Positions 1 through 64,000 of a stretch of 64,000 bases of DNA are shown piece by piece. This DNA comes from Paramesorhizobium salinisoli. Lineage in GTDB: Bacteria; Pseudomonadota; Alphaproteobacteria; Rhizobiales; Rhizobiaceae. The translations under genes were made by a program, and so were the position numbers. The notes under the pieces were generated by a model. That model had not been told where the DNA came from. It was given only the letters and a program-made list of their open reading frames with translations, and did no database searches. The stretch spans positions 310,001 through 374,000 of the forward strand of contig NZ_QOZG01000002.1 of the NCBI RefSeq assembly GCF_003335045.1. The letters run 5' to 3'. Within the stretch, counting starts at the first letter, position 1. The number at the start of each line of letters is the position of its first letter.

Positions 1-532
1 CCTTGTTGGTGGCCTTGACGCCCCCGACATAGCCGCAGGCGAATTTGCGGATCAGCGGCACATCCATGCCGCCCACAAAGCCGACCGTACCTGATTTGGA
101 AGCCATGGCGCCGAGAAGGCCGACCAGATAGGAGCCTTCCTCGTCCTTAAAGACAACGGAGCGGACATTCGGCTTGTCGACCACGGCGTCGATGATGACG
201 AATTTGGCGTCCGGGAACTCACCGGCGACCTTCTCGATAGCCGCAGCCGCGGAAAAGCCCGCGATGACGATAGGCGAATTGCCGTCCTGTGCGAATTTGC
301 GCAACGCCTGCTCGCGTTGCGCCTCGTTCTGTATTTCAAACTCGCGATAGGCGATGCCCGTATCGGCCTTGTATTTCTCGGCGCCGTCATAGGCCGCTTC
401 GTTGAACGATTTGTCGAATTTGCCGCCAAGATCATAAATGACGGCCGGCTTTTCATCGGCTGCGGAAGCGGCTGACAGGCCGGCCACGGAGAGCGCAGTC
501 GCGGCCATCAGGCCCAGGACAATCTGCTTCAT
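1..532 (-). CDS. BMP-family ABC transporter substrate-binding protein (5' part)
   Basis: The open frame begins at an ATG at 532 (complement) and runs off the left edge, so only about 177 N-terminal residues are present. The N-terminus is a typical Sec signal peptide (MKQIVLGLMAATALS, cleavage probably after SAASA). The mature part carries hallmarks of the BMP/Med (basic membrane protein, PF02608) family: YDLGGKFDKSFNEAAYDG near the start, a GFSAAAAIEKVA segment, and VGFVGGMDVPLIRKF further on. Family members are periplasmic binding proteins of ABC importers, often for nucleosides or related compounds; the ligand cannot be told from this fragment. The permease and ATPase genes would be expected to the left of the window. 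Confidence 0.88.
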   Translation of the reverse strand, partial: MKQIVLGLMAATALSVAGLSAASAADEKPAVIYDLGGKFDKSFNEAAYDGAEKYKADTGIAYREFEIQNEAQREQALRKFAQDGNSPIVIAGFSAAAAIEKVAGEFPDAKFVIIDAVVDKPNVRSVVFKDEEGSYLVGLLGAMASKSGTVGFVGGMDVPLIRKFACGYVGGVKATNK

Positions 533-721
533 TTTTTGAAAACCCTCTGGATTACAAATACACAGCGCGCAGAACCCGCCCGCACACTTCCCTTCAATCT
601 GGCACGCCGGGCAATAAATTTCACGCGGAATCTTGACTGGATGGAAAAATCTGACCAGGTGCGGCTGACCGGCGCAAGCGTGTTCCGCGGCTTAACGGTC
701 CCAGGATCGCGCCGTCGCAGA

Positions 722-762
722 TTTGATCAGGCTGTCGCCGCCTTTTGATCAGGCTGTCGCCG
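722..762. repeat. Tandem 19-bp direct repeat at the msrA 3' end
   Basis: The 19-bp sequence TTTGATCAGGCTGTCGCCG occurs at 722-740 and again at 744-762, period 22 bp. The second copy contains the msrA stop codon and last codons, so the duplication sits exactly across the end of the gene. It looks like a small slippage-type duplication that leaves the protein intact. Confidence 0.8.
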
Positions 763-1411
763 ACCGGGGCATGACGCAAGAGACCCCGGTGCCGCGCAGG
801 CCGCAATAGCCGTTGGGGTTCTTGGCCAGATATTGCTGGTGATAATCCTCGGCGTAATAGAACTCCGGTGCGTCCAGAATTTCGGTGGTGATCTGGCCAA
901 GCCCCTTGGCATCGAGCGCTTCTTGATAAGCGTCGCGGCTCTCCTCGGCCGTCCGCCGATCCGCGGACGAGAAAGTATAGATGCCGGAACGATAGGTCGT
1001 GCCGATATCATTGCCCTGGCGCATGCCCTGCGTCGGATCGTGCTCCTCCCAGAACGTCTTCAGGAGATCGGAGAGGCTGACGACATCGGGATCATAGACG
1101 ACCAGCACTACCTCATTATGCCCGGTCCGGCCGGTGCAGGTCTCCTCATAGGTCGGGTTGGGCGTGATGCCTCCGGCATAGCCGGCCGCCGTCGCATAGA
1201 CGCCAGGCATCTGCCAGAACAGGCGCTCGACGCCCCAGAAGCAGCCCATGCCGAACATGATCTTTCTCATATTGTCCGGCCATGGGCCCTTGAGCGGCTT
1301 GCCCGTTACGAAATTCGTCGCTGCGGTCGAGATCGGCTCGGGCCGACCCGGCAGCGCCTCTTCCGGCGCAGGCATCTTCAATTTCTTGCTGAGCTTATCG
1401 ATCAGGGACAT
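749..1411 (-). CDS. msrA: Peptide-methionine (S)-S-oxide reductase MsrA
   Basis: This enzyme reduces methionine-S-sulfoxide in proteins and free methionine, repairing oxidative damage with thioredoxin as reductant. The product is 220 aa. The catalytic motif GCFWG is visible with the nucleophilic Cys at about residue 57, followed by the family-typical GYAGG, the HNEVV segment and EHDPTQ. Two further cysteines near the C-terminus ([12 protein letters not shown]) are candidate resolving cysteines. The ATG at 1411 is chosen because AGGAGA lies 6 nt upstream; an in-frame ATG at 1495 would add 28 residues without family similarity. The gene is in the same direction as the small membrane-protein gene upstream. 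Confidence 0.95.
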
Positions 1412-1442
1412 CAATCTTCTCCTGAGAAGGCCTTCCGGGCCT

Positions 1443-1766
1443 TCAATTTGCGGCGAAACGTCCAAACCCGCGTTCGCGGCGGTGACCAACGGCATAGAGG
1501 AGTAGCGCCAGGACGCCCAAAATCAGCCAGCTAGGCCGATCGAGCACCCATACCAGCACCGGATCCCATGCCACGGCACTGATATAGTGCGTCGTCAGCG
1601 CTTTCGCATCCGCAAGCGTCTGCGGCGAGGTGGAAGCCCAGATGTCTCGAAGCGGCGTGGTGATGAATTGCGACGCGCCGATGGAGCGCGCTGCATCCAG
1701 CACCGCCAGGATAACCGCGAGAGCCAGGGCCGCGACAGCGAGCGCGCGAAACATGAAACGGAACAT
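1443..1766 (-). CDS. Small inner-membrane protein, function unknown
   Basis: A 107-aa protein with an N-terminal hydrophobic segment (about residues 5-25) and a second one at about 77-95 ([15 protein letters not shown]), ending in a basic tail ([14 protein letters not shown]). The polar stretch between them (about 30-75) would be periplasmic if the N-terminus is inside. I recognise no catalytic motif. It lies 31 bp upstream of msrA on the same strand, so the two may be cotranscribed. A short perfect palindrome lies just upstream of the start (1789-1802). Confidence 0.7.
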
Positions 1767-1788
1767 GGCGTAGCCTCCACACTCTCAG

Positions 1789-1802
1789 ATATCCCGGGAT
1801 AT
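1789..1802. promoter_or_regulatory. 14-bp perfect palindrome upstream of the small membrane-protein gene
   Basis: ATATCCCGGGATAT is perfectly self-complementary and lies 23 bp upstream of the start codon at 1766 (minus strand). It could be an operator for the membrane-protein/msrA unit. The rest of the interval 1803-2109 shows no gene that I can support; it leads up to the tRNA and contains several copies of GGGATTA (around 1898-1950) of unknown meaning. Confidence 0.3.
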
Positions 1803-2109
1803 ATTCCCCGGACATTGCGCGTCTACGAGCGCCTTCCTTATTCCGAAATTGCCCAAAAAACGATCCATTTTTTCGGCACGATCCTCCCCTAGAATATGGG
1901 ATTAGCGGCGCGGGAAGCAATCGCCCCGCGATGGGATTATGCCGGGATTATATTGTTTTCAGTTCGATGCGAAATAGCGGTTGAACCGGCGGCTATTCTG
2001 ACTATAGTGCGCGCCGCACCGGATGGTAGGCGACTAACCAGCGCTTTCGATTCTCCGGTGCATTTATTTATCCGTATCCCCTGCCTCACGGCGGAGGAAA
2101 CAGATGAAC

Positions 2110-2199
2110 GGAGAGGTGGCCGAGTGGTTGAAGGCGCACGCCTGGAAAGTGTGTATACGGGAAACCGTATCGCGGGTTCGAATCCCGCTCTCTCCGCCA
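2110..2199 (+). tRNA. tRNA-Ser (GGA anticodon)
   Basis: A complete 90-nt class II tRNA including the encoded CCA end (2197-2199). The acceptor stem pairs GGAGAGG (2110-2116) with TCTCTCC (2189-2195, one G-U pair). The anticodon loop reads CTGGAAA, giving anticodon GGA and decoding UCC/UCU. The long variable arm (TATACGGGAAACCGTA) is typical of serine tRNAs, and the T-arm GGGTTCGAATCCC is canonical. Confidence 0.97.
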
Positions 2200-2594
2200 T
2201 TAAGCCTTCGCCACACTTAAATTCCTTGATTTTCCCTGGCCTTCTCAGTTCAGAGCTATCTACGTTGTCTTTCCCGTCCACGCTTTTTGCGGGTATTTTG
2301 GGGGTACGGATTTGCCGATTTGCTGGTGCGACCTTAGCGGGAAGCGGCTCTTCGCAAACGACCCCATTTCTGTCGTCAAGGTCTCCGCAACCAGTTCCGG
2401 AAAGCTCCCGTATTGCTGAGACCCCAGAGACGTTAGGAACATCGTGGTCAAAGTTCAGCTGGCTTTCGCCGTTCACCTCATCGCGATCGCTGCTGCTTCG
2501 CTCGTTGACGTTCCAGAGCGGCAACGCTGCTGCCGGCTCATACCCTCAAACGCGGGGTCGGAAGGGAAACTGCTAGCTCGGATTGTCGTCGTCT
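2200..2594. other. Non-coding interval downstream of tRNA-Ser, no supported gene
   Basis: About 395 bp directly after the tRNA. The open frames here show no recognisable domain, no good ribosome binding site and low-complexity composition. The segment around 2285-2310 (GCGGGTATTTTGGGGGTAC) resembles leader sequences I associate with tRNA-site integrase genes, but no integrase reading frame is present on either strand. It may be a worn integration site; this is inference only. Confidence 0.4.
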
Positions 2595-2927
2595 TCAATT
2601 CAAGGGCTTTTGCAAGACTTCGAAATTCTCGCGATCCACGCGCAATTTTTCGATCAACTCCGGTGTCCACTCCTGCTGCGGATAGGCTACGAGATCCTCC
2701 GATTCGCCCGTATCGGAGATGGTCATCATCGCGATGCCAACGCAGAGTTTCAGGTCGCGGTCGTCGTGCAAAGCAGCGAGGCAGTATGTCTGCAGCATAG
2801 TTGCTCTAACTCGGCGATAGTCGCCCTGTTCCATTTTGTCGGCACCAGCGAGAACAAGAAAAACATACGCGGCCTTCTCGCCCGTTGACCGATCACGTGT
2901 CACTGCGATGCGGGCAATCCGACCCAT
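2595..2927 (-). CDS. Unrecognised protein, possibly a 3' fragment of a longer gene
   Basis: From the ATG at 2927 the product is 110 aa (MGRIARIAVTRD at the start, ending ENFEVLQKPLN). The same frame stays open upstream to a GTG at 3017, which overlaps the end of the glutathione S-transferase gene, so an earlier start (for example a GTG at 2975) is possible. Amino-acid composition looks like a real protein: mixed charge and hydrophobic stretches such as AAYVFLVLAG and CVGIAMMTI. I recognise no family. It may be a truncated remnant whose 5' part was replaced by the neighbouring gene. No clear ribosome binding site was found. Confidence 0.45.
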   Translation of the reverse strand: MGRIARIAVTRDRSTGEKAAYVFLVLAGADKMEQGDYRRVRATMLQTYCLAALHDDRDLKLCVGIAMMTISDTGESEDLVAYPQQEWTPELIEKLRVDRENFEVLQKPLN

Positions 2928-2985
2928 CTTCTGCGCTTCGAGGGCTTTCCGCGCCCCTAAACTGTCGCCGATCACTCTGCCTGAT

Positions 2986-3642
2986 CTACCTAGAAGCCGA
3001 CGTCGGCTCGATTTCACTATTCAGCATCGAGGTCCGCTGGGCCATGCACGACCACCAAGCCGAAAGCCGGGGGTAGTCAGAAAGCAGTGCCTGCCCTTCC
3101 GAGGCCTGAAGGAAATAGGCGAACATCGGTGCGACATAGAGATCAGCCAGAGTCAGGGATGGACCGGCAAGCCACCGGTTGTCGCCTATAAGGCTGTCCA
3201 CCGCTTGAAGGCAGGTTCGCGATCGTGCGAGCGCAGATGCGACCCGGATCGGATCGGAGAGCTCCCCTCGTTTGAGTTTCGAGACCAACTCGACGTAGAT
3301 CCCCCAAACGAGGTTCGGGTAGGCATAGTTGTCGGCGATACTGACAAGCTGGTTGCAGCGCGCTCGCTGTGCCGCATCAACGGGTTGAAGCGCAGGCCCG
3401 TCGAAAGCCTCGTCGATGTACCGTGTGATTGCGCTTGTCTCATAGATCGTCAGCCCCGCATGTACGAAGACCGGGATACGGCCGAAGGGGTGGCGTTCTA
3501 AATGGTCTTTCGGCGGTCCGCCTGGAGCGAAGACATCTACTGGAACGAGGCTGTACTGAACCCCTTTCTCCATAAGCGCCAGGCGAACGATCCGGACATA
3601 AACGCTGTATGTTGCCCCATAGAGTATCGATCCTGCCTGCAT
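2986..3642 (-). CDS. Glutathione S-transferase family protein
   Basis: A 218-aa protein with the two-domain cytosolic GST layout. The N-terminal thioredoxin-like domain (residues 1-85) starts SILYGATYSVYVRIVRLAL, followed by the cis-Pro region GRIPVFVHAGLTIYETSAITRYID, where IP and the ES/ET pair form the glutathione site. The helical C-terminal domain ends with GNxxLAGP-type sequence (DNRWLAGPSLTLADLYVAP), the conserved N-capping box. No Cys is seen at the catalytic position, so a Ser/Tyr-type enzyme is likely. AGAGGA lies upstream of the ATG. Substrate unknown. A second, distinct GST follows upstream on the same strand. Confidence 0.88.
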   Translation of the reverse strand: MQAGSILYGATYSVYVRIVRLALMEKGVQYSLVPVDVFAPGGPPKDHLERHPFGRIPVFVHAGLTIYETSAITRYIDEAFDGPALQPVDAAQRARCNQLVSIADNYAYPNLVWGIYVELVSKLKRGELSDPIRVASALARSRTCLQAVDSLIGDNRWLAGPSLTLADLYVAPMFAYFLQASEGQALLSDYPRLSAWWSCMAQRTSMLNSEIEPTSASR

Positions 3643-3877
3643 ATCTCAGTCCTCTTCCGCTTCTAACGAATGGTAGCTGGAAGCAGGCCGGCTGGAAACC
3701 ACCCCATGGCACTCAATTAGGCGACTTCATCGGCCCGTTGAACGAACTTATTTCGGCCTCCATGGCAGGAGGTGACGGCTCTGACGCAGACCTTGCAGGT
3801 GACCGTCGTCATCGGTCATATCTGTCGCAAAGCCGGGGGCAGAACCGTCGTTTTAATCGGAACTTTTCGCGAATCCG

Positions 3878-4561
3878 TCAGGCGGCGGCTTTCAGCAGCC
3901 ATGCGTCATGGTTCTTGAGAAATACCTTGAGCCTGTCGCCATAGTCGTCGGTGACGGCCTCGCGCACGCTGTGGCGCGCGGCCAGCGCGTTTCGCCATGC
4001 GGTCACGCGGGGCAATCCGTCGAACACGCGGGCCGGCGCGATGGCGTCGAAGACGTCGAAATAGCGGAAAATTGGCGCGAAGACCGCATCGACCAAGCTG
4101 AACGCTTCACCGGCGAAGAATGGACCGTCACCTAGCTGGGCCTCGACGCGGCCGAACTTGCCGATCAGGGCTTTGCGCTTGGCCTCATAGGTATCGATGT
4201 CTTTGGCTGTCTCGAATCCCCACAGGTCCGAAAGGATGGAGGAACCGAACTCGATCCAGCCACGATGCTGCGCCCGCGTTAGCGGATCGGCGGGATGAAG
4301 GGGAGTGCCGGGTTGCGTTTCTTCGATATATTCGCAGATAACAGCGCTTTCGAACAACACGGCTTCCGTGCCGTCGTCCTGTTTGACGATCAGCAGCGGA
4401 ACCTTGCCGAGCGGGGAAATGGCGAGGAACCAGTCAGGTTTTGCAGCCAGATCGACATAACGGCGTTCGAACGAGACGCCCTTTTCGGCCAGGGCGATAG
4501 CAGCCCGTTGGACGTAGGGGCAAAGATGGTGGCTGATGAGGGTCAGCTTTGCGTCGGACAT
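3878..4561 (-). CDS. Glutathione S-transferase family protein with CPYV active-site motif
   Basis: A 227-aa protein. The N-terminal domain has HHLCPYVQRAAIAL, a glutaredoxin-like Cys (about residue 13) typical of omega/beta-like GSTs and thiol transferases rather than Tyr/Ser GSTs. It continues with GKVPLLIV and ESAVICEYIEE of the glutathione site. The C-terminal helical domain contains the DGPFFAGEAFSLVDAVFAP box. The ATG at 4561 is preceded by AAGGAG with good spacing. The start lies 22 bp downstream of the DoxX gene end on the same strand, so DoxX and this GST probably form one operon controlled by the divergent MarR regulator. That would suggest a role in response to electrophiles or oxidants (inference). 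Confidence 0.9.
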   Translation of the reverse strand: MSDAKLTLISHHLCPYVQRAAIALAEKGVSFERRYVDLAAKPDWFLAISPLGKVPLLIVKQDDGTEAVLFESAVICEYIEETQPGTPLHPADPLTRAQHRGWIEFGSSILSDLWGFETAKDIDTYEAKRKALIGKFGRVEAQLGDGPFFAGEAFSLVDAVFAPIFRYFDVFDAIAPARVFDGLPRVTAWRNALAARHSVREAVTDDYGDRLKVFLKNHDAWLLKAAA

Positions 4562-4583
4562 GATGAAATCTCCTTGGGGCGAA

Positions 4584-4994
4584 TCAGTGCAGGGCGGGGG
4601 AAGGACGGAGCGCATAGCGGCCGTCGCCAAACAGAAATTGCGCGACCGACAGGACGATGAGGTAGAGCGGATATTCCCAGCCGCCGCCCGTTGCGTTGAA
4701 CACCCATCCATTGCCGCCATGCGCCCAGATGATCGCGCCGAGAAGCGCCGGGATCAGCGCCACGGCCACCCAACGGGCATAGATGCCGAGAACCAGCATC
4801 GCGCCGCCCACGGCTTCGGCTGCAAAGGTAATATAGGCCAACCATCCGGGCAGGCCGATGGACACAAAATAGCCCGCCGTGCCGGCAAGGCCGAAGGTGA
4901 ACAGTTTGAGGACGATGGAATGGGCGAGATACATCACGCCGAGGCTGACGCGCAGCAGCGTCACTCCGTAGTCTGTTAGCCGCTCCTGGGTCAT
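4584..4994 (-). CDS. DoxX family membrane protein
   Basis: A 136-aa protein with about four transmembrane segments: LLRVSLGVMYLAHSIVLKL, GLPGWLAYITFAAEAVGGAMLVLGI, WVAVALIPALLGAIIWAHG and YPLYLIVLSVAQFLFGDG. The arrangement and the RWVAVALIPALLG/WEYPLY pattern fit the DoxX/SURF4-like family (PF07681). Family members are small inner-membrane proteins often linked to thiol or oxidative stress. GGAGA lies upstream of the ATG at 4994. The gene is divergent from a MarR-family regulator with two palindromes in the 83-bp gap, and runs into a GST gene, so it is probably induced when the MarR repressor is released. Confidence 0.88.
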   Translation of the reverse strand: MTQERLTDYGVTLLRVSLGVMYLAHSIVLKLFTFGLAGTAGYFVSIGLPGWLAYITFAAEAVGGAMLVLGIYARWVAVALIPALLGAIIWAHGGNGWVFNATGGGWEYPLYLIVLSVAQFLFGDGRYALRPSPALH

Positions 4995-5015
4995 GGAAAG
5001 GGTCTCCGTTTGATA

Positions 5016-5033
5016 TAGATGCACCTGCATCTA
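5016..5033. promoter_or_regulatory. Palindromic operator 1 of the doxX/marR intergenic region
   Basis: TAGATGCA-CC-TGCATCTA is a perfect inverted repeat with 8-bp arms and a 2-bp spacer. It lies between the divergent DoxX and MarR starts. Length and symmetry are as expected for a MarR dimer site. Confidence 0.75.
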
Positions 5034-5060
5034 TATGGAGACTTGCCTTGCAGGTCAATC

Positions 5061-5078
5061 TAGATGTAACTGCATCTA
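5061..5078. promoter_or_regulatory. Palindromic operator 2 of the doxX/marR intergenic region
   Basis: TAGATGTA-AC-TGCATCTA matches operator 1 (5016-5033) with one arm mismatch. Centre-to-centre distance is 45 bp. The site ends on the first base of the marR ATG at 5078, so bound regulator would block its own gene. Confidence 0.7.
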
Positions 5079-5542
5079 TGTCCGATTGTTCAGAAACCCG
5101 AACGTCGCAGCCCTCCCCCGCCATAACGCGGGCCTGGGTGCGCCTCATGCGAACCCAGCGGCTTTTGCTTGGCGCGATCGAGCAGGATTTGAAGGCGTCC
5201 GGTCTTCCGCCACTTGGCTGGTATGACGTGCTGCTGGAGTTGTCGCGTGCCGGAGACAGCAGATTACGGCCCTACGAGATAGAGCAGCGCATACTCCTGG
5301 CGCAGCACAATTTGTCTCGTCTTCTCGACCGGATGGACAAGGCCGGCCTGGTCAAACGCGAGGTGTTCGCGGAGGATGGCCGGGGCCGTTGGGTCATCAT
5401 CACGCACACCGGTCGGGCCATGCAGACGCGCATGTGGAACATTTATGCGGCGGCGCTGCAACGTCATCTAGGCGACAAGCTGGACGATGCCAAGGCCGAT
5501 CAACTAACCGAGCTTTTGGCCCTGCTATCGCTCAAATCCTAG
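5078..5542 (+). CDS. MarR family transcriptional regulator
   Basis: A 154-aa winged-helix regulator. The MarR core is visible: helix TRAWVRLMRTQRLLLGAIEQDLK, the WYDVLLELSRAG segment, the recognition-helix region AQHNLSRLLDRMDKAGLVKRE and the wing EDGRGRWVIITHTGR. It probably autorepresses and represses the divergent doxX-GST unit through the two TAGATGCA palindromes. Start choice is uncertain. The ATG at 5078 has no Shine-Dalgarno sequence and begins at the edge of operator 2. A TTG at 5048, in frame and 7 nt after GGAG, would add 10 residues and put operator 2 inside the gene. Confidence 0.9.
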   Translation: MSDCSETRTSQPSPAITRAWVRLMRTQRLLLGAIEQDLKASGLPPLGWYDVLLELSRAGDSRLRPYEIEQRILLAQHNLSRLLDRMDKAGLVKREVFAEDGRGRWVIITHTGRAMQTRMWNIYAAALQRHLGDKLDDAKADQLTELLALLSLKS

Positions 5543-5729
5543 GACTTCAAACGTCACAGGTTCCAGTCCCGAGCAATCCGAACCCGAACCGTTGCCCGTC
5601 CACCCGTTGCGGCATTTATCACGCGGGACATTGTGTGCACATCCTCGGGCGACGGCAACCGACCTCAGTTTCGGCCGTCAGCGATCTCTGGATCGCGGTC
5701 CCGTAAACAGACTTTCGCCTAGTTTGCTC

Positions 5730-6698
5730 CTACTCCCGATCACCAGCGTAGACTTTTGCCAAAGAGCCAATGATTTCCGCCATTTTGGCGCGAAGCTCCG
5801 GCGGTCCGACGACTTCGGCGTGGCCACCAAAGCGCAGGATCTCCATTGCTGCATGCGCGACAGAACCGACCGACAGGGTGACCCGCCGCCAGCCCTGCTC
5901 GTCAGCCTCCTTGGAAATCACAGCTCCCGTGCGGACGTAAGGGGGCAGAAATTCGTCCATCACTTCGATAGCCCAAGGCGAGAGGCGAATTTCGGCCTGG
6001 TTTGGATGAAGCCCCGCCTCATAGCGTCGGGTGCTCTCGGTCCAGTATGCTTCGAGGTCGAATGCTTTTGGATAGTCAAAGCGTTCATCGAGTACATCGA
6101 TCTCCCGAATCCGAGAAATACGGTAGGTGCGCGTGCTGCCATCGGCTTGAGCAACCAGATACCAGGCTCCCCCTTTCAGGACGATTCCAAGCGGCTCGAC
6201 CCTGCGTTGCTTCTCTGCTTCCCGGCTCTGATAGAGCATGCGTATCGGGCGCTCGTTCCACACCGCATCGGCAATAAGCGGCAGGTGAGCCAGGGTTTCT
6301 CCCTCGGCGAACCACGCCGGCGCATCAAGGTGGAAGCGCGCCCTCATCGCGCCTGACCGCATATTCTCCGGCAATGCAGCCAGGAGCTTCTTTCGTGCGC
6401 TGGCCGCAACAGGGCCCAGTCCCAGCTCGGCCGCCTGGCGTGTGAGCCCAGCCAGGAACAGCGCCTCGGCCTCCGTCGAGGACAAGCCATTCAGGCGGAC
6501 CCGGTAGCCGTCGAGCAGCCGGTAGCCGCCGCTACTGCCCCGCTCGCTGTAGATCGGAATGCCGGCAGCGCTGAGCGCATCTACATCTCGGTAGATTGTA
6601 CGCAGCGAAACCTCGCACTCGTCGGCGAGTGCCTGGGCGGTGACGTGTCCCTTCGCTTGCAGGGTCGTCAGAATGGACAGCAGGCGGCTTGCACGCAT
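5730..6698 (-). CDS. YafY-type HTH/WYL-domain transcriptional regulator
   Basis: A 322-aa regulator. Residues 1-60 form a DeoR-like helix-turn-helix (MRASRLLSILTTLQAKGHVTAQALADECEVSLRTIYRDVDAL) followed by the GGYRLLDGYR wing. A WYL domain occupies roughly 140-210 (AVWNERPIRMLYQSREAEKQRRVEPLGIVLKGGAWYLVAQADG) and a WCX extension follows. The ATG at 6698 places the HTH at the N-terminus as in the family; an upstream ATG would add 27 unrelated residues. It is divergent from the RidA-like gene with an inverted repeat between them, so that gene is the probable target. WYL domains sense small ligands or nucleic acids; the ligand is unknown. Confidence 0.9.
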   Translation of the reverse strand: MRASRLLSILTTLQAKGHVTAQALADECEVSLRTIYRDVDALSAAGIPIYSERGSSGGYRLLDGYRVRLNGLSSTEAEALFLAGLTRQAAELGLGPVAASARKKLLAALPENMRSGAMRARFHLDAPAWFAEGETLAHLPLIADAVWNERPIRMLYQSREAEKQRRVEPLGIVLKGGAWYLVAQADGSTRTYRISRIREIDVLDERFDYPKAFDLEAYWTESTRRYEAGLHPNQAEIRLSPWAIEVMDEFLPPYVRTGAVISKEADEQGWRRVTLSVGSVAHAAMEILRFGGHAEVVGPPELRAKMAEIIGSLAKVYAGDRE

Positions 6699-6716
6699 CT
6701 GAAGATATATAATCCA

Positions 6717-6737
6717 ACCTGACACGAATTGACAGGT
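6717..6737. promoter_or_regulatory. Imperfect inverted repeat, likely operator of the WYL regulator
   Basis: The 21-bp element has arms ACCTGACA and TGACAGGT, matching at seven of eight positions, around a 5-bp centre. It lies 18 bp upstream of the WYL-regulator ATG and about 100 bp upstream of the divergent RidA-like gene. Confidence 0.5.
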
Positions 6738-6840
6738 ATGGTCGCCTAATGTCCCGGCGTTAGCCAGGACAGGCAACACGCCGACCTGACTTCAAGGCCG
6801 GGTACTTGAACCGAGACATAACCTGCGAGCTCGAGAAACC

Positions 6841-7326
6841 ATGTCACGCGCCATCAAACATCTACTTATTGGAGTACTATTCATCATGACCACGGGACTT
6901 ACACCGGCTACGGCCAGCGAGAGCGATCGCAAGCTGACCATCGTCAATCCGCAGAACCTCTACGATCCGACGCCGAACGGTTACAGCACGGCGGTGATTA
7001 CGCCACCCAATGCCCGGATAGCCTACATCTCCGGACAGGGTGGCCAGGACGCCACGGGAAGCCTGTCGCCAGATTTTGCGGCACAGGTCAAGCAAGCCTA
7101 CGCCAACTTGACCACCGCGCTCACGGGGATCGGCGCGAGACCCGATCAGGTGGCCAAGCTGACGGTCTTCGTTGTCGATCACGACATGTCCAAGCTGGAA
7201 GTCCTGACCAGGAACGTGGTCAAAGTGTTCGGCGAGACCCTGCCAGCGCAAACCCTGGTTCCGGTTCCCAAGCTTGCCATTGACCCGATGCTCTTCGAGG
7301 TCGAGGCCGTAGTCGTTCTCGACTGA
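6841..7326 (+). CDS. RidA (YjgF/UK114) family protein with predicted signal peptide
   Basis: A 161-aa protein. Residues 1-26 form a hydrophobic segment ending in TATA, a good Sec signal peptide, so the product is probably periplasmic; most RidA proteins are cytosolic enamine/imine deaminases. The RidA fold is visible from about residue 35 (IVNPQNLYDP, AYISGQGGQDATG, TTALTGIGARPDQVAKLTVFVVD, LPAQTLVPVPKLAIDPMLFEVEA). The canonical catalytic Arg region (usually RxxxxV before the end) reads LPAQTLVPVP here, so deaminase activity is doubtful. A shorter start at 6886 would remove the signal peptide; it has a GGAG 10 nt upstream, while the first ATG has no obvious ribosome binding site. It is divergent from the WYL regulator. 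Confidence 0.82.
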   Translation: MSRAIKHLLIGVLFIMTTGLTPATASESDRKLTIVNPQNLYDPTPNGYSTAVITPPNARIAYISGQGGQDATGSLSPDFAAQVKQAYANLTTALTGIGARPDQVAKLTVFVVDHDMSKLEVLTRNVVKVFGETLPAQTLVPVPKLAIDPMLFEVEAVVVLD

Positions 7327-7982
7327 CGGAATCAACTGACGGGCTGCAGATGCCCGCTTATAGGTAACATCATCCGCGCCTTTGGTGGTGCGGATGAGCC
7401 AGCACCACGAGTCACGACCAAGACGCCTCTGTAGCGAACCTGACACACCCAGAACTGCTCGAGAGCCGCCCGACGCTTGCACCTATAACGGTCCCTCCAC
7501 AGGTTCGGGAGGCCGATACGATAAGATCGGCCGATTGTCATCCCGGAGAACGCCCTGAGCGGCGGGCAGAGAACCGCAACTTGCTCCGGGAGAGCTCACA
7601 GAAGCACCTAGTCGTCTCGATAGGTCACTAATTCTTATCGACTTTCTGGAGGCAAAGAACATCGGGGCAAACCAGCTCTTAAAGCAACCGAAACCACCGC
7701 ATTCCTACCATATATGCCAAGCGACATCATTGTCTTCAGACAGAAGACTGCATCTACTTTCCGTTCTTTCAAGTAAGCACTGCAATCGGAAATTACGCAT
7801 ATATTCAGTATATTGCCAAAAAAATTCAAGTTAACAATAAATTTTTATAGAGATAATATTGTATAAGATTGAATTAAATTATAGCCATTTCGAGATAAAT
7901 GTTCTCTTTATGATTCGACCAATAATTTGGTGGAAGCAAATAAAGTGTCGTTGAGTTGCGAAGAAGCACTGAAGAGGGAATG
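7327..7982. other. Long non-coding interval, AT-rich promoter region of the autotransporter
   Basis: No supported gene is seen. The first part (to about 7620) has ordinary GC content and includes a 7-bp hairpin (GGTGGTGC ... GCACCAC) near 7384-7410, possibly ending the RidA-like transcript. From about 7770 to 7945 the sequence becomes strikingly AT-rich with many TpA steps and A/T runs, unlike the rest of the window. This is where the promoter of the giant autotransporter must lie. AT-rich adhesin promoters are known targets of MucR/Ros-type silencers in Brucella; a site here is inferred, not shown. Confidence 0.6.
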
Positions 7983-10900
7983 ATGCGGCAAATCCTTAGA
8001 GCTCCGATCAGCAATGTGGCTGATGTCGATTTGCTTTCTTTCAAGGCCGGCTCACGGCAGCCGAATAAGCAAGACCAGATTTATGGCCTGAGGCGGAACA
8101 CGCTCTCGCGCTTTTTCCGTGCGGCACTGGCAACGACATCAGCGATCGCGCTTGTCCAGGCGCTGATGTTCGTGGCGTCGAAACCGGCTGCAGCGCAGAC
8201 AACGAACTGGAATGGCAGTCAGGACAGTAACTGGTTCAACCCAAATAATTGGAGCAATGGCGCGCCAAACAGCTCTATGGCAGCCTATATCGATAACAGC
8301 ACCAGAAATCCGGTCATTATTGCCACCCCCGGTGCCTTAGCGGGCGCTACGATGGTCCCGCGCACCGGTACCGGCGTCAGCCTGAGGATTGAGGGCGGCG
8401 GCACGTTGACGTCGAGCAGCATTGCCCGCATCGGCGATCTTGCCGGCTCCGCCGGTGCTGCGACGGTGACGGGGACAGGTTCCACATGGACCGTCAATTT
8501 TACAGGCTCGGACGAGTCTTTCGTGATAGGCGCCGTTGGAACAGGCACACTGGACATCACCAGCGGCGGTTCTGTCGTCGTCATACAGGACACGATGCTT
8601 GGCCGGGCGACAGCCGGCAAAGGTACGCTGAATATATCGGGTGGTGGAACGCTGGAAACCACAGCGCTCAAGCGCGGTGGGTCCACGGTTGCCAACGGCG
8701 TTCAGGCCAATTTCAATGGCGGCATTCTGAAGGCGCATGCCAACAACACGAACTTCATCAGCGGCTTCAGAAGCGGTGAGCTCAATCTTCAGTCAGGCGG
8801 GCTGACCATCGACAGCAACGGCTTTAATGTCTCTACCGCCTCCCCTTTCAGCGGTACTGGCGGGCTGACGAAGACCGGCGCAGGCACGCTGACGCTGACC
8901 GGTGCCAGCACCTTTACAGGCGACACGACCGTCAATGGCGGCACCCTCACCCTCAATGCCGCCTCTATCACGCCCGGCAAAGTTTTCGTCGGAAACGCTG
9001 CCGGTGCCTCGGGCAATCTGGTGGTCGAGAACGGCAGCACGATAACCAACAGCAGCTATGTGCGCATCGCGGAAGTTGCGGGGTCGACGGGCGTCGCCAC
9101 GATAAGGGGCGGCTCGACCTGGACGATCAACAACAACATCGCGCTCATCGTCGGCAATTCCGGCGACGGCACGCTGAATATCGATGGCGCCGGCACCTCC
9201 GTCACCACCACCAACGGCGGATACACCATGGTGGGTTCTTCTGCCTCCGGCAAGGGCACGCTCAACATCACCGGTGGCGGCAAGCTGACGACGGCCGGAG
9301 ATGCAACGATCGCCGCGAGCGCAGGCTCTACCGGAACGGTGAAGGTTGACGGCAACGGCTCGTCATGGGAAATGGCGGGCCTCAACATCAGCGTGAACAG
9401 TTCCGGGGCGACGACCCCGAAATCGAACGGATCGCTGACGATTTCCAATAACGCCACCGTCACGACGAAGACCTCAGGCGCCGTCGTCGGCAATTATGGT
9501 ATCGGCTCTGTCGATATCAAAACCGCTGGCAAGCTCAATACGGCGGGCGTCACAACGATCGGCAACTTCCCCTCGGGCGAGGGAACCGTGACGATCGACG
9601 GCACCGGCTCGAAATGGACCAGCGCGTCCAATGTCGGCATCGGCAACGCCGGCAAGGGCACTCTGACCGTTCAGAACAATGGCGAGATGGTCGTGACCAG
9701 CGGTTATACCTCCGTTGGCGATCGCGCGGCCGGGACGCTGAATATATTGAGCGGCGGCATGGTGACATCGACCGGAGACGCCTTTCTCGGCGGCAATCAG
9801 GCGAATACGGCTTTTGGCGGCGGGGGATCCGGAACCGTCCTCGTCTCAGGGGCAGGCTCGCTGTGGGGCATAACGGGCGCGCTCTATGCCGGCTACAATG
9901 GAGCCGCGGCCAAGGGTGATCTAACGATCGATAACCAGGGCGAGGTGACGGTAGGCGGCGCTCTCGTGGTGGGCAACATCGCCAATGGCACCTCGACGAA
10001 TTCTGTAACCGTCCAGAGTGGTGGCACCCTGACGGCGGGCGTTGGGAGGATCGGCGGCCCTGGATCCACCGGAAAGGGGGGCACGGGCAGCGTAACCATC
10101 GATGGTCCCGGCTCGCAATGGAATGTTGCCGGAACTCTATGGGTCGGCGCTTCGGGCAGCGCGACCAATCCTGGCAATGGCACGTTGACAATTTCCAACA
10201 ATGGCGCTGTTACAACAGGCGATTATTTCACCGTCGGCGAGGTGGCCAATACGCAAGGCGTTCTCCGTATAGAAAGCGGTGGTACGCTCACCGTTAACAG
10301 CGCTGCGTATGGCGCGATCATCGGCAACGTAACGGGGTCCGTCGGCACCGCGACCGTCACGGGAACCGGCTCGCAACTCACCAACAATGAACGGCTTTAT
10401 GTCGGCCGTCTCGGCACCGGTACGCTCAATATCGAGAACGCCGGTACGGTTACGGCGACCAGTGGCACGAGTGTTGCGACCGAAGCTGGTTCCAGCGGCA
10501 CGCTCAATGTCAACGGCGGCGCCAATGGCGCTGGTGTGCTCGAGACAACCGTATTGTTGCGCGGGGCAGGCACGACAGCGCAAGTGAAGTTCGACGGTGG
10601 TGTATTGCGTGCACTCGCCAGCAATACCAATTTCATTTCCGGGTTCACTGGTTCGCAATTTGAGATAGCGTCTGGTGGGATGGTTGTTGACACGGCCGGG
10701 TTTGATGTGGCGACGGCGGCGGGGAACGTGGTTTCCGGCGCGGGGACGCTGACGAAGGTGGGCGCGGGGACGCTGACGCTTTCCGGTGCGAACACGTTTT
10801 CGGGCGGGCTGACGGTCAATGGCGGGACGGCTGCGGCGGGGGCTGCCGGTGCGTTCAGCTCGGGGCTTTTGACGGTCGCCGACGGTGCGACGGCGGATCT

Positions 10901-13900
10901 GGCCGGTTTCGACCAGACGGTTTCGGGGCTTGCCAGCCCGGGCACGGCGGGCACGGCCAGCATCAGGCTCGGCGCGGGGAGGCTGACGGTCGACCAGGCG
11001 ACAGGGACGAGCTCGAGCTTTGGCGGCGTGATCTCGGGCACCGGCGGCCTTACCAAGGCGAATGCCGGCACGCTGACGCTTTCGGGCAACAACAGCTATA
11101 CGGGGACGACGACGGTTTCGGGCGGCACGCTTGTGGTCAATGGCAACCAGTCGGCGGCGACGGGGGCGGCGACGGTTGCGAGCGGCGCGACGCTTTCGGG
11201 CGCGGGCACGCTCGGCGGGTCGGTGTCCGTGGCCTCCGGCGGCACGCTTTTGTCGCGCAACGACGCCACGGGGGGCATCGCGCTCAACATCAACGGCAAC
11301 CTGACACTGGCATCGGGAGCCAACCTTGATTACGCCTTCGGCACCACGCCCAATGCGGATCCCGACGGCCTGCTGGTCGATGTCGTCGGCAATGTCGATC
11401 TCGGCGGCGCTACGCTCAATGTCTCGGGCAGCGGCTTCGATCCCGGCGGCGTCTATGGCCTGATCGAATATACCGGCACGAAGAGCGGCAATCTGGTTGC
11501 GGGCACGATCCCCGCCGGCCTCTATGTGCAGACGGCGATGGCAAACCGCGTCAACCTTGTCAACACCAACGGGCTTGGCGCCTTCAGCTTCTGGGACGGT
11601 GCCGGAAATGCCGGTAACGGCCTGATCGACGGCGGCGACGGCGTGTGGCAGGGCGATGCGTTCGGCGCGAACCAGAACTGGCTGGAGGCCACCGGCGTGA
11701 CCAACGGCCCCTTCAAGGGCGGCCCCGCCATCTTCGGGGGCACAGCCGGCACGGTGCAGGTGGACAACAGCCAGGGTGCGATCGTCGTCTCCGGCATGCA
11801 GTTCATGGCCGACGGCTACATTCTCGACGGTCTGACGCCGGGCGACATGATCACGCTCACCCCCGCGACCGGCGGCCAGGTCGAGATCGCGGTCGGCGAC
11901 AAGAACAGCGTCCCCTATACGACAACCATCAATGCCGGGCTCACGGGCACGGCCGAGCTTGTGAAGACGGATGCCGGCACGCTGGTGCTGACCAATGCGG
12001 GCAACAATTACACCGGCGGCACACGCATCGAGGACGGTACGCTTTCGATCTCGGCCGACGGCAATCTCGGCCAGGCGGGAACGCGCATCACCTTCGACGG
12101 CGGCACGCTGCAGAACACGACAACGGCGTTTTCCACGACGCGTCCGGTGACGCTCGAGGCGGGCGGCGGCACGTTTGAGACCGATGTCGACCTGACGCTG
12201 TCGGGCATCGTCGACGGCGCAGGCGCGCTGACGAAGACAGGCGCCGGCAATCTGACCCTGAACGGCGCCAACACCTATGGCGGCGGGACGACGGTCGATG
12301 CCGGCACGCTGACTGCCGGCTCCGCCACAGCCTTCGGCGCGGCATCGGGCGTGCTCACCGTCAATGGCGGCACCGCCGATCTCAACAGCCATTCCATGAC
12401 ACTGGCCGGCCTTGCCGGAACCGGCGGCACGGTCGCGCTTGGTTCGGCGGCGCTGACGCTCAACCAGGCGGGCACCAGCAGCTATTCCGGCGTCATCTCA
12501 GGCGCCGGTGGCAGCCTGACCAAGAGCGGCGCGGGCAACCTGACGCTGTCGGGCGCCAATAGCTATAGCGGCGGGACGACGGTGACGGCCGGCGCGCTGA
12601 CAGCAGGCTCGACCTCCGCCTTCGGCTCGGGCGTGCTCACCGTCAATGGCGGCACCGCCGATCTCAATAACAACTCAATGACACTGGCTGGACTTGCCGG
12701 AACCGGCGGCACCGTATCGCTTGGCTCGGCAACGCTGACGCTCAACCAGGGGACCAACAGCAGCTATGCCGGCAATGTGACCGGCGCCGGCGCGCTGGTG
12801 AAGAATAGCGCCGGGGAGTTGACGCTGTCGGGCGCCAACACCTTTGCCGGCGGTCTGACGGTGAACGACGGCACGGTGAAGGCCGGCTCCGTCAGCGCCT
12901 TCGGCGCGGCATCGGGCGTGTTGACCGTCAATGGCGGCATCGCCGATCTCAACAATTACAGCATGACGGTCGCCGGCCTTGCCGGAACCGGCGGCGAAGT
13001 CAAGCTGGGTACCACCCTCTCTGGCTCGACGCTGACGGTCAACCAGGCGGGCACCAGCAGCTATTCGGGCACGATCACGGGCACCGGCAGCCTGGTCATG
13101 TCAGGTGCGGGCACGTTGACGCTTGCCGGCGCCAACACCTTCTCCGGCGGCCTGCGGGTCAACAATGGCGACGTGATCGCCGGCTCCACCACAGCCTTCG
13201 GCTCGGGCGTGCTGACCGTTAACGCCGGCACCGCCGATCTCAACAACAATTCCATGACGCTCGCCGGCCTTACCGGTAATGGCGGCAATGTCACGCTCGG
13301 CTCGGCCATCCTTACCCTCGACCAGACGACCACCACCACCTCGCACTCGATCATCTCCGGCACCGGCGGCATCGTCATGAACGGCAGCGGCGAGCTGACG
13401 CTTGCCGGCGCCAACACCTTCTCCGGCGGGGTGACAGTCGCCGCCGGCACCGTCAAGGCCGGCTCCGCCTCGGCCTTCGGCGCGGCATCGGGCGTGCTCA
13501 CCGTCAATGCCGGCACCGCCGATCTCAACGGGTTCGACACCACGCTCGCCGGGCTTTCCGGCACCGGCGGCACGGTCATGCTCAATGCCGCCACGCTGAC
13601 GCTCGCCCAAAACGGCACCTCCAGCTATGCCGGCCAGGTCACCGGTTCGGGCGGCCTCGTCATGGACGGTACCGGCACCCAGACCCTTTCGGGCAACAAC
13701 GATTTCACGGGCGGGGTGACGGTCACGGACGGCACGCTCAAGGCCGGCTCCGCCACCGCTTTCGGCGCGGCAACGAACATGCTCACCGTCAATGGCGGCG
13801 TCGCCGATCTCGACGGCAATTCCATGACGCTCGCCGGTCTCCAGGGCGCCGGCGGCCAGGTCACGCTCGGCGCCGCCACGCTGACCCTCGACCAGAACAC

Positions 13901-16900
13901 CGACACGATCTATGCCGGCAGCATCACCGGCGCCGGCAGCCTCGTCAAGCAGGGCACCGGCAAGCTGACGCTGTCGGGGACGAGCACCTATGGCACGACC
14001 AGTGTCGATGCCGGCACGCTGCAGGTCAACGGCTCCATCACCTCGCAGACAACCGTCGATGGCGCCACCAGCATCCTTTCCGGCAGCGGCTCCATCACCG
14101 GCAACGTGACGGTGCAGAGCGCCGGCACGCTGCGCTCCTATGACGACGATGCCGACGGTCAGAACAAGCTGACCATCAACGGCAAGCTCACCGTCGATGC
14201 CGGCAGCTTCCTGCAATATGATTACGGCCACGCCCCCGACCTCGATCCAGACGTGCTGATGGTCGACGTCAACGGCGACGTCGATCTCAACGGCACAGTC
14301 AAGGTGAGCGACAGCTCCGGCGCCGGTTTCGGCCCCGGCGTCTACGGCATCGTCCATTATACCGGCACCAGGACGGGCACGCTCACGGCGGACGGCAGCC
14401 TGGCCACCTACAACCTCACCCTGCAGCAGGGCGTGGTCGCAAACCACATCAATCTCATCAATCTCGGCACCGGCGAGCGGAACTGGTGGGACCCGACCGG
14501 CGCGAACAACGACGGCACCATCAAGGGCGGTAACGGCACCTGGACAAGGGCCCAAACCGGCCCTGGCGCGGCCAGCTGGAGCACGAGCGACGGCATGCTC
14601 AAGGGGCATTACGACCCCACCTTCGCCATCTTCACCGCCAATCCCGGCACGGTGACGGTCGACAACAGCAGCGGCCAGATCGCCGTCGCCGGCATGCAGT
14701 TCACCGTCGATGGCTACACCATCCAGGGTCAGGCCATCACGCTCGACAATGCGACAGGCTACAACGGCACGACGGCGGGCGAAACCTCCATCATCGTCGG
14801 CGACCGCTCCGGCACCTCGCAGGGGCATGTCGTCACCATCGCTTCCGTGCTGCAGGGCACCGACAGGCTCGTCAAGGAAGATGTCGGCACGCTGAAGCTC
14901 TCCGGCATCAACACCTATTCCGGCGGCACCACCATCGACGATGGCACGCTGCAGATCTCCGACGACCGCAATCTCGGCGCCGCAGGCACCGACCTTACCT
15001 TCGCCGGCACCTCCGTAGTGCCCGCCACACTGCGCAACACCGCCGCCATCGTCACCTCCCGCCCGGTGACGCTCAATGGCACCGGCGGCACCTTCGAGAC
15101 GGTCGCCAACCTTACACTCAACGGCATCGTCGGCGGCCCCGGCGCGCTCACCAAGACGGGCGCGGCGACGCTGACGCTCACCGGCGCCAACCACTATGCC
15201 GGCGGCACCTTCATCAATGCCGGCACGCTCTCGGTCTCCTCCAACGGGAACCTCGGTGCCGATGCCGGCGGCATCACCTTCAATGGCGGCACGCTCGAGA
15301 ACACTGCGGCCTTCACCACGAGCGCCCGGCCGGTCATCGTCAATGCCTCCGGCGGCACCTTCAAGACCGATGCCAACCTGACGCTCGCCGGCGCGATTTC
15401 CGGTCCCGCCGGGGCAACAGGCGACCTCACCAAAACAGGCGCGGGCAAGCTGATCCTCACCGCCGACGGCAACTACTCCGGCACCATGACAGTCGCCCAG
15501 GGCGAACTGTCCTTCGGCAATGCCGGCAGCGGCGGGGCGGGCACCGCCGGCTCGATCGCCGGCCCGATCGTCAACAATGCCGCGCTCACCTTCGACCGCT
15601 CCAACGATTTCACCTATGCAGGGCTGATCTCCGGCTCCGGCACGGTGACGCAGAAGGGCCCGGGTACCACTACGCTGTCCGCCGCCAACAGCTACAAAGG
15701 CGCGACCACGGTCACCGCCGGCATGCTGCTCATCGATGGCGACCAGAGCGCGGCAACAGGCCAGACCACGGTAGCGAACGGCGGCACGCTCGGCGGCAGC
15801 GGCATCATCGGCGGCAAGGTCATGGTCGCAAGCGGCGGCACGCTTTATGCCTTCGACGATATGAACGGCATCAACACGCTCCACATCAAGGGCGATCTCG
15901 GCCTCGATCCCGGCGCCAGCCTCAACTACGATTACGGCCTCTCCCCTGCCACCGGCAACCATGACGCCCTGGCGATCAAGGTCGACGGCGCGCTCGACCT
16001 CAACGGCACCCTCAACGTCGCCAACACCTCCGGCCAGGCCTTCGACCCCGGCGTCTACGGCCTCATCCGCTACAAGGGCGCGCTGACCGGCAGCGGCCTG
16101 ACGCTCGGCACGATGCCCTCCAGCGATTTCTTCGTGCAGACCTCGGTCAACGGCCAGGTCAATCTCGCCTATACCGCCGGCGAGACCCTCAATTTCTGGG
16201 ACGGCGGCGGGACGCCCGATGACGGCACCGTCTCCGGCGGATCGGGGGTCTGGCAGGCGTCGGGCGGCAATAACTGGACGACCATCCACGGCACGATCAA
16301 CTCCGGCTATACCGACGACAGCGTGCCCGTCTTCATGGGAACGCCCGGCACCGTCACCGTCGACGACAGCCTCGGCGCCATCAGCGTCGCCGGCATGCAG
16401 TTCTTCGTCTCCGGCTATCATGTCGAAGGCGACGCCATCACGCTCACCACCGGGCGCACCCCCATCAATGTCGGCGACAACACCTCCGACAGCGCCGGCA
16501 TGAGCACCACCATCGCTTCCGAACTCACCGGCGCCGGGCAACTGGCCAAGACCGGTCTCGGCACGCTCATCCTCACCGGCGCCAATACCTACACCGGCGG
16601 CACCCTGATCGATGCCGGCACGCTGCAGGTCGCAAACGACGAGAACCTCGGCGCGGCAGGAACCCTCCTGGAACTCGACGGCGGCACGCTCGAGAACACT
16701 GCCGCGATGAGCCTTGCCCGCAACGTGGCGCTCCACGCCAATGGCGGCACCTTCGACACCGATGCCGATCTGACGATCGCCGGCCGCGTGTCCGGCGCAG
16801 GCTCGCTCACCAAGACGGGCGCCGCCAGCCTGATCCTCTCCGCCGCCACCACCTATAGCGGCGCCACCTTCGTCAAGGCCGGCACGCTTGCGGCGGGCGC

Positions 16901-18407
16901 TGCAAATGCCTTCAGCGCTGCCTCGGCCTTCACCGTCGATACCGGCGCCGCGCTCGACTTGCGCGGCCATGACCAGAGCGTCGGCGCGCTTGCCAATGCC
17001 GGTACGGTGAAGCTTGGCGACGGCACCCCCGGCACGACGCTGACCGTCAATGGCAATTATGCCGGCGATAACGGTACGATCGAGCTTGGCACAGTGCTCG
17101 AAGGCGACGACGCCAAAACCGACCGCCTGCATGTCAAGGGCACCACCTCCGGCACCACCACGCTCGCCGTCGAGAATGTCGGCGGCGGCGGCGCCCAGAC
17201 TAACAACGGCATCCGCCTCGTCGAGGTCGACGGCGCCTCAAGCGGCACCTTTACCCTTTCCGGCGACTATGTCTTCCAGGGCGACCAGGCGCTCGTCGCC
17301 GGTGCCTATGCCTACCGGCTCTTCAAGAACGGCATAGCCAGTCCCGATGACGGCGACTGGTACCTGCGGTCCAGCCTTCTCGAAGGAGATAATCCGCAGT
17401 TCCAGGCCGGTGTCCCCGTCTACGAGGCCTACGCCGGCATCCTGCAGAGCTTCAACCAGTTCGACACGCTGCAAAGCCGCCTCGGCAACCGCGCCTGGAC
17501 GATCGAGGCGCAGGGCGCCGACGGGCTCTCCGAAGAAGTTGCTCCCGAGCAGAGCCCCAACGGCCAGAGCCTCGGCGTCTGGGGCAATATCGAAGCCTCC
17601 GACCACCGCTACCGCCCTGAGCGCTCGACAAGCGACACTGATTACGACGCCTCTGTCTGGAAGATCGAGGCCGGTGTCGACGGCCAGCTCTACGAGACCG
17701 AGACCGGCAGGCTGATCGGCGGCGCCAGCCTCCATTACGGCACGATCGCCGCCGACATCGCCTCGCCCCATGGCCACGGCAAGATCGACAGTACCGGCTA
17801 TGGCATCGCCGGCACCCTCACCTGGTACGGCAATGACGGGCTCTATATCGACGGCCAGGCAAAACTCACCTGGTATGACAGCGACCTTTATTCCGACACC
17901 GCCAACCAGAGCCTCGTCTCCGGCAATGACGGCCTCGGCTACGGCCTTTCCATCGAGGCCGGCAAGCGCATTCCCATCAAGCCGGACTGGTTTATCACCC
18001 CGCAGGCCCAGCTCGCCTGGTCGAGGGTCGAGTTCGACGGCTTCTCCGACGGCTTCGACGCCGATGTCACCCTCAAGGACGGCGACAGCGTCCTCGCCCG
18101 CATGGGCCTGGCCGTCGACTACGAGAACGAATGGCAGGACAGCACCGGCCAGACCCGACGCCTCCATGCATACGGTCTTGCCAACCTCTATTACGACCTC
18201 GACAACGGAACCACCATCGACGTCGCCTCAACCCCCTTCGTCACCAAAAACGAACCCCTGTGGGGCGGCATCGGCTTCGGTGGAAGCTACAACTGGAACA
18301 ACGACAAATTCTCCATCTACGGACAGACCCTGGCAAAAACATCCCTCAACAATTTCGCAGACAGCCATGCCCTCTCCGGTAATGTCGGCTTCAGAATCAA
18401 GTGGTGA
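7983..18407 (+). CDS. Giant type Va autotransporter adhesin-like protein
   Basis: A 3,474-aa secreted surface protein. The start at 7983 has GAGGG 4 nt upstream; an adjacent ATG at 7980 and a TTG at 7956 are alternatives. The first 70 residues are an extended signal peptide: polar leader, RRNTLSRFFRAALATTSAIALVQ, then cleavage near AAAQ. The passenger begins WNGSQDSNWFNPNNWSNG. Up to about 10.7 kb it consists of GNGTLNI/GSGSxW strand-loop units of the T5SS/PEP-CTERM-associated kind. After that come PATR-like units (LTKTGAGTLTLSGANTY-like), including six 95-aa copies at 12.2-14.0 kb, and three large modules beginning near 11370, 14250 and 15970. The last ~290 residues (about 17,540-18,407) are the outer-membrane beta-barrel, ending FRIKW. 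I noticed no cysteine. Size and layout resemble Brucella BmaC-type adhesins; the adhesion function is inferred. Confidence 0.93.
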   Translation: MRQILRAPISNVADVDLLSFKAGSRQPNKQDQIYGLRRNTLSRFFRAALATTSAIALVQALMFVASKPAAAQTTNWNGSQDSNWFNPNNWSNGAPNSSMAAYIDNSTRNPVIIATPGALAGATMVPRTGTGVSLRIEGGGTLTSSSIARIGDLAGSAGAATVTGTGSTWTVNFTGSDESFVIGAVGTGTLDITSGGSVVVIQDTMLGRATAGKGTLNISGGGTLETTALKRGGSTVANGVQANFNGGILKAHANNTNFISGFRSGELNLQSGGLTIDSNGFNVSTASPFSGTGGLTKTGAGTLTLTGASTFTGDTTVNGGTLTLNAASITPGKVFVGNAAGASGNLVVENGSTITNSSYVRIAEVAGSTGVATIRGGSTWTINNNIALIVGNSGDGTLNIDGAGTSVTTTNGGYTMVGSSASGKGTLNITGGGKLTTAGDATIAASAGSTGTVKVDGNGSSWEMAGLNISVNSSGATTPKSNGSLTISNNATVTTKTSGAVVGNYGIGSVDIKTAGKLNTAGVTTIGNFPSGEGTVTIDGTGSKWTSASNVGIGNAGKGTLTVQNNGEMVVTSGYTSVGDRAAGTLNILSGGMVTSTGDAFLGGNQANTAFGGGGSGTVLVSGAGSLWGITGALYAGYNGAAAKGDLTIDNQGEVTVGGALVVGNIANGTSTNSVTVQSGGTLTAGVGRIGGPGSTGKGGTGSVTIDGPGSQWNVAGTLWVGASGSATNPGNGTLTISNNGAVTTGDYFTVGEVANTQGVLRIESGGTLTVNSAAYGAIIGNVTGSVGTATVTGTGSQLTNNERLYVGRLGTGTLNIENAGTVTATSGTSVATEAGSSGTLNVNGGANGAGVLETTVLLRGAGTTAQVKFDGGVLRALASNTNFISGFTGSQFEIASGGMVVDTAGFDVATAAGNVVSGAGTLTKVGAGTLTLSGANTFSGGLTVNGGTAAAGAAGAFSSGLLTVADGATADLAGFDQTVSGLASPGTAGTASIRLGAGRLTVDQATGTSSSFGGVISGTGGLTKANAGTLTLSGNNSYTGTTTVSGGTLVVNGNQSAATGAATVASGATLSGAGTLGGSVSVASGGTLLSRNDATGGIALNINGNLTLASGANLDYAFGTTPNADPDGLLVDVVGNVDLGGATLNVSGSGFDPGGVYGLIEYTGTKSGNLVAGTIPAGLYVQTAMANRVNLVNTNGLGAFSFWDGAGNAGNGLIDGGDGVWQGDAFGANQNWLEATGVTNGPFKGGPAIFGGTAGTVQVDNSQGAIVVSGMQFMADGYILDGLTPGDMITLTPATGGQVEIAVGDKNSVPYTTTINAGLTGTAELVKTDAGTLVLTNAGNNYTGGTRIEDGTLSISADGNLGQAGTRITFDGGTLQNTTTAFSTTRPVTLEAGGGTFETDVDLTLSGIVDGAGALTKTGAGNLTLNGANTYGGGTTVDAGTLTAGSATAFGAASGVLTVNGGTADLNSHSMTLAGLAGTGGTVALGSAALTLNQAGTSSYSGVISGAGGSLTKSGAGNLTLSGANSYSGGTTVTAGALTAGSTSAFGSGVLTVNGGTADLNNNSMTLAGLAGTGGTVSLGSATLTLNQGTNSSYAGNVTGAGALVKNSAGELTLSGANTFAGGLTVNDGTVKAGSVSAFGAASGVLTVNGGIADLNNYSMTVAGLAGTGGEVKLGTTLSGSTLTVNQAGTSSYSGTITGTGSLVMSGAGTLTLAGANTFSGGLRVNNGDVIAGSTTAFGSGVLTVNAGTADLNNNSMTLAGLTGNGGNVTLGSAILTLDQTTTTTSHSIISGTGGIVMNGSGELTLAGANTFSGGVTVAAGTVKAGSASAFGAASGVLTVNAGTADLNGFDTTLAGLSGTGGTVMLNAATLTLAQNGTSSYAGQVTGSGGLVMDGTGTQTLSGNNDFTGGVTVTDGTLKAGSATAFGAATNMLTVNGGVADLDGNSMTLAGLQGAGGQVTLGAATLTLDQNTDTIYAGSITGAGSLVKQGTGKLTLSGTSTYGTTSVDAGTLQVNGSITSQTTVDGATSILSGSGSITGNVTVQSAGTLRSYDDDADGQNKLTINGKLTVDAGSFLQYDYGHAPDLDPDVLMVDVNGDVDLNGTVKVSDSSGAGFGPGVYGIVHYTGTRTGTLTADGSLATYNLTLQQGVVANHINLINLGTGERNWWDPTGANNDGTIKGGNGTWTRAQTGPGAASWSTSDGMLKGHYDPTFAIFTANPGTVTVDNSSGQIAVAGMQFTVDGYTIQGQAITLDNATGYNGTTAGETSIIVGDRSGTSQGHVVTIASVLQGTDRLVKEDVGTLKLSGINTYSGGTTIDDGTLQISDDRNLGAAGTDLTFAGTSVVPATLRNTAAIVTSRPVTLNGTGGTFETVANLTLNGIVGGPGALTKTGAATLTLTGANHYAGGTFINAGTLSVSSNGNLGADAGGITFNGGTLENTAAFTTSARPVIVNASGGTFKTDANLTLAGAISGPAGATGDLTKTGAGKLILTADGNYSGTMTVAQGELSFGNAGSGGAGTAGSIAGPIVNNAALTFDRSNDFTYAGLISGSGTVTQKGPGTTTLSAANSYKGATTVTAGMLLIDGDQSAATGQTTVANGGTLGGSGIIGGKVMVASGGTLYAFDDMNGINTLHIKGDLGLDPGASLNYDYGLSPATGNHDALAIKVDGALDLNGTLNVANTSGQAFDPGVYGLIRYKGALTGSGLTLGTMPSSDFFVQTSVNGQVNLAYTAGETLNFWDGGGTPDDGTVSGGSGVWQASGGNNWTTIHGTINSGYTDDSVPVFMGTPGTVTVDDSLGAISVAGMQFFVSGYHVEGDAITLTTGRTPINVGDNTSDSAGMSTTIASELTGAGQLAKTGLGTLILTGANTYTGGTLIDAGTLQVANDENLGAAGTLLELDGGTLENTAAMSLARNVALHANGGTFDTDADLTIAGRVSGAGSLTKTGAASLILSAATTYSGATFVKAGTLAAGAANAFSAASAFTVDTGAALDLRGHDQSVGALANAGTVKLGDGTPGTTLTVNGNYAGDNGTIELGTVLEGDDAKTDRLHVKGTTSGTTTLAVENVGGGGAQTNNGIRLVEVDGASSGTFTLSGDYVFQGDQALVAGAYAYRLFKNGIASPDDGDWYLRSSLLEGDNPQFQAGVPVYEAYAGILQSFNQFDTLQSRLGNRAWTIEAQGADGLSEEVAPEQSPNGQSLGVWGNIEASDHRYRPERSTSDTDYDASVWKIEAGVDGQLYETETGRLIGGASLHYGTIAADIASPHGHGKIDSTGYGIAGTLTWYGNDGLYIDGQAKLTWYDSDLYSDTANQSLVSGNDGLGYGLSIEAGKRIPIKPDWFITPQAQLAWSRVEFDGFSDGFDADVTLKDGDSVLARMGLAVDYENEWQDSTGQTRRLHAYGLANLYYDLDNGTTIDVASTPFVTKNEPLWGGIGFGGSYNWNNDKFSIYGQTLAKTSLNNFADSHALSGNVGFRIKW
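12230..13990 (+). repeat. Six in-frame ~285-bp (95-aa) repeats in the autotransporter passenger
   Basis: The motif VLTVNGGTADLN-SMTLAGLAGTGG recurs with its Val/Met codon at 12351, 12633, 12918, 13209, 13494 and 13779, spacings 282, 285, 291, 285 and 285 bp. Copies are close at DNA level (shared blocks such as GCGGCATCGGGCGTGCTCAC), so unequal recombination could change copy number without a frameshift. Ends are approximate. Confidence 0.85.
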
Positions 18408-18471
18408 GGATCATCTGAACCACAACAAGGCAACAGCCGGCAACTTTAAAACAGAAGCTCGTAATTCTGCG

Positions 18472-18512
18472 CAGCCCTTCGGCGGTTTAGCGATTTGACC
18501 GCCGAAGGGCTG
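18472..18512. terminator. Terminator-like hairpin between convergent autotransporter and ald genes
   Basis: CAGCCCTTCGGCGGT (18472-18486) pairs perfectly with ACCGCCGAAGGGCTG (18498-18512), a 15-bp stem with an 11-nt loop. It lies between two convergent genes. No T-run follows on either strand, so it may act with Rho or stabilise 3' ends rather than be a canonical intrinsic terminator. Confidence 0.6.
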
Positions 18513-18530
18513 GAAGGAGTGGGGAACCGG

Positions 18531-19646
18531 TCAGGCCGCGAGTATTGTCTTGGCTTCCACCATGTCGAGGCCCAGTGCTTCCGCCACCGGGCGATTGGTG
18601 ATGCGCCCCTTGTGCACGTTGAGGCCGTTGCGCAGATGCGGGTTGTCGATCAGCGCCTTGACGCCGCGATCCGCAAGCTGCAGCCCATAATGCAGGGTAG
18701 CGTTGTTGAGGGCATGGGCCGAGGTTACCGGCACCGCCCCCGGCATATTCGCGACGCAGTAGTGGATGATGCCATCGATCTCATAGGTCGGCTCGGAATG
18801 GGTCGTGGGATGGGATGTTTCGAAGCACCCGCCCTGGTCGATCGCCACGTCGACGACGACGGCGCCCTTCTTCATGCCCGAAAGCATTTCGCGCGTAACA
18901 AGCTTCGGCGCCGCGGCACCGGGGATCAGCACCGCACCGACGACGACATCAGCCGAAAAGACCTCTTCCTCCAAGGCTTCGATGGTCGAAAAACGGGTAT
19001 GGATGCGCCCACGGAAAAGCTCGTCGAGTTGGCGCAGCCGCGGTATCGAACGGTCGATAATGACCACGTCCGCGCCGAGGCCGACCGCCATCATGGCGGA
19101 ATTGATGCCGACAACACCGCCCCCGATAATGGTAACCTTGCCCGGGAGAACACCCGGCACACCGCCGAGCAGCAGGCCACGACCGCCATTGGCTTTCTGC
19201 AATGCGGTTGCTCCAGCCTGGATTGCGAGGCGTCCTGCAACTTCGGACATGGGCGCCAGCAGCGGCAGGCCGCCACGATCGTCGGTCACGGTTTCGTAGG
19301 CTATAGCCGTGACGCCCGATGCGAGCAGCCCCTTGGTCTGTTCAGGGTCGGGGGCAAGATGCAGATAGGTATAGAGAAGCTGTCCCTCGCGCAGCTGCGC
19401 CCATTCCGACGGCTGCGGCTCCTTGACCTTCACGATCATGTCGGACTGCTGAAAAACTTCCTCGGCGGTCTTGACCACCCGCGCGCCTGCGGCCTGATAG
19501 GCTCCATCGTCGGCGCCAATTCCCGTTCCAGCTCCTGACTGGATAATGACCTCGTGGCCATGGGCGACATATTCGCGTACGGCCCCCGGAGTGAGACCGA
19601 CGCGATATTCATGGTTTTTGATTTCTTTGGGGCAGCCGACGCGCAT
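18531..19646 (-). CDS. ald: Alanine dehydrogenase
   Basis: A 371-aa NAD-dependent enzyme that converts L-alanine to pyruvate and ammonium (reversible). The family N-terminus MRVGCPKEIKNHEYRVGLTPG is clear. It is followed by the substrate-site region VKEPQPSEW and TYLHLAPD, and by the nucleotide-binding glycine-rich segment VTIIGGGVVGINSAMMAVGLGADVVIIDRS. Length matches the family. GAGGAGG precedes the ATG. The gene is divergent from an Lrp-type regulator, an arrangement in which the regulator commonly activates ald in response to alanine. Confidence 0.97.
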   Translation of the reverse strand: MRVGCPKEIKNHEYRVGLTPGAVREYVAHGHEVIIQSGAGTGIGADDGAYQAAGARVVKTAEEVFQQSDMIVKVKEPQPSEWAQLREGQLLYTYLHLAPDPEQTKGLLASGVTAIAYETVTDDRGGLPLLAPMSEVAGRLAIQAGATALQKANGGRGLLLGGVPGVLPGKVTIIGGGVVGINSAMMAVGLGADVVIIDRSIPRLRQLDELFRGRIHTRFSTIEALEEEVFSADVVVGAVLIPGAAAPKLVTREMLSGMKKGAVVVDVAIDQGGCFETSHPTTHSEPTYEIDGIIHYCVANMPGAVPVTSAHALNNATLHYGLQLADRGVKALIDNPHLRNGLNVHKGRITNRPVAEALGLDMVEAKTILAA

Positions 19647-19792
19647 AATGCCTCCTCCTCACCTGGTTAAGCGGTTGAGGCGATATAACACCACAGATGA
19701 ATTCGCATGTCCTTGCCAATTCCCCTCGACCAGGGAGGGGTTTCCGAATATTCTTGCGCAAAGGAACCAAATTTCGACGAAAGTTTTCAATA

Positions 19793-20293
19793 ATGTCGCT
19801 GGATAGGATTGATCTCGCCATTCTGGACAATCTGCAGAAGGACGGTCGCATGTCCAACGCGACCCTGGCGGAGAAGGTCGGCCTCTCGCAATCCGCCTGT
19901 TCGCGCCGGCTCGACATGCTGGAGAAATCCGGCGTCATTCGCGGCTATCATGCGCGATTGTCAAACAAGATGCTCGGCCATCCGGTGACGGTCATCGTCA
20001 ATGTCTCGCTCTCCGGCCAGGCGGACAAGCAGCTGCGCGAATTTGAGACAGCGGTGCGGCGCTGCCCCAATGTCCTGGTCTGTTATCTCATGTCGGGCGA
20101 ATATGATTACCTTTTGCGCATTGCGGCCAAGGATCTTGAGGACTACGAGCGCATCCATAAATTCTGGCTCTCCGCCATGCCGCACGTAACGAAGATCAAT
20201 TCATCCTTCGCCTTGCGCGAAGTGGCGGACCGCACCGGTCTCGGCATAGAACCGGGATTGATCGAGATTGCAACGAACGGGCCAAAGAATTGA
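19793..20293 (+). CDS. Lrp/AsnC family regulator, probable AldR
   Basis: A 166-aa protein. Residues 1-60 are the AsnC-type HTH (LDRIDLAILDNLQKDGRMSNATLAEKVGLSQSACSRRLDMLEKSGVIRGY). The rest is the RAM ligand-binding domain (VTVIVNVSLSG, VLVCYLMSGEYDYLLRI). The ATG at 19793 puts the HTH at the N-terminus; an upstream start would add 32 arginine-rich, non-family residues. No good Shine-Dalgarno sequence is seen. Divergence from ald makes regulation of alanine catabolism the likely job. A small palindrome, TTTCG-A-CGAAA (19772-19782), lies just before the start and could be part of its site. Confidence 0.92.
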   Translation: MSLDRIDLAILDNLQKDGRMSNATLAEKVGLSQSACSRRLDMLEKSGVIRGYHARLSNKMLGHPVTVIVNVSLSGQADKQLREFETAVRRCPNVLVCYLMSGEYDYLLRIAAKDLEDYERIHKFWLSAMPHVTKINSSFALREVADRTGLGIEPGLIEIATNGPKN

Positions 20294-20433
20294 GCATCGT
20301 TCAATGAGGGGCCGACGCCGATCCGCGTTGGTCGATCTGATCAGTACCGCGCAGGAGCGGCGAATGGCTGCCCCGCAAGATGCACCGCTCCCTCCGCCAT
20401 TTTCCCTTTGAACTTGTAGGAATTACCTGCGCT

Positions 20434-21318
20434 CTATGCTTGGCTATTAGCGGAAAACAGCGACATTGGCCGGAAGGCTTCGCGTATCATCTCGGCCATT
20501 CCCTCGGCCGCCGGGCTCGAATGATAGGGGTTGCGGCGCAGGACCACGCGGGAGGAATCGACTGGCGGGAAACCGTCCGCCGCGGTCAGTTCCCGACAAT
20601 CCGCGGGGATGTTGCTGCGCGACAACGGCGCGATGGCAAGGCCCGATGAGACGGCGATCTTCAGGCCGCTGCTGGTATCGCAGATGAAGGCGATGCGGTA
20701 CGCAAGCCCATGCTGCTCAAGCGAGCGGATGGCGAATTCGTTGCACCAATCAGAGTTTCCGTAGACGGCAATCGGCAAAGGCGTGCGCTCATGCAGCGCA
20801 TAGGCCGGGGAGGTCACCCAGACCGTCGGGTCAATGAGAAGGATTTCGCCCGCGGCCCGTTCGTGCCAGTCGAACACCACGGCCAGGTCCAACTCGTCAT
20901 TCTCCAGCGCCGATGCCTGGTGGACCGAATAATCACATTTGACCGTTACCTCCACTGCGGGGTGGCGCTCAGTGAAAGCGGCCAGCGCCCGCGGCAGCAC
21001 CGTCTGGCTATATTCCTCGGGAATGCCAATACGCACGGGCCCGTCGAGTGGCCGGACGCGCATTGCCGCCGCCGCCTCTTCCAGAAGCCCAACGATGCGC
21101 TGCGCGTAAGGAACGAGCTGCTCGCCCCGCTTTGTCAGGAAAACACCCCGCGGCCCGCGCTCGAACAGCACCTCGCCAAGGCTGTCTTCGAGCCGCTTGA
21201 TCTGCATGCTGACCGCCGACTGCGTACGCCCGACACCATCGGCAGCCCTGGTGAAATTGCCGGTTTCGGCAACGATCAGGAATGTCCTTAGAAGATCGCT
21301 TTCAAGTGGAGCATACAT
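20434..21318 (-). CDS. LysR family transcriptional regulator
   Basis: A 294-aa LTTR. The N-terminal HTH is clear (LLRTFLIVAETGNFTRAADGVGRTQSAVSMQIKRLEDSLG then LFERGPRGVFLTKRGEQL). The periplasmic-binding-like effector domain follows (GPVRIGIPEEYSQTVLPRALAAF, ELDLAVVFDW, VSSGLAIAPLSRSNIP). The target is not obvious: the divergent neighbour is a short DUF1127 gene, 90 bp away. The effector is unknown. Confidence 0.92.
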   Translation of the reverse strand: MYAPLESDLLRTFLIVAETGNFTRAADGVGRTQSAVSMQIKRLEDSLGEVLFERGPRGVFLTKRGEQLVPYAQRIVGLLEEAAAAMRVRPLDGPVRIGIPEEYSQTVLPRALAAFTERHPAVEVTVKCDYSVHQASALENDELDLAVVFDWHERAAGEILLIDPTVWVTSPAYALHERTPLPIAVYGNSDWCNEFAIRSLEQHGLAYRIAFICDTSSGLKIAVSSGLAIAPLSRSNIPADCRELTAADGFPPVDSSRVVLRRNPYHSSPAAEGMAEMIREAFRPMSLFSANSQA

Positions 21319-21408
21319 GGGCAGCCATTCGTTATTCCGATGACTGCCATTGTCACTATTCGTTTGTGTGATGTCAAATTTTCTCGATCATGGCCGAATG
21401 AGAGCCGG

Positions 21409-21648
21409 ATGAGCGACATGGACACACGAAACAAACATTGCAAGCCTCCGCTGCTGGGGCGACTGAAGACGCTTTTGGCATTTCTCCGCGCGGAAGCGGA
21501 AAGGCGTCGGGCGCTGGCAGACATTCTCGCCAGACATGACGAGCATTGGCTTGACGATGTGGGACTCACGCGCGAGGAGGCGCGTCGCATTTTGAAGAAA
21601 CCGCTTCTTCGTCGGATACGGGATTGGACGAGCAGGGATGAACGGTGA
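21409..21648 (+). CDS. DUF1127 domain small protein
   Basis: A 79-aa basic protein whose C-terminal half carries the DUF1127 (YjiS-like) pattern: LADILARHDEHWLDDVGLTREEARRILKKP. Short DUF1127 proteins in alphaproteobacteria have been linked to RNA turnover and nutrient stress. Several starts are possible (ATGs at 21340, 21409 and 21418); 21409 keeps the usual size. It is divergent from the LysR gene and precedes a DUF72 gene. Confidence 0.75.
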   Translation: MSDMDTRNKHCKPPLLGRLKTLLAFLRAEAERRRALADILARHDEHWLDDVGLTREEARRILKKPLLRRIRDWTSRDER

Positions 21649-21711
21649 CCTTCGGGGGGAACGATATGGCGCTGCCGACGTTCCCGCCCATTCGGCAGCA
21701 GGTGAATTCAA

Positions 21712-22617
21712 ATGGCAGCAACAGGAACAGTTCGCATTGGCATATCGGGGTGGACCTATGCACGATGGCGCGGGGTGTTCTACCCAGAGGGCCTACCCCA
21801 AAGGCTGGAGCTTACCTATGCCGCGGAGCAGTTCCCGTCGATCGAAGTCAACGGCACGTTCTATGGGCTGCAGCGGCCGGAGAGCTTTGCCCGCTGGAGC
21901 GATATGACACCTGATGATTTCGTCTTCGCCATCAAGGGCTCGCGCTACATCACCCATCTCAGGCGGCTGCGCGAAGTGGAAACGCCGCTCGCCAATTTCA
22001 TGGCTTCAGGCGTGCTGCGGCTGGGACCCAAGCTCGGCCCGATCCTCTGGCAGTTTCCGCCGAGCATGAAATTCGACCCGGATCTGTTCGAAACCTTTCT
22101 TGCCATGCTGCCGCACGATACCGAACAGGCCGCAGCGCTGGCGCAGCGCCACGATGCGCGGCTCGAGGGACGCGCCTTTATGGAAAGCGATGGGAAAAGG
22201 CCGGTTCGTCACGCCGTGGAGATCCGCCACGACAGCTTTCGCTCGCCGGATTTCATCGCATTGCTGCGCCACTACCGCGTGGCGCTCGTCTGCGCGGATA
22301 CGGTCGATTGGCCGCTGCTGATGGATCTCACCTCGGACTTCGTCTATTGCCGCCTGCACGGCTCCGAGGAGCTCTATACGAGCGGGTATGACGACAAATC
22401 GCTGGATCGCTGGGCCGAGCGCGTGCGCGCCTGGTCGCATGGCCGGGAACCGGCGGATGCCGAACGGGTTCTGGAGCCGACCAAGCCGCGCCGGACAGGG
22501 CGCGACGTCTATGTCTATTTCGACAATGACGCGAAGGTACGGGCGCCCGCCGATGCCCTGTCGCTGGCCAAGCGTCTAGGCATCGAGCGACACCTGGACC
22601 AGGAGATCGCCTCCTGA
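21712..22617 (+). CDS. DUF72 (YecE-like) family protein
   Basis: A 301-aa protein with the DUF72 TIM-barrel-like signature: RIGISGWTYARWRGVFYP at the N-terminus, FPSIEVNGTFYGLQRPESFARW, KGSRYITHLRRL, LGPILWQFPP, HAVEIRHDSF, FVYCRLHG and the C-terminal VYVYFDNDAKVRAPADAL. The biochemical role of the family is unsettled. AGGTGA lies upstream of the ATG. It ends 7 bp from the convergent TRAP permease gene. Confidence 0.92.
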   Translation: MAATGTVRIGISGWTYARWRGVFYPEGLPQRLELTYAAEQFPSIEVNGTFYGLQRPESFARWSDMTPDDFVFAIKGSRYITHLRRLREVETPLANFMASGVLRLGPKLGPILWQFPPSMKFDPDLFETFLAMLPHDTEQAAALAQRHDARLEGRAFMESDGKRPVRHAVEIRHDSFRSPDFIALLRHYRVALVCADTVDWPLLMDLTSDFVYCRLHGSEELYTSGYDDKSLDRWAERVRAWSHGREPADAERVLEPTKPRRTGRDVYVYFDNDAKVRAPADALSLAKRLGIERHLDQEIAS

Positions 22618-22624
22618 CGGGCGG

Positions 22625-23917
22625 TTATTGATAACCCAACAGGCGCGGCAGGAAGAGCACGGTTTCCGGGAAGAGGATCATGATGAGGAGGGCCGCTAAG
22701 AGAACGACCAGGAATGCCCATATCTCCCGGATGATCTCGCCGAGCGGTATGCCTGTCACCGCGTTGATGACGAAGAGCAGCACACCATAAGGCGGGGTCA
22801 CCAGCCCTATCATGATATTGACGACGAGAACCACGCCAAGATGAATGGGATCGATGCCCAGTTCACGCGCCGCCGGCAGGAATAGCGGCACGACGACGAG
22901 CAGCAGCGTCGCGGCATCGAACAAGCAGCCGAGCAGCAGGAAGATGATGTTGACGCCGATCAGGAACAGGACCGGCGACATCTCCAGGCCGCTCAATTTT
23001 TCGGCGACGAGGCTCGGGATGTTTTCGCTGGCTACGACGTAGTTCAGCACCAGCGCCGAGGCGATGATCATCCCGACGACGGAGGTGGACTTCGCTGAAT
23101 CGAGAACCATGCGATAGAATTCGCGGAGGCTCAGGGAGCGATAGAAAATCGCCGCGAGGATGAGCGCATAGGCGGCCGCGATCGCCGCGGCTTCCGTCGG
23201 CGTCGTGGCGCCGCCGTATATGCCGGCCAGCAGGATCACCGGCATCAACAGGGCCGGGAAGGCTCGGGCGGTGGTTTTCGGCATAGCGCTCAGCGGAACA
23301 ACCTCATCGGCGGGAAAGCCGCGCTTGACCGCCATGTACCAGTTGAGCATCATCAGGCAGATGGCGATGATAAGACCGGGAATGATGCCGCCGAGGAAAA
23401 GATAGCCCACGGACGTGCCGGAAATCAGGGCATAGAGGACCATCGGGATCGATGGTGGAACGATGGGGCCAATGACGGCGGACGCGGCCGTGAGAGCGGC
23501 CGCATAGCCAGCGGGATAGCGGTCGTTCTTGCGCATCATGTCGATGATGACCCGCCCGATACCGGCGGCGTCCGCTATTGCCGAGCCGGACATGCCGGAG
23601 AAAATGAGGCTGGCGACGACATTGACCTGGCCGAGACCGCCGCGAAAGCGGCCGACCAGCGCCACGCAAAAGGCAAGCAGGCGGTCGCTGATGCTGCCGG
23701 CGTTCATGAAATTCGCGGCAAGGATGAACAGCGGCACGGACAGGAGCACGAAGGAATCGAACAGGCCATTGAGGCTCTGCTCGGCCACCAGCGCCACATC
23801 CTGGCCGGTGGCGAAGAGATAGGCGATCGCCGCGGCGAACATGGCAAAGGCGATCGGGACATTGGCGCCGGCCAGGATGAAGAAGCCCGCGAGCGCAACG
23901 AGAAAGGCAGTGCTCAT
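22625..23917 (-). CDS. dctM: TRAP transporter large permease (DctM)
   Basis: A 430-aa, twelve-helix inner-membrane protein of the DctM family. Typical segments: GMSGSAIADAAGIGRVIIDMM, AALTAASAVIGPIVPPSIPMVLY, PTEAAAIAAAYALI and LLGCLFDAATLLLVVVPLFLP near the C-terminus. It forms the sodium-driven channel of a tripartite TRAP importer. The start overlaps the dctQ stop by 4 nt (ATGA), so the two are translationally coupled. Confidence 0.96.
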   Translation of the reverse strand: MSTAFLVALAGFFILAGANVPIAFAMFAAAIAYLFATGQDVALVAEQSLNGLFDSFVLLSVPLFILAANFMNAGSISDRLLAFCVALVGRFRGGLGQVNVVASLIFSGMSGSAIADAAGIGRVIIDMMRKNDRYPAGYAAALTAASAVIGPIVPPSIPMVLYALISGTSVGYLFLGGIIPGLIIAICLMMLNWYMAVKRGFPADEVVPLSAMPKTTARAFPALLMPVILLAGIYGGATTPTEAAAIAAAYALILAAIFYRSLSLREFYRMVLDSAKSTSVVGMIIASALVLNYVVASENIPSLVAEKLSGLEMSPVLFLIGVNIIFLLLGCLFDAATLLLVVVPLFLPAARELGIDPIHLGVVLVVNIMIGLVTPPYGVLLFVINAVTGIPLGEIIREIWAFLVVLLAALLIMILFPETVLFLPRLLGYQ

Positions 23918-24405
23918 AGAGCCTCCGGGGTATGCGCCGGGTGGATATCATCCCGCCCCCGGAAGGCGCGGTAAAGCGCCAGCACCGAACGGATGACAAC
24001 CGCCACTACGAAAACCGGGAATATGGAATAGACGACATCGAAACGGATGCGCGTCACCGGCGTCGAATCGATCTTCATGAAGCTGACATAGTCGACGATG
24101 GCAGGAAACGCGCTGGCGAAAGCGAGCCCCAGTATGACATGGCCGATAATGGTGAGCACGCGGCGCGACCGCGCGCTGACCGCATCGCTCAGCATGGAGA
24201 AGCTGACGTGATCGCTTTCGTCAAGAAGGAAGGCGGAGGTCCAGAAGACCGTCCAGATATAGAGGATGACACATGCCTCGGATGTCCATCCCAGCGGATG
24301 GTTGAGGACATAACGCATGAATATCTGGAGAAGGAAAGCCGCGAACATGGCCGTGAGCAATGCCACGGCCACGATTTCGGCAAGCTTGCGCGCTCTGGAC
24401 AGCAT
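23914..24405 (-). CDS. dctQ: TRAP transporter small permease (DctQ)
   Basis: A 163-aa protein with four predicted membrane helices (AEIVAVALLTAMFAAFLLQIFM, ACVILYIWTVFWTSAFLL, TIIGHVILGLAFASAFPAIV, FPVFVVAVVIRSVLALYRAF). The pattern FMRYVLNHPLGWTSE is the DctQ family signature. It sits 9 bp after dctP and overlaps dctM by 4 nt. Confidence 0.94.
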   Translation of the reverse strand: MLSRARKLAEIVAVALLTAMFAAFLLQIFMRYVLNHPLGWTSEACVILYIWTVFWTSAFLLDESDHVSFSMLSDAVSARSRRVLTIIGHVILGLAFASAFPAIVDYVSFMKIDSTPVTRIRFDVVYSIFPVFVVAVVIRSVLALYRAFRGRDDIHPAHTPEAL

Positions 24406-24414
24406 TATTCCGCT

Positions 24415-25410
24415 TTACTTGACGGCGTTGATCTTGTCGACGATGCCCTCGGGCCAGCTCTTGGCGAAATCCGAGGTCTGGTAAGCCTTCTGCACCCGCT
24501 CGCGGAAGGCATCCCGGTTCGGCTCATAGACGGAGAGCCCCTGCCTCTTGAAGAACTCGACCAGTTCCGCCTCGTCCCTGATACGGTTCTCGTCATTATA
24601 GGCGATGGCCTTCTGCGCCGCTTCCATGACCTTAGCCTTCTGATCGTCGGAGAGCTTGTCCCAAGTCTTTGACGAGATCGACAGGAAAATGGCGTCGACC
24701 AGATGATTGGTCAGCACGATCTGCTTGGTCACTTCGTAGAATTTGGCGGCCTTGTCGGTCGGCAGGGGATTGTCCTGGCCGTCAGCCACGCCGGTCTGCA
24801 GCGCGGTATATATTTCACCGAAGGCGATCGACACTGGGCTCGCGCCCAGAGCGGAGCCGAGGAACTGCCAGGCATCGGAGCCAGGCATACGCAGCTTGAC
24901 GCCGCTCAGATCATCAGGTGTTTCGATCTTCTTGTCGCCGCGCAGATTGAGCTGGCGCGTGCCGAGATAGCCGACATCGAGGATCTTGAGGCCCATCTGT
25001 TCCTCGACCATGCCGTAGAACTGCTTGCCGATATCGCCGCGGAACACCTTCTTCTGGTGCTCGGGATCGCGGATCAGATAGCCAGCCGTGAAGACGGACC
25101 ATTCGGGGATCTGCTTGGCAATGTCCTGCGCGGAAATCATTGCCATGTCGAGATTGCCGCGCTGCATGGCGGCCGGCTCCGTGCCCTGCTTGAACAGCGT
25201 CGCATTGAGATGGATTTCGACGTTGAACTGGCCAGGGGCCAGCTTTTCCAGCTCATCCTTGAACACGGGCAGCATCTTGGCATGCCAGTCGGACTCAATG
25301 GCCGGCGTGGAGATGCGCAGCTTGATCGCATCGGCGGCAAGAGCAGGCATGGCGCCTGAAATCAATGCGCCTGCGGCCGCGATCATTGCAATGCGTCTGG
25401 TTATCTTCAT
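24415..25410 (-). CDS. dctP: TRAP transporter substrate-binding protein (DctP)
   Basis: A 331-aa periplasmic protein. The Sec signal peptide is MKITRRIAMIAAAGALISGAM with cleavage near ALA-ADA. The DctP fold is shown by LRISTPAIESDWHAK, GTEPAAMQRGNLDMAMIS, GVKLRMPGSDAWQFLGSAL and GEIYTALQTGVADGQDNP, where the conserved Arg of the LRMPGS segment binds the substrate carboxylate in family members. GGAGG lies upstream of the ATG at 25410. The substrate is probably an organic (sugar or keto) acid given the neighbouring lyase, but is not identifiable. Confidence 0.95.
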   Translation of the reverse strand: MKITRRIAMIAAAGALISGAMPALAADAIKLRISTPAIESDWHAKMLPVFKDELEKLAPGQFNVEIHLNATLFKQGTEPAAMQRGNLDMAMISAQDIAKQIPEWSVFTAGYLIRDPEHQKKVFRGDIGKQFYGMVEEQMGLKILDVGYLGTRQLNLRGDKKIETPDDLSGVKLRMPGSDAWQFLGSALGASPVSIAFGEIYTALQTGVADGQDNPLPTDKAAKFYEVTKQIVLTNHLVDAIFLSISSKTWDKLSDDQKAKVMEAAQKAIAYNDENRIRDEAELVEFFKRQGLSVYEPNRDAFRERVQKAYQTSDFAKSWPEGIVDKINAVK

Positions 25411-25522
25411 CGTTTCCTCCCTGGACTTTCCCACCGGCAAGGGGTCTCTCCCACCCGACATGACGGCCACATGATAATTTATGTTACACGGCATTCGCCC
25501 TCTTGCAACATAAAAAACACAC

Positions 25523-25536
25523 ACTAACATGTTAGT
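25523..25536. promoter_or_regulatory. Perfect 14-bp palindrome, likely GntR-family operator
   Basis: ACTAACATGTTAGT is perfectly symmetrical and lies in the 149-bp gap between the divergent dctP and lyase genes, 23 bp before the lyase start. A second inverted pair, TTTATGTT (25478-25485) and AACATAAA (25507-25514), lies nearby. GntR/FCD regulators usually bind short palindromes in such gaps, and a gene for one follows the lyase. Confidence 0.6.
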
Positions 25537-25559
25537 TCCAATTCAACAGGAAATGCACC

Positions 25560-26447
25560 GTGACCACACTTGAGAGATTCGGCCTATCCGTCGCACTGGC
25601 GACCCCCTTCAACCGCGATGGCAGCATCGATCTGGTCAGGCTCGGCGATCACGCGGCTGTCTGCCTCGAAGGCGGCTGCGACAGCATTACCGTGTTTGGC
25701 ACGACCGGCGAAGGCGCGTCGATCGGCGCGGATGAACGCGGCCAGATGCTCGACCATATCAGCCGCACCGCCATCAAGCCCGGCCAGATCGTCACCTGCA
25801 TCGCCGCGACTTCGATTGAGGATGCGGCGCGGCAATGCCGTGAGGCGCTCGACTTTGGCTGCAAGGCGCTGCTCCTGCCCCCACCCTTCTATTTCAAGGG
25901 CGTCAGCGACGACGGCGTGTTCGGCTGGTATGCCGGCCTTCTGGAAAGAATCGGCCCGGATGTCCGCGACGCCATTCTCTACAACATTCCTTCCGTCACG
26001 TCGGTGACGGTTTCGCAGGACGTGCTGACGCGGCTGCGTGCGGCATTCGGCGGCGTGATCACCGGCATCAAGGATTCCGGCGGCAACTGGAAATATACCG
26101 AGGGGCTGCTCGAGGCCCATAGCGACATTGCAATTTTGGTCGGTGACGAGCGCCACCTCGCGGCCGCAGTCCAACGCGGCGGACAGGGTGCGATCTCGGG
26201 CATCGCCAATCTCTTCCCGGCAGAAATGCGCGGGCTCGCCATAGACGGCCAGGACGACGCGCGCATCCGGGCGCTCGTCGAACTGGTCTTGCGCTATCCC
26301 GTGGTTCCCGCCATCAAGGTGCTGATGGCACATATGTCGGGCCATGCCGGATGGACGAGCGTACGCGCGCCGCTGGTCGATGCCAATGACGCTGCCGACA
26401 CGCTGATCAGCAGCTTTCAGGCCATCATGGCGCAAAACGCGGCCTGA
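25560..26447 (+). CDS. Dihydrodipicolinate synthase / N-acetylneuraminate lyase superfamily protein
   Basis: A 295-aa class I (Schiff-base) aldolase or dehydratase of the DapA/NanA superfamily. Motifs: ALATPFNRDGSID, the carboxylate-binding TTGEG loop (FGTTGEGASIG), the catalytic Tyr region LYNIPS and the Schiff-base Lys in GIKDSGGN (about residue 171), then GAISGIANLFP. The start is a GTG at 25560 after AGGA. Neighbours (TRAP importer, GntR regulator) indicate catabolism of an imported acid, for instance an aldonic or keto-deoxy acid, rather than lysine synthesis. The exact reaction cannot be assigned. Confidence 0.88.
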   Translation: MTTLERFGLSVALATPFNRDGSIDLVRLGDHAAVCLEGGCDSITVFGTTGEGASIGADERGQMLDHISRTAIKPGQIVTCIAATSIEDAARQCREALDFGCKALLLPPPFYFKGVSDDGVFGWYAGLLERIGPDVRDAILYNIPSVTSVTVSQDVLTRLRAAFGGVITGIKDSGGNWKYTEGLLEAHSDIAILVGDERHLAAAVQRGGQGAISGIANLFPAEMRGLAIDGQDDARIRALVELVLRYPVVPAIKVLMAHMSGHAGWTSVRAPLVDANDAADTLISSFQAIMAQNAA

Positions 26448-26469
26448 TCGAAACCAACAGGGAACTGGC

Positions 26470-27135
26470 ATGCGCAACAATGACGGCGAGTCCACCAAAC
26501 AGCGCGATCAGGCATACCGTTCGTTCACGCGCCATCTGCTGGCGAGCGATATCCGGCCCGGCCAGTTCATTTCCCAGCGCGAGCTCGTCGCGCTAACGCA
26601 GATGCCGCTTGGCGCGATCCGCGAGCTGGTGCCGCGGCTCGAGGCGGAAGGGTTGATCACCACCATTCCGCAGCGCGGCATGCAGATCGCGCCGATCGAC
26701 TACAGCCTCGTCCGCGATGCCTATCAGTTCCGGCTGATCCTGGAGAAGGAAGCCATCCGGCACTTCACCATGACGGCAAAAGACGAGGCCATAGCCGCGA
26801 TCAGGGCCAGCCACGAGACGATCCTGCGTCGGGTGGAAACGGAGGGTTCCACGGCGCAAATCGTCAATGACGCGCAGGCCGTTGACTGGGGCTTCCACGA
26901 CATATTGGTCGAGTCGCTCGGCAACGAGATCGTCACCAGCACCTATCGGGTGAACTCGTTGAAGATCCGCCTCATCCGCCAGGAACTGATACGGATCGAC
27001 GGCCATGTCGTCCCGGTAATGCATGAGCATCTGGGAATTATCGCCGAAATCGAAAAACGCGACCCAGCGGCAGCGGCAGCGGCGCTCGAACGCCACATCC
27101 TCGGCGCGCGGCAGCGCGCCATCGGCATGCCCTGA
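26470..27135 (+). CDS. GntR family (FCD) transcriptional regulator
   Basis: A 221-aa regulator with an N-terminal winged HTH (LLASDIRPGQFISQRELVALTQMPLGAIRELVPRLEAEGLITTIPQRGMQI) and a C-terminal all-helical FCD domain. The FCD metal/ligand residues are suggested by DWGFHDILVESLGNE and HEHLGIIAEIEKRDP ... ALERHI. It lies 22 bp after the lyase, probably in one operon, and is the best candidate to bind the ACTAACATGTTAGT palindrome and control both divergent units. Confidence 0.92.
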   Translation: MRNNDGESTKQRDQAYRSFTRHLLASDIRPGQFISQRELVALTQMPLGAIRELVPRLEAEGLITTIPQRGMQIAPIDYSLVRDAYQFRLILEKEAIRHFTMTAKDEAIAAIRASHETILRRVETEGSTAQIVNDAQAVDWGFHDILVESLGNEIVTSTYRVNSLKIRLIRQELIRIDGHVVPVMHEHLGIIAEIEKRDPAAAAAALERHILGARQRAIGMP

Positions 27136-27273
27136 CGCGGGGGCTGCCCTCATGCCCTGCGTTTCGGGGCCGTGTCCGGTTCAAGGTGAAGCCAGGAAAA
27201 TAAAACGAACGAAGGCAGCCCTCAGGACCGCCTTCGTCTCTTGCGTCTAATGCCTTGGGAGGCTTGAGAGCGA

Positions 27274-27615
27274 TTACCGCCCAGCCACGATCGACGCAAT
27301 CACGCCGCTGGCAATGCTTATCAGGAGATAGTCATTGTCTACCCGAACCCACTGTTGTCCGCGCGCCGGCCTGCGCAGCTGATAGCGGCTATAGTCGCGC
27401 ACGACATGGCCGCGATAACTGCGTGGCAGGGCCCTGCCCCGCGACCAACGTTCGCGACGGTCATTCTGACGACGCATATCCCGGCGGTCGTCATGACGCT
27501 TGCCATAGGACTTTTCGACCCGATGCTCATAGCCGTGTTTCGGCTGGTATTGCGCAAGGGCTGCGGTGGGAGCGAGGAAGGACAGAGCGGTGACGGCGAT
27601 AACAAGACTTTTCAT
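27274..27615 (-). CDS. RcnB-family periplasmic protein
   Basis: A 113-aa protein. Residues 1-21 form a signal peptide (MKSLVIAVTALSFLAPTAALA). A very basic Arg/Asp-rich middle follows (KRHDDRRDMRRQNDRRERW). The C-terminal RcnB-like pattern is LPRSYRG-VVRDYSRYQLRRPARGQQWVRVDNDYLLI. The family is named for a nickel/cobalt homeostasis protein of E. coli, but many alphaproteobacterial members have no proven metal role. It lies 117 bp downstream of metH on the same strand. Confidence 0.82.
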   Translation of the reverse strand: MKSLVIAVTALSFLAPTAALAQYQPKHGYEHRVEKSYGKRHDDRRDMRRQNDRRERWSRGRALPRSYRGHVVRDYSRYQLRRPARGQQWVRVDNDYLLISIASGVIASIVAGR

Positions 27616-27732
27616 CTTGATTCCTTTTATTGGGGGACGAGTTTAACGCCCCCAACTTGGTCCTGACTGAGTGAATGGTACATGAATGGCAGGATTAAAT
27701 ATTGGTAATGCGGCCGTTCGAATTTGTGAGCC

Positions 27733-31515
<3,783 letters not shown>

Positions 31516-31565
31516 AGGAGAAATTACCCGCTGTGCCTGCCGATGGAAATAGTGAGCAGACTTAA

Positions 31566-31589
31566 TGACATAAAGATATGTTTATGTCA
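31566..31589. promoter_or_regulatory. 24-bp palindromic operator upstream of metH (SahR/SamR-like)
   Basis: TGACATAAA-N6-TTTATGTCA with a central GATATG gives symmetry over 24 bp with a single mismatched pair. It is 50 bp upstream of the metH start. The ATAAAGATAT core resembles, from memory, the box of the ArsR-family S-adenosylhomocysteine sensor SahR/SamR that controls methionine-cycle genes in alphaproteobacteria. The sequence symmetry is certain; the regulator identity is inferred. Confidence 0.65.
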
Positions 31590-31678
31590 ATGAAGCGCGA
31601 TGATTTCCCGGCATGGCAGAGCAACCCGCGCATCGGAGGGAAGCGCGGGGGAAGCAGGCCGACGGTGAGAGCGTCTCG

Positions 31679-31921
31679 TCAGTTTCGCAGCGGCCCCGCG
31701 AGAGTACCGATCAAAGCAAGAAACATGATCCGCAATTGATGCGGGCCTGCCAGATTGCCGCGGTAGAGGTCGAGCTTGCGCACCTCCTCGGCGGCAGCGG
31801 CGGCCATGTCGGCCTCCTTCGGCAACCAGAGGAGCCAAGAGAGAAAGACTTCCTCCGGCGTCTGTTGCACGGTGTTACGCTTTTCCGCGATCGTTTCGGC
31901 TTGTCGTTCGGCAGTACGCAT
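31679..31921 (-). CDS. 80-aa orphan protein downstream of a cobalamin riboswitch
   Basis: An 80-aa protein starting MRTAERQAETIAEKRNTVQQ and ending LALIGTLAGPLRN. It has a polar, Glu/Arg-rich N-terminal half, the segment TPEEVFLSWLLWLPKEADMA, and a short hydrophobic stretch near the C-terminus (IMFLALIGTLAG). No family is recognised and it is not CbtA/CbtB-like. The ATG at 31921 has GGGGA 5 nt upstream; the frame stays open up to 32077, but those extra residues would come from the riboswitch region. It is the first gene behind the B12 riboswitch and lies 163 bp before metH on the same strand. A B12-responsive role is inferred from this position alone. Confidence 0.6.
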   Translation of the reverse strand: MRTAERQAETIAEKRNTVQQTPEEVFLSWLLWLPKEADMAAAAAEEVRKLDLYRGNLAGPHQLRIMFLALIGTLAGPLRN

Positions 31922-32047
31922 CAAAATCCCCGATGATGGCGGCGGGGATATTCGAATGCACGCGTGCTGGAAAATGACGGCGAAAAACCATCGAGCAAGC
32001 GATACACCGGGACACCCCGCCCGTTGACCTCTGTGGACGTTTTCACG

Positions 32048-32252
32048 TCCCTTACCGGGGCAGGTCTCCTGGCTCACAGGTCATCGCCGCTGTCTGGCCT
32101 TCCCGATCCAAGTGCCGGATCAGTGGCATAAGCGACAGCAACTCGCTGCATACAGTTGCGGGGGCAGCGCCGGCCTTGCACTCCAACTGGAATGCGCACC
32201 GGCTTCCCTCTTAGCCTTCTCGCCATCTGCGACTCGAAGGAACCTCGATCGC
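32048..32252 (-). promoter_or_regulatory. Cobalamin (adenosylcobalamin-type) riboswitch
   Basis: On the minus strand the conserved core elements occur in order: GAGGTTCC, AAGAGGGAAGCCGGTGCG, the B12 box region GCTGCCCCCGCAACTGT, GCCACTG, GGGAAGGC, and the closing GTGAGCCAGGAGACCTGCC. These are the hallmark blocks of the cobalamin riboswitch (Rfam RF00174 class). A small hairpin, GGACGT-GAAA-ACGTCC, lies immediately downstream (about 32034-32049) and may belong to the expression platform. The element faces the 80-aa orphan gene and, beyond it, metH. Such riboswitches usually switch genes off when B12 is plentiful. Confidence 0.93.
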
Positions 32253-32462
32253 TCCATTAGCAATGCACGTCTTGGCCTTGTCAACAGGAAGCGGGCAAGC
32301 GGCAACGTTCAAGCATCTGTTAAATTACGGCGCAAAACGTGATTCAGGCGGCGGATTTCCGCTCGGATTCTATCATTTCCGCGCCATAATTGCCTGCGAA
32401 TGAGGCTTGAAAGGGACGATTTCCTGCGATGTGCCGTGATCCGGCGGGCAGAAGGAGGTAAC

Positions 32463-32918
32463 ATGAGAGCTCGTATTTCGGCGGTGTTCGCCGTGTTGAT
32501 GACTTTGGTTATGGGGGGGCTTTCCGGCGCGGCCGGGACGGCAAGCGCCGCTCCGCTTTCCCCCGGCAATCCGCAATCAAGCATAGCGGCGGGACCGGTC
32601 GAGAAAGTTCAGTATCGCGAATACCGGCACCGTGAATTCAGGCATGGTCCGCGGTGGCACCATCGCCGCCATTGGCGCCATCACCACAGATGGGATCGTC
32701 GCTGGGACGGCCCGCGCTGGCATCACCGCCGGCACTACCGTCCCTATTACGGCTGGGATGCGCCACGCTGGCATGCGCCGCGCCGTCATTACCGCCGCCC
32801 GGCGGGGAATGCGCATGTGCGCTGGTGCTATAACCGCTACCGCTCCTACAGGGCCTACGACAACACCTTCCAGCCGCATTACGGTCCGCGGCGCCAGTGT
32901 GTCTCGCCCTATATCTGA
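32463..32918 (+). CDS. BA14K family protein
   Basis: A 151-aa exported protein. The signal peptide is [20 protein letters not shown] with cleavage near ASA-APL. A His/Arg/Trp-rich low-complexity middle follows, with repeated RWHHRRH units. The C-terminal BA14K domain is [25 protein letters not shown]. The family is named after a 14-kDa immunoreactive, lectin-like Brucella protein. A strong AGGAGG lies 7 nt before the ATG at 32463. An intrinsic terminator follows. The preceding interval 32253-32462 holds the promoters of this gene and of the divergent riboswitch transcript. Confidence 0.9.
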
Positions 32919-32941
32919 AGACGGAACCACCCCCAATTAAG

Positions 32942-32965
32942 AGCCCCGGTTTTCCGGGGCTTTTT
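32942..32965 (+). terminator. Intrinsic terminator of the BA14K gene
   Basis: AGCCCCGG-TTTT-CCGGGGCT, an 8-bp GC-rich stem with a 4-nt loop, followed directly by TTTT. It lies 23 bp after the BA14K stop codon. Confidence 0.9.
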
Positions 32966-33032
32966 CATTCCAGCCCATTGGGAGTAGGCTATGCCCTGTT
33001 TTCATGGGAGTGAAATTGATGGGATGTAGAAA

Positions 33033-33293
33033 ATGAGCGGATCGAGCACGGAGCAGACCGCCATAGGGATGATGGAGATCGCCATCTGCCTTGCGCAGAT
33101 CCTGCACGAATCGGATGCGAGCGCTGCCCGGCGCATGAATTATGCGGCCGGCAAGATCTATAACCGGCTGAAGAGCCAGGGAAACGACGAAGCGGCCGAG
33201 CTCGTCTACACGTTTGGGCGTACACTGCTCGACCGGGAGCTTTTCCCGACAGACGACGATTTACCTAGGGATGCGGAGGTTCATGTGACGTAA
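33033..33293 (+). CDS. Small conserved-looking protein, function unknown
   Basis: An 86-aa soluble, mostly helical protein (MSGSSTEQTAIGMMEIAICL at the start, DRELFPTDDDLPRD near the end). No domain is recognised. Codon composition is normal for the region. Its 3' end overlaps the convergent small membrane-protein gene by 13 bp. Upstream there is only a weak GGGA-like ribosome binding site. Confidence 0.6.
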   Translation: MSGSSTEQTAIGMMEIAICLAQILHESDASAARRMNYAAGKIYNRLKSQGNDEAAELVYTFGRTLLDRELFPTDDDLPRDAEVHVT

Positions 33294-33532
33294 GCACCGA
33301 TCGATGCGCCGACGAAGGCGATCGCTATGGCGATCATGATGCCGTAAATGCGCGGCCGGTCGAACAACACCGCGAAGGCCGAAAACCACGCCACGATGGC
33401 CGCACCGAGGGCAAACAGGAAGCCCGGCTTGTCGGCTACCGTGATATTGACGGCCATCAGCCCGCCGATGATGAGCGCGCCGAACACGATCAGTAGCCCC
33501 GTGGCATATCTTTCGTAATCGTCCATTTCCAT
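33281..33532 (-). CDS. Small membrane protein, function unknown
   Basis: An 83-aa protein with three hydrophobic segments (GLLIVFGALIIGGLMAVNI, GFLFALGAAIVAWFSAFAV, GIMIAIAIAFVGASIGAYV), so probably an inner-membrane protein. The start at 33532 (MEMDDYERY) could instead be the ATG at 33526, which has GAGG at better spacing. The 3' end overlaps the convergent neighbour by 13 bp. Confidence 0.65.
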   Translation of the reverse strand: MEMDDYERYATGLLIVFGALIIGGLMAVNITVADKPGFLFALGAAIVAWFSAFAVLFDRPRIYGIMIAIAIAFVGASIGAYVT

Positions 33533-33717
33533 TCCTCAATTCACAAGCCGCCATGCGACTCGAAAGCAGTCTTCACGCTTCCACAGGCTATTTCTAGGCA
33601 GGCGGCGCAAAAATGTCTCGTCTTATTAGATCGTTCACCGGCCCTTTTGCCCAGACAAACATTATTCCCGTCCCGCTTCAACTGCATCGTTTGGCGATTT
33701 GTGCTAAAATACGCGCC

Positions 33718-34293
33718 ATGGAATCGCTTGGGATGATCATTTTCGAAACGGCCATAGGCGCCTGCGCCATCGCGTGGGGCGACAAGGGTATCGTCGGCGT
33801 TCAACTGCCGGAAGCCGGTGCAGCGGCAACGCAGGCGAGGCTGCAAAAACGGTTTCCGCTGGCGCAGGAGAAGCCGGCTCCCGCTTCCGTCCGGGATGTG
33901 ATCGACCGCATTGTTGCGCTTCTCAGGGGCGAGAAGACCGATCTCTCCAGGGCGCAGCTCGATATGGAGGGATTGCCGGCGCTCCACCGGCAGGTCTATG
34001 AAATCGCGCTCGATATTCCGCCCGGCGAGACCCTGACCTATGGCGCGATCGCCAGGCGGATCGGCGATGTCAGCCTTTCGCAGGCCGTGGGCCAGGCGCT
34101 CGGCAAAAACCCTTTCCCTATCATCGTCCCCTGCCACCGAGTGCTCGGCACCGGCGGCAAGACAGGCGGTTTTTCGGCCAATGGAGGCGCGGAGACGAAG
34201 CTGCGGATGCTGACCATCGAAGGGGCGAGAACCAGCGCTGAACCCGATCTCTTCGGCAATCTGCCGCTCGCGATGAAGCCGCAACGGGGCTAA
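33718..34293 (+). CDS. ogt: Methylated-DNA--protein-cysteine methyltransferase
   Basis: A 191-aa suicide repair enzyme that removes alkyl groups from O6-alkylguanine onto its own Cys. The acceptor Cys139 lies in the invariant PCHRV motif (IIVPCHRVLG). The HTH/arginine-finger region is IPPGETLTYGAIARRIGD, and the C-terminal GGFSANGGAETKLRMLTIEG is typical. The start is uncertain: ATG at 33718 (used here) or at 33733; an earlier in-frame start would add 35 non-family residues. No AdaA-type domain is fused. Confidence 0.95.
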   Translation: MESLGMIIFETAIGACAIAWGDKGIVGVQLPEAGAAATQARLQKRFPLAQEKPAPASVRDVIDRIVALLRGEKTDLSRAQLDMEGLPALHRQVYEIALDIPPGETLTYGAIARRIGDVSLSQAVGQALGKNPFPIIVPCHRVLGTGGKTGGFSANGGAETKLRMLTIEGARTSAEPDLFGNLPLAMKPQRG

Positions 34294-34294
34294 T

Positions 34295-34588
34295 TCAGCG
34301 AAGCTTCGAGACGACATCCGCCGAATAGCGTAGTTCGCGCATCGGGCGGACATGCCTGGTGGTTTCACTATAGGTGGGATGGGCCTTATAAGCAGCAAGG
34401 GCCGCTTCATCGGCGAATTCGGCATAGACGACGATATCGATCCTGTCGCAGAAAGGATCGACCTTGCTGTTCTCCAGAACTTCAAACACGTCGGAATGGG
34501 GAATCGTCCCGAGCCGCTCCAGCCCGGCCCGCATCTCCTCGATATCCTGCCCTTCCCTGGCGCTGAAAAAAACAATGTGCCGGATCAA
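34295..34588 (-). CDS. Dabb (stress-responsive A/B barrel) domain protein
   Basis: A 97-aa protein that begins MIRHIVFFSAREG and contains ERLGTIPHSDVFEVLENS and YAEFADEAALAAYKAHPTY, the pattern of the dimeric alpha/beta-barrel Dabb family (PF07876). Members are small soluble proteins of varied, mostly unknown function. It is convergent with ogt, 1 bp apart. Confidence 0.9.
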   Translation of the reverse strand: MIRHIVFFSAREGQDIEEMRAGLERLGTIPHSDVFEVLENSKVDPFCDRIDIVVYAEFADEAALAAYKAHPTYSETTRHVRPMRELRYSADVVSKLR

Positions 34589-34724
34589 GACCGCTTCCTT
34601 TCGACTGAACGCATCCGCACCACGCCTGCGTCACCGCTGGCGAGATGCGGACCTGCTCTACTCCATATCGGATGGAAACGGAATCACTCATGGAAAGATA
34701 TGAACGCCAAAACCGGCGAAATGA

Positions 34725-35069
34725 TCAGGCCGCGGCGCGACCCGATCCCGTGCCGGGCGCCAGCGTCACCTCGAGGCCGTTCAGTTCCGGCGTCATGATG
34801 AGTTGGCAGGAAAGGCGGGAATTGTCCTCGACATGGAAGGTCTGGTCCAGTTGGTCTTGTTCCTCGTCGAGCGGATCATAGAGCTTCGGCGTCCAGTTCT
34901 CATCCACATAGACATGGCAGGTGCCGCAGGCGCAGGCGCCGCCGCACTCGGCCTTGATGTCCAGACCCCAGTCGCGGATGATCTCCATCACGCGAAAGCC
35001 TTCGAGCGCCTCCAGCGTATGGCGCTTGCCGTTCTGGTCGGTAACGTGGATGAGAAGCGTATCGGACAC
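34725..35069 (-). CDS. Adrenodoxin-type [2Fe-2S] ferredoxin
   Basis: A 114-aa electron carrier. The cluster ligands are in AECGGACACGTCHVYV (C-X5-C-X2-C of the adrenodoxin class) with the fourth Cys in SRLSCQLI. The acidic region YDPLDEEQDQLD is typical of partner-binding surfaces. The start is taken as the GTG at 35069, 5 bp after the reductase stop. The tight spacing behind a ferredoxin-NADP+ reductase, in a block containing cysI, suggests that it carries electrons from that reductase to sulfite reductase (inference). Confidence 0.92.
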   Translation of the reverse strand: MSDTLLIHVTDQNGKRHTLEALEGFRVMEIIRDWGLDIKAECGGACACGTCHVYVDENWTPKLYDPLDEEQDQLDQTFHVEDNSRLSCQLIMTPELNGLEVTLAPGTGSGRAAA

Positions 35070-35074
35070 TATGA

Positions 35075-36154
<1,080 letters not shown>

Positions 36155-36685
36155 TCACGCGGCTGGCGTCCGCCGCCAGCTAAAAGTCCCGTTTGCCTGC
36201 GCCGATCCGCGTCCCGGCTGGTAATAGCCCGGCGTATCGTGCAGATCGCGCGCGTTCAGGCGTTCGAGCGCCACCGGATTGGTCACCTGCAACGTGTCAA
36301 AACCCGCCCGCAGCATGAATACCACCTGGTCGATCAGCACATCGCCCACGGCGCGCAACTCGCCGGAGAAGCCGTGGCGCCCTTTCAGGAGCTCGGCCTT
36401 GGAATAGGATCGGCCATCGTTGAAAGCCGGAAATTGCAGCGCGATCAGCGGGATCGTGTCCAGTTTTTCCAAGAGCGGGCCGATATCCTCGCCCGGCGCC
36501 ACGGAGACCCCGATCCTGCGATTGCTGGTCCGCCTGACCTCGTCATCGAGCCCTAGCCATGCCGCCAGCGGCAGGATGACATCAGGCGCATCGCCCGCCA
36601 CTTCGAGGCTTTCGGCCTCTATATAGGGATCGTCGCGGAAACCTTCACGGCCCCAGAGCTGTTTTTCGTTCTGCGTCTCACTCAT
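36155..36685 (-). CDS. DUF934 protein linked to sulfite reductase
   Basis: A 176-aa protein of the DUF934 family. Key segments: LPLAAWLGLD, RRIGVSVAPGEDIGPLLEKLDTIPLIALQFPAFNDGRSYSKA and LKGRHGFSGELRAVGDVLIDQVVFMLRAGFD. It is consistently found beside cysI/cysH in proteobacteria and may help sulfite reduction, but its activity is not established. Its start overlaps the cysH stop by 4 nt. Confidence 0.92.
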   Translation of the reverse strand: MSETQNEKQLWGREGFRDDPYIEAESLEVAGDAPDVILPLAAWLGLDDEVRRTSNRRIGVSVAPGEDIGPLLEKLDTIPLIALQFPAFNDGRSYSKAELLKGRHGFSGELRAVGDVLIDQVVFMLRAGFDTLQVTNPVALERLNARDLHDTPGYYQPGRGSAQANGTFSWRRTPAA

Positions 36686-37452
36686 AAATTGGATTCCGTC
36701 AGCGAAATGTTGGACAGTGTGTCGGTCAGGCCCGTCAAATGGATGCCGCATTCGGTCTTGTCCGAGCCGGCCCAGCGTCCGGCGCGTTGGTCTTCGCCGT
36801 CCTCGACCGGCCTGGTGCAGGGCATGCAGCCGATCGAGCGATAGCCCTTCTCGACCAGCGGATGTGTGGGCAGGCCATGCGCGGCCATATAGGCCTGCAA
36901 ATCCGCCGTCTGCCAGCGGGCCAGCGGGTTGATACGGATGCGCGAGCCGACGGCTTCGAACACCGGAAGGGCGGCGCGCGTCGATGCCTGGAACTGCTTG
37001 CGGCCGGTCATCCAGGCGCGGTAGGGCGCCACGGCCCGCGCCATCGGCTCAACCTTTCGGATGAAGCAGCAGCGGTCCTTGTCGGTCATGGACAGGGCGC
37101 CAAAGGGATCGTCCCGCTTCAGCGAGGCCTGCAGGGGATAGACATTGTGGACATCCGTCAGGCCCAGTTCCTCGATAAGGCGGTCGCGATGCGCCATGGT
37201 CGCGCTGAAATGCTTTCCCGTGTCGAGAAAGATCACCGGTGTCGAATGATCGACCTCGGAAATCAAGTGCAGAAGCACCGCGGATTCCGCGCCGAACGAC
37301 GAGACCACGGCGATCTCCTCATTGAAGAGATGGTCGATGGCGAGTTCGATGATGAGCTTCGAATCAAGTCCGCCATAACGCGCTTCCAGCGCGCGCGCCT
37401 CATCGGCCACGGCCAGTTCGTCGGTATCAGGCAGCACGGCTGACTTCGCCAT
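36682..37452 (-). CDS. cysH: Assimilatory adenylyl-sulfate (APS/PAPS) reductase CysH
   Basis: A 256-aa enzyme that reduces activated sulfate to sulfite with thioredoxin/glutaredoxin. The nucleotide-binding region is VVSSFGAESAVLLHLI. The Cys pairs DRCCFIRK and CMPCTRP mark a [4Fe-4S] cluster, which indicates the APS-using type. The catalytic Cys is at about 235 in ECGIHL. The ATG at 37452 lies inside the 3' end of cysI (26-nt overlap) and the stop overlaps DUF934, so the block is tightly coupled. Confidence 0.96.
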   Translation of the reverse strand: MAKSAVLPDTDELAVADEARALEARYGGLDSKLIIELAIDHLFNEEIAVVSSFGAESAVLLHLISEVDHSTPVIFLDTGKHFSATMAHRDRLIEELGLTDVHNVYPLQASLKRDDPFGALSMTDKDRCCFIRKVEPMARAVAPYRAWMTGRKQFQASTRAALPVFEAVGSRIRINPLARWQTADLQAYMAAHGLPTHPLVEKGYRSIGCMPCTRPVEDGEDQRAGRWAGSDKTECGIHLTGLTDTLSNISLTESNL

Positions 37453-39097
37453 AGAGCGCCTCCTTGAACGGTGCGGCACCGACGCGCCTGTAGGCAGCGA
37501 GGAAGTTCTCGTCCTTGCCGGTGCGCAAACCGAGATAGGTATCGACGATCTTTTCGATGGCATCCACGACTTCTTCCGAGGAAAAGCCGCGGCCGGTGAT
37601 CTCGCCTACCGTGGTGATCTCGTCGGCCGAGCCGCCGAGCGTGATCTGATAGAGCTCCTCGCCCTTCTTCTCGACGCCCAGAATGCCGATATGGCCGACA
37701 TGATGATGGCCGCAGGCATTGATGCAGCCGGAAATCTTGATTTTCAATTCACCGATTTCAGACTGCCGCTCGGCCGCACCGAATCGCTCGGAAATACGCT
37801 GCGCCACCGGAATGGAGCGGGCATTGGCGAGAGCGCAATAGTCAAGGCCGGGGCAGGCGATGATATCGGTGATCAATCCAGCATTCGCGGTAGCGAGACC
37901 ATCGGCCAGGAGCAGTTCGTAGACCGTATGGAGGTCGGCGAGCGCCACATGCGGAAGCACCAGATTCTGCTCGTGGCTGACGCGGATTTCGTCCTGGCTG
38001 AACTTCTCGGCGATGTCGGCCACCAGTTCCATCTGCTCGGCGCTGGCGTCACCAGGGATGCCGCCGATGGGCTTCAACGAGATGGTGACGACGCCATAAT
38101 CCGGGTTCTTGTGCGGCGTGACATTCTGGTCGACCCAGGCGGCAAAACCGGTATCGGTCCTCTTGGCGGCGGCCAGTGCGCCCCAGCCTTCAGGCCGCTG
38201 CGGCAATACCGGCGGGCGGAAATAGGAGTCGATGGCGTCGATATCGCCCTGCGGCAGCTTGAGATCGCTCTCCTTCAGCGCCTGCCATTCGGCTTCGATC
38301 TGCCGGGTCAGTTCCTCCGTACCGGTCTCATGGACGAGGATCTTGATGCGCGCCTTGTACTTGTTGTCGCGGCGGCCATGCAGATTGTAAACGCGGACGA
38401 TGGCCGTGGTGTAGGAAAGCAGATCCTCGGCAGGCAGGAAATCGCGGATTTTCTTCGCCACCATCGGCGTGCGGCCCTGACCGCCGCCGACATAGACGGC
38501 GAAGCCCAGCTCGCCCGCCTCGTTCGTCTTCAGATGCAGACCGATATCGTGGACCTGGATTGCGGCGCGATCATGCTCGGCGCCGGTGACCGCGATCTTG
38601 AACTTGCGCGGCAGATAAGAGAATTCCGGATGCAGCGACGACCATTGCCGCAGGATTTCGGCGAAAGGGCGCGGATCGGCCACCTCGTCGGCGGCGACGC
38701 CTGCGAAATGATCGGCGGTGACATTGCGGATGCAGTTGCCAGAAGTCTGCATGGCGTGCATCTCGACTTCCGCCAGTTCGTCGAGAATCGCGGGAATGTC
38801 GGAGAGTGCAGGCCAGTTGTACTGGATGTTCTGCCGGGTGGTGAAATGGCCATAGCCACGGTCATAGACGCGGGCGATATGGCCGAGCCTGCGCATCTGG
38901 CGGCCGGACAGCGTGCCGTAGGGGACGGCAACGCGCAGCATATAGGCGTGAAGCTGGAGATAGACGCCATTCATCAGGCGCAGCGGACGGAACTGCTCCT
39001 CGGTCAGTTCGCCAGACAGCCGGCGCTGGACCTGATCCTTGAACTGCTCGACGCGGGCTGCGACAAAGGCGTGGTCGAACTCATCGTAACGATACAT
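37427..39097 (-). CDS. cysI: Sulfite (nitrite/sulfite) reductase hemoprotein CysI
   Basis: A 556-aa siroheme and [4Fe-4S] enzyme that reduces sulfite to sulfide with six electrons. Both ferredoxin-like half domains are visible (LRLMNGVYLQLHAYMLRVAVPYG; GHFTTRQNIQYNWP). The cluster/siroheme cysteines are in ACPGLDYCALANARS and SGCINACGHHHVGHIG. No flavin domain is fused and no cysJ is nearby, so electrons probably come from the ferredoxin encoded downstream. It is preceded by DUF2849 and cysG. Confidence 0.96.
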   Translation of the reverse strand: MYRYDEFDHAFVAARVEQFKDQVQRRLSGELTEEQFRPLRLMNGVYLQLHAYMLRVAVPYGTLSGRQMRRLGHIARVYDRGYGHFTTRQNIQYNWPALSDIPAILDELAEVEMHAMQTSGNCIRNVTADHFAGVAADEVADPRPFAEILRQWSSLHPEFSYLPRKFKIAVTGAEHDRAAIQVHDIGLHLKTNEAGELGFAVYVGGGQGRTPMVAKKIRDFLPAEDLLSYTTAIVRVYNLHGRRDNKYKARIKILVHETGTEELTRQIEAEWQALKESDLKLPQGDIDAIDSYFRPPVLPQRPEGWGALAAAKRTDTGFAAWVDQNVTPHKNPDYGVVTISLKPIGGIPGDASAEQMELVADIAEKFSQDEIRVSHEQNLVLPHVALADLHTVYELLLADGLATANAGLITDIIACPGLDYCALANARSIPVAQRISERFGAAERQSEIGELKIKISGCINACGHHHVGHIGILGVEKKGEELYQITLGGSADEITTVGEITGRGFSSEEVVDAIEKIVDTYLGLRTGKDENFLAAYRRVGAAPFKEALYGEVSRAA

Positions 39098-39208
39098 GGC
39101 TTTATGTGTTCCTGGTACGTCTGGCTGATCTGTCTGGCTTGTACGTCAGTGTTTGTTTAGCCGCATGATCCTGTCCGAAAAGTCTCCAACTTTCCGGGAT
39201 CATGCTGG

Positions 39209-39505
39209 TCACGCGGACGCGGTTTTGCGTGGTTCGTAATCGATGGTCGGGCCCGAGATGCGGATACGCTCGCGCAGGCGGAGCGGATAGAGCTCGCCAC
39301 CGCGGTCCTCGACATCGATCAGGTTGACATCGACCACCAGATTGGCGCGAATCGCAGCCTTGCCGACACTCTCCAGCGCCGCGGCAGCATCCGCGTCGCG
39401 TGCGACAAGCACACCCTCGATGGTCTCGCGCCACTCGCCGTCGGCACCATACCAAACGACCTCGCCATCTCGCAGGCGGTTGGCGGTCAGAACCTTGATC
39501 GTCAT
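39209..39505 (-). CDS. DUF2849 protein between cysG and cysI
   Basis: A 98-aa protein (MTIKVLTANRLRDGEVVWYG at the start, GELYPLRLRERIRISGPTIDY near the end). It matches the DUF2849 pattern, which is found mostly in alphaproteobacterial cysG-cysI clusters. A role in assimilatory sulfite reduction is suggested by context only. It starts 12 bp after cysG; the ATG at 39505 is used, with AAGGA upstream. Confidence 0.9.
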   Translation of the reverse strand: MTIKVLTANRLRDGEVVWYGADGEWRETIEGVLVARDADAAAALESVGKAAIRANLVVDVNLIDVEDRGGELYPLRLRERIRISGPTIDYEPRKTASA

Positions 39506-39517
39506 CAATTTCGTCCT

Positions 39518-41023
39518 TTACTCATTTGAAACCCGGGCTGAAATCCGGCTGGGCACCGGGGCTGCAATGTCAGGCCGACGGAGCGCCAGCGCTTCTGCTT
39601 TATGGATCGCCGCGCCGGCAACGGCGTCGCCGATCACAACCATAACCGGGCCCGAGAGATCACCGCGCGTTTCCAGCGCAGGCAAATCCTTCAGCAGCCC
39701 GTGGAACATTCGGCGATCCGAGCGGCTGGCATTCTCGACTACGGCAACGGCGGTGTCTTCGTGGAGGCCCGCTCCCATCAGCCTGGCTGCGACCGAGGCT
39801 GCAACGGAACTGCCCATATAGACGGCGATGGTCGCGCCTGAAAGGGCGAGTCGCGCCCAATCCGGCAGAATCTCGCCGGCCATGTCGTGGCCGGTGGTGA
39901 AGACCAGCGAAGAGGCGACACCGCGCAGCGTCAGCGGCAATTCCATGTCTGCGGCTGCGGCGAAGGCCGAGGTGATGCCCGGCACGATCTCGAAGCCGAT
40001 GCCGGCCTCGCGCAACGCCGCCATTTCTTCCCCTGCCCGGCCATACACCAGCGGATCGCCCGACTTGAGCCGCGCCACGCGCTTGCCCTCACGGGCGAGT
40101 TCCACCAGCAGCTCGTTGATCTCGTCCTGGCTCTTCGAGTGGCAGCCCTTGCGCTTGCCTACGGAAAGGCGCTCGGCGTCACGGCGGCCCATGGCGATGA
40201 TCGCCTCCGGGACGAGCGCGTCATGGACGATGACATCAGCCTCCATCAGCACGCGCTGGGCACGCAGCGTCAAAAGGTCTTCCGCGCCGGGACCGGCGCC
40301 GACCAGCCAGACATAGCCCTGTGGCGCACTCGGCTCGTTCAGGAGCCTTGTCGCAGCGGTGTGGGCGGCAGCCTGATCGCCACGGTCGACCCCGCGGGCC
40401 ACATCGCCCGAAAAGAAAGAGCGCCAGAACAGCCGGCGCGCCACGCCCTTCGGCAAAAATTTCTCGACGGCGGGGCGATAGGCATTGGCGAGGCGAGCGA
40501 GGTCGCCGAGACGCGGCGACAGCGCTGCATCGATGCTGGCGCGGATCATCTGCGTCAGCACCGGGCCTGTGCCCTCCGAGCCGATGGCGATGGCAAGCGG
40601 CGCGCGGTTGACGATCGCCGGCGTGTAGAAATCGCAGAGCTCCGGGCGGTCGACGACATTGACGGGAATATGCTGGCGTCGCGCCTCGGCGGCAACTGCC
40701 GTGTCGGTGTCCTCGTCGCCGGTAGCGACGAAGACGAGCTTTGCGCTGGCGATATGGGCGGGCTTGAAGCTCTCGGTCACATGTTCCAGGCCCTGCCCGG
40801 CGATATATTCCGCCAGTACCGGCTCCGGGTTTGCCGAGACGATGCGGATCAACGCGCTTGTCTGGCCGAGGAGCCGCGCCTTGTTGAGCGCTTCCTCGCC
40901 GTCGCCAACGACGACCACCACTTCATTCCGGATGCGGAAGAAGGCGGGGAAGACCGACAGGGAGGCTGAACCAAATGCCACGGAACGATATCCTCTGAGA
41001 AAGAGGCTCGGATTATCAGGCAT
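39518..41023 (-). CDS. cysG: Siroheme synthase CysG
   Basis: A 501-aa multifunctional enzyme that makes siroheme, the cofactor of CysI, from uroporphyrinogen III. Residues 1-210 are the NAD-dependent dehydrogenase/ferrochelatase part (VVVVVGDGEEALNKARLL, LVFVATGDED, NRAPLAIAIGSEGTGPVLTQMIR). Residues about 245-480 are the SAM methyltransferase part (VWLVGAGPGAEDLLTLRA, VHDALV, LKSGDPLVYGRAGEE, FEIVPGITSA). It is first in the sulfite-reduction block. The 214-bp upstream gap (41024-41237) holds its promoter and the palindrome ATGCTCCGGAGCAT at 41062-41075. Confidence 0.95.
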   Translation of the reverse strand: MPDNPSLFLRGYRSVAFGSASLSVFPAFFRIRNEVVVVVGDGEEALNKARLLGQTSALIRIVSANPEPVLAEYIAGQGLEHVTESFKPAHIASAKLVFVATGDEDTDTAVAAEARRQHIPVNVVDRPELCDFYTPAIVNRAPLAIAIGSEGTGPVLTQMIRASIDAALSPRLGDLARLANAYRPAVEKFLPKGVARRLFWRSFFSGDVARGVDRGDQAAAHTAATRLLNEPSAPQGYVWLVGAGPGAEDLLTLRAQRVLMEADVIVHDALVPEAIIAMGRRDAERLSVGKRKGCHSKSQDEINELLVELAREGKRVARLKSGDPLVYGRAGEEMAALREAGIGFEIVPGITSAFAAAADMELPLTLRGVASSLVFTTGHDMAGEILPDWARLALSGATIAVYMGSSVAASVAARLMGAGLHEDTAVAVVENASRSDRRMFHGLLKDLPALETRGDLSGPVMVVIGDAVAGAAIHKAEALALRRPDIAAPVPSRISARVSNE

Positions 41024-41237
41024 TCATCGGGGATTTATAAGAAACAGACTTGCGCCGGAACATGCTCCGGAGCATCCTTTTTCCCTAAAGGGGCGAAAGC
41101 GGGAATTTTCGTTCCGGGAGGCATGTCGAAAGACCGGCTTTGCGCATGTCGGAATGCGCTGCCTATATGCCTGTCTCGGCCCGACGGAATTGATTACTCT
41201 ACAAATATTATGGATTTTAACAACGACGCAAGTCGCT

Positions 41238-41609
41238 TTATCGGAAAGACGTGAAGGCAGCGGGTACATGCCGTGGCCAGCGCCATGGCAGGACAGCCAC
41301 GAGATCGAAACGCAGCGACAGAAGCGCCCGATCCGGCTGGCGCGCCAGCCAGAGATCGGCCGCCGCCTCGATCCGGCGCATGGAGGTATGATTGACGGCG
41401 TCCATCGCCGCTTCCAGCGTCGTGCGGGCCTTGACCTCGACGATGAGAACCAGATCGCCGCGCCGGGCAATCAGGTCGATCTCGCCAAGCCGCGTCCTGT
41501 AGCGGCGCGCGAGAATGCGGAAGCCTTTCAGCATCAAGGCGAACGAAGCCAGCCGCTCCGCCGAATGGCCGCGAAAGAACGCCTTGCGCTTGTGGCGGGC
41601 CGCTGTCAT
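41238..41609 (-). CDS. yraN: YraN family (UPF0102) protein
   Basis: A 123-aa protein with a restriction-endonuclease-like fold signature: [49 protein letters not shown]. The E-D-EVK residues match the nuclease active-site pattern. Function is unproven. The start overlaps the rsmI stop by 4 nt, a gene order widely conserved in bacteria. Confidence 0.94.
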
Positions 41610-42514
41610 GTGCCCCCGGCCTTGAGCGCGATGAGGCGCTGATAGAGCTCGCCCTTCTGCCCGCCGGTCATTCGCGCAGCCTCGCCCGCCGCTTTCGCCG
41701 GCGACATCTCGGCGGAAAGCGACAGGAGCAATCGGTCGATATCCCCAGGGCTTGTCGGCGCCTTCGCCTCGTCGGGCGGGCCGACCAGGAGCACGACTTC
41801 GCCGCGCAGCCGGTCCTCGCCGTCGAACTGGCTGGAGAGTTGCCCAAGCGGCGCGGCGACCACCGTCTCATAAGCCTTGGTCAACTCGCGGCAAAGCGCG
41901 CCCTTGCGGGTCTCGCCGAAAACCACGGCCATGTCTGCCAGCGTGGCGGCGGTGCGGTTGGGCGACTCGAAGAAGACCAGCGTCGCGTCGATGTGTTGCA
42001 GCGCCTCGAGCCGCGTGCGCCGTTGCCCCTGCTTGACGGGCAGGAAGCCGGCAAAATGAAAGCTGTCGGTTGGCAGGCCCGATGCGGTGAGCGCGGCGAG
42101 CACGGCGGACGCGCCGGGGATGGGGACGACGCGGATGCCCGCGGCCTTCGCCTCGCCCACCAGCCTGTAGCCGGGATCGGAGACGAGCGGCGTTCCCGCG
42201 TCGGAGACGAGCGCGACACTCTTGCCTTCGAGAAGGGCCGCGATCAGCTTCGGCCCGGCCTCGGCCGCATTGTGCTCATGATAGGCGACGGGCCGTCTGG
42301 CTATGCCGAAGCGGTCGAGCAGGACACGGGTGACGCGCGTGTCCTCGCAGGCCAGGATATCGGCGCCGGCGAGAGTTTCGAGGCCACGGATCGTCATGTC
42401 ACCGAGATTGCCGATCGGCGTGGCGACGATATAGAGCGCCGGTTCGAGCGGCCGTGCCCGGAAGGCGGCTGCGCCGATGATATATTCGCGCGGGGGACTA
42501 TTGGTGTCGTCCAA
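41606..42514 (-). CDS. rsmI: 16S rRNA (cytidine-1402-2'-O)-methyltransferase RsmI
   Basis: A 302-aa SAM-dependent tetrapyrrole-methylase-fold enzyme that methylates C1402 of 16S rRNA. Motifs: [69 protein letters not shown] and FESPNR. The length is normal for the family. It is coupled to yraN downstream. The 186-bp gap to hemW contains a large palindromic repeat. Confidence 0.96.
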
Positions 42515-42598
42515 GGAATTTTCCTGACTTGAATATCGCTACCCTATGCAGCAAATCACCTGCTGCAAAGCTATCTGAAGATACGTTGGCAGGACAGC

Positions 42599-42671
42599 GC
42601 GCCCCCCTCTGCACTGCCGGACATCTCCCCCCATGTGTGGGGGAGATGTCCGGCAAGACAGTGGGGGGCGC
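42599..42671. repeat. Long intergenic palindromic (REP-like) element
   Basis: The core stem TGCCGGACATCTCCCCC pairs perfectly with its complement across a 7-nt loop (17 bp). Outer arms GCGCCCCCC (42599-42607) and GGGGGGCGC (42663-42671) extend the fold across a 7-nt internal loop, about 73 nt in total. It looks like one unit of a dispersed Rhizobiales palindromic family and could also act as a transcript-processing or terminating hairpin. Confidence 0.8.
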
Positions 42672-42700
42672 CTAGCGATTTCATTAAAACAAGAACCGCA

Positions 42701-43888
42701 CTAAGCCGCCAAATCCGCTACCACCGCGTCCAAGAGAAGCGCGCCATCCGGCGTGGCACGGATGCGCGTGCCGCCCATCGGTTCGATCAGGCGCTGACCG
42801 ACAAGGCTTTCGAGCCTGCCGCGATCGATATCGTGTCCCGTCAGGCGGCGATAGCGGGCGAGGTCGATGCCCTCGACGAGCCGCAATCCCATCATCAGGA
42901 ACTCGTCGCCCTCCTGGGCACTCGTCAGATATTCTTCCTCGATGACCCCATGGCCCTGTCGCTCGGCCTTCTCCAGCCAGGTCTCGGGATGACGCTCGCT
43001 CATGGTGACGGTGCGGATGCCGTTTTCGATGAAGCGGCCATGAGCGCCCGGTCCGATGCCGACATATTCGCCATAGCGCCAGTAGACCAGATTGTGCCGG
43101 GATTCAGCACCCGGTGCCGCATGATTGGAAATCTCGTAGGCAGGGAGGCCATGGGCCGCCGTCACCGCCTGCGTTTCCAGATAAAGCGCTGCTGCGTGAT
43201 CGCCATCAGGGGTGACGAGCTTTCCCGCTTTCCAGAGATTATAGAAGGGCGTGCCCTCCTCGATGGTGAGCTGATAGAGCGAGAGATGATCGGCGGCGAG
43301 CGCGATCGCCTGCTGCAATTCCGCGCGCCATTCCGCGATAGTCTGGTCGGGCCTGGCATAGATCAAATCGAAGGACAGGCGAGGGAATATCTCCCGCGCC
43401 AGGCCGATTGCCGTCAGCGCTTCCTCGACATTGTGCAGACGACCGAGCCTTTTCAGATCCCGGTCGTTCAATGCCTGCACGCCAAGCGAGACGCGATTGA
43501 CGCCTGCCGCGCGATAGCCACGGAACCGGTCGGCCTCGACACTCGACGGGTTGGCCTCGAGCGTCACTTCCACGCCTTCGGCAATGCTCCAGTTGGCGGC
43601 GATCTCATTGAGAAGCTGCTCCACTGTGGCAGGCTGCATCAGCGACGGCGTGCCGCCGCCAAGAAAGATGCTGGTGACGGTGCGCGGACCGGTGCGCGCG
43701 CGCATGGTGCGCATCTCCTGCGCGAAAGCCTGGGCAAAGCGTGGCTGGTCGACCGGCTGGTGGCGGACATGGCTGTTGAAATCACAATAGGGGCACTTGG
43801 CCGCGCAGAACGGCCAGTGGACATAGACGCCGAAGGCGTTCTCGCCTTCCGCCCCATGAATCCTTTCCGGCCGCATCATCTGCCCCAT
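42701..43888 (-). CDS. hemW: HemW-like radical SAM heme chaperone
   Basis: A 395-aa protein related to coproporphyrinogen III oxidase HemN. The radical-SAM CxxxCxxC is in FCAAKCPYCDFNSH. The following motifs are typical: FLGGGTPSLMQP, VTLEANPSSVEADRFRGYRAAGVNRVSLGVQALND, HNLVYWRYGEYVGIGPGAHGR and the C-terminal DEFLMMGLRLVEGID. HemW proteins insert or carry heme rather than oxidise coproporphyrinogen. Possible starts are 43888 (used), 43879 and 43876, all close to the rdgB stop. Confidence 0.94.
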   Translation of the reverse strand: MGQMMRPERIHGAEGENAFGVYVHWPFCAAKCPYCDFNSHVRHQPVDQPRFAQAFAQEMRTMRARTGPRTVTSIFLGGGTPSLMQPATVEQLLNEIAANWSIAEGVEVTLEANPSSVEADRFRGYRAAGVNRVSLGVQALNDRDLKRLGRLHNVEEALTAIGLAREIFPRLSFDLIYARPDQTIAEWRAELQQAIALAADHLSLYQLTIEEGTPFYNLWKAGKLVTPDGDHAAALYLETQAVTAAHGLPAYEISNHAAPGAESRHNLVYWRYGEYVGIGPGAHGRFIENGIRTVTMSERHPETWLEKAERQGHGVIEEEYLTSAQEGDEFLMMGLRLVEGIDLARYRRLTGHDIDRGRLESLVGQRLIEPMGGTRIRATPDGALLLDAVVADLAA

Positions 43889-43889
43889 G

Positions 43890-44537
43890 TCACTCGATAC
43901 CCAGCGCATCGCGGGCGAAGAGCCGGAAGGCCCTGGCGCGGTGCGAAAGCGCCTGCGCCATGCCCGGCTTCCATCCGTGCTTCTCCTCGGCCTGCATTTC
44001 GCCGAAAGTCCTGTCGTAGCCATCGGGCCGGAAGAGCGGATCATAGCCGAACCCCTTGTCGCCGCGCGGCGGCCAGACGATGCCGCCCTCCACCTCGCCG
44101 CGATAGAAATCCGTATGCCCATCCGGCCAGGCGATGCAGATGACCGAGACGAAGCGAGCGCGGCGCTGGTCCGGCGACACAGCACCCTTGTCCTGCAACG
44201 CATCCTCGACCTTGCGCATGCCGTGCAGGAAATCGCGGGTGCCATCGGGCAGTTCCGCCCAATTGGCAGTGTAGACACCCGGTGCACCGCCGAGCATATC
44301 GACGACAAGGCCGGAATCGTCCGAAAGGGCTGGCAGGCCGGTGGCCTTTGCCGCGGCCAACGCCTTGATGGCGGCGTTTTCCTCGAAGGTCGTGCCGGTT
44401 TCATCGGGCTCGGATAGCCCCAGTTCGCCGGCCGATTGCGTTTCAAAGCCGAACGGGCCGATCAGATCGTCGATCTCGCGCAGCTTGCCCTTGTTATGGG
44501 TTGCGACAACCAGCCGGCCTTTTTCGAGCTTTCTCAT
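43890..44537 (-). CDS. rdgB: RdgB/HAM1 non-canonical purine NTP pyrophosphatase
   Basis: A 215-aa house-cleaning enzyme that hydrolyses (d)ITP and XTP to monophosphates, keeping damaged purines out of DNA. Motifs: [44 protein letters not shown] and [22 protein letters not shown]. The ATG at 44537 overlaps the stop of the VOC gene (ATGA); an upstream start at 44561 is less likely. hemW follows at once, so VOC, rdgB and hemW form a coupled unit behind rph. Confidence 0.96.
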
Positions 44538-44962
44538 TCGATATTCCATAGTTGCGGCCATAATTGTGGTTCCGCGAATTCGAGCGAATTGCCCGAGGGA
44601 TCACGGAAATAGATCGAGTGGGCGCCATTCGGCCAGTCGAACTCGCTTTCGATCTCCACGCCATGCGCCTCAAGATGCGCCTTCCATTCGGCGATCTCGG
44701 CGCGGCTGGCGCTGAAGCAGAGATGGCCCGGGCCCTTTGCGCCATGCGTGGGGACAGGCAGCTTGCCCGGCGCGGACGGCTTGATGGTCTCGTCCGGGTC
44801 GAACAGGATCACCACGCCCGCGCCACAGCGGAAGAAGGCGGCGCGATGATCGGCATGGCCGGTCGGCTCAAGCCCCAGCACGTCGCGATAGAAAGCCACC
44901 GCACGAGGCAGATCCGCGACATAGAGAACGGATTCCAGAACGGCGGCGGGCTGCATCTTCAT
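44534..44962 (-). CDS. VOC (glyoxalase/bleomycin-resistance) family protein
   Basis: A 142-aa metalloenzyme-fold protein with paired beta-alpha-beta units: [23 protein letters not shown] and [29 protein letters not shown], ending [16 protein letters not shown]. The His and Glu residues fit VOC metal ligands. Substrate unknown. GGAGG lies upstream of the ATG. It is coupled to rdgB by a 4-nt overlap. Confidence 0.93.
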
Positions 44963-44986
44963 GGCAGGTCCTCCTTCAGGAACCTC

Positions 44987-45703
44987 TCAGGCAACGGCCA
45001 TTTTCTGCAAGGAGACGAGCCGGTTGATGCCGCCACGCGCGAGCGCCATCAGCGAGGCGAACTCCTCTTCCGAGAATGGCACGCCTTCGGCAGTGCCCTG
45101 TATCTCGACGATGCCGCCCTTGCCGGTCATGACGAAATTGGCGTCCGTTCCGGCGGTCGAATCCTCGGCATAATCGAGATCGATGACAGGTACGCCCTCG
45201 CAGATGCCGCAGGAGATGGCGGCGACATGGTCCTTCAGAACCTTGTCGAGCTTGACCATCTGGCGGGTTTCCATCCAGCGCAGGCACTCGTGAAGCGCCA
45301 CCCAGCCACCGGTGATCGCGGCAGTGCGGGTGCCGCCATCGGCCTGGATGACATCGCAATCCACCGTGATCTGCTGTTCACCGAGCGCCTGGAGATCGAC
45401 GACGGCGCGCAGGCTGCGACCGATCAGCCGCTGGATTTCCAGTGTACGTCCGCCTTGCTTACCGGTGGAAGCCTCGCGGCGCATGCGATCGCCGGTCGAG
45501 CGCGGCAGCATGCCGTATTCCGCCGTCACCCAGCCCTTGCCGGAATTGCGCATCCAGCCCGGCACCTTCTCCTCGAGGCTCGCCGTGCAGAGCACCTGTG
45601 TATCGCCGAATTTGACCAGGCAGGAGCCCTCGGCATGTTTTGAAACGCCGCGCTCGAATGAGACGGCGCGCATTTCGTCTGCGGCGCGCTTGGATGGACG
45701 CAT
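44987..45703 (-). CDS. rph: Ribonuclease PH
   Basis: A 238-aa phosphorolytic 3'-5' exoribonuclease that trims tRNA 3' ends. Family motifs: [82 protein letters not shown]-type sequence (here [20 protein letters not shown]) and [18 protein letters not shown]. It is divergent from hrcA, a gene pairing common in alphaproteobacteria. Confidence 0.97.
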
Positions 45704-45993
45704 TGATGACCTCGATTCCGTTTCGTGGGACGGCTTTTAGGCTGCAAACGCGCAAATAGAAAGAAGATTTGCCTGCTTTACCTGCGTTTGAAGCGCGCTG
45801 CAGCGCCGTGCGTCCCTTCGAGACACTGTAGAAGGCGGCCGCGGCATTCTGAATTTCCCCATTTTTTGTGCTCAAGCCGGCGTGGATTTCAGGAAACGTG
45901 CGGTCGCGCTTTGATCCCCGGGGAAGACCAGCATATATAATCATGTCCAATTCCGTTAAGGCTCGTTATGGGCAAAGGAGTCGTGCAACGAAC

Positions 45994-47064
45994 ATGATGA
46001 AAGCAGCAGTTCCCGAAACGCTTGCTACCCTCGATCAGCGCTCGCGCGACATCTTCCGGCGTATCGTCGAAAGCTATCTGAACGACGGCGAGCCCGTCGG
46101 GTCGCGCAATCTCTCGCGGATTCTGCCGCTGGCGCTTTCGCCGGCGACGATCCGCAATGTGATGAGCGATCTGGAGCAACTCGGTCTCATCTACGCGCCG
46201 CATGTCTCGGCGGGGCGCCTGCCCACGCAGATGGGCCTGCGTTTCTTCGTCGATGCGTTCCTGGAAATCGGCGACCTGCCACCCGACGAGCGTAAATCGA
46301 TCGAGGCCCAGGTGCGCGCGGCCGGAAGCGGCCATTCGGTGGAAAACGTGCTGACGGAGGCCAGCCAGATCCTCTCCGGCCTTTCGCGCGGCGCCGGGCT
46401 GGTACTGGCCACCAAGGCGGAAGGCGCGCTGAAGCATATCGAATTCGTGCGCCTCGATCCGACGCGGGCGCTGGCCGTTCTCGTCACGCAGAGCGGCGAC
46501 GTGGAAAACCGCATCCTCGACCTGCCGCCGGGGGTCACGGCATCGCAGCTCATCGAGGCGTCGAATTTTCTCAACGCCCATATTCAGGGCCGCACGCTTT
46601 CGGAAGCGCGCGGCGAACTCTCGCGGCTGAAGGAGGAAACCAAGCAGGCGCTAGACACGCTTTCGCAGCATCTGGTCGAGCAGGGGCTCGCCATATGGAG
46701 CGGCGGCGGCAACGACCAACCGACGCGGCTCATCGTGCGCGGGCGCGCCAATCTCCTGGAAAACCTCCACGCGCAGGAGGATATCGAGCGGCTAAGGCAT
46801 CTTTTCGACGATCTGGAGACCAAGGAAGGCATGATCCAGCTTCTCGACCTTGCCGAGGCGGGATCCGGCGTGCGCATCTTCATCGGCTCGGAAAACAAGC
46901 TTTTCTCGCTTTCCGGCTCATCGCTCGTGGTCGCTCCCTATAGAGACGCCGAACAGAGGGTGGTCGGCGCACTCGGCATCATCGGCCCGACGCGCCTCAA
47001 CTATGCGCGCATCGTGCCGATGGTCGATTATACTGCGCAGCTCGTCTCGAGACTTCTGCGATAG
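45994..47064 (+). CDS. hrcA: Heat-inducible transcription repressor HrcA
   Basis: A 356-aa repressor of groESL-type operons that binds CIRCE elements. The N-terminal winged HTH is [66 protein letters not shown]. The GAF-like dimerisation domain follows, ending [28 protein letters not shown]. The ATG at 45994 gives the family-typical length; in-frame starts at 45943 and 45868 would add unrelated residues. I see no CIRCE site in this window, so its targets lie elsewhere. grpE follows 119 bp downstream. Confidence 0.95.
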
Positions 47065-47119
47065 GTATGCTTTTCATTCATCTCACGGACATATCATGGG
47101 CAAATCACTGCCAGATGCA

Positions 47120-47148
47120 CTTGATTTCCCGGGGTTAAACCTCGATAT
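47120..47148 (+). promoter_or_regulatory. Candidate RpoH (sigma-32) promoter of grpE
   Basis: CTTGAT (47120-47125) and CGATAT (47143-47148) are separated by exactly 17 bp, about 35 bp before the grpE start. The layout matches the alphaproteobacterial heat-shock promoter pattern (CTTGAA-like -35) and the candidate upstream of hsp20 in this window (53292-53320). Confidence 0.5.
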
Positions 47149-47183
47149 CCGACGCAACTGACGATTCAAGACGGAAAATTGGA

Positions 47184-47882
47184 ATGGCTGAAGAAAAAAA
47201 TACAGGCGAGACGCCCGATCTTGACCAGCGCGACATCAACAATCCTAGGGATCGTGAAGCGCTGAAGCGCGCGGCCGACGATTTCCTGAAATCACGCAAA
47301 GCCGAAGCGCGGGCGGAAGCGGCGGAAGAGGAAGCCGAAACCGATCCGGTGGCAGAGCTTCAAGCCGAGAACAGCGAACTGAAGGACCAGCTCATGCGGC
47401 TTGCCGCGGAGATGGAAAACCTGCGCAAGCGCACCGCGCGCGACGTGCAGGACGCCAGGGTCTATTCCGTCGCCAACTTTGCGCGCGACATGCTGGCGGT
47501 TTCGGACAATCTGCGCCGTGCCCTCGACGCCATCCCCGCGGATGCGCTCGAAAAAGGCGATACGGGGCTGAACGCCCTTGCGGAAGGCGTGGAGATGACG
47601 GAACGCGCCATGCTTTCGACGCTGGAACGGCATGGCGTGAAGAAGATCGAGCCGGAAGGGCAGAAATTCGATCCCCATTTCCATCAGGCAATGTTCGAAA
47701 TTCCCAATAGCGAAGTGCCAAACAATACGGTGCTGCAGGTGGCGCAGGCCGGCTTCGTCATCGGCGACCGCGTGCTGCGCCCCGCCCTCGTCGGCGTTTC
47801 TCGCGGCGGACCGAAGCAGCAGACGGTCGAAGCGGCGGCTGAGCCAGGCCCGGCCAATCCGCAGGCCGAGGGTGATGCCTGA
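47184..47882 (+). CDS. grpE: GrpE nucleotide exchange factor
   Basis: A 232-aa co-chaperone that releases ADP from DnaK. The N-terminal acidic, coiled-coil part (about 40-110) includes [38 protein letters not shown]. The C-terminal beta-domain has [13 protein letters not shown] and [27 protein letters not shown], the GrpE signature. A Pro/Ala-rich tail closes the protein. It lies downstream of hrcA with its own candidate heat-shock promoter. Confidence 0.97.
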
Positions 47883-47918
47883 TCGTTTCAGGCCTCAGTG
47901 GAATATTTCTGAATTATG

Positions 47919-47949
47919 TGGCCGGGGTAGCGAAAGCTCGTCCCGGCCA
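47919..47949. terminator. Hairpin between convergent grpE and adenosine-kinase-like gene
   Basis: TGGCCGGG (47919-47926) pairs with CCCGGCCA (47942-47949) around a 15-nt loop. It lies between two convergent genes and could stop both transcripts, but no T-run follows. Confidence 0.5.
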
Positions 47950-47984
47950 ATCTACATATATTGCTCAGCCATGTGCAGAGCGCC

Positions 47985-49007
47985 TCAAAGGCTATAGCGC
48001 TCCACGCTGGCCGTCTGCAGCAGCCCGCTCTGCTCCGCGATGTCGCGCAGGCTTGCCTGCGGACGCGGGCCCATCTGCTGGATGATGATGCCTGCCGTCA
48101 GCGAACCAAGGCGGGCGCAATCCTGAAGCGAGAAATCATGGGTGTAGCCGTAGAGGAAGCCGGAGGCGTAGAGATCGCCCGCGCCTGTGGTATCCACCAG
48201 TTCGCGCAGCTTGATCGCCGGGACAGCAACGGTTTCCTCGCGCGTCACGATGATCGATCCCTTTTCCGAACGGGTTACTGCGGCGAGCTTGCAATCCTGG
48301 CGGATCGCCTCCAGCCCCAACTCGAATGATTCCGTCTGGTAGAGCGATTTCAGCTCCGCCTCGTTGGCGAAAACAATATCGACCGTGCCCGAACGCATCA
48401 GCTCGAGAAACTCCTCGCGGTAACGATCGACGCAGAAGGGGTCCGAAAGCGTCATCGCCACCTGGCCGCCATGCTCATGGGCGAGCTTGGCTGAGAGCCT
48501 TATCGCCTCCTTGGCGCGCGGCGGGTCCCAGAGATAGCCTTCGAAATAGACGACCTTCGCCTCGGCCACCTTCGAGCTTTCGACATCTTCGGGGCCAAGC
48601 TCGATGCAGGCGCCGAGATAGGTGTTCATCGAGCGCTCGCCATCAGGCGTGACGAAGATCATCGAGCGGGCGGTCGGCGCGCCGTCCTCCAGCGCACGGG
48701 TGTCGAACACGACGCCCTGGGCACGAATATCGTGCGTGAAGATGCGCCCGAGATGATCCGCCGCGACCTTCCCGAAATAGGCGGCGTGGCCGCCGAGGCT
48801 GGCGATACCCGCCGCCGTGTTGCCGGCGCTGCCGCCCGACATTTCGACCGCCGGTCCCATGCGCTCATAAAGCAGTTCGGCCCGTTCCTCGTCGATCAGG
48901 TTCATCGCACCCTTCACGATGGCATTCTTCACGAGAAAGGCGTCGTCGGTGCGCGCGAGAATATCGACAATCGCATTGCCGATACACAGAACATCGAATT
49001 TGGACAT
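47985..49007 (-). CDS. PfkB family sugar kinase, adenosine kinase-like
   Basis: A 340-aa ribokinase-fold enzyme. The N-terminus is DVLCIGNAIVDILARTDDAFL, the GG switch is EMSGGSAGNTAAGIASLGG, and the C-terminal phosphotransfer motif is LVDTTGAGDLYASGFLYG with the catalytic Asp in the DTTGAGD loop. The overall sequence is closest, as I recognise it, to the bacterial adenosine-kinase-like branch (adenosine to AMP). It is convergent with grpE. Confidence 0.9.
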   Translation of the reverse strand: MSKFDVLCIGNAIVDILARTDDAFLVKNAIVKGAMNLIDEERAELLYERMGPAVEMSGGSAGNTAAGIASLGGHAAYFGKVAADHLGRIFTHDIRAQGVVFDTRALEDGAPTARSMIFVTPDGERSMNTYLGACIELGPEDVESSKVAEAKVVYFEGYLWDPPRAKEAIRLSAKLAHEHGGQVAMTLSDPFCVDRYREEFLELMRSGTVDIVFANEAELKSLYQTESFELGLEAIRQDCKLAAVTRSEKGSIIVTREETVAVPAIKLRELVDTTGAGDLYASGFLYGYTHDFSLQDCARLGSLTAGIIIQQMGPRPQASLRDIAEQSGLLQTASVERYSL

Positions 49008-49284
49008 GGAAATTCAGCAATCCCGCAGAGTTAACGATAAGGGCAAATAATCAGCCAAAGCATGATGTTGCGCGAAAACCGCTTCGCGCCGTTCGGCATC
49101 ATGCTCCAGCCCGGACCAATGGCCCGGAAGCACAGCGTGGTAGCGGGTGTATCGTTTTGCGGCCTGTTTGGCTAGCCTCGCCATTCTCGCCTGGGCCTTG
49201 ACCTTTTTTAGCGGGCGCGGGCTTCCTATGTCTCGGGGCAGTGTATCCGACCGGGTACACCGCCCTTGGAGATAAGGAATACCG

Positions 49285-50004
49285 ATGATCTTCGAAGCCG
49301 CCCGCGCCGCCCTGCAACGCCTGTTCACACCGGAGTTCCGCTCAGTGCTGTGGAAATCGCTGGGAGCGACGTTTCTCGTGCTGGTCCTCCTCTGGGTGGC
49401 TTTGCGCCAGCTCTTCGTCTATCTCGCCTGGCCATATCTGGACGAACTGCTTCCCGGCCTGCCGCAATGGGCAGGCTGGCTCGGGACGATCGGAGCGATC
49501 TTCGCCAGTCTCGGCCTGGCGCTCGCGCTGGCGCTGCTGATCGCACCTGTCACCGCCATTATCGCGAGCTTTTTTCTCGATGACGCCGCCGAGGTCATCG
49601 AGCGGGAGGATTATCCCGCCGATCCGCCAGGGAAGGCGCTGCCTATCATGCGCTCGCTCGTCCTCTCGCTGAAATTCCTCGGGATTGTCATTATCGGCAA
49701 TATCTTCGCGCTGTTCCTGCTGTTCATTCCGGGCGTCAACATCATCGCCTTCTTCATCGTCAACGGCTATCTGCTGGGGCGGGAATATTTCGAATTCGCC
49801 GCCATGCGCTTCCTCGGCGAGAACGAAGCCAAGGCGTTGCGTTCCCAGCATGGAGGCACGGTATTCCTGGCGGGGCTGGTGATCGCCGCCTTCCTCGCCA
49901 TCCCCATCGTCAACCTGCTGACGCCGCTTTTCGCCGCTGCGATGATGGTGCATCTCTACAAGGGGATCAGCGGCAAAAGACCAGTTGCACGCCCCGCTGC
50001 ATGA
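49285..50004 (+). CDS. EI24/CysZ-type membrane protein
   Basis: A 239-aa integral membrane protein of the EI24 domain family (PF07264), related to the sulfate permease CysZ. Hydrophobic segments: ATFLVLVLLWVALRQLFVYL, IGAIFASLGLALALALLIAP, FLGIVIIGNIFALFLLFIP and LAGLVIAAFLAIPIVNLLTP. The conserved NGYLLGREYFE signature is present (VNGYLLGREYFEF). A link to sulfate uptake is possible but not supported by neighbours here. The preceding gap 49008-49284 shows no supported gene. Confidence 0.88.
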   Translation: MIFEAARAALQRLFTPEFRSVLWKSLGATFLVLVLLWVALRQLFVYLAWPYLDELLPGLPQWAGWLGTIGAIFASLGLALALALLIAPVTAIIASFFLDDAAEVIEREDYPADPPGKALPIMRSLVLSLKFLGIVIIGNIFALFLLFIPGVNIIAFFIVNGYLLGREYFEFAAMRFLGENEAKALRSQHGGTVFLAGLVIAAFLAIPIVNLLTPLFAAAMMVHLYKGISGKRPVARPAA

Positions 50005-50005
50005 T

Positions 50006-50743
50006 TCAGGCGGCGAGCGGAACCAGTGGCGCGGGAATGTCACTGGTTTTCACCGCCGCCTTGCAGAGATCGGCGATGACGCATTTGTCGCATTCCGGCT
50101 TGCGCGCCTTGCAGACATAGCGCCCGTGCAGGATCAGCCAGTGATGCGCATGCAGGAGATATTCCTGCGGCACGACCCTCAACAGGGTTTTTTCGACCTG
50201 ATCGGGCGTCTTGCCCGGTGCAAGGCCGATGCGGTTGCCGATGCGCAGGATGTGGGTATCGACCGCCATGGTCGGCTGGCCGAAGGCCATGTTGAGCACG
50301 ACATTGGCCGTCTTGCGCCCGACGCCCGGCAATTTCACCAGCGCGTCGCGATCGCCGGGAACGATGCTGCCATGATCGCGGATCAGCGCTTCGGACAGTG
50401 CGATGACATTCTTCGCCTTGTTGCGCCACAGACCGATGGTCCTGATATAGTCGCCAACCTTCTCCTCGCCCAGCGCCAGCATCTTTTCCGGCGTGTCGGC
50501 GACGGCGAACAGCCCGCGCGTCGCCTTGTTGACGCCGGCATCGGTCGCCTGGGCGGAAAGCACCACGGCGACCAGAAGCGTGAAAGCATTCACATGCTCC
50601 AGTTCGCCTTTCGGCTCCGGACGCTGCACGCAAAAGCGCCGGAAAATCTCGTGGATTTCCTGCTTCGTATAGAGGGTTCCGGCGACACGGGCCGGACGCT
50701 TGCGCGCGGCGGACGCTGACAATTTGACCTTGGCGTTTTCCAT
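50006..50743 (-). CDS. nth: Endonuclease III
   Basis: A 245-aa DNA glycosylase/AP lyase that removes oxidised pyrimidines. The HhH-GPD core has LPGVGRKTANVVLNMAFGQ with the catalytic Lys and VDTHILRIGNRIGLA with the catalytic Asp. The C-terminal [4Fe-4S] cluster is C-X6-C-X2-C-X5-C in CKARKPECDKCVIADLC. The ATG at 50743 is used; in-frame sequence upstream is not family-like. It is convergent with the CysZ-like gene and divergent from the DUF2244 gene. Confidence 0.97.
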   Translation of the reverse strand: MENAKVKLSASAARKRPARVAGTLYTKQEIHEIFRRFCVQRPEPKGELEHVNAFTLLVAVVLSAQATDAGVNKATRGLFAVADTPEKMLALGEEKVGDYIRTIGLWRNKAKNVIALSEALIRDHGSIVPGDRDALVKLPGVGRKTANVVLNMAFGQPTMAVDTHILRIGNRIGLAPGKTPDQVEKTLLRVVPQEYLLHAHHWLILHGRYVCKARKPECDKCVIADLCKAAVKTSDIPAPLVPLAA

Positions 50744-50840
50744 TCGACCTCTATACTCATCCTGACTGCTGCATGACAATTGTAACCTCGACCATGGATT
50801 GGCAACGAGGGAATTGGCAAGGCCAGGAGCCTGTGACGAG

Positions 50841-51341
50841 ATGATCCAGCCACGCGGAGCACAGCCGGAGGCAAACGACACTCCCTTCTTTCGCGCCCTT
50901 CTGGTGCCGCACCGTTCGCTCGGACGCGCCGGGTTTCGGGTGCTGATGGCGGCGCTTCTGGCGGGATGGATGTTCTGCGGCGTCCTGTTCCTGGCGATCG
51001 GCGCATGGCCGGTCTTCGGCTTCTTCGGCCTCGATGTCCTCCTCGTCTATCTGGCCTTTCAACTGAACTATCGGGCGGCCCGCGCCCGGGAGGAGATTTC
51101 CGTCTCGCGCACGGCGCTCGACATCAGGCAGATCGCGCCGTCGGGGCGATCGCGCGAACATCGCTTCAATCCCTTCTGGACGCGCTTTCGCGTCTCGCGA
51201 CACGACGAGATCGGGATTACGGCGATGAATGTCGAGGGCGAAGGGCGACAGGTCGCGATCGGCTCCTTCCTCAACCCTGATGATCGCGAGAGTTTCGCCA
51301 TGGCCTTCAGCCGGGCGCTTGCGACTGCCAAGGGGCGCTAG
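50841..51341 (+). CDS. DUF2244 integral membrane protein
   Basis: A 166-aa protein of the DUF2244 family. Two adjacent membrane helices (VLMAALLAGWMFCGVLFLAIGAW, PVFGFFGLDVLLVYLAFQL) are followed by a cytoplasmic beta-rich part with NYRAARAREEISVS, FNPFWTRFRVSRHDEIGIT and FLNPDDRESFAMAFSRAL. Function unknown. The ATG at 50841 is preferred over a TTG 42 nt upstream. Confidence 0.9.
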   Translation: MIQPRGAQPEANDTPFFRALLVPHRSLGRAGFRVLMAALLAGWMFCGVLFLAIGAWPVFGFFGLDVLLVYLAFQLNYRAARAREEISVSRTALDIRQIAPSGRSREHRFNPFWTRFRVSRHDEIGITAMNVEGEGRQVAIGSFLNPDDRESFAMAFSRALATAKGR

Positions 51342-51416
51342 AGTTCCTCTGGCCATCGGCTGCCGATACCCTGTATATGCGTCTTTTCATCTCGCCAGCC
51401 ATCAAGCAGGGTTCCC

Positions 51417-52301
51417 ATGATTACCGTTATCGGCTCCATCAATCTCGATCTGATTGCCAAGACCGCGCAGCTTCCGAAGCCGGGCGAAACCGTGTCGGGT
51501 TCCGATTTCCAGTCGGCGCCGGGCGGCAAGGGCGCCAACCAGGCATTGGCCGCGGCGCGGGCGGGTGCCGAAGTCCGCATGGTCGGCGCTGTCGGCAATG
51601 ACGCTTTCGGAAAGGAAGCGCTGGCGCTCCTCGATGAGGGCGGCGTCGATCTTGCCCTGGTGCGCAAGGCCGATACGGCGACGGGGATAGCGCTCATCAC
51701 CGTCGAGGCGTCGGGCGAGAATGTCATTGTCGTCGTGGCAGGAGCGAACGGCATGGTCTCGCAACGTGACGTGGAAGCGGCGGAACTTTCCGGTGGGCAT
51801 CTGCTGCTCCAGCATGAAATCCCGCTTGCGACCGTCAAGACGGCGCTCGGCGCGGCGCGCGCGAGCGGTACAACCTCCATCCTCAACATCGCACCCTGGC
51901 GCGACGAGGCGGCCGAATTGCTGGCGCTTGCCGATATCGTCATCGCCAACGAGACGGAGTTCGACCTGGCCGCCGACAAGCTGGAACTCGGGGGTTCCGA
52001 CCGCGACGAGCGAATGGCGGATTTCGTGGAAAAGACCGGCCGCACGGTGATCGTGACGCTCGGCGCGGAAGGCCTTCGCGTTGCCACGCCGCGGACGCGC
52101 TTTACCGTTGCCGCCTATCCGGTGAAACCGGTCGATACGACAGGCGCGGGCGATACCTTCTGCGGTTATCTGGCCGCCGGCCTCGACATGGGGTTGGAGT
52201 TGAAGGATGCCTGCCGCCGCGCTGCGACGGCCGCATCGTTCGCCTGCCTCAAGCCAGGCGCGCAGCCCGCCATCCCGTTTTCGGCAGAGTTACCGGCGTA
52301 G
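51417..52301 (+). CDS. rbsK: Ribokinase
   Basis: A 294-aa PfkB kinase that phosphorylates ribose. Motifs: VIGSINLDLIAKTAQLPKPGETVSG, APGGKGANQALAAARAGAEVRMVGAVGND and the C-terminal VDTTGAGDTFCGYLAAGL. The GGKGANQ motif is the ribokinase subgroup signature. It faces a nucleoside hydrolase gene 2 bp away; that enzyme releases ribose from nucleosides, so the two activities could act in one salvage route although transcribed convergently. Confidence 0.93.
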   Translation: MITVIGSINLDLIAKTAQLPKPGETVSGSDFQSAPGGKGANQALAAARAGAEVRMVGAVGNDAFGKEALALLDEGGVDLALVRKADTATGIALITVEASGENVIVVVAGANGMVSQRDVEAAELSGGHLLLQHEIPLATVKTALGAARASGTTSILNIAPWRDEAAELLALADIVIANETEFDLAADKLELGGSDRDERMADFVEKTGRTVIVTLGAEGLRVATPRTRFTVAAYPVKPVDTTGAGDTFCGYLAAGLDMGLELKDACRRAATAASFACLKPGAQPAIPFSAELPA

Positions 52302-52303
52302 GA

Positions 52304-53239
52304 TCAAAGCGTCCCGATACGCTCCGCCAGAAGATCGAAAAAGCCGTTATGGTCGACGTCGCGCATGACGAGGGCATTCTTCGGCCTCGTCGTGACGCCC
52401 CACCAGTCGATGATGGTCATGCCCAGGGTGAGTTCCGACTGCGTCTCGATCTCGACATTGCAGTAACGGCCTGAATAGAGCTCCGGCTTCAGGAGATAGG
52501 CGATGACGTTCGGGTCGTGCAGCGGACCGCCGTCGCTGCCATATTTTGCCTCGTCGAAGCGCTCGAAGAATTCGAGCAGCGCCACGCAGGCATCGCCGGT
52601 CCGGGTTCCCATGGTGCGGTAGCGATCGATGCGCTTCGCCTTGGTCAGCGCCTTGTGGGTTACATCGAGGGGCATGACGACGATCGGGACGCCGGAGGCG
52701 AAGACGATCTTCGCCGCTTCTGGATCGACATAGATGTTGAACTCGGCGGCGGGGGTGATGTTGCCCCCCTCGAAAAAGCCGCCGCCCATCAGCACGATCT
52801 CACGGATCCTCGGTGCGATCTCCGGCGCGCGCAAAAGCGCCAGCGCGATATTGGTGAGCGGCCCGAGGGCGCAGAGCGTGATGCTGCCCGGCTCCTCACT
52901 GAGAACTGTCTCGATGATAAAATCGACCGCGTGCTGCGGCTGCAACGCCATGACCGGTTCCGGCAGATCGGGACCATCGAGCCCGGTGCGGCCATGGACA
53001 TGTTCCGCCGTGACCAGCTTGCGCATCAAAGGTTGCGCCGCGCCGGCATAAATCTTCGTCTCGGGCTTGCCGGCCAGTTCGCAGATCTTGCGGGCGTTCG
53101 TCTCGGTCAGCGGGAGCGGCACGTTGCCCGCTACGGCCGTGATACCTGCGATTTCGAGCTCGGGGCTCGCCAGCGCCAGCAGGATCGCCAGCGCGTCGTC
53201 CTGCCCCGGATCGGTATCGATGATGATCTTGCGTGCCAT
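52304..53239 (-). CDS. Inosine-uridine-preferring nucleoside hydrolase family protein
   Basis: A 311-aa enzyme that cleaves ribonucleosides to base and ribose. The N-terminal Asp cluster that binds Ca2+ is IIIDTDPGQDDALAILLAL. It is followed by VAGNVPLPLTETNA, LCALGPLTNIALAL, VLMGGGFFEGGNITPAAEFNIYVDPEAA and the C-terminal GPLHDPNVIAYLL. The ATG at 53239 is chosen because GGCGGGA/AAGGA precede it; an ATG 9 nt earlier is too close to the ribosome site. Confidence 0.95.
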   Translation of the reverse strand: MARKIIIDTDPGQDDALAILLALASPELEIAGITAVAGNVPLPLTETNARKICELAGKPETKIYAGAAQPLMRKLVTAEHVHGRTGLDGPDLPEPVMALQPQHAVDFIIETVLSEEPGSITLCALGPLTNIALALLRAPEIAPRIREIVLMGGGFFEGGNITPAAEFNIYVDPEAAKIVFASGVPIVVMPLDVTHKALTKAKRIDRYRTMGTRTGDACVALLEFFERFDEAKYGSDGGPLHDPNVIAYLLKPELYSGRYCNVEIETQSELTLGMTIIDWWGVTTRPKNALVMRDVDHNGFFDLLAERIGTL

Positions 53240-53291
53240 TCCCGCCATATCCTTTCTTGCGCCGCCATCGCGTTATCAGTGCGATTCGGCT

Positions 53292-53320
53292 CTTGAAGTC
53301 ACGGATTTCACGGACCATAT
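53292..53320 (+). promoter_or_regulatory. Candidate RpoH (sigma-32) promoter of hsp20
   Basis: CTTGAA (53292-53297), 17-bp spacer, CCATAT (53315-53320). This is a close match to the alphaproteobacterial heat-shock consensus. The predicted leader of about 60 nt contains GGAAGAA and TTCTTCC (about 53331-53337 and 53351-53357), which could form a hairpin ahead of the start codon. Confidence 0.65.
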
Positions 53321-53386
53321 CTGTTGGCAAGGAAGAAATGCCGAAACGGGTTCTTCCGATTACGGTCGCTTTGACGAGGGCTGCAG

Positions 53387-53809
53387 ATGACACGCATGAC
53401 ACCGTTTTCGAGCCCGCTTCTGCTCGGGTTCGATACCATGGAAAAGACCCTGGAACGTATTGCCAAATCCGGAGACGGATATCCGCCATACAATATCGAA
53501 CGACTGCGTACCAAGACCGGGACCGAACGACTGAGAATCACGTTGGCGGTCGCGGGTTTCTCCGACAACGATCTCGAGGTGACGACGGAAGACAATCAAC
53601 TCGTCATCCGTGGCCGGCAGACGGAGGAAGAGGAACGCGAATATCTGCATCGCGGTATTGCCGCACGTCAGTTCCAGCGCGTTTTCGTGCTGGCGGACGG
53701 GATGCGCGTCACCGCCGCGGAATTGCAGAACGGGCTTCTGTCAATCGATCTCGACCGCCCGGAACCGGAACGGCTCGTCAAACGTATTGATATAAACGTC
53801 AAGGATTGA
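53387..53809 (+). CDS. Small heat-shock protein Hsp20 (IbpA-like)
   Basis: A 140-aa alpha-crystallin chaperone that holds unfolding proteins. N-terminal arm FSSPLLLGFDTMEKTLERI; alpha-crystallin domain from about residue 35 (YPPYNIERL, LRITLAVAGFSDNDLEVTTEDNQLVIRGRQ, EYLHRGIAARQFQRVFVLADGMRV, LQNGLLSIDLDRPEPE). The C-terminal tail KRIDINVKD has an IxI/V-like element. This is class A (IbpA-like) organisation. A DUF1150 gene follows 75 bp downstream, a conserved rhizobial pairing. Confidence 0.95.
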   Translation: MTRMTPFSSPLLLGFDTMEKTLERIAKSGDGYPPYNIERLRTKTGTERLRITLAVAGFSDNDLEVTTEDNQLVIRGRQTEEEEREYLHRGIAARQFQRVFVLADGMRVTAAELQNGLLSIDLDRPEPERLVKRIDINVKD

Positions 53810-53884
53810 GCCCCGCCCCGGCGAATGCCGCAACAGCTCTAGAAGACAGGGTCGCTCGTGACTTGTCTCGAAATGGAGGCTTGA

Positions 53885-54136
53885 ATGACCAACGAAAAGC
53901 AAATCTTCACCGAATCCGAATTCGCGCATCTCGGCGCGGGCGAAGTCGCCTATATGCGCAAGATGCGGACCGACGACCTGGCGCGCAGCTTTCCGGCACT
54001 GCCGCCGATGGCTCCAGGGCTTGAGCTCTGGGCCCTGTTCGGCGCCGACGGCGCCCCGATCGTACTTTCCGATGCGCGCGCCAATATCCTGGCCGGGGCG
54101 CAGGAACACGAACTGCGCACGGTGATGCTGCAGTAG
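53885..54136 (+). CDS. DUF1150 family protein
   Basis: An 83-aa protein with the DUF1150 pattern: EFAHLGAGEVAYMRKMRTDDLARSFP and LWALFGADGAPIVLSDARANILAGAQEHEL. Function unknown. GGAGG lies upstream of the ATG. Its position behind hsp20 and before a terminator suggests cotranscription with the heat-shock gene. Confidence 0.92.
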   Translation: MTNEKQIFTESEFAHLGAGEVAYMRKMRTDDLARSFPALPPMAPGLELWALFGADGAPIVLSDARANILAGAQEHELRTVMLQ

Positions 54137-54160
54137 ATTTTTCTACCTCCCAAGACTGCA

Positions 54161-54188
54161 AAAGGGCTGCAAAAAGGCAGCCCTTTTT
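54161..54188 (+). terminator. Intrinsic terminator of the hsp20-DUF1150 unit
   Basis: AAAGGGCTGC (54161-54170) and GCAGCCCTTT (54177-54186) form a 10-bp stem with a 6-nt loop, continuing into further T residues. It lies 25 bp after the DUF1150 stop. Confidence 0.9.
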
Positions 54189-54340
54189 CGTTTGATGGAG
54201 AGATTCTTTACTGTTGGGTGGGGATTTATCTGACGAGCCGGCACGGCTTGTGCTCATGCACACTTCCCTCTGCCCGCCGGGTGGCCGACGGAGCCGGTGC
54301 GCCGAAGCACTACTTATAACCTATGCTGCCCGGCCTCAGC

Positions 54341-54805
54341 TCAAGCTGCGTTGGAGGCTGGCTGGGTCGTCAGGAAGGCGTAGAGCGCCTGGGCGTCGTG
54401 CGTGCCACGGAGCTTGGTCACCATCTCAGGATCGCGCAGCAGACGGGCAATGCGCGACAGGGCCTTGAGATGGTCCGCTCCCGCGTTTTCGGGTGCCAGC
54501 AGCAGGAAGACGATATCCACCGGCTGGTCGTCCAGCGCCTCGAAATCCACGGGATTGTCCAACCTGGCGAAAATGCCGGTGATGCGCTTGATGCTGTTGA
54601 GCTTGCCGTGGGGGATGGCGATGCCGTTCCCCACACCGGTCGAGCCCAGCCGCTCGCGCTGCAGGATGGTATCGAACACTTCGCGTTCGGTAAGCCCCGT
54701 CAGTTCCGCAGCCTTCTCGGCCATGACCTGCAACAATTGCTTCTTGGAGCTTGCTTTCAGCGCGGGAATAATTGCCGCGGGCTGAATCAGATCGCTAAGA
54801 TCCAT
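54341..54805 (-). CDS. ptsN: Nitrogen-regulatory PTS EIIA protein PtsN
   Basis: A 154-aa phosphocarrier of the nitrogen PTS, which links nitrogen/carbon and potassium regulation. The phosphorylated His66 is in GIAIPHGKL. The family segments VFDTILQRERLGSTGVGNG and DIVFLLLAPENAGADHLKALSRIARLL are clear. The ATG at 54805 is used; more distant in-frame starts add non-family sequence. It follows hpf and rpoN on the same strand, the classic rpoN-hpf-ptsN order. Confidence 0.97.
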   Translation of the reverse strand: MDLSDLIQPAAIIPALKASSKKQLLQVMAEKAAELTGLTEREVFDTILQRERLGSTGVGNGIAIPHGKLNSIKRITGIFARLDNPVDFEALDDQPVDIVFLLLAPENAGADHLKALSRIARLLRDPEMVTKLRGTHDAQALYAFLTTQPASNAA

Positions 54806-54894
54806 TCTCTCCATTCCTTCTTCATGCGGGATCAGACAATCCCGACTATATAGGCTTCCATACCTAAAACGATATGGAAGCCTCAAGGTTGCTC

Positions 54895-55488
54895 TCAGGA
54901 GCGGGATGCGTTTTGCCCTGTCACGGTCGAGGGATCGATCCAACCAATGTTGCCATCGGCCCGACGGTAGACGATATTGACCTGTCTGTTACCCGCATTA
55001 CGGAACACGAGAACCGGACTATCCTTGAGATCGAGTTCCACCACCGCGGACGCGACACTCATGGTACGCAACGATACAGAGGTTTCGGCCACGATCGTCG
55101 GGGCATAATCCTCCGGAATGTCTTCGTCATCCTCGGGAGCCGGAGACATCACGCGATAAGCCACGTCATCATAGACGCCGTTGTTGTTGGCGCCCTGATG
55201 CGATTTCAGCCGGCGCTTGTAGCGCCGCAGGCGCGTTTCGATCTTGTCGGCGGCCCCATCGAAAGCCAGTTGCGGATCCTGCGCCTCAGCCGTGGTCTGC
55301 AAGGTGGCCCCGGTATCGAGATGCAGCAGGCAATCTGCGGAAAAGCGGGAGCTGGATTTCTCGACCGTGATCTGGCCAGAATATCCGCCGTCATAATATT
55401 TGCCGATCACATCCTTGATCCGATCTTCGATCCGGATACGGAATGCGTCGCCGATATCCATGTGCTTTCCAGATACACGCAGATTCAT
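54895..55488 (-). CDS. hpf: Ribosome hibernation-promoting factor, long form (HPF)
   Basis: A 197-aa protein that dimerises and silences 70S ribosomes in stationary phase. The N-terminal RaiA-type domain is MNLRVSGKHMDIGDAFRIRIEDRI ... ADKIETRLRRYKRRLK (1-100). After an acidic linker, the C-terminal dimerisation domain carries TSVSLRTMSVASAVVELDLKDSPVLVFRNAGNRQVNIVYRRADGNIGWI. Two domains identify the long HPF that forms 100S particles. The 290-bp gap to rpoN (55489-55778) shows no gene. Confidence 0.96.
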   Translation of the reverse strand: MNLRVSGKHMDIGDAFRIRIEDRIKDVIGKYYDGGYSGQITVEKSSSRFSADCLLHLDTGATLQTTAEAQDPQLAFDGAADKIETRLRRYKRRLKSHQGANNNGVYDDVAYRVMSPAPEDDEDIPEDYAPTIVAETSVSLRTMSVASAVVELDLKDSPVLVFRNAGNRQVNIVYRRADGNIGWIDPSTVTGQNASRS

Positions 55489-55778
55489 GTGGTTATACCT
55501 CGTCTTGGTTTCACCCTGTGGCTTAATCCAGCCATAGAGCGCGGTGTGAACAAAGCAACCCGGCACCCTGGTGCACGGATCATACGATCAACTTCCCCGT
55601 TCCGATTAACCACCTGCTGCCGCGCATCCCTGACTTTTGGCCTCATTCGGCCATGCAGCTTCGGACAGCCCGCGCATCATCGCGCGAGCGGGCTTCTATT
55701 GAGTGACGTTGCGAAAGTCAATTCCAACTTAAGAAGTCCTTAACGGATCCCTTCCCTCATTGCGTCTTCAATTGCATC

Positions 55779-57359
55779 CTACCGCGCGGATGCAGCGATC
55801 GCCTTTTTCTCCCGCCGCCGCTGAATCGAAGAAGGAATACTCATCGATTCCCTGTATTTGGCCACGGTACGTCGTGCGATATCCACGCCGTCGCGGTTAA
55901 GAATATCGACAATGGCATCATCGGACAATATGGAATCGGGACTTTCGCGATCTATCAACCGCCGTATGTGATGGCGCACCGTCTCGGAGGAATGGGCATC
56001 GCCACCTTCGGCCGAGGCGATCGCGGCGCTGAAGAAATAGCGCAGCTCGAAGACACCGCGCGGGGTCAGCATGTATTTGTTGGCAGTAACGCGACTCACG
56101 GTGGATTCGTGCATGCCGATGGCGTCGGCGACCATCCGCAGATTGAGCGGCTTCAGCTGGGAAATGCCGTTCATCAGGAAGCCGTCCTGCTGGCGCACGA
56201 TCTCGCTCGTCACCTTCAGGATGGTGCGGGCGCGTTGATCGAGGCTGCGCGTCAGCCAGTTGGCGTTCTGCAGGCATTCAGAGAGGAAGTCCTTGTCCTG
56301 CACGCCGGCGCCCCGCGCAACGGCGGTGTAATATTCATGATTGACGAGGACCCGCGGCAAGGCTGCAGCGTTGAGCTCAATCTCCCAGCCGCCGCCATGG
56401 GCGGGCATGACATTGACATCGGGGATGATGGCGTCGGCTACGCCAACGGCGAAAAGCGCGCCCGGCTTGGGATCCAGCAGGCGAATTTCAGCCAGCATGT
56501 CGAGAAGGTCCGACTGATCCACGCCGCAGAGCTTTTTCAAAGCCTGAAAATCGCGCTTCGCCAATAATTCGAGATTGGCAACCAGCGCCCGCATCGCCGG
56601 ATCGAACCGATCCTTCTGCCTGAGCTGGATGGCCAGGCATTCGGCAAGGTCGCGGGCGAACAGCCCGACGGGATCGAAGGTCTGCAGCACGGCGAGCACG
56701 TCTTCAATCAGCGACAGGCTGGTTCCCAGACGCGCGGCTACCTCATGAAGGTCCGCCCTGAGATAGCCCATCTCGTCAAGCTGGTCGGCGAGATCGGCGG
56801 CGAGAAGCCTTGCGGCGGGATCGCTGAAGGCGAAGAGAATCTGCTCGTCAACATGGTCCCGCAGCGTGGCGCGATGCGCCGTCACCTGCTCGATATCATA
56901 GCCTTCGCCGCTGCCGCTGATATAGCCGTCGCCGCCGGAAGATTTCCACTGCGAGGCTAGATCGGGCGCGATCTGCTCATAACGGCCGGGATCGTCGGGA
57001 AAGACATTTTCCATCGAGCTGTCGAATGTCTCGGAAATGGCGCTTGAATCCGGCGCGTCACGGTTCTCCCAGTCGATGCCGTCCCCCTCACCCTCGTCGG
57101 AAACATGCGCGGCCTCATAGGGGTGACCATCACTATCGGCCGGTACTTCGCCCTTGCCGCCAGGCGCAATGCGACTTTCGGAGATATCGTCATTAGCCGG
57201 TTCGATACGTTCCAGGAGCGGGTTTTTCTCGATTTCGAGATCGATGAAATGCTCAAGCTCGATATGAGTCATCTGCAGCAACCTGATGGACTGCATCAAT
57301 TGCGGCGTCATCACGAGCGACTGTGATTGCCGCAAATCGAGCTTTGGCGAAAGTGCCAT
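55779..57359 (-). CDS. rpoN: RNA polymerase sigma-54 factor RpoN
   Basis: A 526-aa sigma factor for nitrogen- and stress-related promoters that need AAA+ activators. Region I, Gln/Leu-rich: LDLRQSQSLVMTPQLMQSIRLLQM. An acidic region II follows (about 60-130). The core-binding and HTH parts follow (TVSRVTANKYMLTPRGVFELRYFF), and the C-terminal RpoN box is ARRTVAKYRE. Length is normal. The 293-bp gap to lptB (57360-57652) shows no gene. Confidence 0.98.
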   Translation of the reverse strand: MALSPKLDLRQSQSLVMTPQLMQSIRLLQMTHIELEHFIDLEIEKNPLLERIEPANDDISESRIAPGGKGEVPADSDGHPYEAAHVSDEGEGDGIDWENRDAPDSSAISETFDSSMENVFPDDPGRYEQIAPDLASQWKSSGGDGYISGSGEGYDIEQVTAHRATLRDHVDEQILFAFSDPAARLLAADLADQLDEMGYLRADLHEVAARLGTSLSLIEDVLAVLQTFDPVGLFARDLAECLAIQLRQKDRFDPAMRALVANLELLAKRDFQALKKLCGVDQSDLLDMLAEIRLLDPKPGALFAVGVADAIIPDVNVMPAHGGGWEIELNAAALPRVLVNHEYYTAVARGAGVQDKDFLSECLQNANWLTRSLDQRARTILKVTSEIVRQQDGFLMNGISQLKPLNLRMVADAIGMHESTVSRVTANKYMLTPRGVFELRYFFSAAIASAEGGDAHSSETVRHHIRRLIDRESPDSILSDDAIVDILNRDGVDIARRTVAKYRESMSIPSSIQRRREKKAIAASAR

Positions 57360-57652
57360 GGCCTGCGCTTTACTCCCCTTACACCACCTGCGGCATCGAT
57401 CGAACCGATTCCGATTTACCCAAAAGCACGATGCATAGATTCAATATTTAAAGCGCCGTTTGCGCGTCCAAATAAACGCGCGGCGCTCTCGTGCAACCCT
57501 CCATTACAAAACTGGTACAAACCTTGCTTGTCAATTCCGAATGTGCGGATTCGACCATTCCGGCGCGACAAAGCGCACGGAATCATACTTTCGTGATTCA
57601 TTTTTTCGCAGAATAAAGAACGGAAGGGGAATTACTGCTGCTCTAGGGCAGA

Positions 57653-58528
57653 TCAAAGCATGAACTGGTCGCCGAGATAGAGGCGCCGGACATCGGGGTT
57701 GGCGACGATTTCCGCGGGACGACCGTGGGTGAGGACCTGACCGGCGTGGATGATATAGGCCCGATCGATAAGACCCAGCGTCTCGCGTACATTGTGATCG
57801 GTGATGAGAACGCCGATGCCGCGGCTCGTCAGGTGCCGCACCAATTGCTGGATATCGGCCACGGCGATCGGATCGACACCCGCGAAAGGTTCGTCGAGGA
57901 GCATGAAATTAGGCCGCGAGGCCAGCGCGCGGGCAATTTCGAGCCGGCGGCGCTCACCGCCTGAAAGCGAAAGCGCCGTCGCCTTGCGAAGATGCGCAAT
58001 ATGAAACTCCTCGAGCAGGGCGTCCAACTCGCTGGCGCGCTTCTTCTTGTCCTTCTCGACGACTTCCAGGACGGCCTTGATGTTGTTTTCGACCGAGAGG
58101 CCACGGAAGATCGACGCTTCCTGCGGGAGATAACCAATCCCAAGACGCGAGCGCCTGTACATCGGCATGGTCGTGACGTCGAAACCGTCGATCTCGATGC
58201 TGCCGCTATCGACCGGAACGAGGCCCGTCACCATGTAGAAACACGTAGTCTTGCCCGCGCCATTGGGGCCGAGGATGCCGACGGCCTCTCCCGCCCGCAC
58301 GCCGAAAGACACGCCATTGACCACCTGCCTGCCGCGATAGCTCTTGGTCAGGCCACGGGCGACCAGCGTACCCTTGAGGCGCTTGAGATCACCCGAACCC
58401 GCCGGGCGGGAGGCATCTGCGGGGGCTGCGGCGGCGGATGGCTGAACACCATCCTTACCTTCTACCTTGGTACGCGAGAAAAATGACACTGTCTGGCCCG
58501 GATCAGTTGCTTTTAGCGCTGCCGGCAC
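57653..58528 (-). CDS. lptB: LPS export ABC transporter ATPase LptB
   Basis: A 291-aa ATPase that powers lipopolysaccharide extraction from the inner membrane with LptFG. Walker A GPNGAGKTT, Q-loop YLPQEASIFRGLSV, signature LSGGERRRLEIARAL, Walker B FMLLDEPFAGVDP and the H-loop ITDHNVRE are all present. The N-terminus has an unusual extra ~50 residues rich in Ala, Pro and Asp before the ATPase core (RLKGTLVARGLTKSY). The start used is the GTG at 58528, giving a 26-nt overlap with lptA; a GTG at 58489 is an alternative. Confidence 0.94.
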   Translation of the reverse strand: MPAALKATDPGQTVSFFSRTKVEGKDGVQPSAAAAPADASRPAGSGDLKRLKGTLVARGLTKSYRGRQVVNGVSFGVRAGEAVGILGPNGAGKTTCFYMVTGLVPVDSGSIEIDGFDVTTMPMYRRSRLGIGYLPQEASIFRGLSVENNIKAVLEVVEKDKKKRASELDALLEEFHIAHLRKATALSLSGGERRRLEIARALASRPNFMLLDEPFAGVDPIAVADIQQLVRHLTSRGIGVLITDHNVRETLGLIDRAYIIHAGQVLTHGRPAEIVANPDVRRLYLGDQFML

Positions 58529-59180
58529 GATTGCCCTGCTGCTGCGCGCTTTTCGGCGCGAGGATGATCGAAACCCGGCCGGGCTGGCCTTTGCAGCTTT
58601 CCAGAAAAGCCCTGCTGGTACCGGTATTCGCGGTCAGCTTGCAGCCCGTGGCGACATTCTCGCCATCGGAAAGCACGACCTTCTTGCCCACGAGCGTCAT
58701 GGTCTGCGTCTTGGCGTCATATGTGCCGCTGTCGCCGGTGGCGACCTGCGTACCGGACTTGAGATATACCTTGTCGCTGACTTCGAGATGATCGATGCCG
58801 GCCGCACCAAGGCCCGGCGCTGCCTGCGGCTGCGCGGCGGCGGTTTTATCACCGGATTTGGCGTCTTTCTCGGCGGCCTTGCTGAAATAGACCGTCATCT
58901 TGCCGGATTTGAGTACCGTCTGTCCCTGCACGACCGAGACATTGCCGGTAAATATGGCCAAGCCTTCCTTGTCGCGCATCTCCAGCCGGTCCGCGTTGAT
59001 CTGCACGGGTTCCTTGCCATTGGAAAGATTGAGACCGCCGAATGGAACGGCCTGCTGGGCGAGCGCCGGGGCGGCAAAGGCCGTCATGGCTGCAAGAAGC
59101 GCCATTGCGCCGACGCGCTTGCGCCCGAGATATCGCGACCGGAGGTCATTTTGTGCTGTCGATCTGCGCTGCATTCTCAC
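58503..59180 (-). CDS. lptA: LPS transport periplasmic protein LptA
   Basis: A 225-aa periplasmic beta-jellyroll protein that bridges LptC to the outer-membrane LptD. Signal peptide: basic leader then AMALLAAMTAFAAPALA. The OstA/LptA core is INADRLEMRDKEGLAIFTGNVSVVQGQTVLKSGKMTVYF and TYDAKTQTMTLVGKKVVLSDGENVATGCKLTANT. The insert AAEKDAKSGDKTAAAQPQAAPG is low complexity. The end overlaps lptB. Confidence 0.94.
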   Translation of the reverse strand: MRMQRRSTAQNDLRSRYLGRKRVGAMALLAAMTAFAAPALAQQAVPFGGLNLSNGKEPVQINADRLEMRDKEGLAIFTGNVSVVQGQTVLKSGKMTVYFSKAAEKDAKSGDKTAAAQPQAAPGLGAAGIDHLEVSDKVYLKSGTQVATGDSGTYDAKTQTMTLVGKKVVLSDGENVATGCKLTANTGTSRAFLESCKGQPGRVSIILAPKSAQQQGNRAGSAKSN

Positions 59181-59259
59181 ATCCCCTATAAAACGGCAGC
59201 GCCCGATGTCCGCCCTCTATCCGACCTGCCCGAACGGGCACATGACAGGGGCCCTGCCC

Positions 59260-59991
59260 TCAGCCATCGTTACCCGGAACCGAAATAACGTCCTTTTGCT
59301 CTTTCGCCGCGTCGATGACAAGCTTTACCTTATTCTCGAACACCATCACTTGACCGTGATCCTGCATCTGCATCTTGTCTGCAAGGATATGCGCATTGCC
59401 GCTCTGGATATCGACAGGCTGATCCGTGGTGATCTGCCCCGTTGAAATATTGACGTCCGCCGACTTCATTTTTGCCGTCAGGCCACTGCTAGTAGTAACA
59501 GTAAAATCCTTATCGAGTTGCAAACGTCCATTAGCATTGTCGTAAATGCCTGACTTCGCCTCGATCGTGGCGCGGCCATTGTCGCCAAGAGGCAGGCTTG
59601 CATCGATGTTCTCAAGGGTGATCACGCCACTATTCGTCACGTCCTGCGTGGCCCGTGCCGCCGTCATCGTATAGGGAAGATTTTGCTTGGTGAAGCCATC
59701 GAGCTTGGGATTGGTCATCACCAGCTTGCCGTCCTCCATCCCGGTTGCGCCAACCTGGACCTTGAGCGGAGCGGAGGGGGTCGCCAGGAAGGTGAACCAC
59801 GAGAAGACGCCGGCGACCGCGAGGGCCGCGATGGGCAGCACCGTCTTCAGCACGCGGACGCGGCCCGAGTGGCGCTGTGCCGAGCGGAAAATCGCGGCGC
59901 TCTTTTCGGAGACGCCGAACATATGGGCGCCCGTCGCGCCACTCGCGGGGATTCTGGATCCCTCGCTCAAGTCGTTTTTCTTCGTTTTCAT
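59260..59991 (-). CDS. lptC: LPS export protein LptC
   Basis: A 243-aa bitopic inner-membrane protein that passes LPS from LptB2FG to LptA. A single helix (VLKTVLPIAALAVAGVFSWFTF, about 48-70) is followed by the periplasmic LptC/YrbK-like domain (LVMTNPKLDGFTKQNLPYTMTAARA, GIYDNANGRLQLDKDFTVTTSSGLTA, SADVNISTGQITTDQPVDIQSGNAHI). It precedes lptA by 79 bp on the same strand. Confidence 0.92.
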   Translation of the reverse strand: MKTKKNDLSEGSRIPASGATGAHMFGVSEKSAAIFRSAQRHSGRVRVLKTVLPIAALAVAGVFSWFTFLATPSAPLKVQVGATGMEDGKLVMTNPKLDGFTKQNLPYTMTAARATQDVTNSGVITLENIDASLPLGDNGRATIEAKSGIYDNANGRLQLDKDFTVTTSSGLTAKMKSADVNISTGQITTDQPVDIQSGNAHILADKMQMQDHGQVMVFENKVKLVIDAAKEQKDVISVPGNDG

Positions 59992-60231
59992 GCGACTAGA
60001 TTCTTTCGTACTGGACAGGCCAGACCAATTTCATTGGCCCATTCACACTCCAATATGGTTATTTTGGGATAGAATAACAGATACAACATAACCGAGTCTT
60101 GCCGCAGGAGTTAACCTACACCTAAAGTGGCGGCAAATCCCTGGCGATTTCATGCATGCCATATGGAAGGTCTATATGGCCCCTCTATATGGTATCGGGC
60201 ATTTCGAGCAACAAGGAATACAGGCTGCACC

Positions 60232-61203
60232 ATGACACAAACTGCCGATGCGATCCTAGACCGGCGAAGGTTGCGACGAAAACTCACATTCTGGCGTATC
60301 GCAACGCTGGCCGTGATAGCGCTCGGCATCGCTGCGCTGGTCTATTTCATCGGCGGCGGCGGGCGCAGCGCGCCGCATATCGCCAAGGTGAAGATCGAAG
60401 GCACGATCCTCGAGGACGACGAACTGCTTGAACGTCTCGACAAGATTGCTGCGAGCGGCGCCGTCAAGGGGCTGATCGTCTCCATCGATTCGCCGGGAGG
60501 CACGACGGCAGGCGGCGAGGCCATCTTCGAAGCCGTGCGCAAGGTGGCCGAGAAAAAACCCGTCGTCGCGCAGGTCGGCACGCTTGCCGCTTCCGCCGGC
60601 TACATGATCGCCAGCGCGACCGACCACATCGTGGCACGCCAATCCTCGATCGTCGGCTCCATCGGCGTTCTGTTCCAGTATCCCGATATTTCCCAACTCC
60701 TGACCAAGCTCGGCGTCAAGGTCGAGACCATCAAATCAAGCCCGCTCAAGGCCGAGCCGAACTTCTTCAGCCCCGCAAGCGACGAAGCCAAGGCAATGAT
60801 CCACAACATGATCATGGATTCCTATGCCTGGTTCGTCGGCATCGTCGAAAGCCGCCGCCCGCTCGACCATGCACAGGCCCTGGCGCTCGCGAACGGCGCA
60901 GTCTTCACCGGACGGCAAGGCATCGACAACAAGCTCGTCGATTCGCTGGGTGGCGAGGACCAGGCCGTCGACTGGCTGAAAAGCAAGGGCGTGGACGGTC
61001 GTCTCCCGGTCGTCGAATGGAAGCCGGATCGATCGGGTACAAGCTTTTTTCTCTCGGAATCGGCAGCGCGATTGCTGACGCGGTATCTGGGGCTGCCGGA
61101 GGAAAGCGGCAGCCTGCTGCGCGAGGTCACGGGCGACCGTATCTTCACACCCGGCCTTCTGTCGATCTGGCATGCGGAACCGGCATCGGCCAAAGGCCAA
61201 TAA
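60232..61203 (+). CDS. sppA: Signal peptide peptidase SppA (S49 family)
   Basis: A 323-aa membrane-bound serine peptidase that degrades cleaved signal peptides. An N-terminal membrane anchor (FWRIATLAVIALGIAALVYFIGG) is followed by the S49 domain: IVSIDSPGGTTAGGEAIFEAVR, TLAASAGYMIASA with the nucleophile Ser121, and SSPLKAEPN with the general-base Lys173; the 52-residue Ser-Lys spacing fits the short SppA type. The ATG at 60232 is used. Upstream, ATATGG occurs three times at exact 13-bp intervals (60161, 60174, 60187). Confidence 0.95.
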   Translation: MTQTADAILDRRRLRRKLTFWRIATLAVIALGIAALVYFIGGGGRSAPHIAKVKIEGTILEDDELLERLDKIAASGAVKGLIVSIDSPGGTTAGGEAIFEAVRKVAEKKPVVAQVGTLAASAGYMIASATDHIVARQSSIVGSIGVLFQYPDISQLLTKLGVKVETIKSSPLKAEPNFFSPASDEAKAMIHNMIMDSYAWFVGIVESRRPLDHAQALALANGAVFTGRQGIDNKLVDSLGGEDQAVDWLKSKGVDGRLPVVEWKPDRSGTSFFLSESAARLLTRYLGLPEESGSLLREVTGDRIFTPGLLSIWHAEPASAKGQ

Positions 61204-61217
61204 GCTGTTGAATATCA

Positions 61218-61253
61218 ACGTCTATGCGAATACTAATGTACTCGCATAGACGT
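61218..61253. promoter_or_regulatory. Perfect 12-bp inverted repeat upstream of ihfB
   Basis: ACGTCTATGCGA (61218-61229) and TCGCATAGACGT (61242-61253) are exact reverse complements separated by 12 nt. The element is 31 bp before the ihfB start and 14 bp after the sppA stop. It could be an operator, an attenuator or an sppA 3' hairpin. It lacks a T-run. Confidence 0.6.
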
Positions 61254-61284
61254 GAACGCAACGTGCAAAGAGAGGACGAACGCC

Positions 61285-61572
61285 ATGATCAAGTCAGAAC
61301 TTGTGCAGATCATCGCCAGCCGTAACCCGCATCTCTTTCAACGCGACGTGGAAAATATCGTCGGCGCCGTATTCGATGAGATTACCGATGCGCTGGCGGA
61401 TGGGAATCGCGTGGAACTGCGTGGTTTTGGCGCCTTTTCGGTCAAGAACCGCCCTGCACGCAGCGGCCGCAATCCCCGTACGGGCGAGGCGGTGAGCGTG
61501 GAGGAGAAATGGGTGCCATTCTTCAAGACAGGCAAGGAACTGCGCGACCGCCTGAACAGCAGCGACCAATAG
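61285..61572 (+). CDS. ihfB: Integration host factor beta subunit
   Basis: A 95-aa DNA-bending histone-like protein that pairs with IHF-alpha. Motifs: [55 protein letters not shown] and [31 protein letters not shown]. The RNPRTG loop with the intercalating Pro is intact. The ATG at 61285 follows a GAGAGGA site and gives the usual length. Confidence 0.96.
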
Positions 61573-61579
61573 CCCTGTC

Positions 61580-61909
61580 ATGACAAACCGCCTTGTCACT
61601 CTTGTCGTCTTCGTGCCGCTGGCGATCGTGCTGATCGCGTTGTCGGTCGCCAATCGCCATGACGTCACCGTGACGCTCGATCCGTTCAATCCTGGAAATC
61701 CCGCGCTGTCCTATACGGCGCCGCTGTTCGTCTGGCTGTTCGGGACGCTGATCACCGGCCTCATTCTGGGCGGCCTGGTGACATGGTTCACTCAGGGCAA
61801 ATACCGCAAGCTCGCCCGCACCAGAAAAGCAGAAGCCGACAGGCTGCGCCAACAGGGCGGGACAGCCACGGATCACACCGCACAGACAAACCTGCCTGCG
61901 CTGCATTGA
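61580..61909 (+). CDS. LapA-domain (DUF1049) membrane protein
   Basis: A 109-aa inner-membrane protein with two helices (LVTLVVFVPLAIVLIALSVAN; TAPLFVWLFGTLITGLILGGLVTWF) and a basic cytoplasmic tail (KYRKLARTRKAEADRLRQQ). The pattern fits the lipopolysaccharide-assembly LapA family, although alphaproteobacterial members are uncharacterised. It begins 7 bp after ihfB, so the two are probably cotranscribed. Confidence 0.85.
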   Translation: MTNRLVTLVVFVPLAIVLIALSVANRHDVTVTLDPFNPGNPALSYTAPLFVWLFGTLITGLILGGLVTWFTQGKYRKLARTRKAEADRLRQQGGTATDHTAQTNLPALH

Positions 61910-61931
61910 ACACTCGCGGGTCCGACATCCC

Positions 61932-62909
61932 ATGAAAAACATATCCGCGGATGAAGTCGATGCCGTCCTGAACTGGCCCGATATGGTCGATGCGCTCGAC
62001 CGCGCCTTTCGCGAGGGCATGGTTCAGCCGGTCCGGCACCACCATGCGGTGGAGCGGCCGCAGGGGACGGCTTCGACGCTGCTGCTGATGCCGGCATGGT
62101 CCGATTTCTCTACGCTGAAGGATGCTTCCCCAGGATATATGGGCGTCAAGATCGTCACGGTCTCCCCTGACAATGGCGCTATCGGCAAGCCCGCCGTGAT
62201 GGGTGTCTACCTCCTGCTCGATGGCACCACCGGCGAACCGAAAGCGCTGATCGACGGGCAGCGGCTGACCAACTGGCGCACCGCCGGCGCTTCGGCGCTT
62301 GCCGCGCGCTATCTTGCCCGCGAGGATGCCGAACGGCTGGCGATCATCGGCGCCGGATCGCTCTCGGCCTTCATCGCCCGGGCGCACAGCGCCGTCCGCC
62401 CGATCCGCGATATTGCCATCTGGAATCGCAACATGCAGGGCGCGGAGAATATCGTCAGGCAATTGACCGCCGAGGGTTTCAATGCCCGTGTCGCCGAGGA
62501 TCGCGATGCGGCGATCGCCGAAGCCGACATTATCTCAGCCGCCACGCTTTCCACCATTCCGCTGATCCACGGCCGGTTTCTCAAACCCGGCGCGCATGTC
62601 GATCTGATCGGCGCATTTTCTCCTTCCATGCGCGAGACGGACGATTCCTGTATCGAGCGCGCCCGGGTGTTCGTCGACACCAGGGAGGGCGCACTGAAAG
62701 AGGGCGGCGATATCGTCCAGCCGCTCAAGGCCGGCGTCATTTCAGAAAGCCATGTGCTCGGCGATCTCTACGATTTGTCGCGCGGCAAGGTGCAGGGACG
62801 CGGCTCGGCGGAGGAGATCACGCTGTTCAAGTCGGTCGGGGCCGCGCTCGAGGATCTCGCCGCCGGTATCCTGGTTTATGAAAAGGCGTCCGCAAAAAGC
62901 GCAACGTGA
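61932..62909 (+). CDS. Ornithine cyclodeaminase / mu-crystallin family protein
   Basis: A 325-aa NAD(P)-dependent protein of the OCD/mu-crystallin family. Segments: GYMGVKIVTVSPDN, the Arg/Lys substrate region ALIDGQRLTNWRTAGASALAARYLA, the Rossmann motif LAIIGAGSLSAFIARAHSAV, WNRNMQGAE and LKPGAHVDLIGAFSPSMRETDDSCI. Family members include ornithine cyclodeaminases, ketimine reductases and delta-1-pyrroline-2-carboxylate reductases. The substrate here is not determined. It lies 22 bp after the LapA-like gene. Confidence 0.9.
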   Translation: MKNISADEVDAVLNWPDMVDALDRAFREGMVQPVRHHHAVERPQGTASTLLLMPAWSDFSTLKDASPGYMGVKIVTVSPDNGAIGKPAVMGVYLLLDGTTGEPKALIDGQRLTNWRTAGASALAARYLAREDAERLAIIGAGSLSAFIARAHSAVRPIRDIAIWNRNMQGAENIVRQLTAEGFNARVAEDRDAAIAEADIISAATLSTIPLIHGRFLKPGAHVDLIGAFSPSMRETDDSCIERARVFVDTREGALKEGGDIVQPLKAGVISESHVLGDLYDLSRGKVQGRGSAEEITLFKSVGAALEDLAAGILVYEKASAKSAT

Positions 62910-62999
62910 CATTGCTCTCGTGAAGCATTCCCCATGCTTTTTTCTTTCGCGCGCCGGCGCTTTGTCCTAGGAGGAAGCTAAGGCAGAGGAAATGTGTTG

Positions 63000-64000
63000 G
63001 TGAAACCACCGAAGCGAAGAGATAAACGGCCGCAGCGGGGCGAGCAACCGCGGGGCGACAAGGCATCTGGGGCGGCGGCAGGACCGCGCGCGCCGCATGC
63101 CAAAGCACCGGCAAAGCCGGTGCAAACGCCAATGCAAAAGCCAGGGCCGGAGAAACTGGCGCGTCCGGCGTCGGAACCCGTGCAGCCGCGCCAACTGAAG
63201 CGGCGCGAAGGCACGCGGCCTGATGAAAAGCTGGCGCTGATACTCGAAACCGAGCCATCGGAAGATTATGCTTTGCTCGACAGCGGCAATGGCCAGAAGC
63301 TCGAGCAATACGGGCCTTATCGCATCGTGCGGCCGGAGGGCCAGGCGATCTGGCTTCCCGCATGTGACCAGGCAGAATGGGCCAAGGCCGATGCCGTCTT
63401 CACCGGCAATACCGACGAGGAGGGTATCGGCCGGTGGCACTTTCCGCGCCAACCGCTCGGTGAGACTTGGCCGATGGCCTATGACGGCATCCCCTTTCTG
63501 GGGCGGTTCACCTCGTTTCGCCATGTTGGCGTCTTTCCCGAGCAGGCCGCGCATTGGGCCACCATGGACCACCTCATCCGCAATGCCGGACGTCCGGTCC
63601 GGGTGCTGAACCTCTTCGGCTATACCGGCGTCGCCTCGCTAGTCGCGGCGAGGGCCGGGGCGGAAGTCACCCATGTGGACGCCTCCAAGAAGGCGATCCT
63701 CTGGGCACGCGAGAATCAGGAGATGGCGGGCCTGTCGGCCAAGCCGATCCGCTGGATCTGCGACGATGCGACCAAATTCGTCGCCCGCGAGGAGCGCCGC
63801 GACAGCCGTTACGACATCATCCTGCTCGATCCGCCCGCCTATGGCCGCGGCCCGAATGGCGAGATCTGGCAATTGTTCGACAATCTGCCTGAGATAGTCG
63901 ATCTCTGCCGCTCGATCCTCACGCCGAAGCCATTGGCCGTGGTGCTGACGGCCTATTCGATCCGCGCTTCGTTCTTCGCTATTCATGAGTTGATGCGCGA
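63000..64000 (+). CDS. Class I SAM-dependent methyltransferase, RlmI-like (5' part)
   Basis: The frame starts at a GTG (63000, with GAGGA upstream) and runs past the right edge; about 333 residues are present. Residues 1-75 are a very basic Lys/Arg/Pro/Ala-rich extension (KPPKRRDKRPQRGEQPRGDK, KAPAKPVQTPMQKPGPEK). The methyltransferase domain follows: FPEQAAHWATMDHLI, the SAM-binding NLFGYTGVASLVAARAGAEVTHVDASKKAILWARENQ, DDATKFVAREERR and the DPPAYGRGPNGEIW catalytic loop of RNA m5C/RlmI-type enzymes. A role in rRNA methylation is likely; the site is unknown. Confidence 0.9.
   Translation, partial: MKPPKRRDKRPQRGEQPRGDKASGAAAGPRAPHAKAPAKPVQTPMQKPGPEKLARPASEPVQPRQLKRREGTRPDEKLALILETEPSEDYALLDSGNGQKLEQYGPYRIVRPEGQAIWLPACDQAEWAKADAVFTGNTDEEGIGRWHFPRQPLGETWPMAYDGIPFLGRFTSFRHVGVFPEQAAHWATMDHLIRNAGRPVRVLNLFGYTGVASLVAARAGAEVTHVDASKKAILWARENQEMAGLSAKPIRWICDDATKFVAREERRDSRYDIILLDPPAYGRGPNGEIWQLFDNLPEIVDLCRSILTPKPLAVVLTAYSIRASFFAIHELMR

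Follow-up and report, generated by a model that had tools for sequence, protein, structure and literature searches.

Cobalamin (B12) riboswitch regulons are thought to comprise transporters, synthesis genes and B12-independent isozymes (PMC3766115). Short open reading frames have been described beside such elements in Mycobacterium tuberculosis, where uORFs are found at the B12 riboswitches of metE and ppe2 (PMC11260477). In Methanosarcina mazei, the small proteins MtrI and MtrR have been reported to bind the corrinoid Mtr complex (PMC12774963, PMC13370731). For the Rhizobiales, a search of the open-access literature, with subscription journals outside its scope, returned among the matches listed nothing on a B12 riboswitch before metH or on the small protein described here.

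The window, a stretch of 64,000 nucleotides from Paramesorhizobium salinisoli, contains on its minus strand a full-length match to the cobalamin riboswitch aptamer RF00174 (32262 to 32042), identified using Rfam cmscan. The match spans the whole of the model, positions 1 to 189, and its 119.7 bits are well above the gathering score of 31.5 (E 1.9e-29). This predicted cobalamin riboswitch is the same element as that placed at 32048 to 32252 in an earlier note on this DNA, which had called for a scan with RF00174. The small ORF, P0001 (31921 to 31679, minus strand), starts 120 nt past the aptamer and encodes 80 aa counted from its ATG. After a gap of 163 bp it is followed by metH (31515 to 27733, minus strand), encoding the B12-dependent methionine synthase of 1260 aa (TIGR02082, NF007024), which scores 1742.7 bits with TIGR02082 against a cut-off of 1010.85. 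The aptamer is full and above its gathering score, as in known members of the B12 regulon, but the gene under its control is that of an unnamed small protein, and not a transport or synthesis gene or a known isozyme. There are five RF00174 sites in the genome of the window. Two of the other four stand before a gbcA/gbcB-like Rieske pair and before bluB. Another precedes an operon for a substrate-binding protein, a permease and an ATPase, which we take to be an uptake system, and the remaining one lies about 1.2 kb before what are presumably cob-type genes.

No fitting family was found for P0001 in Pfam or NCBIfam, and one annotated copy is named 'hypothetical protein' (WP_100003604.1). Even so, the small protein is not the orphan that the earlier note had supposed. 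Within the GTDB family 199 genomes were searched, and P0001 as the query found matches in 31 of them. A second seed matched in 26 of the 199 and added one genome, and G062 and G178 were added by profile reading of gbcA neighbourhoods, giving a known total of 34 genomes with the gene. It is absent from the remaining 165 and is therefore dispensable in most. An order-wide profile search identified the gene in at least 12 of 397 genomes, other families of the order included, the count being a lower bound because at most 14 candidates were scored per genome. Three candidates with weak profile scores of 17 to 19 bits (L080, L082, L083) were dropped as probable chance matches. Named genomes were also scanned and yielded 27 loci, 9 of which overlap the 199-genome set and 18 of which are new. 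The 27 loci are in Phyllobacterium phragmitis (84% identity), Brucella endophytica, many Shinella, Rhizobium, Mycoplana, Mesorhizobium, one record titled only Rhizobiales and, outside the order, two Rhodovibrionaceae MAGs (Rhodospirillales). Most of the sampling is within a single GTDB family, and no count is corrected for kinship. Matches beside gbcB at 21 to 26 bits (L079, L081, L086), two of which adjoin metH as well, were excluded from the counts because the retrieved flanks are too short to show a riboswitch. For the same reason, the riboswitch counts exclude the second copy in G382 (L085) and the first copy in G458, the riboswitch of which falls outside the retrieved sequence.

The small ORF is evidently a gene. 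Its dN/dS ranges from 0.033 to 0.454 over 15 pairs and is no more than 0.29 in 14 of these, indicating purifying selection at the protein level and not the ratio near 1 that the earlier note had named as evidence against a protein. When eight pairs are pooled, 159 of 439 synonymous sites are changed, compared with 87 of 1295 nonsynonymous sites, so the frame is more than a chance occurrence. The AlphaFold2 model, from 27 rows, suggests a three-helix fold, with a mean pLDDT of 82.1, helices at residues 22-32, 39-51 and 58-75, and block pLDDT values of 88 to 96 across residues 21-70. An N-terminal helix is uncertain in the model.

The protein search, window included, identified 34 copies in 32 genomes, and all 34 are downstream of a B12 riboswitch on the same strand. 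The riboswitch leads directly to the small gene in 15 of these, the gene comes after gbcA-gbcB in 18, and in one (G149) it comes after nrdA-nrdB. Linkage was established with a riboswitch profile for 33 copies and with Rfam for the window copy. Since this profile, which was also used for metH, for the gbcA orthologs and for the named loci, was built partly from these same leaders, an independent check was made with Rfam. In this check the riboswitches of 31 of the 34 copies are above the gathering score (that of G176 via the named record L284); it covered all copies but that of G149, the gbcA-linked one of G104 and the second one of G108. Among the named loci, a riboswitch was identified by profile in 26 of 27, with 20 in the order riboswitch-small gene-metH and 6 in the order riboswitch-gbcA-gbcB-small gene. 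The contig of the 27th starts inside gbcB.

The same association is seen from the side of metH. A total of 112 metH upstream regions were surveyed, that of the window and those of 111 genomes in which the first 371 MetH residues find a strong match, four of the regions being short. A riboswitch is present on the same strand within 1.8 kb in 10 regions, and in all 10 the small ORF lies between it and metH. G149 is an eleventh region with the small ORF, its riboswitch being further upstream, and two other regions have a riboswitch on the opposite strand. In G010, G019, G048, G121 and G141 the MetH match is in a frame of only 359 to 421 aa, and these are therefore probably not full MetH; the ten regions with a same-strand riboswitch all have full MetH frames.

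A perfect palindrome, TGACATAAA-N6-TTTATGTCA, was found by pattern search before metH (31566 to 31589, minus strand), overlapping a TTGACA hexamer. With as many as 3 mismatches allowed, nothing else in the window matches, and there were no matches in 100 shuffles; the promoter scan listed no promoter at this position. Of 108 full-length regions, 79 have a palindrome of the form ATAAA-N4..8-TTTAT a short way in front of metH (75 with a stricter pattern), including all ten of the riboswitch-small gene-metH regions, compared with 4 of 108 for the more distant part, the first 1550 nt of the region. SahR regulons have been described as including metH among their core genes and as having a palindrome of 20 bp (PMC4239095). 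Likened by motif description only, the palindrome here fits a SahR site in place and form, which suggests a SahR-like metH operator and agrees with the earlier note, where metH, 163 bp beyond the small gene, was said to have its own operator. Because the small ORF is between the riboswitch and metH in 10 of 10 regions and metH has a palindrome of its own, metH appears to keep its ordinary control and the riboswitch to belong to the small gene. This is as the earlier note had proposed: the riboswitch goes with the small protein, whatever its neighbour, rather than with metH, and the protein is thus probably made when B12 is scarce. Of the two things the note would have had conserved across relatives, the riboswitch is retained in 34 of 34 copies, while the place beside metH is not constant, with metH following directly in 10 of 34. 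The small proteins are an unnamed but real family belonging to the B12 riboswitch regulon.

Control may be exerted on translation. In the window leader, folding predicts a hairpin, ATCCCCG...CGGGGAT (31949 to 31926, minus strand), in which the CGGGG of the small-ORF ribosome-binding site pairs with CCCCG just upstream. Such a hairpin covers the ribosome-binding site in 21 of 21 leaders, these being the window and the 20 named riboswitch-small gene-metH loci, which have the same arrangement, mostly as CCCCAATT/ATTGGGG. With 19 of the 21 leaders aligned, 92.4% of cells pair. Covariation is weak: three rows change a pair on both sides, but it is a single pair that does so, and this number of pairs is reached by 229 of 500 shuffles. 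The same hairpin was missing, by folding, from the leaders of G013, G116, G195 and G106 and from the oxygenase-linked L069 and L070. Its presence over the ribosome-binding site in all 21 leaders suggests a translational off-switch. Just past the aptamer, GGGCGGGG (32015 to 32022, minus strand) is complementary to CCCCGCC of the sequestor and, from this complementarity, could pair with the CCCC arm as a candidate anti-sequestor.

The neighbours of the small gene vary and include metH, the gbcAB-like Rieske pair, nrdAB, cobF, a second oxygenase and btu-type genes. In G063 cobF is downstream, and in G149 and G458 the small gene is between nrdB and cobF, the nrdB of G149 having been checked. The second Rieske oxygenase, approximately 33% identical to the first, is directly behind the small gene at L069, L070, L223 and L269. 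In G382 and G333, from another family, the small gene comes after btu-type genes, behind a riboswitch, and an accessory of B12 uptake, the other suggestion of the earlier note, is conceivable. Two Phyllobacterium plasmids (L301, L302) have the order riboswitch-nrdA-nrdB-small gene-metH; in one of them metH is set off by a gap of 1.1 kb. A B12-independent RNR, the small gene and the B12-dependent MetH are there in a single row. No class I NrdA is above cut-off in the genome of the window, so the gene order of the window may derive from the Phyllobacterium order through loss of nrdAB.

The Rieske pair is a second recurrent company of the small gene. In the genome of the window, the riboswitch at contig C1 320651-320852 (L065) precedes a Rieske oxygenase of the GbcA/Stc2 kind and a reductase. 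The pair resembles the GbcAB glycine betaine monooxygenase in that its best NCBIfam matches are GbcA and GbcB, and it adjoins many copies of the small gene. It differs in falling below the curated cut-offs (518.6 of 670 and 384.3 of 500 bits), the gbcA-like neighbour thus not reaching the equivalog GbcA, and the small protein is also found in hosts without gbcA. By profile, a riboswitch is present at 49 of 72 gbcA orthologs, three of these at 20 to 28 bits only; the 72 have at least 66% identity, and three more distant matches, without a riboswitch, were excluded. The small gene is present in 29 of the 49 genomes with a riboswitch at gbcA and in none of the 23 without a detected one (Fisher 2.8e-7, uncorrected for kinship). 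In Sinorhizobium meliloti a cobalamin riboswitch is tabulated before SMc00982 (PMC2573895), which has been called a likely dioxygenase (PMC2848018). In aerobic bacteria, the GbcAB route, which needs no B12, has been described alongside a glycine betaine demethylase that depends on B12 (PMC12478193), and given these two routes a riboswitch on the GbcAB-like pair would make sense if the pair were a B12-sparing substitute. The order in G345, riboswitch-gbcA-gbcB-formaldehyde dehydrogenase-small gene-cobF, includes a dehydrogenase that fits a demethylase role for the pair. In rhizobia, a demethylase-like Rieske pair under riboswitch control could tie the use of methylated amines to B12 status.

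An ORF placed between a riboswitch and metH might be expected to act in cis, relaying the riboswitch signal to metH by reinitiation or by blocking Rho termination, in the way of the ppe2 uORF of M. tuberculosis (PMC11260477). The mycobacterial uORFs at metE and ppe2 share with the small ORF the tie to a B12 riboswitch and a translational off-switch, predicted in the present case. The sole terminator-like site in 31400-32500 is inside the small ORF, at chance level. However, the protein sequence of the small ORF is conserved, the ORF lies after gbcB in 18 and after nrdB in 1 of the 34 copies, and it moves between neighbours, unlike those uORFs. Of the 18 gbcAB-small gene loci 16 were examined, and in 12 of these the first long coding-like ORF past the small gene runs on the other strand, so the small gene is often the last in its unit, which argues against a leader peptide; the two loci left out are G104 and G176, where the small gene is succeeded by a btu operon that has a riboswitch of its own. 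The gap of 163 bp is wider than is expected of a uORF, which would stand immediately in front of its target gene, and all ten riboswitch-small gene-metH loci have the palindrome at metH. A relay in cis is therefore very unlikely, and the small ORF is not a leader peptide of metH.

The earlier note had offered a modulator of MetH. When B12 is scarce, such a protein might assist reactivation or act on the apo-form. The direct succession of metH in 10 of the 34 copies of the 199-genome sample and in 20 of the 27 named loci is consistent with this, as are the two Phyllobacterium records in which metH follows the small gene after nrdAB. Yet a strong match to the first 371 MetH residues is missing in 6 of the 34 hosts (G033, G060, G062, G131, G163, G188), which have weak matches only, and in a seventh, G121, the match is only in the frame of 402 aa. 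A role with MetH only is for this reason unsupported, and we consider MetH modulation unlikely. An accessory of the oxygen-dependent stand-ins for B12 scarcity, that is the GbcAB-like Rieske oxygenase, the second oxygenase or NrdAB, would account for the 18 copies directly after gbcB, the one after nrdB and the four loci with the second oxygenase directly behind. It would also fit the distribution of riboswitches at gbcA, which is preceded by one in each of the 29 genomes that have both the small gene and a gbcA ortholog; the 23 gbcA orthologs lacking a riboswitch are all in genomes without the small gene. Against this, a gbcA match at E 1e-100 is missing in 5 of the 34 hosts (G013, G050, G116, G188, G195), the genome of the window is without class I NrdA over cut-off, and 20 of the 49 genomes with riboswitch-controlled gbcA do not have the small gene; such an accessory role is rather doubtful. 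As the sole partner of the protein, MetH and the GbcAB-like oxygenase are both excluded. A need for CobF was rejected, CobF being over cut-off in 47 of 199 genomes and not in that of the window, as was action only where MetE replaces MetH, with MetE over cut-off in 8 of 39 hosts and likewise not in the window genome. NrdJ is over cut-off in 39 of 39 hosts (the 34 and five of the order), which says little since only small-gene hosts were counted.

The reading that we favour, and regard as likely, is that of a B12-scarcity gene beside metH, with its translation switched by the riboswitch and with a product, small, soluble and of three helices, that would act in trans on B12-linked metabolism. 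With cobalamin plentiful, the hairpin would form over the ribosome-binding site and translation of the small ORF would be off; with cobalamin scarce, it would be on. Most likely the protein would tune, by binding to it, an enzyme or pathway that is common to all of the hosts and must change under B12 shortage, for which NrdJ and corrinoid synthesis or uptake are candidates. As a tentative extension, it might be a roaming effector dedicated to B12 scarcity, whose binding to a cobamide enzyme such as NrdJ, or to the machinery of corrinoid supply, would shift the cell from a B12-dependent to a B12-sparing metabolism, in the manner of MtrI guarding the corrinoid Mtr complex. MtrI and MtrR are similarly proteins of less than 100 aa linked to a corrinoid methyltransferase, although theirs is an archaeal membrane complex and the analogy is one of action only. 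A small protein that is conserved and remains under a B12 switch as the genes around it vary would add a new type of component to the B12 response.

Other features were seen in the course of the analysis. At L053 and L061, metE is convergent to the gbcAB-small gene unit and has its own riboswitch on the opposite strand, and several units of the B12 regulon are thus clustered. The cobalamin riboswitch linked to bluB has a glycine riboswitch (RF00504; L003 382-469, minus strand) at a distance of about 1 kb. In the window, an ORF rich in His, Trp and Arg and with a signal-like start (32400 to 32918, plus strand) is divergent from the riboswitch, and there is an open frame of 3483 aa at 7956 to 18407 on the plus strand.
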